From the IMG/VR virus record IMGVR_UViG_3300042945_001923, positions 1-39,697 of that record: a stretch of 39,697 nt of DNA, one strand, 5' to 3'. A model generated the notes under the pieces. That model worked only from the letters and a program-made list of their open reading frames with translations. It searched no databases and was not told where the DNA came from. This DNA is from a virus. Position numbers and translations under genes: made by a program. Below, in pieces: positions 1-39,697 of the stretch. The stretch's first letter is position 1, and the number at the start of each line of letters is the position of its first letter.

Positions 1-47
1 CAAGGAGTAGCGTAACTTGATCGCGGTGAAACGCTTCAGCGAGTTCA
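1..47. repeat. Direct terminal repeat, left copy
   Basis: The first 47 bases are identical to 39651-39697. Joining the copies restores an open reading frame across the junction (1..238 continuing at 39650..39619), so the molecule is circular or circularly permuted in the assembly and the unique length is 39,650 bp. The overlap may simply reflect the assembly k-mer; it is too short for a typical functional terminal repeat. Confidence 0.95.
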
Positions 48-238
48 AGCGCGGCGTTGCGCTCGCGGAGAATGCGCTCGTAGTGGTTGATTGTCATGGT
101 TGCGATGTCTCCGTTCGCTCGATCCATCAGCGCGGCGTCTCGCTCACGCTCCAACCGTTGCGCCACTGCACGCAGGACTGGCGACCAGTCGCCGCCGGAT
201 GCTTGGACGGCTGCATCCGTCTCAGGCGTGTCACTCAT
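1..238 (-). CDS. Hypothetical coiled-coil protein (crosses contig ends)
   Basis: An 89-aa protein that starts with ATG at 238 and, once the 47-bp duplicate is collapsed, continues from 39650 down to a TGA at 39619. The sequence is charged and heptad-like, with runs such as RLERERDAALMD and RILRERNAALELAEAF, which suggests a helical coiled coil. Its start overlaps the end of the preceding 61-aa gene by 8 bases, typical of this operon. It is the last early gene before the packaging genes. No family is recognised. Callers that treat the contig as linear would truncate or miss it. Confidence 0.75.
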   Translation of the reverse strand, partial: MSDTPETDAAVQASGGDWSPVLRAVAQRLERERDAALMDRANGDIATMTINHYERILRERNAALELAEAFHRDQVTLLL

Positions 239-416
239 CGCGTGCCTCCTCGTCGAGTCGCTCCACATACTCCCATGCCAGTCGGGCCTTGGCGTCGCAG
301 TAAAGTGCCTTGAGCTTGGCGACGCCTTGGAGGGTGGTCTCCTCTCCTCTCACGAACTCCTCAACCAGACACGCGATCTGTCCGAGCATCTGGCTGTGCT
401 TTTGTTCCGCGCTCAT
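231..416 (-). CDS. Small hypothetical protein, 61 aa
   Basis: The ATG at 416 overlaps the TGA of the upstream gene as ATGA. A longer reading frame back to 503 is open but lies entirely inside the upstream gene, so the shorter start is preferred. The protein is mostly helical by eye, with a short motif LVEEFVRGEETTL and a mixed-charge C-terminus. There are no cysteine pairs or membrane segments. It lies in the distal part of the early operon, between an HTH protein and the packaging module. Function unknown. Confidence 0.7.
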   Translation of the reverse strand: MSAEQKHSQMLGQIACLVEEFVRGEETTLQGVAKLKALYCDAKARLAWEYVERLDEEARDE

Positions 417-841
417 TTGTTGAGTAGCTCCCGCACGCGCTTGGCTTCCTTCTCCATTGGCTCGAGGAGTTCGAGGGCGCGGTTGAGTCGGTCTTTGTCC
501 CATTGCGGTATCTCGTCGCTCATCTTGCGTTGCCAGAGGATAAACGACTGCGACAGCCCTTCGATGGTCACGATGGCCTTTGTCTTGTCTGCCGGATTGA
601 GGGCGGGCTTGGGTTCCGGCAAGGCGAGGCCAAGGTCGAGTTCAAGTTGCGTTTCTGTATCTGCGGTAAACTCCACGCCCCAGCGTGCGGTCGAGTAGTC
701 GCGGGATTGTTGCAGCCACTTGGATGCAGCGCGTTTGCAGGTCAGGATGTCCTTGTGGATGTCTGCCCATTGTCCGGTTGTGAGGTTGTCTGGTAGGTTC
801 AGCCCGGCGAGGGTGAACATGGCTTGGTCGATTAGTTGCAT
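413..841 (-). CDS. Hypothetical early protein, 142 aa
   Basis: The chosen start is the ATG at 841, which overlaps the TAA of the HTH gene at 832-834; an upstream extension to 964 would sit wholly within that gene. The protein is soluble-looking. Its N-terminal half is helical and rich in W, K and R (ILTCKRAASKWLQQSRDY); a proline-rich linker near residues 75-90 and a C-terminal helix (LNRALELLEPMEKEAKRV) follow. Conserved context is the distal early operon. No enzymatic motif is visible, so no function is assigned. Confidence 0.7.
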   Translation of the reverse strand: MQLIDQAMFTLAGLNLPDNLTTGQWADIHKDILTCKRAASKWLQQSRDYSTARWGVEFTADTETQLELDLGLALPEPKPALNPADKTKAIVTIEGLSQSFILWQRKMSDEIPQWDKDRLNRALELLEPMEKEAKRVRELLNK

Positions 842-1362
842 GATGTTTTCGTGGTTTGTGTTTTCAGTTTTGCGATTGCCGCCGCTTTCGCGGCAGTAAA
901 TGGGTCGGTGGCCTTGGCGCGGAATGTCTCGCGGCTGGCTTGGGATTTGCGGAATTTGGTGCACTCGAACGAACTATCCTTGCCGCTCAGGACATCGCGC
1001 ACGCCCAGCGTGTAGTGGCTCAAGAGCGCACGGGTGACGCCCAGCTCGCGGGCGACTTCCGCCTGGGAGCGTGCGCCGTTGAGTTGGTCGAGGCCGGAGG
1101 CGAATGCCAGAGCGTGCGCCATGGCTGGCAGGTTGCTCGCTTTGAGTAGAAGGCCGATGACTTTGCCGAGGATGAGCGCCTGATTCTTCCGCACTTCATT
1201 CTCGACATGGAGCAGGACAAGGCGCGCGGCCTTGACGCTGATTCCGAGAGAGTCGGCGAGTATTTCCTCCGGCGAATCGATTTCGTCGGCGATGTCGGGC
1301 CAATAGACGCCCCCGTTTTTCTCGAAGAGGCGGGCTGCTTCTGCGGGTGAGGCTGAGATCAT
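832..1362 (-). CDS. Helix-turn-helix protein, 176 aa
   Basis: The ATG at 1362 overlaps the stop of the zinc-ribbon gene (ATGA). Residues about 97-116 (RSQAEVARELGVTRALLSHY) form a clear helix-turn-helix of the sigma/LuxR-like kind. The N-terminal part has a second HTH-like stretch (SPEEILADSLGISVKAARLVL). The C-terminal 40 residues are Lys/Ala/Thr-rich. A DNA-binding, possibly regulatory role is likely. Placement at the end of the early operon, next to the packaging genes, would suit a late-gene activator or a replication/packaging switch, but that is inference. Confidence 0.7.
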   Translation of the reverse strand: MISASPAEAARLFEKNGGVYWPDIADEIDSPEEILADSLGISVKAARLVLLHVENEVRKNQALILGKVIGLLLKASNLPAMAHALAFASGLDQLNGARSQAEVARELGVTRALLSHYTLGVRDVLSGKDSSFECTKFRKSQASRETFRAKATDPFTAAKAAAIAKLKTQTTKTSCN

Positions 1363-1553
1363 TGTATGTTTTTGAGCAGGATTGTTTTTAGGTTGTTGTA
1401 TTTGGAAACTTTGTCGAATTCGTCAGAATGGATTTCGTAGGTCGTCCAGGTCGTATTGCACTTATTGCATTCGCGGCGGCGGTAAGTGTGTTCGTTGTTT
1501 TGCCGGGAGTCGGTGACTCGGGAGGTTGAGAGGCATTTCGGGCAGGTTTTCAT
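1359..1553 (-). CDS. NrdR-like zinc-ribbon protein, 64 aa
   Basis: Cysteines C4, C7, C29 and C32 with the surrounding VTDSR, YRRRECNKC and TTYEI match the N-terminal zinc ribbon of NrdR, the ribonucleotide reductase repressor. The ATP-cone that normally follows is absent: the protein ends about 25 residues after the ribbon. It is translationally coupled to the helicase gene on one side and the HTH gene on the other (ATGA at both ends). It may be a stand-alone nucleic-acid-binding ribbon, or a dominant modulator of host NrdR; the second idea is speculative. Confidence 0.75.
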   Translation of the reverse strand: MKTCPKCLSTSRVTDSRQNNEHTYRRRECNKCNTTWTTYEIHSDEFDKVSKYNNLKTILLKNIQ

Positions 1554-2815
1554 GTTGCCTCCTCGAATCTGGCGATGTGTCCGTGCATGATGACCGGCAC
1601 TGCCTTGTCGCGTTCTCCGTTGCGGTTCTTGTCTATGCGCAGCACCTTGCCGTCGTCGCCTTTGGCAATGATCCAGACATGATCCGCGTGATGGGAAATG
1701 GCGCGCGATTCGCGGAGTCGGCCTTCGTCGTTGAGTTGGCTCGCCGTGCCCACGCAGATGTTGAGCTGTAGGGCGAGCGCCTTCAGCCGCCGGGTGATCT
1801 CGCTGACATGCTGCTCACGCGTCTCGTTTTTGCCGAGGGTGCGAAGGTGGACGAGTTGGATGTAGTCCACGATCAAGACATCCAGTTCACCCTTGCCAGC
1901 GGCTTCGCGTGCGGCGGATTCGATAGACTCCCAGTCGGTGTGCTCGGACTCGATGCGGAGGTGCATTTTTTTGAAATGCGAGATCCCTTGCTTCACTCGG
2001 GCGAGGTCTTCCACCAGCATTCCCTCGGCAGCGGTCTTGATCCGGTGGCCGGTGAAGTTCGAAAGCATGCGGGCGAAGACCTGTTTGGCAGGCATTTCGA
2101 GCGAGAAGAGCAGGACATGCTTGAGCTTTTCGGCGGCGTCGAGTGCCACCTGTTGCAGGATGATCGACTTACCGCCGGATGTCTCGGCCGCGACCACGAA
2201 TAGCTCGCCGCGCTTGGGTCCGCCGCCGGTCAGCGCGTCCAGCGACGGCAGGCGGGTTGAGAATGCCTCCATCGGCTCGGGATTTTGGATCTCGTCGAGA
2301 AATTCCTCCATCGTTTCCTTCAAAGCCTTGCGTGGGCGGTCCACAAGGGCCGAGATTTCAGCGAGACGGCCGGAGAGGGCGGATATGTCGCCCTCCATCG
2401 TGCGAAACGAAATGGCGGCCTCGCTGGCGCATTCTTGGGCCTTCCGGTAGCGGGCAGCGGTCAGGAGTTGTTCACGATACCAGAGCGCCGTCACCGGGTC
2501 TTTGGTCGGGTAGGCTGCGAGAATGTCCACGAGCGCCTGATGTCCACCGGCCGCGTCGAGTGTGCCGCAAGTCTCCATGTGAGAAATGATGCTCAGGGCG
2601 TCCGAAGGCGCGCCGGATTCGTGGCAGGCTTTGGCCGATGCCAGGATGAGCTTGTTCGCGGAGTTAAAAAACAGGTCATCCGGCCATGTGGCCAGGTCGA
2701 GCGTGCTCAAGTGCTGAACGATGCAAGAGAGCGCGACACGCTCCGCTGTGTCGTTGCGTGGGACAGCTGGCGGCATTTGGATGATTTGAGCCTTTTGGGG
2801 TGTGTAGGTTGGCAT
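1550..2815 (-). CDS. dnaB: Replicative DNA helicase, DnaB family
   Basis: A 421-aa protein with DnaB architecture: an N-terminal helical domain (about 20-150), a linker, and a RecA-like motor. The motor shows a P-loop AETSGGKS at 210-217, the SLEMP motif at 238-242, Walker B LIVDYIQL at 314-321 and the SQLN motif at 359-362. The P-loop lacks the usual GRPxMGKT spelling but keeps GKS. It is predicted to be the hexameric 5'-3' helicase for phage replication. It lies directly downstream of the initiator-like gene, so the pair resembles O/P-type replication modules in which the phage supplies its own helicase. Confidence 0.92.
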   Translation of the reverse strand: MPTYTPQKAQIIQMPPAVPRNDTAERVALSCIVQHLSTLDLATWPDDLFFNSANKLILASAKACHESGAPSDALSIISHMETCGTLDAAGGHQALVDILAAYPTKDPVTALWYREQLLTAARYRKAQECASEAAISFRTMEGDISALSGRLAEISALVDRPRKALKETMEEFLDEIQNPEPMEAFSTRLPSLDALTGGGPKRGELFVVAAETSGGKSIILQQVALDAAEKLKHVLLFSLEMPAKQVFARMLSNFTGHRIKTAAEGMLVEDLARVKQGISHFKKMHLRIESEHTDWESIESAAREAAGKGELDVLIVDYIQLVHLRTLGKNETREQHVSEITRRLKALALQLNICVGTASQLNDEGRLRESRAISHHADHVWIIAKGDDGKVLRIDKNRNGERDKAVPVIMHGHIARFEEAT

Positions 2816-2821
2816 AGTCGA

Positions 2822-3280
2822 TTACAGGCAGCGTTGCGGTTCTGGTTGGGGGTTCTTTGAACCCCCTATTATCTTCTCTTCTCTAGTCCCGTTTTGGTCA
2901 CGCTGCGGGCGTGACATTTTCGTGACAGCTTCTTTGGCGCGTTGCTTCCACTTTCTTTGTGTTGCAAGTCCACGCTCTTTAGCGGTTTGGCTGTTGTGTC
3001 GGTCGAAGTTGGTGAACTCGATTTTCTCGCCTTTGATGCGAATCCATCCGCAGTTTGCGAGTGCTTCGTCGAACTGCTCGCAGCGCGTGATTTCGCGGAT
3101 GACACGGAGAGCCGTGACACTTGTCACGCCGTCAGCGTGACAGTTGCGTGACGCCCAAGCCCACACCTTTACGAGCTTTCCGACGACCGTATCCGGGTCT
3201 AATCCGGTCTGTTCAGCGATAGCCGACACCTCGATCTTTTCGTGTAGGTGGTTCTCCACCTTTATCCATTCTCCAGCCAT
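2822..3280 (-). CDS. Replication initiator-like protein (wHTH)
   Basis: A 152-aa protein. The N-terminal region (EWIKVENHLHEKIEVSAIAEQTG, then VVGKLVKVWAWA) matches a phage replication-associated winged-helix pattern known from many temperate phages. The C-terminal half is basic and polar (KERGLATQRKWKQRAKEAVTK). It sits immediately upstream of the DnaB-type helicase, as lambda O precedes P. The gene contains two iteron-like modules (2897-2926 and 3123-3152), which supports an initiator acting on an origin inside its own gene. The ATG at 3280 follows the upstream TAA by one base. Confidence 0.7.
   Translation of the reverse strand: MAGEWIKVENHLHEKIEVSAIAEQTGLDPDTVVGKLVKVWAWASRNCHADGVTSVTALRVIREITRCEQFDEALANCGWIRIKGEKIEFTNFDRHNSQTAKERGLATQRKWKQRAKEAVTKMSRPQRDQNGTREEKIIGGSKNPQPEPQRCL
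2897..2926. repeat. Iteron module 1 (candidate origin)
   Basis: GTCACGC and GCGTGACA form an inverted pair separated by 5 bases, followed by a second CGTGAC. The three GTCAC/GTGAC cores start at 2897, 2911 and 2922, i.e. offsets of 14 and 11 bases. The same geometry recurs in module 2. It is located in the 3' part of the replication gene. Confidence 0.55.
3114..3152. repeat. Iteron module 2 (candidate origin)
   Basis: The GTCAC at 3123 and the GTGAC at 3137 and 3148 repeat exactly the 14- and 11-base offsets of module 1. A further GTGAC at 3114 makes a perfect palindrome with the first (CGTGACA-ct-TGTCACG). The module lies inside the 5' half of the replication gene, as lambda iterons lie inside O. 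Confidence 0.55.
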
Positions 3281-3281
3281 G

Positions 3282-3539
3282 TTATTTCATCCTCCTGCGT
3301 TCCCAGCGGTCCACCCTGCGTTCAAATTTTGTCCAGCGCATGTATTCCATGTCTGTCATAGCTCCGTCTTTGTGGAGCCAGTGCGCGAATGCCGATGCCT
3401 GCGTCGCCATGCTCCAGCCGGTTGTGTCAAGATGGTGCCTGGACTCAAATACCTCACACGGCCATTGTTTAAGACGCTGCCGCCAATAGCGGTGCTTTTC
3501 CTCGTTTGGGAGTTTGCCAAAAAGATCGAGCTGAATCAT
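3282..3539 (-). CDS. Small hypothetical protein, 85 aa
   Basis: The ATG at 3539 overlaps the upstream stop (ATGA). The N-terminus MIQLDLFGKL resembles a beta-clamp-binding type motif (QLDLF), a signal found in DNA-metabolism proteins; this is suggestive only. The rest is rich in W, R and H, with WRQRLKQW and a C-terminal FERRVDRWERRRMK. Its position just before the replication initiator fits an accessory replication protein. No family recognised. Confidence 0.7.
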   Translation of the reverse strand: MIQLDLFGKLPNEEKHRYWRQRLKQWPCEVFESRHHLDTTGWSMATQASAFAHWLHKDGAMTDMEYMRWTKFERRVDRWERRRMK

Positions 3540-3805
3540 TTCAACGCCTCCAGTCGCATTTTGTCCGCAGGCAGGCCGATGCCTGAGCAGTCGCCGAGTG
3601 CCTTGCAGAGATCGCGGTAAAAATTAGAGTTCAAGAATTTAATGGCCGTGCGCTGATGGCGTTCTCGGTCGTTTTTGCTGTTGTTCCGCAGGTAGTCGCG
3701 GTCGTTCTTCGCGTCGAACACGGCTTGGCGGATCATCGCGCAGAGCAATCGGCGGGTATACATGAGTTCGTTGTCTATTTTTTCGTCAGGTGAAATTTCT
3801 TGCAT
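3536..3805 (-). CDS. Hypothetical early protein, 89 aa
   Basis: The frame is open to 3958, but the 5' part overlaps a better-supported gene in another frame (3775..3954). The start is therefore placed at the ATG at 3805, which sits inside the CPIC codons of that upstream gene, with a 31-base overlap. The remaining protein is acidic at its N-terminus (EISPDEKIDNE), then helical and charged (NDRDYLRNNSKNDRERHQR). It ends with ATGA into the next gene. Function unknown. Confidence 0.6.
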   Translation of the reverse strand: MQEISPDEKIDNELMYTRRLLCAMIRQAVFDAKNDRDYLRNNSKNDRERHQRTAIKFLNSNFYRDLCKALGDCSGIGLPADKMRLEALK

Positions 3806-3954
3806 ATCGGGCAGGGATACCACCGGATCGACTTCTTGCGGTTGCGGCGGGCGAGGCGCACCTCGGCGAGCTTCAGAGTTGCCATGCGCTCGCTGGGGTA
3901 TGCCTTCTTGCTGAGACACATGTCCCATATGGTTTCGGGTTCGTAGTGTTTCAC
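3775..3954 (-). CDS. Zinc-finger-like small protein with GTG start
   Basis: A 59-aa frame beginning with GTG directly after the upstream TGA (TGAGTG) and ending in TAG at 3775. The C-terminus reads WYPCPICKKFHLTKK, the CPxC...WHLT-type ending common in small phage proteins that form a one-knuckle zinc site. The N-terminal part is basic (VRLARRNRKKSI). The alternative ATG frame over the same DNA (3958) gives a low-complexity Pro/Arg/Gln protein without recognisable features. This GTG frame is therefore taken as the real gene, though only by reading. Confidence 0.65.
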   Translation of the reverse strand: MKHYEPETIWDMCLSKKAYPSERMATLKLAEVRLARRNRKKSIRWYPCPICKKFHLTKK

Positions 3955-4149
3955 TCATTTCCGTTTCGGTTTTCCGTGGTGGGTCTCGATGTATTTGCGG
4001 ACGCGCTCCGCATCAGCCTCCGCCTGCGGGCGTTCCTCCAGAGCGTAGGTGTGCTGGTAGGTCGGCAGCGGCACGCCGCGCTCGAGCCTCGGGCCGATCG
4101 GGCAGGCGTTGGCGCAGATTGCAAGGCGGAGGGTGATTTCAGGGAGCAT
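3955..4149 (-). CDS. Small hypothetical protein, 64 aa
   Basis: The ATG at 4149 overlaps the end of the nuclease gene by 11 bases; a longer frame to 4290 would be buried in that gene. There are two cysteines in LAICANACPIG and a charged C-terminus (ERVRKYIETHHGKPKRK). The N-terminal cysteines could bind a metal, but there is only one clear pair. It lies in the early operon between the PD-(D/E)XK nuclease and a zinc-finger-like protein. Function unknown. Confidence 0.65.
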   Translation of the reverse strand: MLPEITLRLAICANACPIGPRLERGVPLPTYQHTYALEERPQAEADAERVRKYIETHHGKPKRK

Positions 4150-4753
4150 GGGGGAATAAAAGCTGTTGAATGTAAATGGATCGCTCTGATATCGGCTTGC
4201 CAAACATGACCCAGTTGACCGCGTTCTTAACCCAATCAGCTCGAACAAAAATCGATTCGCTGTAATAAGTATGGTTCCGCTGCCGATCAATTTTGCAGCT
4301 CATTTCCCAATCATGTCTTCTCTTTTCAGCCGCCATCCGCAGGGTGTGGAAACAAATCAAAAACGGATGGCTGTAATCCGATGGATCGAATCGATAAAGA
4401 ATTAGGTCAGTTTTTTTCCTGTAATCCAGCGTCCACCCGATTTCACCATTAGGGCATCTATGACATGGGCAAACCGACCATGTTTCTATAGCAAGCTCAG
4501 GGATGATTTCTCCGGATTGCGTCCTTGCTTTCCAGTATTTAGAGCATCCTTGTGTTCTGGTTTTGAGATCAATGTAAACCTCCCGACCGCCTTTTATGGT
4601 TGCGATGTAATCAATCCCCTCACGGTCTTCATCATCTTTTGCTGCCCGTATATCGACGCACCCAGAGAGCTTGGACTTAATTGCAGCCATATCGCTTTCC
4701 TGTGCCTCATTTGTCTTGGTGGCATTGAGATAGGTATCAAAGCAGTGTAGCAT
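4139..4753 (-). CDS. PD-(D/E)XK nuclease-like protein, 204 aa
   Basis: The ATG at 4753 follows the methyltransferase TAA by one base; the frame open to 4843 runs inside that gene and is rejected. The pattern EGIDYIATI...EVYIDLKTRT (D48, then D62-x-K64) is the D...(D/E)xK core of restriction-like endonucleases. A CPCHRCP cluster near residues 95-101 may bind metal. The base composition is visibly more AT-rich than its neighbours, suggesting recent acquisition. Next to an MT-A70 methyltransferase it could form part of a modification/cleavage pair, but it could equally be a replication-associated nuclease. Confidence 0.7.
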   Translation of the reverse strand: MLHCFDTYLNATKTNEAQESDMAAIKSKLSGCVDIRAAKDDEDREGIDYIATIKGGREVYIDLKTRTQGCSKYWKARTQSGEIIPELAIETWSVCPCHRCPNGEIGWTLDYRKKTDLILYRFDPSDYSHPFLICFHTLRMAAEKRRHDWEMSCKIDRQRNHTYYSESIFVRADWVKNAVNWVMFGKPISERSIYIQQLLFPHAP

Positions 4754-4754
4754 T

Positions 4755-5999
4755 TTATTGGCCCTCCCCCCATGCCGTCCATCCTTCCCGATTGTGGCGG
4801 CTGAACATTTCCAGAAACGGACCCGGCGAGCAGGATTCCACAAGATCGTAGAACTCTACCGGCTTCGAGCTGTGGCCATTAGGCCCGCGTGGGGCGGTGA
4901 ATAGCGTGCCGACATCCTTGCGCTTGAGCGGTTGGCTCCCCTTTACTGCAAAAAGGATCTGCTCAGTCTGCCCGCGAAAATAGTTGCCCATTCCGAAGCT
5001 CGGCTTTGCCCAAGTGATTGCCGTAATATACCGGAATCCCCAGGCTTGAATGAGATCAAATCCCTTCGGCAAGCTCCGGTTTGTAATCCACATATAAAGG
5101 TGGCAATCATCATCCGCCAGCGTGCCGACTGGCAGCGCCATGAGTTGTTCCTTGCTCATGGTGGCGTAGTCTGGCCTTGCGCGTCCCATCTGGTCTTGGT
5201 CGCCCTCGTCACCCCAATCCCACGGCGGGTCAATGACGATGGTGGCAAACTTTGCCGCCGATTTGATGATGTCCTCGGGGGCTTGCGCTTCCGAAACTTT
5301 GGCGCGGTTTTCTTCGCGGCGGGCTTCGCGCTCCCTTTCTTTAATTTCCCGCTTTACTTGCAAGACAGGTTTACCCTCGGCAATAGCCCTTTGCAGTTCT
5401 GGCAATCTTGCGACTTCTTCGGCAAAACTTCCAGCTCGCTGAACCGTCCTATCGCTTACTGAGTGCTCTTTTGCTAATTCCAAAGCGACATTTTGTCGCT
5501 TTGATGTATCTCCACCACGCTTTGCTTTTGCCCTGTTATACCGTCTGCCAAGCGCGAGCTTAAAGGCGTCCGGGGAAAGGTTGCGGCGGCCAAGTTGATT
5601 AGCATCCATCCAATCCATCACGACCTCACGGCTTTCGAAAACCATTGCTATAGTCTCAAACGGCAGGCCGTTCCGGGTGCAAATCTCGTGGCGGTTGTGG
5701 CCGTCAATTAAAATGAAATCATGCCTGTAAGGCGAAAGTCCGTAGTTGCACTCATCGCAAACAATGATTCCGTCCCCGAAGCTAACAGTTTGATTCTTGT
5801 AACAATAGTTGCAATAAACCTTTCCGCCGCATTCAGCAGCCTTGACGCAATCCGGATCGACATATTCATCTAATGTTTGCCACACCACCAGCGGATCGCG
5901 GCATCCATCACGCAGGATGTTTTCTTCCAACTGCCGCAACTCATCCGCCGCGAGCGGCGGAATGAGTGCTTTAAATTCAGGGTCGATAGTGATTTCCAT
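4755..5999 (-). CDS. ParB-like/zinc-ribbon/MT-A70 methyltransferase fusion
   Basis: A 414-aa protein in three parts. Residues 10-125 form a ParB/Srx-like domain (LEENILRDGCRDPLVVW, then ILIDGHNRHEICTRNG). Inserted in it is a four-cysteine ribbon, C63-x2-C66 and C81-x2-C84. After an HTH-like linker (ELAKEHSVSDRTVQRAGSF, about 173-192) and a charged helix, residues 250-414 form an MT-A70 N6-adenine methyltransferase with DPPW at 257-260. It is predicted to methylate adenine in phage DNA. ParB-type domains fused to methyltransferases are known in phages; the zinc-ribbon insertion is less usual. Confidence 0.88.
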   Translation of the reverse strand: MEITIDPEFKALIPPLAADELRQLEENILRDGCRDPLVVWQTLDEYVDPDCVKAAECGGKVYCNYCYKNQTVSFGDGIIVCDECNYGLSPYRHDFILIDGHNRHEICTRNGLPFETIAMVFESREVVMDWMDANQLGRRNLSPDAFKLALGRRYNRAKAKRGGDTSKRQNVALELAKEHSVSDRTVQRAGSFAEEVARLPELQRAIAEGKPVLQVKREIKEREREARREENRAKVSEAQAPEDIIKSAAKFATIVIDPPWDWGDEGDQDQMGRARPDYATMSKEQLMALPVGTLADDDCHLYMWITNRSLPKGFDLIQAWGFRYITAITWAKPSFGMGNYFRGQTEQILFAVKGSQPLKRKDVGTLFTAPRGPNGHSSKPVEFYDLVESCSPGPFLEMFSRHNREGWTAWGEGQ

Positions 6000-6004
6000 T
6001 GTGA

Positions 6005-6445
6005 TTAAAACGGAATCTCGTCAGACTCTTGCTTCTTGGTGGGCTTGGCTGCGGCCTTGGCGGGTTGCTTGGCTTCCAGCCACCGCTCGATAGTGTTGAA
6101 ACGGGCATTCGGGTTCGTGCTTCCGGCCTCTTCGCCTAAGACCACCCATGCAGACATGCCTACAAAATCCTCGGCTTCGATGGTGCATTCTTCTCCTGGC
6201 ACGACGGCTTGCCCGAGTGCTTGGCGCACTTGGTCAATTTTCCATGCCGCCTTGGCGGTAAATGTCAGGTGCTCGGAGATTTCTGGCCCGTTTGTGCCGT
6301 CTGGCATTTTCACTCGGCAGGTCAGCTTGATCATGCTGTTCCCAGCTTGGGATGTCTTCTCAACGCCCTTTGTGATTTCGACTTCGTATTTTCCCGGCTC
6401 GACGAAATAGGTCTCGCGGGGTTCGGCTTGTGTGTAACTTGGCAT
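6005..6445 (-). CDS. ssb: Single-stranded DNA-binding protein-like
   Basis: A 146-aa protein with an OB-like N-terminal region (YEVEITKGVEKTSQAGNSM; IKLTCRVKM; CTIEAEDFVGMSAWVVL). A low-complexity Ala/Lys linker follows, with the terminal ESDEIPF, matching the acidic DDDIPF tip that SSB uses to recruit partner proteins. It is also compatible with the DUF669 family of phage SSB-like proteins. It lies among recombination genes (Sak4-like, DUF2800, resolvase). The leader upstream is A/C-rich with no Shine-Dalgarno. Confidence 0.8.
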   Translation of the reverse strand: MPSYTQAEPRETYFVEPGKYEVEITKGVEKTSQAGNSMIKLTCRVKMPDGTNGPEISEHLTFTAKAAWKIDQVRQALGQAVVPGEECTIEAEDFVGMSAWVVLGEEAGSTNPNARFNTIERWLEAKQPAKAAAKPTKKQESDEIPF

Positions 6446-6504
6446 TTTTTTGTAGTTGGTTGATTGTTTGGTCCCTGCCGACCCAATGGGTCTGAGCGAG
6501 GAAA
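6446..6504 (-). promoter_or_regulatory. G-poor leader of ssb
   Basis: 59 bases between the nuclease stop and the ssb ATG. On the minus strand the part next to the ATG is nearly free of G (ACCAAACAATCAACCAAC then TACAAAAAA) with no AGGAG. It resembles the leaders of the capsid, tube and fibre genes. A GACCCA-t-TGGGTC palindrome lies just upstream. Confidence 0.4.
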
Positions 6505-7512
6505 TTATTTGGTTTTGGTCTGTCTGAGGGTGGTGATGGCTGAACCGGCTTTGATTGCTGTCTCGTCGACTTCCACGCCACCGGCTGCGCAGAACTCGCG
6601 GAATTTTGCTCCTGTCATCTTGCCGCCCAGGGCGAGGATGAGGGTTTCCTTCGAAACATTTTCGGACGCCTTGGCGATGGCTGCGGCTTCCACATATTCG
6701 CGTCCGGCGGAGGTCGAGACCTTCCAGCCGGGGATTTCTTCACCGTCAGCGAGGCGTTTTTTAAGGAGTTCGATGACCGGCTCGGCGATGTGCTTCTCGG
6801 CGGTCTTCCAGTTGGCGGTGAAAACGCTGAGCTTCAGCGGGTCGGCGGCGATCTCCGCGCGGATCTCGTCGAGTGTGCGGCCGTAGGAAGTGACAAGCTC
6901 AAGAGCGCCCTCCGCTTGGCGAACGATGGCCCCGCAGGAGTTAAAATGCGCGCACCAGGTGCAGTATTCGCATGGCGTAGGCTTGGCGTCCTCGCTCGTG
7001 GCCTCGGCGATCCACCGCTGCGTCGTGGCCTCGGCCTCGGCGCGGGTGAAGTCGTAGGAGCGGACGAGCTGCTGGTCCACATAGACCACATGCGCCGTCC
7101 ACGACTCGGCAAAGTGATTCTCCATGCAGCCCAGCGCATAGGCGGCGAGCTGCTGGCGGTAGTTCCGCACTTGTCCGGTCTTGATGTCCGCCACCCAGCG
7201 GGCGCGCTTGCAGATCGCGTCTGCGGTGCCGAGCTTCGAGAGTCCCGGCACTGCAATGGCGAGATATTCCTCGCGGGTCTCGACATGCTCGCCACCACTT
7301 AACTTGCGCAGGGTCTCGATGCCCCAGTTGGCGGCGTTCAAGTCGTCGATAGGCAACTGCTGCAAATGTGACTCATTGCCGTCCATCGCCAGCCGTATCG
7401 CGTAGTCAATAGCCGTCCCGCGCTGGGCAGCCGCCGACGCACCGGATGCGCCGACGAATACGGCACATTCCGCGAGTTTCGGTGCCATGGAGGGGGTGAG
7501 TTCTTTAGTCAT
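6505..7512 (-). CDS. DUF2800/Cas4-like PD-(D/E)XK exonuclease
   Basis: A 335-aa protein. GTADAI at 95-100, WVADIKTGQ (D109-x-K111) and the downstream RQQLAAYAL give the RecB/Cas4 nuclease core. Cysteines C181, C184, C187 and C193 (CEYCTWCAHFNSC) match the iron-sulfur or zinc cluster of the Cas4/AddB group. The family (DUF2800) is typical of phage recombination modules and likely resects double-strand ends. The start ATG overlaps the upstream gene by 8 bases. With the Sak4-like protein and SSB it forms a probable annealing recombination set. Confidence 0.85.
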   Translation of the reverse strand: MTKELTPSMAPKLAECAVFVGASGASAAAQRGTAIDYAIRLAMDGNESHLQQLPIDDLNAANWGIETLRKLSGGEHVETREEYLAIAVPGLSKLGTADAICKRARWVADIKTGQVRNYRQQLAAYALGCMENHFAESWTAHVVYVDQQLVRSYDFTRAEAEATTQRWIAEATSEDAKPTPCEYCTWCAHFNSCGAIVRQAEGALELVTSYGRTLDEIRAEIAADPLKLSVFTANWKTAEKHIAEPVIELLKKRLADGEEIPGWKVSTSAGREYVEAAAIAKASENVSKETLILALGGKMTGAKFREFCAAGGVEVDETAIKAGSAITTLRQTKTK

Positions 7513-7714
7513 TGCCCACCTCCGCTATTTTTACGAAACCTAACTTGTTGTCATCGATCGCCATTCCGCAGTGGTTGCGGCGAAAATAGAGTTCGATCTG
7601 ATCTGCAACTTTCTTGGCGTCGTATTCGTCCAAGTAAATCGAAATCAACCCAAGCGGAGTCAGTTCAAGCATTTCCTCCGTGTTCTCTGTGTCCTCTGTG
7701 GTTAATCCGCTCAT
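7505..7714 (-). CDS. Small protein with repeat-derived N-terminus, 69 aa
   Basis: It starts at 7714 with ATGA coupling to the Sak4-like gene and overlaps the nuclease start by 8 bases, so its place in the coupled operon is clear. Residues 4-14 (LTTEDTENTEE) are encoded by an interspersed repeat that also occurs at 35542-35573. The rest (LELTPLGLISIYLDEYDAKKVADQIELYFRR) looks like a normal folded small domain. The repeat therefore seems to have been captured as an N-terminal extension, or it overwrote the original start. Function unknown. Confidence 0.7.
   Translation of the reverse strand: MSGLTTEDTENTEEMLELTPLGLISIYLDEYDAKKVADQIELYFRRNHCGMAIDDNKLGFVKIAEVGND
7674..7705 (-). repeat. Interspersed repeat, copy 1
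   Basis: A 32-base element, on the minus strand TTAACCACAGAGGACACAGA and onward. It matches 35542-35573 (plus strand) at 31 of 32 positions, in opposite orientation. Translated, it gives the TTEDTENTEE peptide frequently seen as a spurious ORF product in bacterial genomes that carry this repeat. Confidence 0.8.
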
Positions 7715-8649
7715 GCCGCCTCCTTCAGTTCGGTAGCCTTAGCAATCAGCGCCTCCGGGCGAGCCACGATGTTCGCGCGGAGTTTTTCCGAGACATCCCG
7801 CCAAGTTTGCCCTGGCTGGATGGATTTGTTGGAGATCAGGAAGGCGTTGACCGCTTCCTCGTTAGCTTCAAGCATCTCGAAGGCGCGCACATGCTCGGCA
7901 CCGACCACGACAACGGCCGGTTCGGCTTTCACCTTCGGCGTTGCGCTTGTAGCGAATAAATGCGCCACCGAATCCCACTCCATCGGGAGTTCTTCAGCCA
8001 GTCCGCTGCGTGTCTTCGCGTCGTAGGCCGCGCTGTGTGTGGTCAAGATGATCCGTTGCTTGCCGCCTGTGCCCTTGGCCTTGCCGTTCTCTGACTCAAC
8101 GACTTTCGTCTTGAACCGGAAAAACCAAAGTTCGTCCGCCCATTCCTTAACGAGCGGCGAGCTTTGCTTGCTCATCTTGAGTTCGTAGCGGTCGTAGGCC
8201 GTCATCAAGTCCGGCGGCTCCACGCGTTGGACCTTGCTGTGAGCGAGAAGGACGACATGTTTGCCAATCGCGATTAGCGAATCCAAGGCCGTCAGCATCC
8301 GGCTCATTCGCTCGGCGACTTGCACCCAGCCTTTGCCGTAGCCAAAGTCTTCGATGCTGGCCTTCTTGGTTGTCGCCAGCAGGTCTTCCACGCATAGGCG
8401 TTCCGCCCAGTCTGCCGAGTCGATGACCACGGTCTGGTAGTCAGTATTTACTACTTCCTTGATTGCGCCGTTCAGCTCTGCCCACGAATTGATCTCCACG
8501 CGATCCGTGTCCAAGTGTGCTGTGCCGCCTTCAATGTCGAGATACAATGGAGCAGGGAATTGCGCGGCAAATGTCGTCTTGCCAACGCTTTCAACTCCGT
8601 AAATGACCACGCGCTGTGGCCGTGTCTGTCTTCCTTTTGTTATTTTCAT
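7711..8649 (-). CDS. Sak4-like RecA-fold recombinase
   Basis: A 312-aa protein, with the start at ATG 8649 (ATGA with the resolvase gene). The P-loop is GVESVGKTT at 18-26 and Walker B is TVVIDSAD at 73-80. A later VVLLAHSKV segment fits sensor motif 3 of RecA-like ATPases. The overall arrangement is that of the AAA_24/Sak4 group of phage single-strand annealing proteins, which work with SSB. It is expected to pair ssDNA during phage recombination and replication. Neighbouring ssb, nuclease and resolvase genes support this. Confidence 0.85.
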   Translation of the reverse strand: MKITKGRQTRPQRVVIYGVESVGKTTFAAQFPAPLYLDIEGGTAHLDTDRVEINSWAELNGAIKEVVNTDYQTVVIDSADWAERLCVEDLLATTKKASIEDFGYGKGWVQVAERMSRMLTALDSLIAIGKHVVLLAHSKVQRVEPPDLMTAYDRYELKMSKQSSPLVKEWADELWFFRFKTKVVESENGKAKGTGGKQRIILTTHSAAYDAKTRSGLAEELPMEWDSVAHLFATSATPKVKAEPAVVVVGAEHVRAFEMLEANEEAVNAFLISNKSIQPGQTWRDVSEKLRANIVARPEALIAKATELKEAA

Positions 8650-9095
8650 TTTTTCGTGTTTGCGGCAGCGAAAACGGCCACTGCCAAAGCCGCCCAACTG
8701 TGGGATTTAATGCCGTAAGTCTGGCCCGGCTTGGCCTTGGTTCCCTGTGGCCCGACGAGATCGAGCAACGCTTGGCGCACATTGGCGTCCTTTGCTCGCA
8801 TCGTTCCGCAGAGAAAAAGTTTGATGTCTTTTCGGTAGCAAAGAACCGGCTCCACCCGAGACACCTCCGTAAAGCGCCCGATCCAAACGCAGGTCTCGAA
8901 GGTCGAAGCACCGACCGCCATGCCGTAGGATGCAATCATCTCAATCGCCACCGCGTCGTATTCGCGGCCGATGAGCACTTGGCGCATCTCCGCATTCGGA
9001 ATCCACCCGTGGTCAAGAATCTCGCCCTCACGGTATTGGACAAAAGCGCTGTGCGTCGTGCCCGGATCGATGGCAAGGATCGTCTCAGTCCTCAT
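8646..9095 (-). CDS. RuvC-like Holliday junction resolvase
   Basis: A 149-aa protein with an RNase H fold. The first strand AIDPGTTHSAF carries D10, VAIEMIASYG carries E52, and the C-terminal KSHSWAALAVAV sits where RuvC has its last acidic residues (here His instead of Asp). AKDANVRQALLDLVG at 102-116 matches the conserved helix that positions the junction. Likely role: resolution of branched DNA during replication, recombination or packaging. It is coupled to Sak4 downstream and overlaps a small membrane protein gene by 11 bases upstream. Confidence 0.8.
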   Translation of the reverse strand: MRTETILAIDPGTTHSAFVQYREGEILDHGWIPNAEMRQVLIGREYDAVAIEMIASYGMAVGASTFETCVWIGRFTEVSRVEPVLCYRKDIKLFLCGTMRAKDANVRQALLDLVGPQGTKAKPGQTYGIKSHSWAALAVAVFAAANTKK

Positions 9096-9234
9096 CGTCG
9101 AACTCCTCCCACCGGCGTCTCCGTTCTTGGAAGTCCCTCAAATCCCTCCGCATCGACTCGCGGCCGAGGTGGTAGGAGGCGAAGCACGAGCCGATGGATA
9201 GAATTGCCAGGCAGATAGCAAAAGATGCCGTCAT
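9085..9234 (-). CDS. Small membrane protein, 49 aa
   Basis: This frame is recovered from ATGA coupling at 9231-9234. Residues 3-22 are hydrophobic (SFAICLAILSIGSCFASY), giving one membrane segment. A charged cytoplasmic tail follows (RRDLRDFQERRRRWEEF). Another ORF in the same DNA (9092..9322) has no such features. It lies in the early operon; small membrane proteins here could interfere with host functions or superinfection, but no family is recognised. Confidence 0.6.
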   Translation of the reverse strand: MTASFAICLAILSIGSCFASYHLGRESMRRDLRDFQERRRRWEEFDDED

Positions 9235-9647
9235 AATTGTCCGGCCTCTTTCTGGATTGACGCTCCCGCTTCGGATTCCGTAGCCTTTGGCGCTTTATGG
9301 GAACCAATCTCGCAAGGATCACAGTCGGGGAGTTGAAAGCTTATCTCCAGGCTTGGCCGGATGACATGGAACTCACATTTGGAGGTCTTACCTTTCAGCG
9401 TTTCAAGCAACGCGGTCCGGAACTCCTCCAGATGGAGTTCAACCAAACGGTCTATCTCGACAGCGAAGGGGTAGTCCGGGTGGTTGATCATGATTCTCTG
9501 CCTCGGGAACTCCCCAGTTCTGGCAGTAATTAAGGCAGCCACCACATTTTGCCCGGTAGTTTGCGGGTAATAGGAGGCATCCATCCGGCCATCGATCATC
9601 TCGACCGCCCCACCGCTTGGGATTGCGATTCTCAGCGTGCGGCTCAT
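9231..9647 (-). CDS. Hypothetical early protein, 138 aa
   Basis: ATGA-coupled at both ends. The N-terminal part is beta-rich (SRTLRIAIPSGGAVEMIDGRMDA), followed by TGQNVVAALITARTGEFPRQ and a helix VELHLEEFRTALLETLKG. The C-terminal 30 residues are low-complexity and acidic. No catalytic motif is evident. It lies between small genes in the proximal early operon. Confidence 0.7.
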   Translation of the reverse strand: MSRTLRIAIPSGGAVEMIDGRMDASYYPQTTGQNVVAALITARTGEFPRQRIMINHPDYPFAVEIDRLVELHLEEFRTALLETLKGKTSKCEFHVIRPSLEISFQLPDCDPCEIGSHKAPKATESEAGASIQKEAGQL

Positions 9648-9901
9648 TTTGCCACCTCCACCAGTTTGACCTTCAGCGAGGAACTACCGACCGGCCTCAC
9701 CTCGGCAACCAGTTCAAGAATCTGATAAGTCCCACATGAAAAATCATCCCGATCGGCCAACGGCGTGTCTGAGTTTTGCCACCAGTCCGCAAAATCCTTG
9801 CGAATGAATGCCTCCGCAGCCGCACGGGTCTCGTAGGGGCCAAACATGTCCACCATGCCGATTTTTTTGGCCTCGGTGTCGACGACATAAAAGGCGCTCA
9901 T
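9644..9901 (-). CDS. Hypothetical early protein, 85 aa
   Basis: The start is placed at ATG 9901, which overlaps the stop of the upstream membrane protein gene (ATGA); the frame continues upstream to 9925 but has no better signal. The sequence (MSAFYVVDTEAKKIGMVDMFGPYETRA...) looks like a small alpha/beta domain with EAFIRKDFADWW. Unknown function. Confidence 0.65.
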   Translation of the reverse strand: MSAFYVVDTEAKKIGMVDMFGPYETRAAAEAFIRKDFADWWQNSDTPLADRDDFSCGTYQILELVAEVRPVGSSSLKVKLVEVAK

Positions 9902-10014
9902 CGTGCGAGCCTCCAGGTTGCCCAAGCCAGACCGACGAGCGGGGCGACGGTGCCGAGGTATTGGATGAAGTAGCCGATGGATCGGCAGACGGATTGTGGG
10001 TCGTGTTCAATCAT
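9898..10014 (-). CDS. Small membrane protein, 38 aa
   Basis: The ATG at 10014 overlaps the previous TGA (ATATGATTG), and the TGA at 9898 overlaps the next ATG. Residues 13-33 (GYFIQYLGTVAPLVGLAWAT) are a single membrane span, ending in WRLAR. The coupling at both ends argues that it is translated. Function unknown. Confidence 0.55.
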   Translation of the reverse strand: MIEHDPQSVCRSIGYFIQYLGTVAPLVGLAWATWRLAR

Positions 10015-10166
10015 ATTTTGGTTGGTGTGATGTGGGTGGCTTGAAGCCGGTGCTTGATGAAAAACTTGGTGCGGGCATCGCCGAATCCGGCGGCCTCGAT
10101 GGTGTCGCGGATGGGTCCGGTCAGGCGGCAAAAGCCCTCGCAGAGAAAAAGGCGTGAGGGTTTCAT
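10011..10166 (-). CDS. Small hypothetical protein, 51 aa
   Basis: ATGA-coupled to the excisionase-like gene upstream and to the 38-aa membrane gene downstream. The sequence begins MKPSRLFLCEGFCRLTGP with two cysteines; a basic C-terminal part follows (ARTKFFIKHRLQ). No family is recognised. The reading frame is supported mainly by its perfect place in the chain of overlapping genes. Confidence 0.55.
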   Translation of the reverse strand: MKPSRLFLCEGFCRLTGPIRDTIEAAGFGDARTKFFIKHRLQATHITPTKI

Positions 10167-10336
10167 TCTTGGACCCCCTTCTCGACGGCCTCGTCGAGTT
10201 CGCTGACCTTCACCAAGATCGAGCCACCGAGTTTGTAAAATTTGATGATCCCCTGCCCTTTCAGTGCGTAGAGGGTCGGTTTAGAGATGCTGAGATATTC
10301 AGCGGCTTCTTTTGGCTTGAGGTAGGCAGGCTTCAT
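10163..10336 (-). CDS. Excisionase-like HTH_17 protein, 57 aa
   Basis: Coupled by ATGA to the RHH gene. The sequence AYLKPKEAAEYLSISKPTLY, followed by ALKGQG and IKFYKLGGSILVKVSELDE, is the classic MerR-like winged helix of HTH_17/excisionase proteins. It probably acts as Xis, directing the integrase to excise the prophage, and its place as second gene of the early operon suits induction. It could instead be a small transcription factor of the same fold. Confidence 0.8.
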   Translation of the reverse strand: MKPAYLKPKEAAEYLSISKPTLYALKGQGIIKFYKLGGSILVKVSELDEAVEKGVQE

Positions 10337-10497
10337 TTCGCCGCCTCCCGTTTTGCTTCCTTCTTTGCCTGCTGGCGGATGGCTTCAGCCACCAACCGGC
10401 TTATTGGCACTCCTCCGTTCGCATCGGCTTTTTTCTTCAGGTAGTCGAAGAGTTCAGCCGGGATGCTCACACTCGTTTTCATGTATGCGGTTTGCAT
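10333..10497 (-). CDS. Ribbon-helix-helix repressor-like protein, 54 aa
   Basis: KTSVSIPAELFDYLKKKADANGG, followed by PISRLVAEAIRQQ, is an RHH (Arc/CopG) fold: one DNA-reading strand followed by two helices; a basic tail ends the protein. The start is placed at ATG 10497, directly after the operator palindromes; ATG 10482 is also possible. The upstream extension to 10548 would translate the operators and is rejected. As first gene of the leftward early operon, with two palindromes at its start, it is likely autoregulated. Confidence 0.75.
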   Translation of the reverse strand: MQTAYMKTSVSIPAELFDYLKKKADANGGVPISRLVAEAIRQQAKKEAKREAAK

Positions 10498-10548
10498 GGT
10501 GCTACCGATATTATCGGTGCTACCGGTAGAGCAATAAAAATCTGTCAA
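10495..10548 (-). promoter_or_regulatory. Early leftward promoter with RHH operators
   Basis: On the minus strand a TTGACA (10543-10548) precedes CTACCGGTAG (10520-10529, a perfect palindrome). Then comes ACCGATA-t-TATCGGT (10504-10518, a 7-bp inverted repeat), ending 7 bases before the ATG at 10497. A GATAAT inside the second palindrome could be a -10, although its spacing to TTGACA is too long. The RHH half-site appears to be TACCGGT/ACCGATA. No Shine-Dalgarno is present. Confidence 0.55.
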
Positions 10549-10670
10549 TGGGGTGTTCTCCCCATACGAAGATTTTAGTTGACACCCGCATGAACACTAG
10601 GTTTGCGGGCGAAAATAAATTTTCGCTAAAAATTGAACACTGATGTTTCTGGTGCTACTGGTAGGAAGAA
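10549..10670. promoter_or_regulatory. Divergent control region
   Basis: The noncoding segment between the two RHH genes. It has a plus-strand TTGACA (10579-10584) without a good -10, a perfect 8-bp palindrome GCGAAAAT-aa-ATTTTCGC (10609-10626), and the direct repeat TGAACACT (about 10591 and 10634). CTACTGGTAG (10655-10664), one base off the leftward operator, overlaps the ribosome-binding region of the plus-strand gene. Confidence 0.55.
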
Positions 10671-10946
10671 ATGAAATCAAAAACCCATACCAAGTTAAAC
10701 ATCACCCTTCCTATTGAAGTTCACCAATGGTGCGTCAAAAAACAGGAAGAGGAACAACGGAAAACCAAGTTTGGAAAAGTAGCGCTATCGAAAATCATCG
10801 CGCAAGCCGTTCAGGACATGAAAACCATTGACGAATCTGGCCAGTTCCAAATGTCAGAAATCCGGCAAAACAATCCTGCGCACGATGCCCAACCCTCCTC
10901 TCCATCATTAAATCATCGCAAAATTAAAGGCAAATTTTCTTTATGA
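10671..10946 (+). CDS. Ribbon-helix-helix protein, plus strand, 91 aa
   Basis: The segment KLNITLPIEVHQWCVKKQEE, then FGKVALSKIIAQAVQDM, fits an RHH domain at residues 7-52. The C-terminal 40 residues are polar and probably disordered. AGGAAG precedes the ATG by four bases and overlaps a CTACTGGTAG operator. Transcribed away from the leftward early operon, next to the integrase, it is placed like a lysogeny repressor. Its DNA is AT-richer than most of the genome. Confidence 0.75.
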   Translation: MKSKTHTKLNITLPIEVHQWCVKKQEEEQRKTKFGKVALSKIIAQAVQDMKTIDESGQFQMSEIRQNNPAHDAQPSSPSLNHRKIKGKFSL

Positions 10947-10977
10947 TCGTCCATATTTACCTACAAAAAACATCCCT

Positions 10978-11175
10978 ATGAAACAAACCCGCCGCTACTG
11001 CAAAGACTGCGAACAAAACCGACTTTTTGAGAAACAAACTCCCAACCACATACTGCATCTTATTCTCAGTATCGTAACGGCCGGGCTATGGTTGGTGCTG
11101 GTTTGGATTCCAATAATTATCCTGTCTCTATTCAGGCCATACCGATGCACGGAGTGCGGTAAAGGCTCGCTGTGA
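10978..11175 (+). CDS. Zinc-ribbon membrane protein, 65 aa
   Basis: CKDC near the N-terminus (residues 8-11) and CTEC near the C-terminus (57-60) flank a 25-residue hydrophobic stretch (ILHLILSIVTAGLWLVLVWI). The protein would be a membrane hairpin or single span whose ends meet to form one zinc ribbon. It follows the plus-strand RHH gene by 31 bases and ends 1 base before the convergent integrase stop. Expressed with the putative repressor in the prophage, it could be a lysogenic-conversion or superinfection-exclusion factor; this is inference from position only. Confidence 0.75.
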   Translation: MKQTRRYCKDCEQNRLFEKQTPNHILHLILSIVTAGLWLVLVWIPIIILSLFRPYRCTECGKGSL

Positions 11176-11176
11176 C

Positions 11177-12193
11177 CTAAAGTTCCCACCATTTCGCCGC
11201 GTCGCGCCTCGACACTTGATTGGCATAGGTCTCGTATAAGAGGCGCGGCGAGGTGCCCATGAGAAACGCCGTCGTCACCGTGTCCTTGAAGTGCGCGAGA
11301 TGGTAGCTTGCGAAAGAATGCCGGAGGCAGTTGGCAGGCCACTCCAGCGGCTCCTTGATGCCGATCACCTGGCAGGCTTCGCGGATGACCGGCTTCCACC
11401 GTTTCACCGAATACCCATCCACCAGCGCCTTGTCTGCGTCCCTGCGCGGCATGTGGCGCTTCAGCGGCTCGTAGATCGTGGCACTGCGAGGCCTTGCCGC
11501 CTCGCCCTGCTTCGCATCCTCATGGCGAATCACAATTTCATCATACTCCCAGTCGATCGCTGATGCCGGAATGGAAAAAATCTCTCGCGTGCGAAGGCCC
11601 GCAAAGGCACCCGCCACAAGCCACGCCTTGAACCACTCCGGCCACTCGTGGGCCAACAGCGCCTGCATTTGAGCCACCGTGAGAATTGGCAAGCGTGCGC
11701 CCTTGTCCTTCTTCGGCGGTGCATCGGAAAACGGATTATTTCCGACTCGCTCTTTCATCGCAGGCGACGAGAAAAAATCTCGGCAAACGGCGAAAACATT
11801 AAACCTTCCGCGCGTCGTCAGCGGTAGCTTGTCCACCCACCTGCGCATCGCCACCGCATCCAAATCCTCCGGGCGTTTGCGTCCATGAGCCTCCGAGAAT
11901 TTGAGAAGCCCCCACTTGAGTTGACGCAAAGTCACCGGCTCCACCTCAACCGACTTCTTAGCCAAGAACGCCGCAACAAAATGTGCCGCCGTCTCCCCTG
12001 CCTCCGCCTTCGATGGAATCGCCCCCGTATGCGCCAAAGAAAAAACCAACTCCGCATGCGCCTTGTTCGCGTCCGCCTGATCTCGAAAAAACATCCTGCG
12101 CCGTTTCCCCGAGTTCAGCGCCTTCGGCACATCGATCACCCACCTCGCCAGCTTGCGATCGAACCTCGGAATGAGCGCCTGTAAATTAGCCAT
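11177..12193 (-). CDS. int: Tyrosine recombinase integrase
   Basis: A 338-aa protein. The core-binding domain is at about 60-150. The catalytic domain has R201 (FAGLRTREI), K228 (HEDAKQGE), box II N288-C-L-R291-H-S and the nucleophile Y323 (LLYETYANQV). The usual His of HxxR is Asn, and the GH before the tyrosine is GT (MGTSPR). The rest of the pattern is intact, and N-x-L-R-H-S spellings occur in a known subgroup. It catalyses site-specific integration at the adjacent tRNA-Ser attP. The ATG lies at the edge of an ATGTCAAT palindrome. Confidence 0.93.
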   Translation of the reverse strand: MANLQALIPRFDRKLARWVIDVPKALNSGKRRRMFFRDQADANKAHAELVFSLAHTGAIPSKAEAGETAAHFVAAFLAKKSVEVEPVTLRQLKWGLLKFSEAHGRKRPEDLDAVAMRRWVDKLPLTTRGRFNVFAVCRDFFSSPAMKERVGNNPFSDAPPKKDKGARLPILTVAQMQALLAHEWPEWFKAWLVAGAFAGLRTREIFSIPASAIDWEYDEIVIRHEDAKQGEAARPRSATIYEPLKRHMPRRDADKALVDGYSVKRWKPVIREACQVIGIKEPLEWPANCLRHSFASYHLAHFKDTVTTAFLMGTSPRLLYETYANQVSRRDAAKWWEL

Positions 12194-12219
12194 GTCAATA
12201 CATTGACATCCATTGACAC
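12192..12219. promoter_or_regulatory. Arm-type repeats or operator upstream of int
   Basis: ATGTCAAT-ac-ATTGACAT (12192-12209) is a perfect 8-bp palindrome, followed at once by a third half-site ATTGACAC (12212-12219). It overlaps the integrase start codon. Another ATGTCAAT lies on the far side of the core at 12371-12378. These may be Int arm-binding sites, an autoregulatory operator, or both. Confidence 0.5.
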
Positions 12220-12325
12220 TTTTGCAAATTCGGAAGATTTGGTAAAATTCAGAAATAACCCCGTCAAGCCCGCTCCCAGTCTAGCTCTGCGGCTATTGTT
12301 CCAATCAGAAAAAAACAGCCAAAAA

Positions 12326-12353
12326 TGGCGGAGGAGGTGGGATTCGAACCTAC
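12326..12353 (-). other. attP core, tRNA-Ser 3' end
   Basis: On the minus strand 12350-12326 reads as the end of a bacterial tRNA: the last two bases of the T stem, the loop TTCGAAT, CCCAC, the acceptor strand CTCCTCC, discriminator G and CCA. G73 and CTCCTCC fit tRNA-Ser. Upstream of the core the match stops (GTAGG instead of the paired GTGGG), and no tRNA body is present. This is therefore a borrowed 3' end that restores the host gene after integration. Confidence 0.85.
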
Positions 12354-12370
12354 ATTACTTCCCAATGAAA

Positions 12371-12378
12371 ATGTCAAT
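12371..12378. other. Possible right arm site of attP
   Basis: ATGTCAAT, identical to the half-site by the integrase start, lies 18 bases beyond the tRNA-derived core. The distal position would make it a P-prime arm-type site. The support is a single 8-mer match. Confidence 0.35.
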
Positions 12379-12405
12379 GATTTCCGATTTATTGGAAAAG
12401 TGACA

Positions 12406-12675
12406 CTATTTCGGCCTGTAAAAGTTCATCTTTTGCACTTTTGAGGCGCGCATGACTTTGACCTGTATTTTTTCAAATTCTCCTTTGCGGACGGCGATTT
12501 CGAGTTGCCTTTCGACGGATTGTTTTTCCCGCTGGCTTGCTTGGGCGATGTCGTAGGAGTTGCGCCAACCCTCACTGGCGAGTTTGGCGGGGTCTTCGAG
12601 GGCTACGGCGGCGAAGACTTTTTGCCATGCGGCTTCTACGGCAGGAGCCAGGGCTGGTTTTTTTGTCTTTCGCAT
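12406..12675 (-). CDS. Winged-helix DNA-binding-like protein, 89 aa
   Basis: The sequence EGWRNSYDIAQASQREKQSV, followed by ERQLEIAVRKGEFEKIQVKVMR and ending in FYRPK, looks like a winged helix that senses or binds DNA. The ending resembles small phage proteins with a final (V/N)FYR. It overlaps the phosphoesterase gene by 40 bases and is the last gene of the late operon before attP. No obvious alternative start exists. Confidence 0.65.
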   Translation of the reverse strand: MRKTKKPALAPAVEAAWQKVFAAVALEDPAKLASEGWRNSYDIAQASQREKQSVERQLEIAVRKGEFEKIQVKVMRASKVQKMNFYRPK

Positions 12676-13367
12676 AGGTTGACCGTTGTTGAGTTGTCAG
12701 TGAAGTAGCCCCATGCGAATCCATTGGAATGCGCGAGGGAGGCTCGGCGGGTCGAGCTGTATTCCATGTCCAAGTTGCAGATGGCCCCGAGGCAGTAGCC
12801 GGTGGGCGAGTCGACGCGGCGGCCGCGCTCGATGCCTACGCGGTGCAAATGCGCCATGAGCACCTTGCCGTATGTCTCCGCGTGGTCGCGTATGGCAGAA
12901 ACATTGCAGCTATAGCCGTGAACCATGGCGAGGTCGCCGAGGCGGTGGACGCCCTTGCTGTTGTGGTATGGGTAGATTTTCGCTTTGAGCTTTTTGGCGC
13001 AGTCGCCGAGTTCGTTGAGCACGGTCATGGCGGCGTGCGCGTGGACGGCATTAGGAGAATCTGCCATGCGATTCAGTCTGGCCTCATGGTTGCCGAGCAT
13101 GATCACATTCGGCGCAAATTCGTAGAGGAACGAAATGCCTTCGCTCACATCTTGGGCGATGTTCCTCGCGCGGTCTTTGCTGTCCACATCGGATGAGACG
13201 CCTCCACGCATGGCGGCTAGGTCAATGAAGTCGCCAAGGTGTGCCTTGAAGTCTGGCTTGAATTTCTTGGAAAAATCCAGCACAGCCCTGCGGCTTTCGG
13301 GGCAGATGAGTTCGCCGTGGCTGCATCCCACGGCCATCCATTTTTTCCATTTCTTGATTGGTGTCAT
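12636..13367 (-). CDS. Calcineurin-like metallophosphoesterase
   Basis: A 243-aa protein starting at ATG 13367 (ATGA with the upstream gene). The motifs are in family order: GCSHGE (14-19, the DxH position with S-H), HLGDFID (GD-x2-D), MLGNHEAR (GNHE), MVHGY and AHLHR (GHxH-like, with Ala for Gly). These fit a two-metal phosphoesterase. It is often found as an accessory gene in phages; the substrate cannot be told. The first metal motif reads CSHG where DxH is usual, so activity is not certain. Confidence 0.82.
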   Translation of the reverse strand: MTPIKKWKKWMAVGCSHGELICPESRRAVLDFSKKFKPDFKAHLGDFIDLAAMRGGVSSDVDSKDRARNIAQDVSEGISFLYEFAPNVIMLGNHEARLNRMADSPNAVHAHAAMTVLNELGDCAKKLKAKIYPYHNSKGVHRLGDLAMVHGYSCNVSAIRDHAETYGKVLMAHLHRVGIERGRRVDSPTGYCLGAICNLDMEYSSTRRASLAHSNGFAWGYFTDNSTTVNLCERQKNQPWLLP

Positions 13368-13621
13368 GGGAGGTCGGGAATCTCGTTGTCTTTTCTCAAC
13401 TCCCAAATGTAGGAGCGGACCTTTTCAAGTGTGGCGTCGCACGCTGTGTGCGTCTTGCCTTCTTCGTCGCGCCATTCGCGGAATTCGCCAGCGCCGTGTT
13501 TAAGGAATGAGCGTATTTCTGAAATAAGGTCATCCAGTATTAAAATCGCGTCCATTCCTTTGACCGCGCAGATGTGCTCGGTGCGTTCTTCGGGCAGGGT
13601 GAATTCCAAAGTGGCCTTCAT
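13364..13621 (-). CDS. Conserved small phage protein, 85 aa
   Basis: It starts at ATG 13621, coupled to the upstream acidic protein. The opening MKATLEFTLPEERTEHICAV resembles a widespread small phage protein (MKATLEFxLPEE...), followed by ILILDDLISEIRSFLKHG. The function of that family is not known to me. It sits between the endolysin region and the phosphoesterase. Confidence 0.75.
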   Translation of the reverse strand: MKATLEFTLPEERTEHICAVKGMDAILILDDLISEIRSFLKHGAGEFREWRDEEGKTHTACDATLEKVRSYIWELRKDNEIPDLP

Positions 13622-13875
13622 GCTTCGGCTTCTTCGTCCTCTTCGTCGTCGTCTTCGTCGAATGGCCACAGGATGCACTCGGCGTCACCGGCGAGGCTGC
13701 GGCAGGCGTATTCGTTGCCGTGTTTTGTGTGCATGTGGAATGTTTCTCCGCCGTCTTCCCATGAGACGATGACGATTCCGCAGTCGAAGTGTTCGGCGAG
13801 CAGTTGCCGGACTTGTGAAAGGATCTCGCTGCGGTCGGGCGGCGGGGTGGCTTTTGCTGATTGCTTGCGGCTCAC
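13618..13875 (-). CDS. Hypothetical protein with acidic tail, 85 aa
   Basis: The N-terminal part contains EILSQVRQLLAEHFDCGIVIVSWEDGG as helix-strand elements. The last 14 residues are almost all Asp and Glu (DEDDDEEDEEAEA). Acidic tails of this kind occur in DNA-mimic or protein-binding factors, but that is only a hint. It is ATGA-coupled to the next gene and lies 24 bases after the endolysin stop. Confidence 0.7.
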   Translation of the reverse strand: MSRKQSAKATPPPDRSEILSQVRQLLAEHFDCGIVIVSWEDGGETFHMHTKHGNEYACRSLAGDAECILWPFDEDDDEEDEEAEA

Positions 13876-13899
13876 AGCGTTGGCTGTTTTGTCAAAAGA

Positions 13900-14379
13900 T
13901 TAGGCGAGAATATCCACTTTCTCTGCGACTCGGCGGCGGAGGCTGGCGAGGAGTTCTCGCTCTATCATGTTTTTTGACCAGGCCGGGCGGAATTGGTAGT
14001 GCGGCTCATCCACGAATTTCCAGCGGCCGCCCCACTCGAAGCCGAGGCTTTCGCCGAGAGGTCCGAGTTCGCGGTAAAGGGCGTGGCTGCCGTGGTAGGT
14101 CTTGCCGTCTTTGCTGAAGACTCCGATGTCGAGGGCGAGGCCGAAATTGTGCATTGAGTGGCCGGCGGGTGCTTTGGTGACGATCTTGCCCGGCGCGGTC
14201 CGGCCTTTGGCGTAGAGCGCGGCCTGCTCGTCGTAGGAGCGGAGGCCGCAGATGCACTTAACATCAAGGCCGCGCTGGGCGGCGAGGCTCTTGGCGGCGG
14301 CGACGAATGTGGCGGCGCGGTGGTGCAGGTCGGGGTGGAGCGTGGCCAGATTGCGCTCGCTGCGGTCGTCGAGGGTCAT
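13900..14379 (-). CDS. Endolysin, M15 peptidase family
   Basis: A 159-aa protein. SMHNFGLALDIGVF gives H77 and D84 (H-x6-D), and DEPHYQF gives H127, the zinc ligands of M15 LD/DD-peptidases such as VanY and L-alanyl-D-glutamate endolysins. RSYDEQAALYAKGRT is the usual substrate-groove segment. There is no signal peptide, so export needs the holin function upstream. It is ATGA-coupled to the basic peptide gene. It is predicted to cut cross-link peptides at the end of infection. Confidence 0.9.
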   Translation of the reverse strand: MTLDDRSERNLATLHPDLHHRAATFVAAAKSLAAQRGLDVKCICGLRSYDEQAALYAKGRTAPGKIVTKAPAGHSMHNFGLALDIGVFSKDGKTYHGSHALYRELGPLGESLGFEWGGRWKFVDEPHYQFRPAWSKNMIERELLASLRRRVAEKVDILA

Positions 14380-14576
14380 TTTTTTTTGCGAGGCTTCTGA
14401 GCCGGGGCGTTACTTCCGGTCACGGTTTTAGTCGCGGCCCCGTGTGTTGCCGCTCGGCGCTTTTTGCCAGTAGGACGAGGCCGTTTTGTAGCTGCGGCGC
14501 GCTGCCTGACGACTCCAGGCTTCTCAGAAAATCGAGACAGGAGGCGGCGGAGAAACTCGAAAATGTGAGGTATCAT
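14376..14576 (-). CDS. Basic amphipathic peptide, 66 aa, lysis cassette
   Basis: The ATG at 14576 overlaps the small lipoprotein stop, and the stop overlaps the endolysin start, so it is embedded in the lysis operon. The first 16 residues (MIPHIFEFLRRLLSRF) would form an amphipathic helix. The remaining 50 are Lys/Arg/Ala/Thr-rich and unstructured, ending in KPRKKK. A membrane-active or cell-wall-binding role (disruptin- or pinholin-like helper) is possible. The alternative frames here have no features. Confidence 0.6.
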   Translation of the reverse strand: MIPHIFEFLRRLLSRFSEKPGVVRQRAAATKRPRPTGKKRRAATHGAATKTVTGSNAPAQKPRKKK

Positions 14577-14737
14577 TTTGAGGATGTGGGCTTCGGCATC
14601 TCGTAGCAGAATGTTCCGTAATCGGTGCGCACGCAGACCTGCGCGTCTCCGAGGCTCTGGCATCCGGTCAGGAAGGCCATGGCTGCGCAAGCGAGTGAGA
14701 TGATGATAAGGCCGAGGGCGATGTGTCCGGGTTTCAT
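14573..14737 (-). CDS. Small lipoprotein, possible o-spanin, 54 aa
   Basis: Starts at ATG 14737 (ATGA with the membrane coiled-coil gene). A signal peptide (HIALGLIIISLACAAMAF) leads to the lipobox LTGC at 23-26. The mature part is about 28 residues with two further cysteines and a short proline-containing tail (MPKPTSSK). Size and position fit an outer-membrane spanin subunit, paired with the preceding membrane protein, although spanins usually overlap more deeply. Confidence 0.65.
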   Translation of the reverse strand: MKPGHIALGLIIISLACAAMAFLTGCQSLGDAQVCVRTDYGTFCYEMPKPTSSK

Positions 14738-15006
14738 TTGTGGATTTCCAGCTTTCGTTCGACGCGTTCGATGACGGCTTTGGCCGAGGCGATGACGGCG
14801 AGCATTTCTTGATTGGCGGTTTTGAGGTGCGCGACAAACTCGGCGGTCTGGGTGTCCATGCGGTCTTGGAGGCTGTCCAAGCGTCCGGTGAAATACCGGA
14901 ACAATACGCCGATGGCGCACAACCCGATGATGAGGAGGGCGACAAACAGCCAGCGGTCGGATTGACCGGCGGCGAAATTGGTGACCTCTAGGAGCTGTTT
15001 TTCCAT
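14734..15006 (-). CDS. Membrane coiled-coil protein (holin or i-spanin)
   Basis: A 90-aa protein with one hydrophobic segment at 18-39 (RWLFVALLIIGLCAIGVLF) and then about 45 residues of heptad-like helix (LDSLQDRMDTQTAEFVAHLK). One membrane span followed by a periplasmic coiled coil is the plan of an inner-membrane spanin; some class III holins look similar. It precedes a small lipoprotein, a basic peptide and the endolysin, so a role in lysis is likely. Which component it is cannot be settled by reading. Confidence 0.65.
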   Translation of the reverse strand: MEKQLLEVTNFAAGQSDRWLFVALLIIGLCAIGVLFRYFTGRLDSLQDRMDTQTAEFVAHLKTANQEMLAVIASAKAVIERVERKLEIHK

Positions 15007-15007
15007 G

Positions 15008-15376
15008 TTACAAAAAATCTGCGCGGGTTATTTCGTAGAACCGGCCACGCAGGCGCTCGGCGGCTCGTGCTATTGATGCGGCGTCGTCAAAATACGCGCG
15101 CGTGCGCCAGCTTCCTTCGTAGTCGTAGGTGTAAAGCGTGTTGGCTCCGGGCGGGTAGAGATAGGCGCAAATGGCGTGGCCTGCTGGGCGGCCTTGGCGC
15201 TGGTAGCTGTAGCGGACAACCTTTGCGGCGATGCCTTGGCGCTTGAGGCCTTCAGCCATAGCGATGGCCGTGGGCAGGCAGGCGTTGCGCTCTCTGGCCA
15301 TCCAAGCCTCGGCGTTGCGCGGGGTGGCCGCGCAACCCGAGAGCAGGAGGGCTAGGAGGATTGCAACCAGGTTCAT
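15008..15376 (-). CDS. Lipoprotein with cysteine-peptidase-like pattern
   Basis: A 122-aa protein. Signal peptide LVAILLALLLSGC with lipobox LSGC (12-15). The mature domain has ACLPTAIAMAEGLKRQG (candidate Cys33 at a helix start), GHAICAYLY (candidate His, strand) and YTYDYEGSW (candidate Asp). That order of Cys, His and Asp is the arrangement of transglutaminase/papain-like folds. It overlaps the spike gene stop (ATGA) and precedes the lysis genes. It might act on the cell envelope, or block superinfection from the periplasm; the catalytic assignment is by pattern only. Confidence 0.65.
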   Translation of the reverse strand: MNLVAILLALLLSGCAATPRNAEAWMARERNACLPTAIAMAEGLKRQGIAAKVVRYSYQRQGRPAGHAICAYLYPPGANTLYTYDYEGSWRTRAYFDDAASIARAAERLRGRFYEITRADFL

Positions 15377-16788
15377 GAGTTCGCCTGGGCGATCAGGTTG
15401 CCGACGATGGCCGTGGTGGCGACATTGGCGAGGCGCTCGGTGTTGAGAGCTGCCACTTTAGCGAGTTCCGAGGACAGCTCGGTTCGCACTTGGCTGGCCA
15501 CTTGTCCGGCTGTCGGAGCGGCGACTCCGGCGATGGCGGCCTCAAGGAGGCTTTGATCGGCTGGGTCGGCTGGCAGGTTGTCGGTTTTTGCCTTGATCGC
15601 CGAGAGCTTGGTGCTGTTGCTGTCCATTTCTTGACGGATCTCGCTGGCTGTCGGGCTGCTGGCGCTGGTGAGCGTGCGCGTGGAGTGGCTCCAGATGTCG
15701 GAGGGTGTGACCGAGGCGGGTGCGTTGGTGAGGTTGGTGACAGTGCCTCCGGTGATCTCTTTGGTGGAGGAGGACCACACGGCGGTGGCAATTTCCGACT
15801 CTGTAGGCACATCGGGCGCGTTCGTAAGAGTATCAACCAGCCCGCCGGTGATGGTGCGGGTAGCAGCGCCCCACACGGCTGTGGCGATGTCGGCGGTGCT
15901 GGGCGTGACGGTCTGCGCGAATGTGCCTGTGAGCTCGCTTGACGGCCCGTATGCGATGCCGCTCTTGACATTGCTGGCTGCGGGCATGCCGGTGATGTTG
16001 TCGGCGGTGACGAGGTTGCGCTTGGCAAGAAGATCGTTGGTCATCACCTCCAGATAGGTGGACTTCGATGGCGAGGAGTTCCAGCGCCATGCGGCGCAGT
16101 AGACGGGGGCAACTCCGCGAGTGGTTTCAGTTATGAACGGTCCAGAGAGGATGGTGACTTGCTGCACATTCGCACCTGTCACTCCGGCGGCGAATTGGCT
16201 GGCGGTGACGGTGCCGATGATGGAGAGTGTTCCGGTGGAGGCTTGATTTGCTCCGGCAACAAGGCTTGCGGTGACATTTCCGGTTATGTTTAATGTTCCA
16301 GTAGAAACATTATTAGCACCTAAGCAGTTGGGTCCGTTGCCAGCAGTTACATTGCCAGTTATATTAACAATACCTGTTGAGTTATTTATGACGGCTGGAG
16401 TTGAATTTATAGTAGATGACGAACAATTCCCTGTTATGTTTAATGTTCCAGATGAGCTGTTTCGGATGCAGGGTATTGCTCCCCCACCGCCTGTGTTGTT
16501 GTTGGTGATGTTCCCAACAATGGATGCTGAGTTTGGGGATGCAGCATTAAAATTCAAAAGAGTAACAATCGATCTGGAGTTTACATTTGCTGTTAGTGTC
16601 ACTCCTGAATTTAACACGAATGTCCCAGTTCCATCGTTTGAAATCTCGGTGCAGGTTGCGTTGGCGGTGATGGTGATGGTGTGCCCTGTCGCAGCTCGAC
16701 CTTCGTCGCCTGCGCCTGGAACAATTCCACCGACCCATGTCGCGCCTGCATTAAAATTGCCGCTCGCGGCAGATACAATGAGTGCCAT
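15373..16788 (-). CDS. Tail spike/fibre with beta-repeat domain
   Basis: A 471-aa protein. The N-terminus (SAASGNFNAGATWVGGIVPG) resembles a particle-anchoring segment in phage fibres. Residues about 65-200 carry imperfect repeats of SGTLNITGNVTA type, suggesting a parallel beta-solenoid. Two IATAVW-type repeats (around 300-350) and a C-terminal helical part follow. The DNA encoding the solenoid (about 16270-16640) is much more AT-rich than its flanks, which suggests exchange of a receptor-binding cassette. It lies at the end of the tail operon. Confidence 0.75.
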   Translation of the reverse strand: MALIVSAASGNFNAGATWVGGIVPGAGDEGRAATGHTITITANATCTEISNDGTGTFVLNSGVTLTANVNSRSIVTLLNFNAASPNSASIVGNITNNNTGGGGAIPCIRNSSSGTLNITGNCSSSTINSTPAVINNSTGIVNITGNVTAGNGPNCLGANNVSTGTLNITGNVTASLVAGANQASTGTLSIIGTVTASQFAAGVTGANVQQVTILSGPFITETTRGVAPVYCAAWRWNSSPSKSTYLEVMTNDLLAKRNLVTADNITGMPAASNVKSGIAYGPSSELTGTFAQTVTPSTADIATAVWGAATRTITGGLVDTLTNAPDVPTESEIATAVWSSSTKEITGGTVTNLTNAPASVTPSDIWSHSTRTLTSASSPTASEIRQEMDSNSTKLSAIKAKTDNLPADPADQSLLEAAIAGVAAPTAGQVASQVRTELSSELAKVAALNTERLANVATTAIVGNLIAQANS

Positions 16789-16791
16789 GGC

Positions 16792-17073
16792 TTAGAGTCC
16801 TTTCGCGGTGATGTAGGCTTGCAAAGCGGCTTGGATCGCGCCCACGGCCTGCTGTGTGGCTTCGTCCGATCCGGCGAGCGTGCCGAGGCTGATACCGATG
16901 GCGGCTTCGTCTGCGGTTTCGACTTGACCGTTCTCGATGCGGGTCGGGACGAGGCGCATGGCGACATTGGCGTCCGTGCTGCCATCGGCGTTGTATTTGC
17001 CGGTGATGGCGAGGTTCAGCGAGTAGCGGTCGTAGGTTTTGCCGTCGATTTGGAGTGGAGTGGATGCTGTCAT
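16792..17073 (-). CDS. Tail-associated hypothetical protein, 93 aa
   Basis: A compact protein (DGKTYDRYSLNLAITGKYNA, then AMRLVPTRIENGQ) ending in a helix (AIQAALQAYITAKG). It sits between fibre-type genes and is probably structural. The 21 bases before the ATG contain no G and no Shine-Dalgarno (minus strand AACATCAAACCCACCACCACC). Function unknown. Confidence 0.65.
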   Translation of the reverse strand: MTASTPLQIDGKTYDRYSLNLAITGKYNADGSTDANVAMRLVPTRIENGQVETADEAAIGISLGTLAGSDEATQQAVGAIQAALQAYITAKGL

Positions 17074-17094
17074 GGTGGTGGTGGGTTTGATGTT

Positions 17095-17472
17095 TTAAGA
17101 AAATTGGAGTTGGGTTTTGTTCGACCACGCGCCGGTGGCGCTGGATTCCGTGCTGGTGGTGCCTGCGGAGTTGAAGATGGTTCGGGAGATTTCCCAGGAC
17201 TCGGAGTCATACACCGAGCCGGAGTTTGGGAAGTCCGAGTAAAGGAGGAAGCCGAGATAGGTGGTGAGGCCGTCGGCGGAGAGGTCGAAGGCCCAGACGC
17301 GATCTGGCGCGTCTTTGGCACCGGCGAGTTTGTAGACCGTGCCGTTCGGATGCTTGGCGTAAATCTTCCGATCTGTGTGGTTGATCGAAATCGCTCCGGG
17401 CGAGAGCTGGTCGGCGGTTGGGATTTTGCCCGCGACCGTCGAGAGTTTGGGAACTATTTGTGTGTTTGCCAT
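17095..17472 (-). CDS. Fibre-type protein, 125 aa
   Basis: The N-terminal half (ADQLSPGAISINHTDRKIYA, then NGTVYKLAG) is the short beta-segment found at the start of phage adhesins. The C-terminal ~70 residues (WAFDLSADGLTTYLGFLLYS ... ATGAWSNKTQLQ) are clearly related to the C-terminus of the 339-aa protein at 18756..19775. It is likely a tail tip or fibre accessory built from the same module. 89 bases separate it from the coiled-coil fibre upstream. Confidence 0.7.
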   Translation of the reverse strand: MANTQIVPKLSTVAGKIPTADQLSPGAISINHTDRKIYAKHPNGTVYKLAGAKDAPDRVWAFDLSADGLTTYLGFLLYSDFPNSGSVYDSESWEISRTIFNSAGTTSTESSATGAWSNKTQLQFS

Positions 17473-17561
17473 GTGGCGGATTTATTCGGCGGATTTTTTA
17501 AACTCCCCCCGCTTGGCGAGGCGCTATGGAGCGCCCCGCCGGGGAGTGGTTGCTTTAGGGA

Positions 17562-18479
17562 CTAGTAGCTGCCTCCATCGATGGTCGTCTCGAGTGCGCT
17601 GATGCGTGTCTCGTGGTCGGCCACATCGGCTTCGACTGCGCTCAGGCGGCTGTCGGCGCTGGCTCCTTCGAGGGCCGTGATCCTGTTGCTCAACGAGGTG
17701 TCGGCTGTGGAGCGCGAGAGCTGCTCGGCGTCGATGTTGTCTTGGAGCGTCTCGTCGGCTGCTTCCAAGGCTGCAACTGCGTTTGCACGGGCTGTCTGCT
17801 CGCCGGAAATGGCGCTCTGGCGGTCGGAAACCTCGTCGAGGATGTCCTGCTCGGCCGCGGAGACGCGAGTGGTCAACGCATCGATGCGGTTCTTCTCGGT
17901 GGTGATTTTCCCGTCGAGTGTGGAGTCGCCGGACTGGCGGTCGCTGACTTCTTGCGCGAGGGCGGCGTTGTTCGAGGTTACATAACCTGCGAAGGCTTGG
18001 TCGTTCGTGGCGTCCACCGAATTGATCAAGCTGACGATCTCGGCGAAGCTGTCCTTGTCGGCTTGGGAAGCGGAAAGGATGGCGTCCACACGATTTTTCT
18101 CAGTGGTGATTTTCGCGTCGAGAGCGTTGTCACCGGACACACGCAAACCGGCTTCTGCCGAAACAGCGGCGGCACGGTCGAGAAGCTCTTGAGCGAGGTT
18201 GGCTGCGATGACTCCTTCGGCAGCAGTGGCGCGGCTGATCTCGTTGTTGAGGTTCGTGGTGAGCGTCGAATCCGCTGCGCTACGCAGGTCGGCTTCGGCT
18301 TGGACCGCGTCAGAAACGAAGGTCTTCTTTGCGAAAACATGCTCGCCGCCGATTGGCAGGACGCCTTCGGCTGTGCCGATGAAAAAGGATTTGTTTGTCG
18401 TGTCGAATGCAACTTCGCCGACTTGAAGCGAGACCGGCGTGCCGGAACCGCGTTTGATTTTGATGATGGGATTGGCCAT
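17562..18479 (-). CDS. Coiled-coil tail fibre, 305 aa
   Basis: The N-terminal 50 residues (IIKIKRGSGTPVSLQVGEVA, then FDTTNKSFFIGTAEG) are a head-binding segment of phage fibres. The remaining ~250 residues are heptad-rich, with an internal duplication: DAKITTEKNRVDAIL and DGKITTEKNRIDALT about 65 residues apart. It ends in short heptads (LSAVEADVADHETRISALE). It is expected to trimerise as a rod. The leader before the ATG is A/C-rich and lacks a Shine-Dalgarno. Confidence 0.8.
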   Translation of the reverse strand: MANPIIKIKRGSGTPVSLQVGEVAFDTTNKSFFIGTAEGVLPIGGEHVFAKKTFVSDAVQAEADLRSAADSTLTTNLNNEISRATAAEGVIAANLAQELLDRAAAVSAEAGLRVSGDNALDAKITTEKNRVDAILSASQADKDSFAEIVSLINSVDATNDQAFAGYVTSNNAALAQEVSDRQSGDSTLDGKITTEKNRIDALTTRVSAAEQDILDEVSDRQSAISGEQTARANAVAALEAADETLQDNIDAEQLSRSTADTSLSNRITALEGASADSRLSAVEADVADHETRISALETTIDGGSY

Positions 18480-18528
18480 TTTGTTTTAGGTGTTGGTTGT
18501 GGGTTCGTCTGTGGGGTGAGTGTCAAAA
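18480..18528 (-). promoter_or_regulatory. TTTGACAC motif and G-poor leader of fibre gene
   Basis: TTTTTGACAC includes the upstream TGA. It is followed after 14 bases by AACCCACAACCAACACCTAA and the ATG. The same two elements in the same order precede the capsid and tail-tube genes. Confidence 0.4.
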
Positions 18529-18759
18529 AGTTCCAGCGTCGATGACCGGCAGGAGGAGTGCGTAGCTGCTTGCGGCTTCGCTCCAACGCCACGGCAGGCC
18601 GGTGGAGAGATCGACATACATGCGCTTGGCGCGGCCAGTGCTCGGGAATGCTTCGCGGTTGGGATATTCGACGATCGCGTTCGTCTCTTCTGGCAGGACG
18701 ATCGTGAAGTTCGACAGGTCGAGCTGCTGGGAAATGTTGGATTCGGTGATCGTCGTCAT
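18523..18759 (-). CDS. Tail-region hypothetical protein, 78 aa
   Basis: Starts at ATG 18759 (ATGA with the 339-aa gene); the frame to 18789 has no better start. The protein is beta-rich (LDLSNFTIVLPEETNAIVEY, MYVDLSTGLPWRWSEAASSY), and the WRW segment resembles structural adaptor pieces seen near fibres. It is probably a minor tail component. Function not known. Confidence 0.65.
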   Translation of the reverse strand: MTTITESNISQQLDLSNFTIVLPEETNAIVEYPNREAFPSTGRAKRMYVDLSTGLPWRWSEAASSYALLLPVIDAGTF

Positions 18760-19775
18760 TGGTAGGACAATGTCTCCCGGTTGAGCCACGAGCCGGTGGC
18801 AGTGGCGGTGGCGAGCACGCGACCGGCGGCGTTGAGTGTCGAGCGGCGGATAGTCCAGCTTGTGGCGGTCTCTGGCAGAGCTGGCGCGGCGGGGCGGTTG
18901 GCGTTGAGCAGTCGGCCACTGTAGGTGGTGAGGCCGTTTGAGCTTTGGTCGAAAGCGTAGATGTAGAGCGTCGGGTCGATCGGGCGTTGCACGCTTCGGA
19001 GGCCGAGGGCGGTAAAGACGATCTGCTGTCCGGCGGCTGGATAGTCGTCGAAGATGATTTTCCCGGTGGCCAGATTGACCATGTAGTCGGTGCCGGGTGA
19101 CTGCGTAACGCCGTTCAGCGAGACGAGGACATGCGAGGGGTCGGCACTGGCAAGGCCGCTGACGGAGTAGGTGTCGGTCAATCCGTCCGCGATGTGGGTG
19201 GTCGTGGTAATCGAGAGGCCGGGGGCGCTGGCAACGATGAATGCCGACAGGCCGGTGATATCCGTGGCTGGGTGCGTGTGGACGGTGGGAGCTTTGCCGT
19301 CGAGCTGGGTCTGGAGGCTGCCGATCGATGCGGCGGCTTCGGCGATGGAGTCGAGGGCTGCGGGGTCCAGATTCGCGGCGAGGAAATCAATGCGCTGGCC
19401 GAGCGCGGAGTCTCCGGCGATGCGTGCATTTTGCTCCGTGGTCAGGTCGGCGGTGCGGGCGATGGTGGCGGCGAGGCGGGCATCTGGCAGAGTGCCGGTG
19501 GTGAGGAGCGAGGCGTTAGTTGTCGGCGGCGCGGCGGCGACGACTGCGGCCGCGAAGTCGGTGATCTTGCTGGAGAGGTGAGGCTCGGGTGGGAACTCGG
19601 TCGGCTTGCCGGTGATCGCTTCCCACCTCGTCGCCAAGCTGGTTACGACGCCCGATGCGTCGATGGTGGCAAAATCGCCGTTCGGCAGGAGGTAAAGCCG
19701 CTTGCCGGAGGCGGGAACCTGTGGCGCACTTCCGGCGATGCCGAAATTGATGAAGCGGACGAGTTGCTCGCTCAT
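18756..19775 (-). CDS. Tail fibre-like protein, 339 aa
   Basis: An N-terminal adhesin segment (SGKRLYLLPNGDFATIDASG), a middle part with helical heptads (TTEQNARIAGDSALGQRIDF) and a HTHPATDITG motif, as in short collar-type fibres. Residues about 195-260 resemble a carbohydrate-binding-type beta domain (HVLVSLNGVTQSPGTDY). The last ~75 residues are paralogous to the end of the 125-aa protein at 17095..17472. Likely part of the host-recognition apparatus. ATGA-coupled on both sides. Confidence 0.75.
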   Translation of the reverse strand: MSEQLVRFINFGIAGSAPQVPASGKRLYLLPNGDFATIDASGVVTSLATRWEAITGKPTEFPPEPHLSSKITDFAAAVVAAAPPTTNASLLTTGTLPDARLAATIARTADLTTEQNARIAGDSALGQRIDFLAANLDPAALDSIAEAAASIGSLQTQLDGKAPTVHTHPATDITGLSAFIVASAPGLSITTTTHIADGLTDTYSVSGLASADPSHVLVSLNGVTQSPGTDYMVNLATGKIIFDDYPAAGQQIVFTALGLRSVQRPIDPTLYIYAFDQSSNGLTTYSGRLLNANRPAAPALPETATSWTIRRSTLNAAGRVLATATATGSWLNRETLSYQ

Positions 19776-20314
19776 GGCGTGGTCGGTGCTGGCATGAATC
19801 CGATGCCTGCGGAGGAGTTAAATGCGGCGATCGCTTGTTTCGTGCGCAGCGGGGTCATCCACTTTTCGTTGTCTGTGCCTGCTTCGGCCTGGGCTTGCGT
19901 GGCTTTGCCGTCTGGAACTGCGGCAGGTGTGCCTTCGGTGCCGAGGATGACGCTATTCTGGATTTCGATACCGAGCGTGGCTGTGCGGGTAGCCTCGCCG
20001 GTCTTAGTCCAGCGCACTTCGAGAAGTGCGTCGGCGCTGGCGGTGCTTCCAGGGAAGAGGTCTTCCACTGCGGTGGTGTAGAGGTCGAGCGTGCCGCTGT
20101 CGGCGAGGGCGAGAAAATTGGCATCCGAGAATTTGCTTTTGAGCGCAACGCGGATGGTGGTGCCTGCTGGCGTGGCGACGGCGGCACCGCGCTGCACGAA
20201 GACGACTTCGATCGGCATGACATCGCGCCTCTTCAGCACGAGCGTCGGCAACGCAGCGCTGCTGGCTGCGCTCTTGACGAAACGCCGGGTCGAAATGTCG
20301 ATGAAAAGTTTCAT
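19772..20314 (-). CDS. Tail tip/fibre adaptor protein, 180 aa
   Basis: The N-terminal region (KLFIDISTRRFVKS ... LVLKRRDVMPIEVVFV) resembles baseplate upper-type adaptor domains. The C-terminal segment ATQAQAEAGTDNEKWMTPLR carries the fibre signature (Q-A-x-AGTD-x-x-x-x-MTP). It would connect fibres to the tail tip. The ATG directly follows a 7-bp hairpin with a 6-base loop preceded by TTTGACAC, the boundary motif of this genome. Confidence 0.72.
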   Translation of the reverse strand: MKLFIDISTRRFVKSAASSAALPTLVLKRRDVMPIEVVFVQRGAAVATPAGTTIRVALKSKFSDANFLALADSGTLDLYTTAVEDLFPGSTASADALLEVRWTKTGEATRTATLGIEIQNSVILGTEGTPAAVPDGKATQAQAEAGTDNEKWMTPLRTKQAIAAFNSSAGIGFMPAPTTP

Positions 20315-20338
20315 GCCGCTACGACGAGCGGCAGGGTG

Positions 20339-20773
20339 TCAAATCACCGCATCAGGAGCGGGGCGGAGCGGCACAGCCTCCCACTTCCCGATCGGACAGC
20401 GCTCGGTGGCCATGCGGATCTTCGCCCAGGTCGAGCAGCCGCACTTGGCACAGCGGCCGGTGCCTCCCATCGCAGCGGCGTCCCATTCATCACACGCGCG
20501 GCAGGTGGATTCGCGGGCGGCGAGGATGTCGGGCGGGGTGGGAGCAAAGCCGCTGGTAGTCCAGTTTATCAACGCCTTGCCGAGGCTCGCTGCTTGTTGC
20601 GGGAGGCTGGGAGGCGTAGCCGGGGCCATAGAAAACTTTGAAAGAAACTCGTATTCGCCTGCTGAGTTGAGCTTGTAGATTTCTGATGTCTCCAAGACCG
20701 CCGCAAATTCGCTTTTGCTCTCACTGGCGAGCATTTCGGACTTCGTTGGAAATTTTGCGGGGGTGAATTTCAT
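20339..20773 (-). CDS. Zinc-ribbon tail-region protein, 144 aa
   Basis: Starts at ATG 20773 (ATGA). The C-terminal part has CRACDEWDAAAMGG, CAKCGCSTWAK and ERCPIGKWE, the CxxC...CxxCGC...CPxGKW pattern of small zinc-binding proteins common beside phage tail-fibre genes. The N-terminal half is a polar linker. It probably has a structural or assembly role in the tail tip. It ends in TTTGACAC, in which the TGA is the stop. Confidence 0.75.
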   Translation of the reverse strand: MKFTPAKFPTKSEMLASESKSEFAAVLETSEIYKLNSAGEYEFLSKFSMAPATPPSLPQQAASLGKALINWTTSGFAPTPPDILAARESTCRACDEWDAAAMGGTGRCAKCGCSTWAKIRMATERCPIGKWEAVPLRPAPDAVI

Positions 20774-21660
20774 GGACGCATTTCGAGTTGGTTGGGACCC
20801 CATATTTCTTGGAGGGTGTTGTGGAGGGTTTGGCGGATTGTGAAAGGTATTTCGTGAGAAATAGGATTATTCCCGTTGTATGTGACCAAAATATTCTTAT
20901 CGGTGCGCTCACGGACTTTGAATCCGCCACTGTCTATGGGAGAGGAATAGTTCCATACTGGGTTGCCATGTTCCCATGGCCACACTTCGCAGTAAAGAAG
21001 CTCTGGACAATGGTCTGTAAAATGCCCGTAAGGCTCATATGATACTATAACGAAATCTGAATTGTATACCGGACTCCAAAGGTGACCTTCGCAAAATGAA
21101 CTCACCCATTTTGCATCGGTCGTTTTTTCATCTAAAAAAAGTTTGCCGTTTTCATCTGCCCATGTCGTCCAGTTAGCGTCCTGAATGGTTGCAATAAAAG
21201 CGCGATGAGTGACAGGAACCCAATCACCCCCAAAAGTTCCCAGCCAATCATCGTGTCGTAATTCATGGGTTCCCTGAGCTTTTACTATGTGACACCAACA
21301 ACCAGAGCTATATGGGTGGGGATAGGTTAATTCTGAGTTCAGAAATTGCGTAAATTTGTATTGAATACTTTGGCGCTCTTCTATTTGAGTATTTTCCTGC
21401 TCAAGGCAATTAAAGTATTCACCTTCACCCACGCAATTCACACGCGAGGACTCAAGTCCTGAATTAAAACTGCTGAAATCATAAAGCGGCATAGTGAATT
21501 CATAGGTGAGATATTTGAATTTTGGCGCGACTTCGACAGGAGTTGGCGAAAAGGCGTCGAAAAGACAATTCCCACAACACCCGCACGACACCGCGCGGAG
21601 GCCGTCGTCGCCGTCGGTTTTGATCTTGATCTTGTTGTCGGAGGTGCGGCCCAGCGTCAT
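20770..21660 (-). CDS. Tail-region protein with N-terminal Cys cluster, 296 aa
   Basis: Starts at ATG 21660 just after the previous TGA. The first 35 residues (MTLGRTSDNKIKIKTDGDDG, then AVSCGCCGNC) are GC-rich DNA with a CxCCxxC cluster. From about residue 50 the DNA becomes clearly AT-rich, and the protein is aromatic with scattered cysteines (SGCWCHIVKA, FCEGHLWSPV, ELLYCEVWPW). The composition step suggests a conserved anchor joined to an exchangeable ectodomain, probably exposed at the tail tip. Confidence 0.65.
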   Translation of the reverse strand: MTLGRTSDNKIKIKTDGDDGLRAVSCGCCGNCLFDAFSPTPVEVAPKFKYLTYEFTMPLYDFSSFNSGLESSRVNCVGEGEYFNCLEQENTQIEERQSIQYKFTQFLNSELTYPHPYSSGCWCHIVKAQGTHELRHDDWLGTFGGDWVPVTHRAFIATIQDANWTTWADENGKLFLDEKTTDAKWVSSFCEGHLWSPVYNSDFVIVSYEPYGHFTDHCPELLYCEVWPWEHGNPVWNYSSPIDSGGFKVRERTDKNILVTYNGNNPISHEIPFTIRQTLHNTLQEIWGPNQLEMRP

Positions 21661-21661
21661 C

Positions 21662-21937
21662 TCAGCATTCCTTCGTGGCGATCCATTGCAGCGCGCCTTC
21701 CACCGCGCCGAGGACATAAGTGCCGCCGCCCGGCACGGCGGGGATTTTGAGTTTGCGCGCCGAGTGGCCGCCTTGGCCGGTGGTGGCCTGGACTAGCGAG
21801 TCATCCACATCCAGCGCGGCAAAGACGAAGTTTTTATCAAGGTCCGACGCGCTGAGTTGGTATGGGTAGCCGCCCGCAGCAGGATTTCCGCCTTGTTTGG
21901 CTTTTTGTTCAAAAGAGACTGGTAAGTCGGCAGGCAT
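21662..21937 (-). CDS. Tail-region hypothetical protein, 91 aa
   Basis: The ATG at 21937 directly abuts the TAA of the large tail protein (TAAATG). The sequence has a flexible N-terminus (AKQGGNPAAGGYPYQLSASD), an acidic middle and KIPAVPGGGTYVLGAVEGAL near the end. It is likely a small structural protein of the tail tip. Confidence 0.65.
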   Translation of the reverse strand: MPADLPVSFEQKAKQGGNPAAGGYPYQLSASDLDKNFVFAALDVDDSLVQATTGQGGHSARKLKIPAVPGGGTYVLGAVEGALQWIATKEC

Positions 21938-24900
21938 TTATTTTTGAATAAATAGCAAGTCTTTTTTAACAAATGAATTTCCAACGGCTTCAAAAGATGC
22001 CGTGTATTCAATGAATTGGCCGTATTCAACGCTCTCGCATCGGGTCAGGTTAAACGAAATGCCGTTTTCCATAGGCGCAAAACTATTGTAGCCTACCGAC
22101 TGTGAATCGAACCCCTGTGAGGTGATTGTCGAGGAACTACCAAAATTTTCAAATTGCCACCTAAGCCCCCCGCCAAAAAAAGTTTGCAGGTAAAAAACAT
22201 CGATGAGTGGGGGAAACTGCTCGCCAGTTATTTGGTAAAGGCGGGAAAGGGAATTTGGCGCGGTCAGTGGCAAGTCTGCTTGAGTTCGCGGAAGCACAAA
22301 AAACAGAGTGATGTCGTCCGTCAAAACCTCGGCTTTATTTCTTACATCTTGAACGCCCCCCCCGTTGAGAATAAACGGAGCGAAATTTACACTTACCGGC
22401 CCGGTTGGCCCTCCCTCTGTAAATATAGGCCGTGGCACATTGCTTATTCCTCCGTAAATGCCAAGTTCGAGTTTGCGCTTCTGCCGAGTCACATTCGGCT
22501 CCGTCTTCCACCGCCCATAGGCCGTGACGGAAATTTTGGTGAAGCCGGGGTCGGCGTCACTCCATTCCGGCTCAGGGTAAATATATAGCCCGTCGATGGC
22601 TTTGCTCTCGATCGGAAGTTCCATGCCGACAGCCAGCAGTTCATTCGCGGCGGCTTCCTTGCCTTTGCGGATTAAATAACTGGCCTGGACAAGGAGAAGG
22701 CCGCTCGGGAATGTGCGGGAGATCGTGCCGGGTTGCAGAATTAGCCCCGTCTCCCCGTAGACTTTGGGAGCCGTGCGGCAGATGAGAGACAAGTTGCCTC
22801 TTGTCGATCCATACTCGCCCACGGCGGTGATGGATGGATTGAATGTGCCGACCTGCGTCGGCGTGCCAGAGATCACGCCGGTGGTGGCGGAAATACTCAG
22901 CCCTGGCGGTAGCCCTGTCGCACTCCAAGAGACGGCAGGGCGGTTCTGCCTGTCGTTCAGCGTGACGCCCTGCTGGAATGAACGCCCCACCGTAGTGCGG
23001 AGCACGATGCCGCCTGTGATATTCGGTGTGCCGCCAGCGATGGCAAGAGTGACAGCTACCGCATCGCTGGTGCCTGCGGGGTTTGTGGCCGTGACTACGA
23101 ATTGCTGATTTGTGCGGGCTGTAGGAGTTCCGGAGATGCTTCCAGTGGTGGCATCAAGCGTTGCCCAATCTGGCAAGTTTGTCGCCGCCCATGTTGTGAC
23201 CGGCCGGTCTGCCACATCCTGCGATTGGAGGGTGGCAGAAAAAGGCACTTCGACATTGCCAGTAAAAATCTGGTTTCCTGTGATGATCGGCTTGCCCGCG
23301 CCGATTGAGAAAAGCACCGTGCCGTTTCCTGTGCCGCCCGGGCCGGTGGCCGTGACCGATACGCTGAATGGCCCTCCGTCTGCCGGGGTGCCAGAGATCA
23401 CTCCTGTGCTGGCATTTAATGTCAACCCGCTCGGCAACCCTGTTGCCGCCCAAGACGAGACCGGTCGGTTGGCTGTATCGAGCGCCAGTAGCGTGCCGGT
23501 GAATGTGAGGCCGACGACGGCATTGAAAGATTGATTTGGCGCGACCTGTGGCGTGCCTTGCGTGACAGCGAGCGAGAACGAGCCTATCGTGCTGCCGCTC
23601 GCGCCGTTCAGCGTGACCGTGCGGGAGGAACTGCCAACCGTCGTTGGCGTGCCACTCAACACACCAGACGCGCTCAGGGAAAGGCCGGCAATAGTCGCAG
23701 GCGCGAAGGCTGTGAATGACCGCTCGTATGTATCGCTGGCAAGTTGCAGGGTGGCTGTGGAAAACTGCTCCCCGATTTTACTGGTAAAACTCTGCCCGGG
23801 AACCAATGCTGGCAAGCCAGGCTGCACGACGATGCGCAACGGAATGCTGAGACTGCCGCCAGAGTTGGTGGCAGTTACGGTGATGTTGTGCGTTCCACTC
23901 GCTTTCGGGTCGCCGGAGATCGTGCCGGTTGTAGAATTGAGCGAAGCCCATGCGGGAAGACCTGTCGCCGACCACGAGGTCACGGCATCTCCAGTCGTGT
24001 ATGCTGGGAGCGAGAGTTGGCCGGTGGTGCCGAAATTTGGCAGGCGGTAGGCGGTGGCATTGCTCAATCGGCGAAGGAGTTTGCCAGCTACGAACTGCTG
24101 TCCAGCGCTCGTGTATTCATCCGAATAAGCTGCCGCAATAAGACTCATTCCATCGTCGGAGCCAAAAACAGAAAACCAATTTTGAAAGCTCCGCTCTGTC
24201 ACGAGCGGTAGTTCTGGCGTGGTGGGGACTAGCTTATGCCATGATGCGCCGCCGGTGCGCGAAACGACGATCTCGTTTGCAGAATCGTAAGTGAGCGATG
24301 GATCGCCGTATGTAGTCAATCGAGAAACTGCGTAGGCAACAGAACCGACGAGCCCAAGCAAGCGAGACGACTCGGTTTCTGTAAAAGTGCTACCGTCTGT
24401 CGATACAAGCACCTGATAAAACGGCGCAGTTTTATTGGCCGATCGGACAGCAAAGAGAGACCCCGCACGGTTCACCATGGCAGAGTCGTAGTTAGTCAGA
24501 TATGTCATCCCCCCACCACTATACCCAAAAGCAGCCTGCTTCAGGCGTGTCCATGTGTCGCCAAAGTTATGGCTGACCCACACGCCGCTTCCCGAGGTGA
24601 GAAGTATCTTTGACGCACCGCCAGTAGCCAGGCTGGTGAAAGCCGTTTCACTAGTCGGCACAGCAAGGTTTACCCATGTCGCGCCTGCATTAGTGGATTT
24701 CTTTGCCACGCCGTCGATGAGCACGACGGCATTCTGCCCGCACATACTCAGCGAAGAGACAAAGCCTGTGAGCACCTCAGTCCAGGTGTCACCTGCATCC
24801 GTCGATCGCTTCAACCCATGCGACGAATATGTGTTCGAGCCTGCGACCAAAGCGACACTGCCGCTCACCGCAACGCTTGTTGGCGTAAAGGCGACTTGCA

Positions 24901-25087
24901 GGCGAGTCCAATCCGTGCAAGCCGAGGTGCTTTTAAAAAGAGCCCCCACTCTTTGGTTGCTATATGGCTGTGTCACCTGTTTCACCGAGAAGGCCAGAGA
25001 CAAATCTTCGTTGGCGCTAATCGCGGTCCAAAAACCGCCTTCCCCTATGCCCTCCGTTTTTTCCTGAAAGCGAAATGAAGTGTTCAT
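21938..25087 (-). CDS. Large tail protein with Asp-box and He_PIG domains
   Basis: A 1049-aa protein. Residues about 30-350 contain Asp-box-like repeats (RSTDAGDTWTEV, KSTNAGATWVNL, SHNFGDTWTRLK, SRTGGASWHKLV), suggesting a sialidase-type beta-propeller. Residues about 355-735 contain around five He_PIG immunoglobulin-like repeats, each with the LPxGLxLxxxTGxISGTPT motif. The C-terminal ~300 residues look like a virion-attached domain. It follows the tape measure gene, so it may be the tail tip/adhesin that binds surface glycans. No catalytic sialidase residues can be assigned. Confidence 0.8.
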   Translation of the reverse strand: MNTSFRFQEKTEGIGEGGFWTAISANEDLSLAFSVKQVTQPYSNQRVGALFKSTSACTDWTRLQVAFTPTSVAVSGSVALVAGSNTYSSHGLKRSTDAGDTWTEVLTGFVSSLSMCGQNAVVLIDGVAKKSTNAGATWVNLAVPTSETAFTSLATGGASKILLTSGSGVWVSHNFGDTWTRLKQAAFGYSGGGMTYLTNYDSAMVNRAGSLFAVRSANKTAPFYQVLVSTDGSTFTETESSRLLGLVGSVAYAVSRLTTYGDPSLTYDSANEIVVSRTGGASWHKLVPTTPELPLVTERSFQNWFSVFGSDDGMSLIAAAYSDEYTSAGQQFVAGKLLRRLSNATAYRLPNFGTTGQLSLPAYTTGDAVTSWSATGLPAWASLNSTTGTISGDPKASGTHNITVTATNSGGSLSIPLRIVVQPGLPALVPGQSFTSKIGEQFSTATLQLASDTYERSFTAFAPATIAGLSLSASGVLSGTPTTVGSSSRTVTLNGASGSTIGSFSLAVTQGTPQVAPNQSFNAVVGLTFTGTLLALDTANRPVSSWAATGLPSGLTLNASTGVISGTPADGGPFSVSVTATGPGGTGNGTVLFSIGAGKPIITGNQIFTGNVEVPFSATLQSQDVADRPVTTWAATNLPDWATLDATTGSISGTPTARTNQQFVVTATNPAGTSDAVAVTLAIAGGTPNITGGIVLRTTVGRSFQQGVTLNDRQNRPAVSWSATGLPPGLSISATTGVISGTPTQVGTFNPSITAVGEYGSTRGNLSLICRTAPKVYGETGLILQPGTISRTFPSGLLLVQASYLIRKGKEAAANELLAVGMELPIESKAIDGLYIYPEPEWSDADPGFTKISVTAYGRWKTEPNVTRQKRKLELGIYGGISNVPRPIFTEGGPTGPVSVNFAPFILNGGGVQDVRNKAEVLTDDITLFFVLPRTQADLPLTAPNSLSRLYQITGEQFPPLIDVFYLQTFFGGGLRWQFENFGSSSTITSQGFDSQSVGYNSFAPMENGISFNLTRCESVEYGQFIEYTASFEAVGNSFVKKDLLFIQK

Positions 25088-25092
25088 AAAAA

Positions 25093-28000
25093 TTAAGCTG
25101 GGGAGAGTGCCATGATCGGCAGGCGGTCGCGGATTGTGAGGAGGATGTCGGTCCAGTCGTTAAGGATAGTGGTCACGCTGCTCACATCGGCGTTTGCATC
25201 GCCGCCCTGTCCGCCTTGCCCACCCTGCCCGCCGGTGCCGCCAGAGCCTCCGGGGCCGCCTTCGCCACCGGTGAAGCTGTTGGAGATGTCCGCCTGCATG
25301 CTGGCCACGGCGGCTTGCACTTGGTTGCTGTCGATTTGGACAGAGATCGGGTCGGAGAGTTTTGCCACTTCGGCTTGTGCGGCAGTGGTGTCGGCATCAA
25401 GCGACAGAGTCTGCGCCGCTCCGAGAGAGGAGACCTGCGTCTGCGCCTCGGCGGTATCGGCAGAGAGTGTGAAAGTTTGAGGCGCGCCTAATGTCGCCAC
25501 TTCTGTCTGTGCCGTGGAAGTGTCCGCATTTACTCCAAGCTCAACCGGCGCATCGAAGGCGGCGTTCACGGTGGAGTAGACCTCGTTTGCGGCTTGTGAT
25601 CCGCTCATGGTCAGAGTGATCGGGTTTGCAAAATTTGCCTCAGCGGCAGCACGCACATCTTGAATCGTGCGGTCTCCGTCAAGATTCAAAGCGATAGGCG
25701 CGACAAAGTTTCCCTCGGCGGATGTGCGCACGGCGGCGATGCTTTGGTCTCCGGTTAGGTTCAGAGGAATCGGGTTTGCGAAAGTGGTGTTCGCTGAGTC
25801 GAAGAGGCTCGTAATTGAGTATTGTGCGGCTGCGGTATCAACATTTGCAGTGATATTCACGGATTTCCCATCGTTAGCTAAGATGGCATCGAGTGCGGAC
25901 TTAGCTTCTTCTAGGTTGTCCATTCCGAGTGCCTCAAGGATCAGTTTGGTGCGCTTTTCTCCCGTTATGCCATTGAGTTGGTTTTGGAAATCATCCATCC
26001 TTTCAAAGCCTTGGCTTTCTAGTAGGAGGTTCGCTTTGTGCGTGTTTGTAAAACGCTCCAAATTGTAGACAGCATCCTTTAGATTGTCCTCGCCGGTGAT
26101 TTGCATGGCGAGCTGGCGCTGTGATTCGGTCGGTATGCCGTCAAGGTTTGCTTTCAGCTCTTCGAGGGATTTTGCGCCTATTACCGTGAATGCCGCCTGG
26201 TAGTTTTTATTGATTGCCTCCATGTCCTGGAGGGTCTTGTAGGCTTCGTTGAGATTATCTTTCCCGGTGACCTGCAACGCAACTTGGACCGATTTAGGGT
26301 CGGCATTGGCTGCGAGGCTGGCGAGCAGGTCTTTCCAGCGGGTGTCGTCCACTTTTGTCGCAACGGTTACAACAAATGAACGGTTGCCAATAGCGTCGGC
26401 GGCATTCTTAGCATTAACCATTTGCTGGGCGAAAGCCCTTGCTTCTGGCTCACCCATTCCGGCATCGATGGCTTTTTTCAGCTCGGCATTGAATTCTTTT
26501 TGGCTTTCCAGCGCTGCCACAAGCTCTTTGTTGCCGCTGGCCTTGGCTTCGGCCATGGCGAGTTCAAATGCTAATTCGTCTTGCTTGCTGGCTTTGATCT
26601 TGGCCGTGGTATCGAGCTGCGTTTGCATCTCGGCCGTCACTTTCTTCGCGCCCTCTTCCACGGGGACCATAGCGGTGGTGAGGGATTCGCGAGTCGCGGC
26701 TCCGCTTGCTGCCAACTCGGAAAACTTGTCGTTCATCCGCGCGGTGGACTCCTCTGCGCCGAAGAAGTCTTCTTTGAAAACCGTTGTCTTTTCTGCGGCC
26801 TTCCCAAACTCCTCCACCACCTTGGCGGCGGCAGCTTCGGTCTTGCCCATGTTGTCGAGTTGCTGGGCGATGATGCCTTCGTTCACGCTGCTCAGAGCAT
26901 CGAACATCTTGCTCGCCATGCCTTCAAAGCCGGGAAGTGTGCTCAGACCTTCCGAGAATGTCATGAGCGCCTGTGTGAGGTAGCGGCTGAAGGTAAGGGT
27001 TGAGTCAACCAGTCCACTTGTCACATAGCCGGTAATTGCGCTTGGCAGGTTGGTCTGAAATGACTTCATAAGGAAGTCGGTGAAAGTCAGCGCGGCATTA
27101 ACGAGGCCGTTGCCGAGACTTTTGTATCCGGCCTCATAGGCAAGGCCCCACGCTTCGATTGCGGCAAGCGGATTTTTAAAAGCACCGACGAGCGTGTCGG
27201 CTATGCTGCGGATGGTATCCATCGCCTTCTGCCCCCACCCTGCGGCATCGATGCCGCCGAGTGCGTTGGTAAATGTCGTGAGCGCAGGCAGTGCTTCCTC
27301 GAGAAAGCCTGCGGCAAACTCCATCACCTTGGAGTTGATCGCAGCCATGCTGTCGCCGGTTGCGTCGAATGCTGCGGCGGAACGATCCATCACGCCGGGT
27401 AGGCCGCCGAGCTGGTCGCGAGCGCCTTCCAACTCACCGCTAAAATTGTTCAGAATCGGCAGCAACTCGCCGCCCGATTTGCCGAAGATCGACATCGCTG
27501 CCTCGGCGCGCTGCGCCGGGTCTTGGATGCTTGAAATGCGTTGAGCAAATACGGCCATTTGCTCGGTCGGCGTCTTGCCCGCAAGGTCGCCCATGGTGAG
27601 GCCGAGCCGCTGCATGGCCTCGCTCTGGGCGGCCCCACCCTGCGCGGCATCGGTCATGAACTTCTGCATCTTGTTGAGCGAAGTTCCTACCGCTTCGCTG
27701 CTCACGCCGGTATTCGTGAAAGCCCGCTCCAGCACGAGAAGGCTTCCGGATGTCTCTCCCGTTCGGGATGAGAGATCGGTCAGCCTGCCGCCGAGATCGA
27801 TAGCCTGGCCAAATCCATCGGCCACGGCGCGCGCGGCATCCATCGCGCCCTCAGCCAGCGCCATGCCTGCTTTCACAGCAACACCGGCGACGCCTGCTGC
27901 AATCCCGATCTTGCCAAGAGACATCGAGCTTTTATCCCCGGCATCGTTGCCACGATTGCCCATCTTTTCCAGATCGCGCCCGAGTTCGTCGACTTTCGGC

Positions 28001-28215
28001 GAGGTGCCAGATGACTCATCGCCGATGGCCTTGAGCTTTTTTTCAAGCCCCTCTACTTGCCCCATGCGGCGCATGGTTTTTTCCAGCTCGTTAAAAGTGA
28101 GGTCGCCGCTTTTGACCTTGGCTTCCATGCTGGCAAGCTCGGCCTGCACGGTTTTGAGGGTGGCTTCTAGCCCAGCGTCGGATGCACCGATTTTTACTTC
28201 GAGGGTGTCGCTCAT
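25093..28215 (-). CDS. Tape measure protein
   Basis: A 1040-aa protein coupled by ATGA to the preceding tail gene. N-terminal helices (residues 1-80) are followed by a hydrophobic Gly/Ala segment near 105-130 (IGIAAGVAGVAVKAGMALAE). A helical core and repeated ~55-residue units (TGKDNLNEAYKTLQ, TGEDNLKDAVYNLE, LGMDNLEEAKSALD) come next. Then beta-like repeats (PIPLNLTGDQSIAAVR, PIALNLDGDRTIQDVR) and a Gly-rich linker near 985-1010. It sets tail length; at about 1.5 angstrom per residue it implies a tail of roughly 150 nm. Confidence 0.9.
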   Translation of the reverse strand: MSDTLEVKIGASDAGLEATLKTVQAELASMEAKVKSGDLTFNELEKTMRRMGQVEGLEKKLKAIGDESSGTSPKVDELGRDLEKMGNRGNDAGDKSSMSLGKIGIAAGVAGVAVKAGMALAEGAMDAARAVADGFGQAIDLGGRLTDLSSRTGETSGSLLVLERAFTNTGVSSEAVGTSLNKMQKFMTDAAQGGAAQSEAMQRLGLTMGDLAGKTPTEQMAVFAQRISSIQDPAQRAEAAMSIFGKSGGELLPILNNFSGELEGARDQLGGLPGVMDRSAAAFDATGDSMAAINSKVMEFAAGFLEEALPALTTFTNALGGIDAAGWGQKAMDTIRSIADTLVGAFKNPLAAIEAWGLAYEAGYKSLGNGLVNAALTFTDFLMKSFQTNLPSAITGYVTSGLVDSTLTFSRYLTQALMTFSEGLSTLPGFEGMASKMFDALSSVNEGIIAQQLDNMGKTEAAAAKVVEEFGKAAEKTTVFKEDFFGAEESTARMNDKFSELAASGAATRESLTTAMVPVEEGAKKVTAEMQTQLDTTAKIKASKQDELAFELAMAEAKASGNKELVAALESQKEFNAELKKAIDAGMGEPEARAFAQQMVNAKNAADAIGNRSFVVTVATKVDDTRWKDLLASLAANADPKSVQVALQVTGKDNLNEAYKTLQDMEAINKNYQAAFTVIGAKSLEELKANLDGIPTESQRQLAMQITGEDNLKDAVYNLERFTNTHKANLLLESQGFERMDDFQNQLNGITGEKRTKLILEALGMDNLEEAKSALDAILANDGKSVNITANVDTAAAQYSITSLFDSANTTFANPIPLNLTGDQSIAAVRTSAEGNFVAPIALNLDGDRTIQDVRAAAEANFANPITLTMSGSQAANEVYSTVNAAFDAPVELGVNADTSTAQTEVATLGAPQTFTLSADTAEAQTQVSSLGAAQTLSLDADTTAAQAEVAKLSDPISVQIDSNQVQAAVASMQADISNSFTGGEGGPGGSGGTGGQGGQGGQGGDANADVSSVTTILNDWTDILLTIRDRLPIMALSPA

Positions 28216-28853
28216 GACATTTTCAGGCCGGGATATTTGGCGGCGATGGTTTCGATGGATTTAAAGACGCCGGTTTTCAGGTTCTCTTTGAAAAACTTCT
28301 CGCGGCCATTCATGGCCTTACGGATGGCGTCGTAGACGCTGGATGAGTAGGTGCGGGAGTTTTGTAGAGTGATGGAAAAATCTGAGCCTTCTCGGTTTTC
28401 GCGTGCTCTGGCATCCTCGGGATAGTCGCCGTTTTTCGTGGTGGCTTCGGCGACATAGCCTGGGACATCGATGTCGAAGCCGAGGCGCTCGGCGAGTTGC
28501 TTCCAGCTTTTTTTGGACAGGCCACGAGCTTCTTTGCGGCGTTTGCGTGAGGCGGCGATCTGAGCCTGCACGGCTGCCCAAGCATCATCGCGGAGCTTCC
28601 ATCCTCGCGGTGCATTTGGGTGGCCACGCATGAGGTAGGTCTTGTTGTCCACGGTGCGCGCAAAACGGCTCTGTATGTCTGCCTCGATCCTTTGGACCTG
28701 CGCGGCGATGGTATTCCGCGCGGCGGCTTCGAGGATTTTCTGAGTCTCGCTCTTCACCACCTGCTCGTAGGTAACTCCTGCGGCCTTTGCGATTTCGTCA
28801 AAGGCGCGCATGAGTCCTAAGTTAGCAACAGTGAGTGAAAGTCCTCGGTTCAT
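28212..28853 (-). CDS. Minor tail protein, 213 aa
   Basis: Located between the tail assembly chaperones and the tape measure, ATGA-coupled to both. The sequence is basic and helical (AAAQ-type helices, RKRRKEARGLSKKSWKQLAE). A middle segment RFARTVDNKTYLMRGHPN and a C-terminal REKFFKENLKTGVFKS follow. It is probably a tail morphogenesis component specific to this lineage. No recognised family. Confidence 0.65.
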   Translation of the reverse strand: MNRGLSLTVANLGLMRAFDEIAKAAGVTYEQVVKSETQKILEAAARNTIAAQVQRIEADIQSRFARTVDNKTYLMRGHPNAPRGWKLRDDAWAAVQAQIAASRKRRKEARGLSKKSWKQLAERLGFDIDVPGYVAEATTKNGDYPEDARARENREGSDFSITLQNSRTYSSSVYDAIRKAMNGREKFFKENLKTGVFKSIETIAAKYPGLKMS

Positions 28854-29077
28854 AGTTTTGCAAAGGCAGCGTCTAATTCGGCCACGGAGTCAAAAACGGC
28901 AGCGGTGTTGTTGCGCGCCCAATATTTTTTCTGCCCGTGCGCCCATGCGTCGGCGTGCAGGAGTTGCAAGCCTGCTGAGAATGGCAGTTCTTCAACGATC
29001 TCTCTGAAGCCCCAACCAGTAATTTTTGCGAGTCTATAGACATACCCGGCAATCCAGTTGGGGCCGTTTAGTTTCCC
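28850..29077 (-). CDS. Tail assembly chaperone T extension (by -1 frameshift)
   Basis: A 76-codon open segment with no start codon of its own that lies in the -1 frame of the chaperone G gene. The product would read NGPNWIAGYVYRLAKITGWG and so on to AFAKL, ending in TGA at 28850-28852, which overlaps the next ATG. The WIAGYVYRLAKITGW and HADAWAHGQKKYW segments look protein-like, whereas the zero frame stops at 29068. Expression needs the GGGAAAC slip, giving a fusion of about 204 aa, as lambda gpG-T. Confidence 0.85.
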   Translation of the reverse strand, partial: GKLNGPNWIAGYVYRLAKITGWGFREIVEELPFSAGLQLLHADAWAHGQKKYWARNNTAAVFDSVAELDAAFAKL

Positions 29078-29463
29078 GACTCGGTGCCTTCGCTGTGGCT
29101 TGTGGCCGCCATGTAGAGATTGAAAGCCTGATCCATATCGGTGGCCATGGCGCGCACGGTGCGCTGGTCGGGCATGTTCTTCTCAATCCAGATGTCCACC
29201 GCATCAAGGAATGCCGCGCGGTCATTCACCACGGAGCGGATCTTCGTGAATGGCTCCGAGTGCAGGAACATGAAAGCGGCGGATTTCCAGATATTGTCCT
29301 TATCGGGGGCGAAGAATTTGTTTCGCTGCATCCAGCTAATCGTCAGCGCGGTGATAGGCCGCAGCTCGCGGCCTGCGACGAGCTTCGGCCCCTCAGTGAT
29401 GCCTTGGATGCGGAGTTCGTCGTCGTCGATTTCGGTTTCTGTGTTTTGGTTTTTTGTTTTCAT
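29068..29463 (-). CDS. Tail assembly chaperone G
   Basis: A 131-aa protein in the lambda gpG position, between the tail tube genes and the tape measure. The chosen start is ATG 29463, six bases after the upstream TAA; an in-frame ATG at 29517 would overlap that gene. The acidic N-terminus is followed by helical LTISWMQRNKFF, WKSAAFMFLHSEPFTK and a long C-terminal helix. The last sense codons form the slippery site GGGAAAC before TAA. It should coat the tape measure during tail assembly. Confidence 0.8.
   Translation of the reverse strand: MKTKNQNTETEIDDDELRIQGITEGPKLVAGRELRPITALTISWMQRNKFFAPDKDNIWKSAAFMFLHSEPFTKIRSVVNDRAAFLDAVDIWIEKNMPDQRTVRAMATDMDQAFNLYMAATSHSEGTESGN
29071..29077 (-). promoter_or_regulatory. 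Programmed -1 frameshift site GGGAAAC
   Basis: Minus-strand G-GGA-AAC in the zero frame, followed immediately by TAA. It fits X-XXY-YYZ exactly and is one base different from the lambda G/T heptamer GGGAAAG. After the slip, reading continues CTA AAC GGC for 72 further codons. A small CGGC...GCCG stem follows within 20 bases. Confidence 0.88.
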
Positions 29464-29470
29464 AGAATCT

Positions 29471-29785
29471 TTAGCCGTTGGCTCCGGCGTGTCCGCACTG
29501 GCAGCGGGATTTCCCATCGGCAGGCCTTGGCTTTGATGCTTCGCGACCCTTCATTCCATCGCCCCCTTTTCGGCCAGCTTTGGCTCGGCTAAATGCATCG
29601 ATTTCGGAACGCGAAAAACGACTTTCTGTAACCACCATCCCAATTCGACTGATCGTGTAGCCTCGCCCAAAGCGATCTTCCATGGATGGACGGTTGCCAG
29701 TTGTGTCAGGCCGCGACTTTGTTACGGGCTTTGGCTTTGAATCAGCGCATGCGCAGGCTTCTTCGTAGGTGCTTGGGCTAATCAT
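29471..29785 (-). CDS. Hypothetical protein, 104 aa, tail region
   Basis: The ATG at 29785 overlaps the upstream stop (ATGA). The central part (RFGRGYTISRIGMVVTESRF, then SRSEIDAFSRAKAGRKGG) looks like a helix-turn-helix-like or polymer-binding segment. The ends are Pro/Lys/Gly-rich, and the C-terminus has CQCGHAG. Coding potential is supported by coupling on the upstream side. Function unknown. Confidence 0.6.
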   Translation of the reverse strand: MISPSTYEEACACADSKPKPVTKSRPDTTGNRPSMEDRFGRGYTISRIGMVVTESRFSRSEIDAFSRAKAGRKGGDGMKGREASKPRPADGKSRCQCGHAGANG

Positions 29786-30189
29786 AAAAACTTCGCAAAC
29801 CGCTTACGGTCTGCCTCGGTGGCGTTTTCGGAGATGGAGAGGATTTTGCCGTTGCGCTCGATCACGACTTGGCGAGGCGTGTTCTTCACGACGCGCAGGA
29901 GTTCGCGGTAGTTCGCCGCATAGGCGTGCATGTAGGCCACGGGGTGCTCGGGATTGGCTGCGGCGAATGCCTCTGCCTCGGTCGTCATGCGACGAGAGAC
30001 TTCGTCTGCGCTCTCCCCGGTCTCGGGGTGCGACGAGTGGAACCAGAAAACAGTGCTCTCCTCGCCAGAGTTGCGAACCACGCGCGTCACAGGCGCGCTG
30101 TCGCTTTCAAATTTAAACCCCAGCGTCGTCAGCGCGGTGGCGACGCGGATGTTTTGCGTGCTAAAAAGGCTCAGTATTTGTTTGCTCAT
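29782..30189 (-). CDS. Hypothetical tail-region protein, 135 aa
   Basis: Located between the tail tube and the chaperone genes. The N-terminal LFSTQNIRVATALTTLGFKF leads to a middle with EESTVFWFHSSHPETGESA. The C-terminus has helices (AAANPEHPVAYMHAYAANYR) and a strand QVVIERNGKILSI. It is likely a tail assembly factor, since several lambda-like phages have one or two extra genes here. No family recognised. Confidence 0.68.
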   Translation of the reverse strand: MSKQILSLFSTQNIRVATALTTLGFKFESDSAPVTRVVRNSGEESTVFWFHSSHPETGESADEVSRRMTTEAEAFAAANPEHPVAYMHAYAANYRELLRVVKNTPRQVVIERNGKILSISENATEADRKRFAKFL

Positions 30190-30246
30190 TGTTTGGGTGG
30201 AGCGGACCGCCCGGCTATGCAGGCGGCCCGCATGGAGAGGGACGAA

Positions 30247-30612
30247 TTAGGCTGCCGTCATCGTGGTGCCGTAGTGGCGAGCGCTTAGGCTCATGGACTC
30301 GAACTGCTCAGCGGCAAACTTGGTGTCCAGTTTCGTCACGATGGTCGTGCCGCCGGATGGGAGACCTGCTCCGGAGATCGAGAGCGTGCCGCCCACTGTG
30401 GCGCTGAAGGAGCCCGTGCGCATGCCTTCGATTGAAATTTCGGTGACTGGTTCCGATGCCGCCACGGCGACAACTCCACCCTGGTCGTCTTTGACCTCGG
30501 AGAGCGATGTGGACTCACTTTTGGTGAGGCCGGTTACGATGAGGCCAGACACATCGGGAGTGCCGAAGGTGGCCGAGGAAACTGCTGAAGAGCGATAGAT
30601 TGATGCTGCCAT
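30247..30612 (-). CDS. Major tail tube protein
   Basis: A 121-aa beta-rich protein (SGLIVTGLTKSESTSLSEVK, GVVAVAASEPVTEISIEGMR, TGSFSATVGGTLSISGAGLP) in the position and size range of short tube proteins that stack as hexamers. It lies between the tail-completion gene and the chaperones. The leader is G-poor (AACCCAAACACCT before ATG) and preceded by TTTGACAC, matching the capsid gene leader, so strong expression is expected. Confidence 0.78.
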   Translation of the reverse strand: MAASIYRSSAVSSATFGTPDVSGLIVTGLTKSESTSLSEVKDDQGGVVAVAASEPVTEISIEGMRTGSFSATVGGTLSISGAGLPSGGTTIVTKLDTKFAAEQFESMSLSARHYGTTMTAA

Positions 30613-30641
30613 AGGTGTTTGGGTTCACCGACTGGCGGGTG

Positions 30642-31043
30642 TCAAATTTGCGTCAGGCCGAGGACGATTTCTGAAGAGGTCAGCCAGCGCTCGTTGGCGG
30701 TGGATTGGGAGAACGAATTGAGCACAGCACCGGCGAGGTGGAGCGATGGCGGCAGGAAATCGACAAGCGCGGACGGGTCCAAAATCTCAGCCTTCAGCGC
30801 GTCGCTGAGTGCCTGATGCGTCGGCAGGGATTCTTCGATGACGCATGGCGTGGAGATGACGATCTGGGCCGTGACCTTGTAGAGACCAAGCGCCACCGGC
30901 TCGACGGTCTCGCAGGCGCAAAAGACAACCGGCTGGTCTCCGGGAATGGTCTCGGCGGATTGGCCGGTGTGGATCGAGGAGTCGGCGAACGGGACGGTGG
31001 AGACGAGCCACTCGCGGAGGGATGATTCGATGGAGGCGTTCAT
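30642..31043 (-). CDS. Tail completion (terminator) protein
   Basis: A 133-aa protein directly upstream of the tube gene. SIESSLREWLVSTVPFADS at the start and ALGLYKVTAQIVISTP in the middle fit the alpha/beta tail-terminator fold (lambda gpU/HK97 gp10 class). The C-terminus WLTSSEIVLGLTQ is the edge strand. It is ATGA-coupled to the head-closure gene. The assignment rests on order and size as much as on sequence. Confidence 0.65.
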   Translation of the reverse strand: MNASIESSLREWLVSTVPFADSSIHTGQSAETIPGDQPVVFCACETVEPVALGLYKVTAQIVISTPCVIEESLPTHQALSDALKAEILDPSALVDFLPPSLHLAGAVLNSFSQSTANERWLTSSEIVLGLTQI

Positions 31044-31363
31044 AGTGAGGAGCCGGGGACGATCGTGGCGACGAACTCGAAGGGCGTGCCGGTCTGCTCG
31101 CGCACGGTGGCCACGGTGTAGGTCTTGCCCTCCACCAGAAGCTGCTCGCCACGGCGGGGAGCGGATTGCAGGGCGGAGGCGAGAAAGCGCGCGGTGAATT
31201 CGCCGCCTTGGCGCAGGCCGCCGGTTTCCAGATCAAGGCCTATGGCGATGGCAGAGAGGCCGACGCGGATGCTCTGCCCGCGAAATGTGGCGGGCTTGCC
31301 GAGGAGCGTATTGCGCGCGGTGGCGGCGAGGTTTTCGAGGTGGTCTTTTTGCGCGGGCGACAT
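31040..31363 (-). CDS. Head-tail connector/head closure protein
   Basis: A 107-aa protein. A helical start (KDHLENLAATARNTLLGK) is followed by a beta barrel-like part (GEQLLVEGKTYTVATVREQT, FEFVATI), as in SPP1 gp16/FII-type stopper proteins. It is the first gene after the head-operon terminator. Its ATG lies 12 bases after a TTTTGACAC motif, the same spacing as in the connector and portal genes. Confidence 0.65.
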   Translation of the reverse strand: MSPAQKDHLENLAATARNTLLGKPATFRGQSIRVGLSAIAIGLDLETGGLRQGGEFTARFLASALQSAPRRGEQLLVEGKTYTVATVREQTGTPFEFVATIVPGSSL

Positions 31364-31379
31364 GCCAGAGCGGATGTGT

Positions 31380-31416
31380 CAAAAGAAAACGCCCACCGGA
31401 TTAGGTCCGGCGGGCG
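31380..31416 (-). terminator. Rho-independent terminator after head genes
   Basis: On the minus strand an 11-bp stem (CGCCCGCCGGA paired with TCCGGTGGGCG, one mismatch, 5-base loop) is followed by TTTTCTTTT. It lies 28 bases after the stop of the last head gene and just before the neck genes. Confidence 0.85.
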
Positions 31417-31444
31417 TCTTCGGGCTGGCGCGGGGAATGCGCTG

Positions 31445-31681
31445 TTATTTTTTCTTTTTGGGTGACTCTTCGACTTCGACTGGCGCAGGTGCGGCGGATG
31501 GCTTCTTCGCGTGGCGCTTGAGAGTATCGTTAAGAGATACAACGAGCGTTTCGTCTGCGGTGAATTCGCCGGCGACTTGCTTGGCTTTGAAGTCTGCGAG
31601 CTGCTCGCCGAGCGGGACGCTTGGCAGGTGCTTGACCTGCCAGGCGTCGCCGGTGCGAGTGAGCGTGATTGCGAGGCGCAT
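31445..31681 (-). CDS. Small protein after capsid gene, 78 aa
   Basis: The sequence MRLAITLTRTGDAWQVKHLP looks like a small beta domain, followed by helices and a Lys/Pro/Ala-rich tail ending in SPKKKK. It follows the capsid gene by 5 bases and is closed by a terminator. It could be a head decoration or neck protein, but nothing in the sequence proves it. Confidence 0.65.
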   Translation of the reverse strand: MRLAITLTRTGDAWQVKHLPSVPLGEQLADFKAKQVAGEFTADETLVVSLNDTLKRHAKKPSAAPAPVEVEESPKKKK

Positions 31682-31686
31682 GTGGC

Positions 31687-32592
31687 TTAGGCCGAGACGA
31701 TGCGCTTGAGGGCGGCGGCGTGGCCGAGGGCGAAGCCGTAGTTGACTTCGAGAACTTGCTTCTCGGTGTCGGTGTCAGGGTCGCCCCATGCGCGGTATTC
31801 GATGGTGAGGCCGGTCTCTGGATCGACTGCCACTTCGTAGGCGGTGAGGTTAGCGCGGACGCCGGGTGATGGCTGCACAGGTGAGAAGGCAACCAAGATT
31901 GCTTCTGGGAGTGCGACCATGCCGACGAGGTTTTGGCTGTTGCCGGGGATGAGGTTTGTGCCGATGACATCGAAGCCAGCGATCTGTGGCAGGCGACCAT
32001 TCTGGATGGCGGATGCTGTGCCGACTGCGGCGGCGTTCTTGATGCTGGCGTCTTTGAGGAGCGCACCTTCATAAGCGTTGTCGAGGATCATGACGCGGCT
32101 GGACTTTGCCCACTTGGCTTGGTCGAGAGCGGTCTTGATCGTGATCATGTCGTCGGAGTCGAAGGCAGAAGCTGCGCCGGTGTGGATCGCTGCGCCGTAG
32201 TTGGCGAGGGTCACGACGGAGAGAATGTCGCGGAGGATGTCCTCGGCGAGCTTGCGGCCTTTCTGGAAGCCGAATTGTTCAGGATTGAAGTAAGGCTGGC
32301 GGGCGAGTTCGCTCGATGTAAACGAGAGCGCTTGGTATTTGCGCTTGTTCACAGTGACTTCGCGGCTGTTGATCGCGTTCGTGTCGCCGAAAGAATAGGT
32401 TCCGGTGAAGTCGCTCGTCGCGTCAGTGGCGAGAGGGAAGAAGGGAACGGCGATCTTGTCGGTGCCTTGGAGTGGGACCGAGTTGAACACGGTCGAGAAG
32501 GCGGTGATGGGAAGAAGGGATTCGCGCAGGGCGACGAGCGCGCTGTCGAGAACCACATTCAGTTTCAGTTCGGATGAGATGGTGGTGGCCAT
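31687..32592 (-). CDS. Major capsid protein, HK97-type fold
   Basis: A 301-aa protein directly after the protease-scaffold gene. The N-arm (LNVVLDSALVALRESLLPIT), the E-loop-like stretch (KIAVPFFPLATDATSDFTGT), the spine helix region (GFQKGRKLAEDILRDILSVV) and the P/A-domain strands (QIAGFDVIGTNLI; GMVALPEAILVAF; TGLTIEYRAW) follow coat protein order. The leader is nearly G-free without a Shine-Dalgarno. It is an abundant structural protein. Confidence 0.85.
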   Translation of the reverse strand: MATTISSELKLNVVLDSALVALRESLLPITAFSTVFNSVPLQGTDKIAVPFFPLATDATSDFTGTYSFGDTNAINSREVTVNKRKYQALSFTSSELARQPYFNPEQFGFQKGRKLAEDILRDILSVVTLANYGAAIHTGAASAFDSDDMITIKTALDQAKWAKSSRVMILDNAYEGALLKDASIKNAAAVGTASAIQNGRLPQIAGFDVIGTNLIPGNSQNLVGMVALPEAILVAFSPVQPSPGVRANLTAYEVAVDPETGLTIEYRAWGDPDTDTEKQVLEVNYGFALGHAAALKRIVSA

Positions 32593-32642
32593 GGTGTGTT
32601 AGGTGGTTGGTTGGGTTTTCGTGAATTATTGCGGTGTCAAAT
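32593..32642 (-). promoter_or_regulatory. G-poor leader of major capsid gene with TTTGACAC
   Basis: The minus strand reads AAATTTGACACC, then after the scaffold stop AACCCAACCAACCACCTAAC and ACACC before ATG: 27 bases without a G and no AGGAG. The pattern recurs at the fibre (18479) and tube (30612) genes. Confidence 0.45.
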
Positions 32643-33132
32643 TTTTGGCCGCGATCTCGAGCGCCTTGCGGTTCGCGCGGAAGATGCGGGTCTTCTCGGC
32701 GCCGGTGGCGTTCTTCCACTGGTCGTAGATGTTTTCCGCGTTCTGCGTCGGCAGGACTTCGGGGATTTCGCGGGCGGCTGAGAGGCCAAGGCTGCGCTCG
32801 AGGCGAGCGAGGGATTCGCGCTCGGTGGCGATTTCGCTGCGGAGGAATTCGATATTTGCGCTGGCTTCTTTGAGTCCGGCCACGGCTGCATCGCGCTCGG
32901 CAATGACGGCGTTGTATTTGGCAAGGATTTGGTCAGCGGCGGCGAGCTTGGCTTGTGGCTCGGCGGGAGCTTCGACAACTTCGGGCGCAGTAGCTTCGAC
33001 GGTCTCAGTTGCTGGTGTCTCGGCGACAACTTCGGGAGCGGGTTCGATGGCGGGTTGCTCGGCAGGAGCGGATTCGCTCACCACGGTGGCGGCGACTTCT
33101 GGCTCGATGGCGGGTTGGTTTTCGTTTTCCAT
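32626..33132 (-). CDS. Nested scaffold protein, internal start
   Basis: An in-frame ATG at 33132 within the protease gene (MENENQPAIEPEV...) has AAAGGAAAACCT directly upstream, one of the better Shine-Dalgarno sequences in the genome, with TTTTGACAC a further 12 bases back. It would yield a 168-aa scaffold made in excess of the full-length protease, as lambda Nu3 is made from within C. The product is acidic at its N-terminus and coiled-coil at its C-terminus. Confidence 0.72.
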   Translation of the reverse strand: MENENQPAIEPEVAATVVSESAPAEQPAIEPAPEVVAETPATETVEATAPEVVEAPAEPQAKLAAADQILAKYNAVIAERDAAVAGLKEASANIEFLRSEIATERESLARLERSLGLSAAREIPEVLPTQNAENIYDQWKNATGAEKTRIFRANRKALEIAAKNLTPQ

Positions 33133-33741
33133 AGGTTTTCCTTTTGCAAAGGTGTCAAAACGAGCGCGGAGCATTTCGGGTGTGGCTGTTGCCGCTGCGG
33201 CAACGCCTTCCTCGATGGCGTCGGCAAATCCGAGTGCGACGGCTTCGACCGCATCGAGCCATGTCTCAGCGTCCATCATTGCGCCGATTTCCTCCGCATT
33301 GATGCCGGTCTTCCTCACATAGGCGTTGCGGAGATTGACTTTGAGCTTGTCGAGTAGGTCGGCTTCTTTGCGGAGGTCTTTGCTCTCGCCCATGCTCACC
33401 GTCCACGGGTTGTGGATCATCAAGAGTGCGTTATCGGCCATGTAAACGGGAGCGCCTGCCATTGCGATGACGCTGGCCATCGATGCGGCCATGGCGTCGA
33501 TGTGGACGGTCAAGCCGCCTTCGTGCCTGCGGAGGGCGTTGTAGATTGCCGTGCCTTCGATGACGCTGCCGCCCGGAGAATTGATGCGGAGGTGGATGTG
33601 CTGGCCTGAGAGTTTGCCGAGGTCAGCGAGGAATTCTTTGCTGCCTGCGCCGAAAGCACCGATCTCGTCGTAGAGAGTGACGGTGGTTTCGTTGTTGCCG
33701 GTTTGTTCCAGTGCATAGAATTTTGGGGTGGGTGTGGTCAT
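32626..33741 (-). CDS. ClpP-like prohead protease fused to scaffold
   Basis: A 371-aa protein with ATG at 33741 (ATGA with the portal). Residues 1-185 are an S14 ClpP-type protease: NSPGGSVIEG (54-63), catalytic S87 in DAMAASMAS, H110 in LMIHNP and D174 in GFADAI. Residues 204-371 are Ala/Glu/Pro-rich and then a coiled coil (LARLERSLGLSA), typical of a scaffold. The order portal, protease, scaffold, capsid is that of lambda B-C-Nu3-E. A much longer upstream frame (to 34047) is inside the portal and is rejected. Confidence 0.9.
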   Translation of the reverse strand: MTTPTPKFYALEQTGNNETTVTLYDEIGAFGAGSKEFLADLGKLSGQHIHLRINSPGGSVIEGTAIYNALRRHEGGLTVHIDAMAASMASVIAMAGAPVYMADNALLMIHNPWTVSMGESKDLRKEADLLDKLKVNLRNAYVRKTGINAEEIGAMMDAETWLDAVEAVALGFADAIEEGVAAAATATPEMLRARFDTFAKGKPMENENQPAIEPEVAATVVSESAPAEQPAIEPAPEVVAETPATETVEATAPEVVEAPAEPQAKLAAADQILAKYNAVIAERDAAVAGLKEASANIEFLRSEIATERESLARLERSLGLSAAREIPEVLPTQNAENIYDQWKNATGAEKTRIFRANRKALEIAAKNLTPQ

Positions 33742-35225
33742 GGTTGTGCGGGTGGTTGAGATGGTTCCTCGTCTCCATCCGGCTCGGCGGGTTGTTGCGC
33801 GGCGATGCCACGGCTGACGGAGTTGGGGAAGACTTCGGAAATGTTGAGGCCGAGGGCGTCGCACTTGGCTTTGCGGCGGAGGAAGGTATCGATGACATCG
33901 TCCTCTTCTTCGGTGGCTCGGAGGCCGAGCATGTTGAAATATCGCGTTGGCGAGAGGTGGCCCTTGTCGAGCTGCTCGCTGTAGGCGCGGGCGTCGCGGC
34001 CGCTGTCCACGGTGATCTTGCGTGGGGCAAGCCATTCGTGCCGCCACCAGTCGTCACCGGGGTATTCGAGGCGACCGGCCTGCATTTCATGCCACAACCA
34101 ATATTTGTAGAAGGGACGGCAGAACTGATCGATGACCTGCTGCTGGAGGCGCTCGAGGAAATTCTGTGTGACTTCCAAAACGGCGCGCTGCTCGGTGCCT
34201 GCCAATCCGACACTCACCATCATGGCTTCTGGCGGCAGTCCGATGGCGAAGGCGACATCGGAGCGGAGGGCGCGCATGACTGCTTCGTAGGTCTGGCCGG
34301 GGATGTCGTTCTTGAAGGCTTCGAGCTTTTCGCCTGGTTTAAGGCGAGGGAGGAGGATTCCGTTCGGGAGGTCGGTGGTTTGAAGGTCGCCGACTTCGTT
34401 GGTGGTGGATTTCAGTCCTGCGCCGAGGCCGATCTTGGCGACTTCGGTGGATGTCACCATGTAGCCAATTTGCGCGCCTGCCTTGTATGCGCCTTTCACG
34501 AAGCCGTTTATTTCGGAAATGTCGCGCAGGTTGGAAACTGCGGAGTGGAGCCACGAGACGCCGCGCGGCTGGCCGTGCCTGCGGATGTGCCGCATGTGCA
34601 GCACTTGGTCAGCTGAGATTTCTTTGCCTCCGATCGTGTAGCTTGCGGGCGCTCCGAATTGATCGAGGCGCACGCCGTCGTGGGTCATGTCATCCGGGTT
34701 GCCAAAGCTGGCAGAGCCACCGATGGCTTCGCCGCCGATGAAGCGGACGCGGGCAGCGCCTTCTCTGGTCTTTAGGAATTGCGCGAAGAAGTCGCCGTCG
34801 ATGGCGACCTGTCGGAGGATGAGAGATTGCGCGGTGTAGAAATTGACCTGTGCCGATGCGTCGAATGCCCATGCCTCGGCGCAGTTCCGATCCTCGAAAT
34901 ACTGATCGACCTTTTTGTTCCAAGCGGTGTTGGATGTTTTTGGTTGAACGACAATGCCGGTGCCGATGGCGCGCTGTGCCAGATGCTCGACGAGGTAGGT
35001 GGCCTGCGGCGCGTTGTTGTAGAGCCATCGCGCGAGGCGCAGGATTTCCATCCGCGTGTAGGCCGTGAGTTCGCGCTTGGGGTCTGTCGTCGGCACCCAT
35101 ACGAGGCCGCGATTCAGCGAAGGTTGCGCGGCTTCAAATGCCGCTGCTTTTGCGTCGAGCTTGCGCGGGCGACCAGCGCCAGAGCGGCTGCCTCCCCAAC
35201 TTGATTTTTTTGATTTTGACGGCAC
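33738..35225 (-). CDS. Portal protein, lambda family
   Basis: A 495-aa protein with GTG start at 35225. After a basic tail (GGSRSGAGRPRK), the segments ILRLARWLYNNAPQATYLVE, FIGGEAIGG, VLHMRHIRRHGQPRGVSWLH and PPEAMMVSVG match the wing, stem and clip order of gpB-type portals. It should form the dodecameric ring through which DNA enters. The GTG lies in the 3' arm of a 6-bp hairpin preceded by TTTGACAC. Overlaps the protease start by ATGA. Confidence 0.9.
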   Translation of the reverse strand: MPSKSKKSSWGGSRSGAGRPRKLDAKAAAFEAAQPSLNRGLVWVPTTDPKRELTAYTRMEILRLARWLYNNAPQATYLVEHLAQRAIGTGIVVQPKTSNTAWNKKVDQYFEDRNCAEAWAFDASAQVNFYTAQSLILRQVAIDGDFFAQFLKTREGAARVRFIGGEAIGGSASFGNPDDMTHDGVRLDQFGAPASYTIGGKEISADQVLHMRHIRRHGQPRGVSWLHSAVSNLRDISEINGFVKGAYKAGAQIGYMVTSTEVAKIGLGAGLKSTTNEVGDLQTTDLPNGILLPRLKPGEKLEAFKNDIPGQTYEAVMRALRSDVAFAIGLPPEAMMVSVGLAGTEQRAVLEVTQNFLERLQQQVIDQFCRPFYKYWLWHEMQAGRLEYPGDDWWRHEWLAPRKITVDSGRDARAYSEQLDKGHLSPTRYFNMLGLRATEEEDDVIDTFLRRKAKCDALGLNISEVFPNSVSRGIAAQQPAEPDGDEEPSQPPAQP

Positions 35226-35245
35226 GCCACGGGCGGCGTGTCAAA
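35223..35245 (-). promoter_or_regulatory. TTTGACAC hairpin enclosing portal start codon
   Basis: On the minus strand TTTGACACGCC, a 6-base loop and GGCGTG form a 6-bp stem whose last triplet is the portal GTG start. The upstream stop TGA is inside TTTGACAC. No Shine-Dalgarno is present. The same structure precedes the gpW-like gene. Confidence 0.6.
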
Positions 35246-35516
35246 CGGCGGTGCCGTATCGGGAGCGGTCTGCGATGGCAAAAAGTTGGCGTCCGTTCGG
35301 GCCTTCGCTCAGGAGTTCTTCGACGGCCTGGAGAAGTAGCCACTTCGGGAAACTGACCTGCCCGCCTGTGCCGGTGCCGTCGGATGACAGAGAGGTGATG
35401 ACGACTTCCTCGGTGGCGCTGGCGAATGTGGCGAGCGCGAGGGCTTCGAGTTCTGCGGTTGTTTTGGTGCGGCGTAGGAAGGATTTAACGCCGGAGATTT
35501 TGTCGAGGTCGGTCAC
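35241..35516 (-). CDS. gpW-like head-tail joining protein, 91 aa
   Basis: Directly before the portal, as W is before B in lambda, and of similar size. A helix (KTTAELEALALATFASAT), a beta-hairpin region (EEVVITSLSSDGTGTGGQVS) and a second helix (FPKWLLLQAVEELLSEG) follow gpW order. GTG start at 35516. The assignment is by position, size and predicted secondary structure; sequence similarity to lambda gpW is not obvious. Confidence 0.6.
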   Translation of the reverse strand: MTDLDKISGVKSFLRRTKTTAELEALALATFASATEEVVITSLSSDGTGTGGQVSFPKWLLLQAVEELLSEGPNGRQLFAIADRSRYGTAV

Positions 35517-35537
35517 GCCTCAGAGGGCGTGTCAAAA
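35514..35537 (-). promoter_or_regulatory. TTTTGACAC hairpin enclosing gpW-like start
   Basis: TTTTGACACGCC, a 6-base loop and GGCGTG; the final GTG is the start codon. Stem sequence, loop length and 12-base distance from TTTGACAC to GTG are the same as at the portal gene, 290 bases downstream. Confidence 0.6.
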
Positions 35538-35541
35538 TGGC

Positions 35542-35573
35542 TTAACCACAGAGGACACGGAGAACACGGAGGA
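35542..35573 (+). repeat. Interspersed repeat, copy 2
   Basis: 31 of 32 bases match the copy at 7674-7705, in inverted orientation. Read on the plus strand it gives GLTTEDTENTEE. It belongs to a repeat type seen in intergenic DNA of several bacterial phyla, so it was probably acquired from a host chromosome. Confidence 0.8.
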
Positions 35574-35777
35574 GAAAAGAAAGAACCCTACGCCCAAGCG
35601 TCCTTGAGCCTCATCTGTCGATTCAGAATGTCGAAGTGTGCGCCAACTCGTTTGAGAAGGTAATAGCGACCCAATGGGAAGCCAGAGGCCCGACGGGACA
35701 CGCTATGCGGGCGAGTCAAAGATTAGAATCTGCGCGGCAGTTCAAGCGTGGCTTGAGTTCGCCGGTCACTTTCTAAA

Positions 35778-35811
35778 CTTGTTGAAAAAACAGGTCTGTA
35801 TTTTCAACAAG
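35778..35811. other. 11-bp perfect hairpin
   Basis: CTTGTTGAAAA pairs with TTTTCAACAAG across a 12-base loop. There is no run of T after it on either strand, so it is not a standard terminator. It could be a structured RNA, an attachment scar or a protein-binding site. Confidence 0.5.
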
Positions 35812-35895
35812 CCTGATGAGGTATACGGCAAGAAAGACATTCTTTGTTTATACCGCTTGCGGTATAAGTCATAAAGTTGCTGCCGTTTTTCTGAC

Positions 35896-35942
35896 AAAAA
35901 AAGACCCGCCGAATTACGCATGCAAGCAGAGGCGCGGCGGGT
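35896..35942 (-). terminator. Rho-independent terminator
   Basis: On the minus strand ACCCGCC and GGCGGGT pair across a 25-base loop and are followed by CTTTTTTT. It lies about 20 bases after the stop of the 63-aa gene and ends the packaging-side transcript before the noncoding interval. Confidence 0.85.
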
Positions 35943-35962
35943 TTGATAACCTTACGGGCGAG

Positions 35963-36154
35963 TCAAAGTTTCGACTCGATAAATTTCCCGCGCGACTGCG
36001 TGCCGCGCTGGCGGTCGAGCTTGGCCCAGCTTTCGGGTTGCATGGAGACGGATCGCGTCACGGCGGTGCGGCCTTTGGCGTTGGCTGATTTTTTGCCTTT
36101 GGGGCGGCCCGCGCCTTTGCGCGGGCCGCCGTGGGTGTTTTTTTTATCAAGCAT
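35963..36154 (-). CDS. AT-hook-like basic protein, 63 aa
   Basis: The N-terminal GGPRKGAGRPKGKKSANAKG has a GRPKG AT-hook core. Then comes TRSVSMQPESWAKLDRQRGT, resembling a ribbon-helix-helix strand and first helix. It overlaps the previous gene by 8 bases and its stop is within CTTTGACTCGCC. It is likely a small DNA-binding protein of the head/packaging region. A similar GAGRPRK stretch starts the portal protein. Confidence 0.7.
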   Translation of the reverse strand: MLDKKNTHGGPRKGAGRPKGKKSANAKGRTAVTRSVSMQPESWAKLDRQRGTQSRGKFIESKL

Positions 36155-36392
36155 TGTAAGATGCGCAGACTACGCCTTGTTTCATGGATGAGATCGCTTG
36201 GCCGATGAGTTTACACTTAACATTTGCTGGAGCGACCCAGTAGCTTCTTTCTTCCCACCATTCAATCAATTCTGGTTTTCCATTTGGGTCTATTTGCCGC
36301 GCGGTGTTTTCGTCTGGAGCGCAAACAATGGCTGAATCGTAGGTGTCCCACTCAACGCGATCAACTGGTTGAGAAATAAGGTAAAGATTCAT
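36147..36392 (-). CDS. Conserved phage protein, 81 aa
   Basis: MNLYLISQPVDRVEWDTYDS with AIVCAPDE, ELIEWW and a C-terminal KQGVVCASYNA matches a small protein often seen in phages, with aligned YDSAxVxAPxE and GVxCASFNA segments. Its function is not known to me. It is about 49 bases from the upstream gene, with a tRNA T-arm-like hairpin in the gap. Confidence 0.75.
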   Translation of the reverse strand: MNLYLISQPVDRVEWDTYDSAIVCAPDENTARQIDPNGKPELIEWWEERSYWVAPANVKCKLIGQAISSMKQGVVCASYNA

Positions 36393-36409
36393 TTTTTTGT
36401 ATAGGTTGT

Positions 36410-36432
36410 GGCGCGGGGATTGAACCCGCGCC
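36410..36432 (-). other. tRNA T-arm-like hairpin
   Basis: On the minus strand GGCGCGGG-TTCAATC-CCCGCGCC is a perfect 8-bp stem with a 7-base loop matching the TTCRANY T-loop consensus. No D-arm or anticodon stem precedes it (that DNA is the end of a gene) and no CCA follows (CACAACCTA). It may be a tRNA remnant, a mimic or a chance hairpin. Confidence 0.45.
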
Positions 36433-36441
36433 TGTGGTTTG

Positions 36442-36690
36442 TTAGGCGAGGGCCAATTTGATAGCGCGGGCGAGGCTATCGCAGAAGAAAGTCGCGCAAT
36501 AATCGGTCATGCTGTCGCTGTGGTGATTTTCGCGGCGGTATCCGATGCAGGTGGCTTCGTCGCTTCGTCCGTTCCGGTGAAACTCAACTAACTTTTTGCA
36601 CCCGATTTTTTTTGCGGAGTAAAAGCCGTTGGCTTCAATAACTGTGAATCCTTCTTTGTTTAGCTTCTTGATTGCGTTTTCGATTTTCAT
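36442..36690 (-). CDS. Hypothetical protein, 82 aa
   Basis: The start is placed at ATG 36690 (MKIENAIKKLNKEGFTVIEA); the frame is open to 36756, but that extension covers an A-rich leader. The protein is a small alpha/beta domain with three later cysteines (CIGYRR, YCATFFC) and a helix at the end. Its DNA is AT-rich for this genome, as in the next gene. Function unknown. Confidence 0.65.
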   Translation of the reverse strand: MKIENAIKKLNKEGFTVIEANGFYSAKKIGCKKLVEFHRNGRSDEATCIGYRRENHHSDSMTDYCATFFCDSLARAIKLALA

Positions 36691-36746
36691 TTTTTCGTTT
36701 TGGTTTTTTGTTTTCGTCTCCGGCGTGGTGCCTTCGATCTGGGATG

Positions 36747-36775
36747 ACTTTCTCACAAACTTGATTTCTCGTCAA
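36747..36775 (-). promoter_or_regulatory. Possible promoter before small head-region genes
   Basis: Minus-strand TTGACG (36770-36775), 17 bases, then GAAAGT, preceded by an AT-rich stretch. The -35 is good and the -10 poor. It lies just after a probable terminator, where a new transcript would be expected. Confidence 0.35.
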
Positions 36776-36791
36776 CAATTATTTTTCAAAA

Positions 36792-36871
36792 GAAAAAATA
36801 TTTTTGAGGCCCGCAGAGCCGCATGAACACAAGCGCGGCGGGCGGGGATCAATTTCGTGACGCCACGAAAA
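36792..36871 (-). terminator. Probable terminator after terminase genes
   Basis: Two hairpins follow the 70-aa gene: TTTCGTG-gcgt-CACGAAA (36853-36870), then GCCCGC paired with GCGGGC (36809-36843). About ten bases later comes ATATTTTTTC on the minus strand. The T tract is not directly adjacent, so efficiency is uncertain. Confidence 0.5.
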
Positions 36872-36874
36872 TGC

Positions 36875-37087
36875 TCAGAACATGCCGAAGATTTTACGAA
36901 GATCGTCCACGGCTTTTGAGTTGTTTACCGGCGTGTGTTCGATTTCGTCTTCGCCTTCGTGAAAGGCGTAGTCCCATGTTTGGTCGAAGAGTTTGCGCAG
37001 GCCGCGCGCGCTCATGGTGATGTTGCCGTCGCCCGCGAAGCTGGGATTTTTTGCGACATATATTTTCCAGAGTTGGGATTTTTTCAC
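36875..37087 (-). CDS. Conserved small protein after TerL, 70 aa
   Basis: GTG start at 37087, three bases after the TerL stop. KKSQLWKIYVAKNPSFAGDG, then MSARGLRKLFDQTWDYAFHEG, resembles a small protein found next to large terminase genes in several phages. It is helical and probably helps in packaging or head completion. Length is close to gpW, but the gpW pattern is weaker than in the 91-aa gene next to the portal. Confidence 0.7.
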   Translation of the reverse strand: MKKSQLWKIYVAKNPSFAGDGNITMSARGLRKLFDQTWDYAFHEGEDEIEHTPVNNSKAVDDLRKIFGMF

Positions 37088-37090
37088 AGG

Positions 37091-38794
37091 TCAGTTTTTC
37101 AAGATGTGCCAGGCGACATGGCAGAGTTTCACGGCGTCCATGTAGTGATCTTGCGCGACGCTCTTCCACACGAACTCTTGGCCGGTGGCGGTCTTGCGGG
37201 GGACGAGGCGCTGGCCGCTCATGCCGCGAAGGAAGTCCTCGGTGGTGTCGCGCGGGATGGCGAGCGGGGGCTTGCCGTTGCGGATGCGGTCGATGAAGAG
37301 TTCCGTTTTGATGGCGTGGTCGACGAAGGTGTAAAGCACGACGCCGGGGAAGTCGTCGATGACGGTGCGCCCGATGCGGCTGCCGAAGGTTGCGCCGGAG
37401 CCTTTGGCGGCGTGCCAGAATCCGGCGCTGACTTGGCAGGCGGTATAGACGCGGAAGGTGGCGAAGCCGGAATCCATCAAGCCGCACTCGGGGCGGACTT
37501 CCTGCCCGCTGGGCGTGCGGTAGATGCGGCGGGGCGAGTCGGCGAGGAGGTCTTCGATGGTGAGCGTGGTGCCGTAGTCGAGGACATAGCTCTGGCCGTT
37601 GGCGTCGAAGGCCACCGTGGTCCAGTGCTGTTTGTCCTGGCCGATGTCGGCGCAGGTGACGATGTGCGTTGGCTCGATCGGGCAGGTGCCGCGCGTGTAG
37701 TCGCCGCGCAGGCTGAGAATGTTGGCGTCGCCGATGCTGGTCTCGACCTGCTCCCACGGCATGGCCATCGTGCTGTTCGTGAAATCTTGCAGGCCGTTGA
37801 GCGTGTCCTTGTCGCGGAGGAATTTCACGGCGAGCGCGCCGAAGGTGCAGGAGCGCCACGGCGCGTAGAGGGAGTTCAGGTGGAAGCTGCGAAAGCCGCG
37901 CTGGGCGCTGGGGTTGGTGGCTTGCCATTTGCCGTCTTGGAGGGCTTCGATCTTCTGGCCGTCGTTCCACTCGCCTCCGCACCGCTGGCAAATGTAGCGC
38001 GCGGATTCTTCGACTTGAGCCATGTTCCACTTGCCGGCCACTTTCGCGTCGGTGTCCCACTTGACCTGTTCCCACAAAAGCTCGATGCGTTCGTGGCAGT
38101 GCGGGCAGGCAAGCATGTATTTCTCCTGCGTGCCTTTCTGGTATTCCTGCCAGATCGCGCCGTCCGGCGTGGTGGGTGTGCTGGTCTTGACGCGAAGCGC
38201 GCCGACGAAGGACTTGGTGCGGTTCTCTGCGAGGAAAAGCGCGGAGGTTTCTTGGTCGGTCTCCCTGGCGAATTTGTCCACCTCGTCCATGAGCAGGAGT
38301 CCGGCGGGGCGGCTGGCGAGGTTTGCCGGGGAGTTGCTGCCGACGAAGACAAGCGAGCACCGCGAAAAATGCTGCTCGAGGTTTTTGAAGCGGTGCCGGT
38401 CCGCGGGTTTCTGAGCCGCAAGGGTTGCGCTGTCGTCGAAGAGCGGGAGCCAGCGCGTCTCAGAGAAGGATCGGGCGAGGCCTTCGGTGGGCATGACCCA
38501 CACGACCGGCTGCGGCTTGTTCACGATCCGCCATGCCGTGCCTGCTTGCACCATCGTCGTCTTGCCGGTCTGCGTTCCAAAGACGAGCACGAGGTCGGAA
38601 ACATCGACATCGCCGAAACACTCGAGCGGCTCGCGGAGGTAGGGCGTGAGGCGGGTGCTGAAGTTGCCGGGAGATTGTGTCTGTCGTTCGGAAAGAATTA
38701 CTTCGTCGGAGCACCATTCGTTAACCGTTCGAATGTCGATAGGGGCAAGAATTGCTTCGACTGCTTGGGCTACGGTTGCAAGACCTTCGGCCAT
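37091..38794 (-). CDS. terL: Terminase large subunit, lambda GpA family
   Basis: A 567-aa protein. The start is placed at ATG 38794, which has GAGGG eight bases upstream; the frame runs to 38833 with a weaker start. Walker A GTQTGKTT (73-80), Walker B GLLLMDEVD (165-173), a zinc pair C230-x2-C233 and C269-x2-C272, and the nuclease strand CADIGQD (381-387, D383), with later acidic residues in GLMDSGF and HYMDAV. GpA-type enzymes cut cos sites, so the packaged DNA probably has cohesive ends. Overlaps TerS by 25 bases. Confidence 0.95.
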   Translation of the reverse strand: MAEGLATVAQAVEAILAPIDIRTVNEWCSDEVILSERQTQSPGNFSTRLTPYLREPLECFGDVDVSDLVLVFGTQTGKTTMVQAGTAWRIVNKPQPVVWVMPTEGLARSFSETRWLPLFDDSATLAAQKPADRHRFKNLEQHFSRCSLVFVGSNSPANLASRPAGLLLMDEVDKFARETDQETSALFLAENRTKSFVGALRVKTSTPTTPDGAIWQEYQKGTQEKYMLACPHCHERIELLWEQVKWDTDAKVAGKWNMAQVEESARYICQRCGGEWNDGQKIEALQDGKWQATNPSAQRGFRSFHLNSLYAPWRSCTFGALAVKFLRDKDTLNGLQDFTNSTMAMPWEQVETSIGDANILSLRGDYTRGTCPIEPTHIVTCADIGQDKQHWTTVAFDANGQSYVLDYGTTLTIEDLLADSPRRIYRTPSGQEVRPECGLMDSGFATFRVYTACQVSAGFWHAAKGSGATFGSRIGRTVIDDFPGVVLYTFVDHAIKTELFIDRIRNGKPPLAIPRDTTEDFLRGMSGQRLVPRKTATGQEFVWKSVAQDHYMDAVKLCHVAWHILKN

Positions 38795-39456
38795 ACATTT
38801 GCCCTCATAGTTTCGACAAGCCGGGAGCACCACTCCAACAAGGACCGCTCAACTTCCTTTTGAGGTTGGCCAACAACTCTCGGAGCCATTGCCTTGGGCA
38901 TGACATCAATTACTTGCCTAGCCGCTCCAAATGTTCGCTGAAACATAGCGATTGCGTCTTCAGTTAAAAGAGTGATTTGCATTAAACGCTCCCACTCGGC
39001 GTGATCCTTCTGAGCTTTAACTCGGTTGTTCCTAGCGGCAATGTAAACGCCATTAGCTTTTCTATAGTCTTCAATGCTGCCGTGGTTTAGTTCGATTTCT
39101 TTACGCTTCTGGTGCGCCGAATCCTCGGCTTCAATAGCTCGCTTCAACGAAAGGTCTGGAGTGTTTGCTGAATCGACAGGCTTGGTCTCAATTAACAAGA
39201 TAGGAGTGGTGGGATTACCTATTATCTGAGAATTTTGTTGAAATTCTCTGTTAGTAGGTTCGGCGACCTTTGAGAGTTTCGGCGCCGGTGGCGGTGTGCC
39301 GCGTTGCCCGCGCTTGGCGCGGGGCGGTGCGTTTGATTCGCGCCACGCCTGGGCGGCGTCCACGGAGGTCGTGGGCATGCCTTTCTTGACGAGGCGGGAG
39401 ACGACCGACTTGTCGATGCTTAACGCGTTGCTTAATTCCGTGATGCCCACGGACAA
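38770..39456 (-). CDS. terS: Terminase small subunit, Nu1-like
   Basis: A 228-aa protein whose N-terminal winged helix (ELSNALSIDKSVVSRLVKKG, then MPTTSVDAAQAW) is the DNA-recognition fold of Nu1. Helices at about 105-175 and a C-terminal tail (EWCSRLVETMRANV) should contact TerL. The start is TTG at 39456; GTG at 39450 is an alternative, and an in-frame TAG lies five codons upstream. Neither has a Shine-Dalgarno. The repeat-rich DNA just upstream is a candidate binding site. Confidence 0.85.
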   Translation of the reverse strand: MSVGITELSNALSIDKSVVSRLVKKGMPTTSVDAAQAWRESNAPPRAKRGQRGTPPPAPKLSKVAEPTNREFQQNSQIIGNPTTPILLIETKPVDSANTPDLSLKRAIEAEDSAHQKRKEIELNHGSIEDYRKANGVYIAARNNRVKAQKDHAEWERLMQITLLTEDAIAMFQRTFGAARQVIDVMPKAMAPRVVGQPQKEVERSLLEWCSRLVETMRANVWPKVLQP

Positions 39457-39482
39457 TGCAACGATGTCAAACTATGCAACGC

Positions 39483-39617
39483 TCAGGAAAGCAACGAACG
39501 ACGGTCAAACTGCACGGATTGAGCGGGTTGGTAGGGTTCCCGATACCCCCCCTGTCTTGGCGGCGGCGTTGTCTGACATTTTTCAACTGCGACAATTTCA
39601 AACTGCGACAATTTCAT
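39483..39617 (-). CDS. Possible 44-aa peptide before terS
   Basis: An ATG one base after the upstream TGA (TGAAATG) opens a 44-codon frame ending at 39483. The product (MKLSQFEIVAVEK...) is partly encoded by the 16-base tandem repeat, which is out of phase with codons. The spacing is operon-like, but the repeat suggests DNA function is primary. Weakly supported. Confidence 0.3.
   Translation of the reverse strand: MKLSQFEIVAVEKCQTTPPPRQGGYREPYQPAQSVQFDRRSLLS
39585..39616. repeat. 16-bp tandem repeat
   Basis: Two perfect consecutive copies of AACTGCGACAATTTCA. Sixteen is not a multiple of three, so selection is unlikely to be at protein level. It is located 130-160 bases upstream of terS. 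Confidence 0.85.
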
Positions 39618-39618
39618 T

Positions 39619-39697
39619 TCACTTTTTGCAATCATTTGTGCTGTCGCGCTCAAGGAGTAGCGTAACTTGATCGCGGTGAAACGCTTCAGCGAGTTCA
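39619..39697 (-). CDS. C-terminal part of the contig-end coiled-coil protein
   Basis: Continuation of the 89-aa gene that starts at 238. The segment 39651-39697 repeats 1-47; the last 11 codons, including TGA at 39619-39621, lie only here. The product ends VTLLLERDSTNDCKK. Confidence 0.75.
   Translation of the reverse strand, partial: ELAEAFHRDQVTLLLERDSTNDCKK
39651..39697. repeat. Direct terminal repeat, right copy
   Basis: Exact copy of positions 1-47, marking the circular closure of the assembly. Confidence 0.95.

Follow-up and report, generated by a model that had tools for sequence, protein, structure and literature searches.

The primary lysis–lysogeny (immunity) switch of this temperate phage is probably built from two divergent ribbon-helix-helix (RHH) proteins, here called P1 and P2, although DNA binding, repression, and lysogeny are inferred from sequence. 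Such pairs seem to serve a large group of bacterial viruses, probably of Verrucomicrobia, in place of the helix-turn-helix (HTH) repressor pair of textbook phages. We analyzed an IMG/VR virus record of 39,697 bases (the window, to which all coordinates refer). The reading of the region as a switch rests on the recurrence of the pair in all 57 related loci, the covariation of operators and proteins, the swapping and replacement of the pair between related phages, the neighboring int, xis, and attP, and the lack of another repressor candidate. These observations are support and not proof because there are no binding or lysogeny data. The genes and sites of the region are as follows:

10333..10497, minus strand: P1, predicted ORF for a 54-residue RHH protein, the proposed Cro-like partner
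10671..10946, plus strand: P2, 91-residue RHH-like protein containing KLNITLPIEVH, the proposed lysogeny repressor
10160..10336, minus strand: xis, excisionase-like HTH_17 protein (Pfam HTH_17, 1e-12; PHROG excisionase, 5.4e-6), directly downstream of P1
10978..11175, plus strand: small zinc-ribbon/membrane ORF between P2 and int, co-oriented with P2 (PHROG matches of unknown function, ~3e-6)
11177..12193, minus strand: int, tyrosine integrase (PHROG integrase, 3.4e-17), convergent with P2
12326..12350, minus strand: probable attP, tRNA-Ser 3' end GGTTCGAATCCCACCTCCTCCGCCA

P1 begins MQTAYMKTSVSIPAELF from an ATG at 10497, a start that is conserved in relatives. It matches the PHROG family "Arc-like repressor" (7.8e-6) and falls slightly under the gathering score of Pfam RHH_1 (0.0017). 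Its AF2 model (pLDDT 87) has helices at residues 14–26 and 32–53, and P1 meets the criterion for the RHH superfamily, an N-terminal β-strand followed by two helices. In Foldseek the model retrieved NikR and P22 Arc (1par) with weak E-values (0.08–0.12) and probabilities of 0.97–0.99; ParD was also among the fold matches, all of which had E-values above 0.05. For P2 the evidence is less direct: the window protein on its own gave no Pfam or PHROG match, and Foldseek with its model gave no useful match. The alignment of its family (A2) contains a (K/R)x(N/S/T)(I/V)(S/T)(L/M)P strand and then two helices, two homologues match RHH_1 weakly, and a low-confidence AF2 model (mean pLDDT 67) places helices at 15–31 and 39–56 after the KLNITLP strand. 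The assignment of P2 to the RHH fold is thus supported only through its family and this predicted model. The HTH domain that characterizes the CI/Cro family is absent from P1, which is RHH-like, and P2 has no HTH match. The original prediction of two facing RHH genes therefore holds, with P2 RHH-like by family and 173 bp from start codon to start codon.

The leftward (lytic/replication) operon opens with P1, and P2 faces away from it. The leftward gene had been predicted to lead into an excisionase-like gene and the replication genes, and it does: the HTH_17 match identifies the former, and past xis lie genes for RuvC, AAA_24, an exonuclease, an SSB-like protein, a methyltransferase, a replication initiator, and DnaB. 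A xis homologue also follows P1 in most relatives with a related int. The rightward gene had been placed beside int, which is near but separated from P2 by the ORF at 10978–11175, possibly an accessory gene expressed in the lysogen, as inferred from its orientation only. Within the leftward region, a plus-strand ORF at 9297–9533 (78 residues) matches PHROG 21180 (9.5e-17), and the overlapping minus-strand ORF at 9231–9647 may therefore be spurious. At the end of the replication operon, the protein encoded at 832–1362 has a weak HTH_3 match, is conserved in G133 (66%), and is possibly a late regulator.

With an integrase, an excisionase, and an attP, the phage meets the criterion for a temperate phage, although no integrated copy was seen. 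The catalytic residues of the integrase are invariant in its alignment (A3). In four Verrucomicrobiota genomes the tRNA-Ser 3' end is identical to the 25-mer beside int, and 15 of the 17 loci examined, the window among them, have such a tRNA end 147–166 bp from int. The genome matches lie on a phage contig in a bin and on a short MAG contig, and none was an integrated prophage flanked by host DNA. Relatives of the integrase in genome contigs are mostly from Verrucomicrobiota; because nearly all share only ~24–39% identity with it, Verrucomicrobiota (Verrucomicrobia) is the probable, not proven, host phylum. One 2.5-Mb bin, the Verrucomicrobia MAG nzgw610 (G001), holds twelve matches to this integrase family.

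Because P2 alone, used as a query in a pattern scan, returned no relatives, viral loci (L002–L032 and L113–L250) were gathered with P1 and int as queries, both singly and as alignments. We extracted 57 distinct P1 loci from IMG/VR, window included, and in every one a divergent RHH P2 lies 150–189 bp from P1; the gene pair that the original prediction had proposed to look for thus recurs throughout these relatives. P2 diverges fast (17–35% identical to the window P2 in A2), whereas loci can have identical P1 proteins. Two genome matches (G129 and G375) showed no such module at the P1-like match, and neither a recognizable P1 nor the −1 frame tail described below was found in any of 50,697 INPHARED phage records.

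The gap between P1 and P2 contains the following elements:

10498..10529, no strand assigned: O1, putative operator, direct repeats GGTGCTACCGATA (at 10498) and GGTGCTACCGGTA (at 10516), 18 bp apart
10651..10664, no strand assigned: O2, putative operator GGTGCTACTGGTAG, over the P2 ribosome-binding region, same repeat unit as O1
10548..10565, no strand assigned: palindrome ATGGGG-TGTTCT-CCCCAT, between the operators in the conserved core
10579..10626, plus strand: conserved promoter-like core TTGACAcCCGCATgAACACTAggTTTGCGGGCgAAAATaaATTTT
10504–10518: palindrome ACCGATA-t-TATCGGT
10520–10529: motif CTACCGGTAG
10609–10626: palindrome GCGAAAAT-aa-ATTTTCGC
10655–10664: motif CTACTGGTAG, an imperfect palindrome

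The repeat unit GGTGCTACYGRTA stands at 10498, 10516, and 10651 and so adjoins both start codons, O1 abutting that of P1; GGTGCTAC occurs three times in the 39.7-kb window, at these positions only. Of the 26-bp direct repeats in the gap, the best (10504–10529 against 10639–10664) matches at 20 of 26 positions, a value not reached by 100 dinucleotide shuffles (at most 18). The longest perfect palindrome arm in the gap is 8, with 300 shuffles reaching at most 7. The last four elements above are the motifs of the original prediction, all of which are present, but its proposal that the palindromes are the operators did not survive comparison: relatives do not keep the perfect palindromes but do keep the direct repeats, with their 18-bp spacing at P1, and we adopted the latter instead. 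Of its second, AT-rich palindrome, relatives keep merely an A/T tract within the promoter-like core.

The core between the operators, TGGGGTGWTCACCCC ... TTGAC..CCGCAT..GCGGGC-AAAAT-TTTT, is constant across operator groups. Its TTGAC is invariant in 57 of 57 loci and is also kept in several loci whose operators and RHH genes have been replaced. The ATGGGG-N6-CCCCAT palindrome (GGGGTGATCACCCC in many relatives) is found in most of the 57 intergenic regions, in any operator group. We infer that 10579–10626 is the probable promoter region of P2; no sigma-70 promoter was found in the P1–P2 gap, nor any clear −10 box, and to read TTG-N16-TAnnTTTG in the core as a promoter is no more than a guess. 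A search for LexA boxes gave two-mismatch matches and a single one-mismatch site at 38932, none in the switch region.

Sorted by the DNA-facing strand residues of P2, the loci fall into at least five groups, and from group to group the operator changes along with the β-strand residues that face the DNA in P1 and P2 alike:

Group I (includes the window operators): P1 KTSVS, P2 KLN, operator GGTGCTACCGRTA
Group II: P1 VKISVS, P2 KVN, operator GGTGCTACT
Group III: P1 VKTSVSMP, P2 KVS, operator TTACTACC..GGTAGCAA
Group IV: P1 ERTSVS, P2 R[IL]T, operator GATCATATC
Group V: P1 [ETM]KTSVS, P2 KFT, operator GGTCATAC..TTACTGGT

The O1 repeats are kept in the group I relatives, the other groups have repeats of their own, and the repeats abut both starts. 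When O1 and O2 were paired across groups, the true pairing scored best among the 120 permutations, though narrowly (10.14 against 9.83) and with five groups only. Within a locus, P1 and P2 are more alike than randomly paired P1 and P2 proteins (p = 5e-5, 15 families), as fits one shared operator. The region thus meets the criterion of a switch with two divergent regulators and shared operator units near both starts. Five or more operator types with matched protein pairs also form a ready-made data set for an RHH recognition code.

We propose the following mechanism. P1 and P2 would have the same DNA-binding specificity and diverge from a shared control region. P2, the proposed lysogeny repressor, would occupy the tandem repeats of O1 at the P1 start and silence the P1-xis-replication operon, while the Cro-like P1 would turn P2 off by binding O2, where the same unit lies over the ribosome-binding site of P2; whichever protein dominates would lock in its own state. 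Binding, the direction of repression, the identity of the lysogenic protein, the promoter positions, and the inducing signal are all inferred. In a variant of this scheme the roles are reversed, P1 being the lysogeny repressor and P2 a lytic antagonist or establishment factor. The sequence by itself is compatible with either protein dominating in a lysogen, and the tandem sites do adjoin P1. However, P1 heads the operon of xis and the replication genes, which is the position of Cro or Cox, and P2, like CI, faces away from the lytic genes; we consider the reversal unlikely and keep P2 as the proposed repressor.

Related phages differ in precisely this module. L010 and L011, the latter a group IV locus, are mostly 90–100% identical outside it and 41–59% identical across the P2 RHH domain, the intergenic region, and P1; L028 and L029 are 94–100% identical on the int side and 37–65% identical inside the module. 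In both comparisons the C-terminal tails of P2 and P1 are nearly unchanged and the RHH parts differ, and exchange therefore seems to occur within the genes. The module thus meets a further criterion of a CI/Cro-type switch, exchange of specificity as a cassette between related phages, and the alignments suggest that the RHH proteins and their matching operators seem to be exchanged together, as in lambdoid heteroimmunity. Whole pairs are replaced as well. L019, with an int 86% and a xis 98% identical, has an unrelated divergent RHH pair in the same slot, one protein of which passes the Pfam Arc family cut-off. G133:C38, a phage contig of 38.9 kb from a Verrucomicrobiota bin, whose MCP and portal are 92% and 87% identical to those of the window, keeps the core of the control region and has another RHH pair with new operator repeats, CGGTGCAC. 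There are exceptions to the divergent arrangement: L016 (6990–8750), L017, and L027 (1200–3000) carry two RHH-like genes in tandem. The same three loci have extra genes ahead of xis.

These exchanges bear on a second alternative, in which the RHH pair plays a secondary regulatory part, as immI does in P22, and the true repressor lies elsewhere or is encoded by the host. The precedent is real, P22 Arc and Mnt being RHH proteins of a secondary locus that controls an antirepressor (PMC2629481, PMC6550527), and the HTH_3 protein at 832–1362, weak as its match is, could be put forward as a separate repressor. That protein lies within the lytic operon, however, and no antirepressor or other repressor gene was recognized in the window; specifically, no Ant-like gene linked to the pair, the mark of immI, was recognized among the window proteins scanned. 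A separate HTH repressor, which would have refuted the original prediction, was sought among the window proteins, and apart from this weak match none was found. Moreover, the module adjoins int and xis and heads the replication operon, whereas the ant region of P22 lies among late genes, and allelic swapping is typical of primary immunity. We therefore regard a secondary locus as distinctly improbable and retain the primary switch.

Two further explanations draw on other known uses of the fold. P1 and P2 might be segregation or copy-control regulators of the ParG, omega, or CopG type, since such systems use small RHH proteins on direct repeats and a ParG-like phage RHH case is on record (PMC6669507); but the pair has no recognized ParA/ParM or plasmid replication gene as a neighbor, the presence of int, xis, and attP points to integration, and P1 leads xis and the replication genes, all of which leaves this explanation with very little weight. 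That the two proteins are antitoxin-like remnants of a toxin–antitoxin module has the least to recommend it: the fold is common in antitoxins, with weak CopG_antitoxin and CcdA matches and ParD among the fold matches, but no toxin partner was recognized beside the pair, and facing RHH genes with shared operators occur in 57 of 57 loci.

When read in the −1 frame, the 3' end of P2 in most relatives yields a conserved peptide of ~40 residues (CxC..REFRFWxLNSY..LPPGWIGQIHDLT) that mostly has no ATG, GTG, or TTG start in that frame; examples are the P2 genes of L025 (divergent from P1 at 7571), L138, and L022 and the loci L267–L346. An in-register slippery GGGAAA(A/C/T) precedes the tail; in L025 the codons there read GAG GGA AAA GCC. 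A profile of the tail found 173 stretches in IMG/VR. Upstream lie 113 distinct genes; on inspection, their 0 frame encodes RHH-like domains that belong to many unrelated types, and 92 of the 113 have a canonical in-register X_XXY_YYZ heptamer in their open windows (63 GGGAAAA, 17 GGGAAAC). By register, the slippery heptamers number 94 against 14 and 18. Substitutions in the −1 frame (0.367/0.269/0.476 per codon position over 96 tails) follow a coding pattern. The RNA that follows the slippery site gave no structural signal (mean z −0.17 across 65 genes), which leaves register and codon evidence as the only basis of the frameshift claim. Programmed −1 frameshifting of a phage repressor is thus a supported hypothesis that has not been demonstrated. 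Among 43 further loci with the tail outside the P1 family, ~36 have a divergent RHH partner as judged by eye, and in some none was visible by eye. The slippery site and tail are absent from the window P2, and the frameshift therefore does not bear directly on the window protein; the tail is also absent from L125–L131.

We lean, with modest confidence, toward a phage lineage, probably of Verrucomicrobiota, that uses RHH-pair switches and in which the repressor of most members comes in two forms through −1 programmed ribosomal frameshifting. One form would be the variable RHH domain alone and the other the RHH domain joined to the constant domain of ~40 residues, which could carry oligomerization or signal sensing while the DNA specificity is swapped. 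If confirmed, the tail would stand out as an unusual instance of a frameshifted phage repressor, and the idea of a repressor with one variable and one constant domain could then be tested directly.

HTH repressors are the usual mark by which the immunity region of a temperate phage is recognized; by that criterion, phages with an RHH pair would appear to have no repressor, and their immunity groups would be missed. No publication that we found describes a primary phage switch made of two RHH proteins, though most subscription journals were not covered. Other small phage and viral RHH proteins differ from P1 and P2 in arrangement. The 55-residue F55 of SSV1 maintains the carrier state by binding to a short site that is present in several copies in the early promoters and in that of F55 itself (PMC9608457); it acts as a single regulator, in a fusellovirus of archaea, is called unique to SSV1 (PMC9608457), and, unlike P1 and P2, is not part of a divergent pair with covarying operators. 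The small RHH protein of vB_BtS_B83, which is ParG-like and was assigned to segregation beside ParM (PMC6669507), is likewise not part of a divergent switch. P22 Arc/Mnt, which the original prediction offered as a partial precedent, fits as a pair of small phage RHH repressors close together with operators between the genes, and the likeness to Arc extends to the P1 fold match and to the L019 replacement protein above the Arc cut-off. It fails as a precedent for position, since P22 relies on C2 as its primary repressor and has the pair in a secondary locus (PMC2629481, PMC6550527), whereas the window pair adjoins int and xis, heads the replication operon, and has no other repressor beside it that we could find. 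In its logic the pair is closer to λ CI/Cro, with two divergent DNA-binding proteins, shared operators, and cassette exchange that yields new specificities, but CI and Cro are HTH proteins, whereas the window pair is RHH (P1) and RHH-like (P2) and lacks a CI-type cleavage domain.
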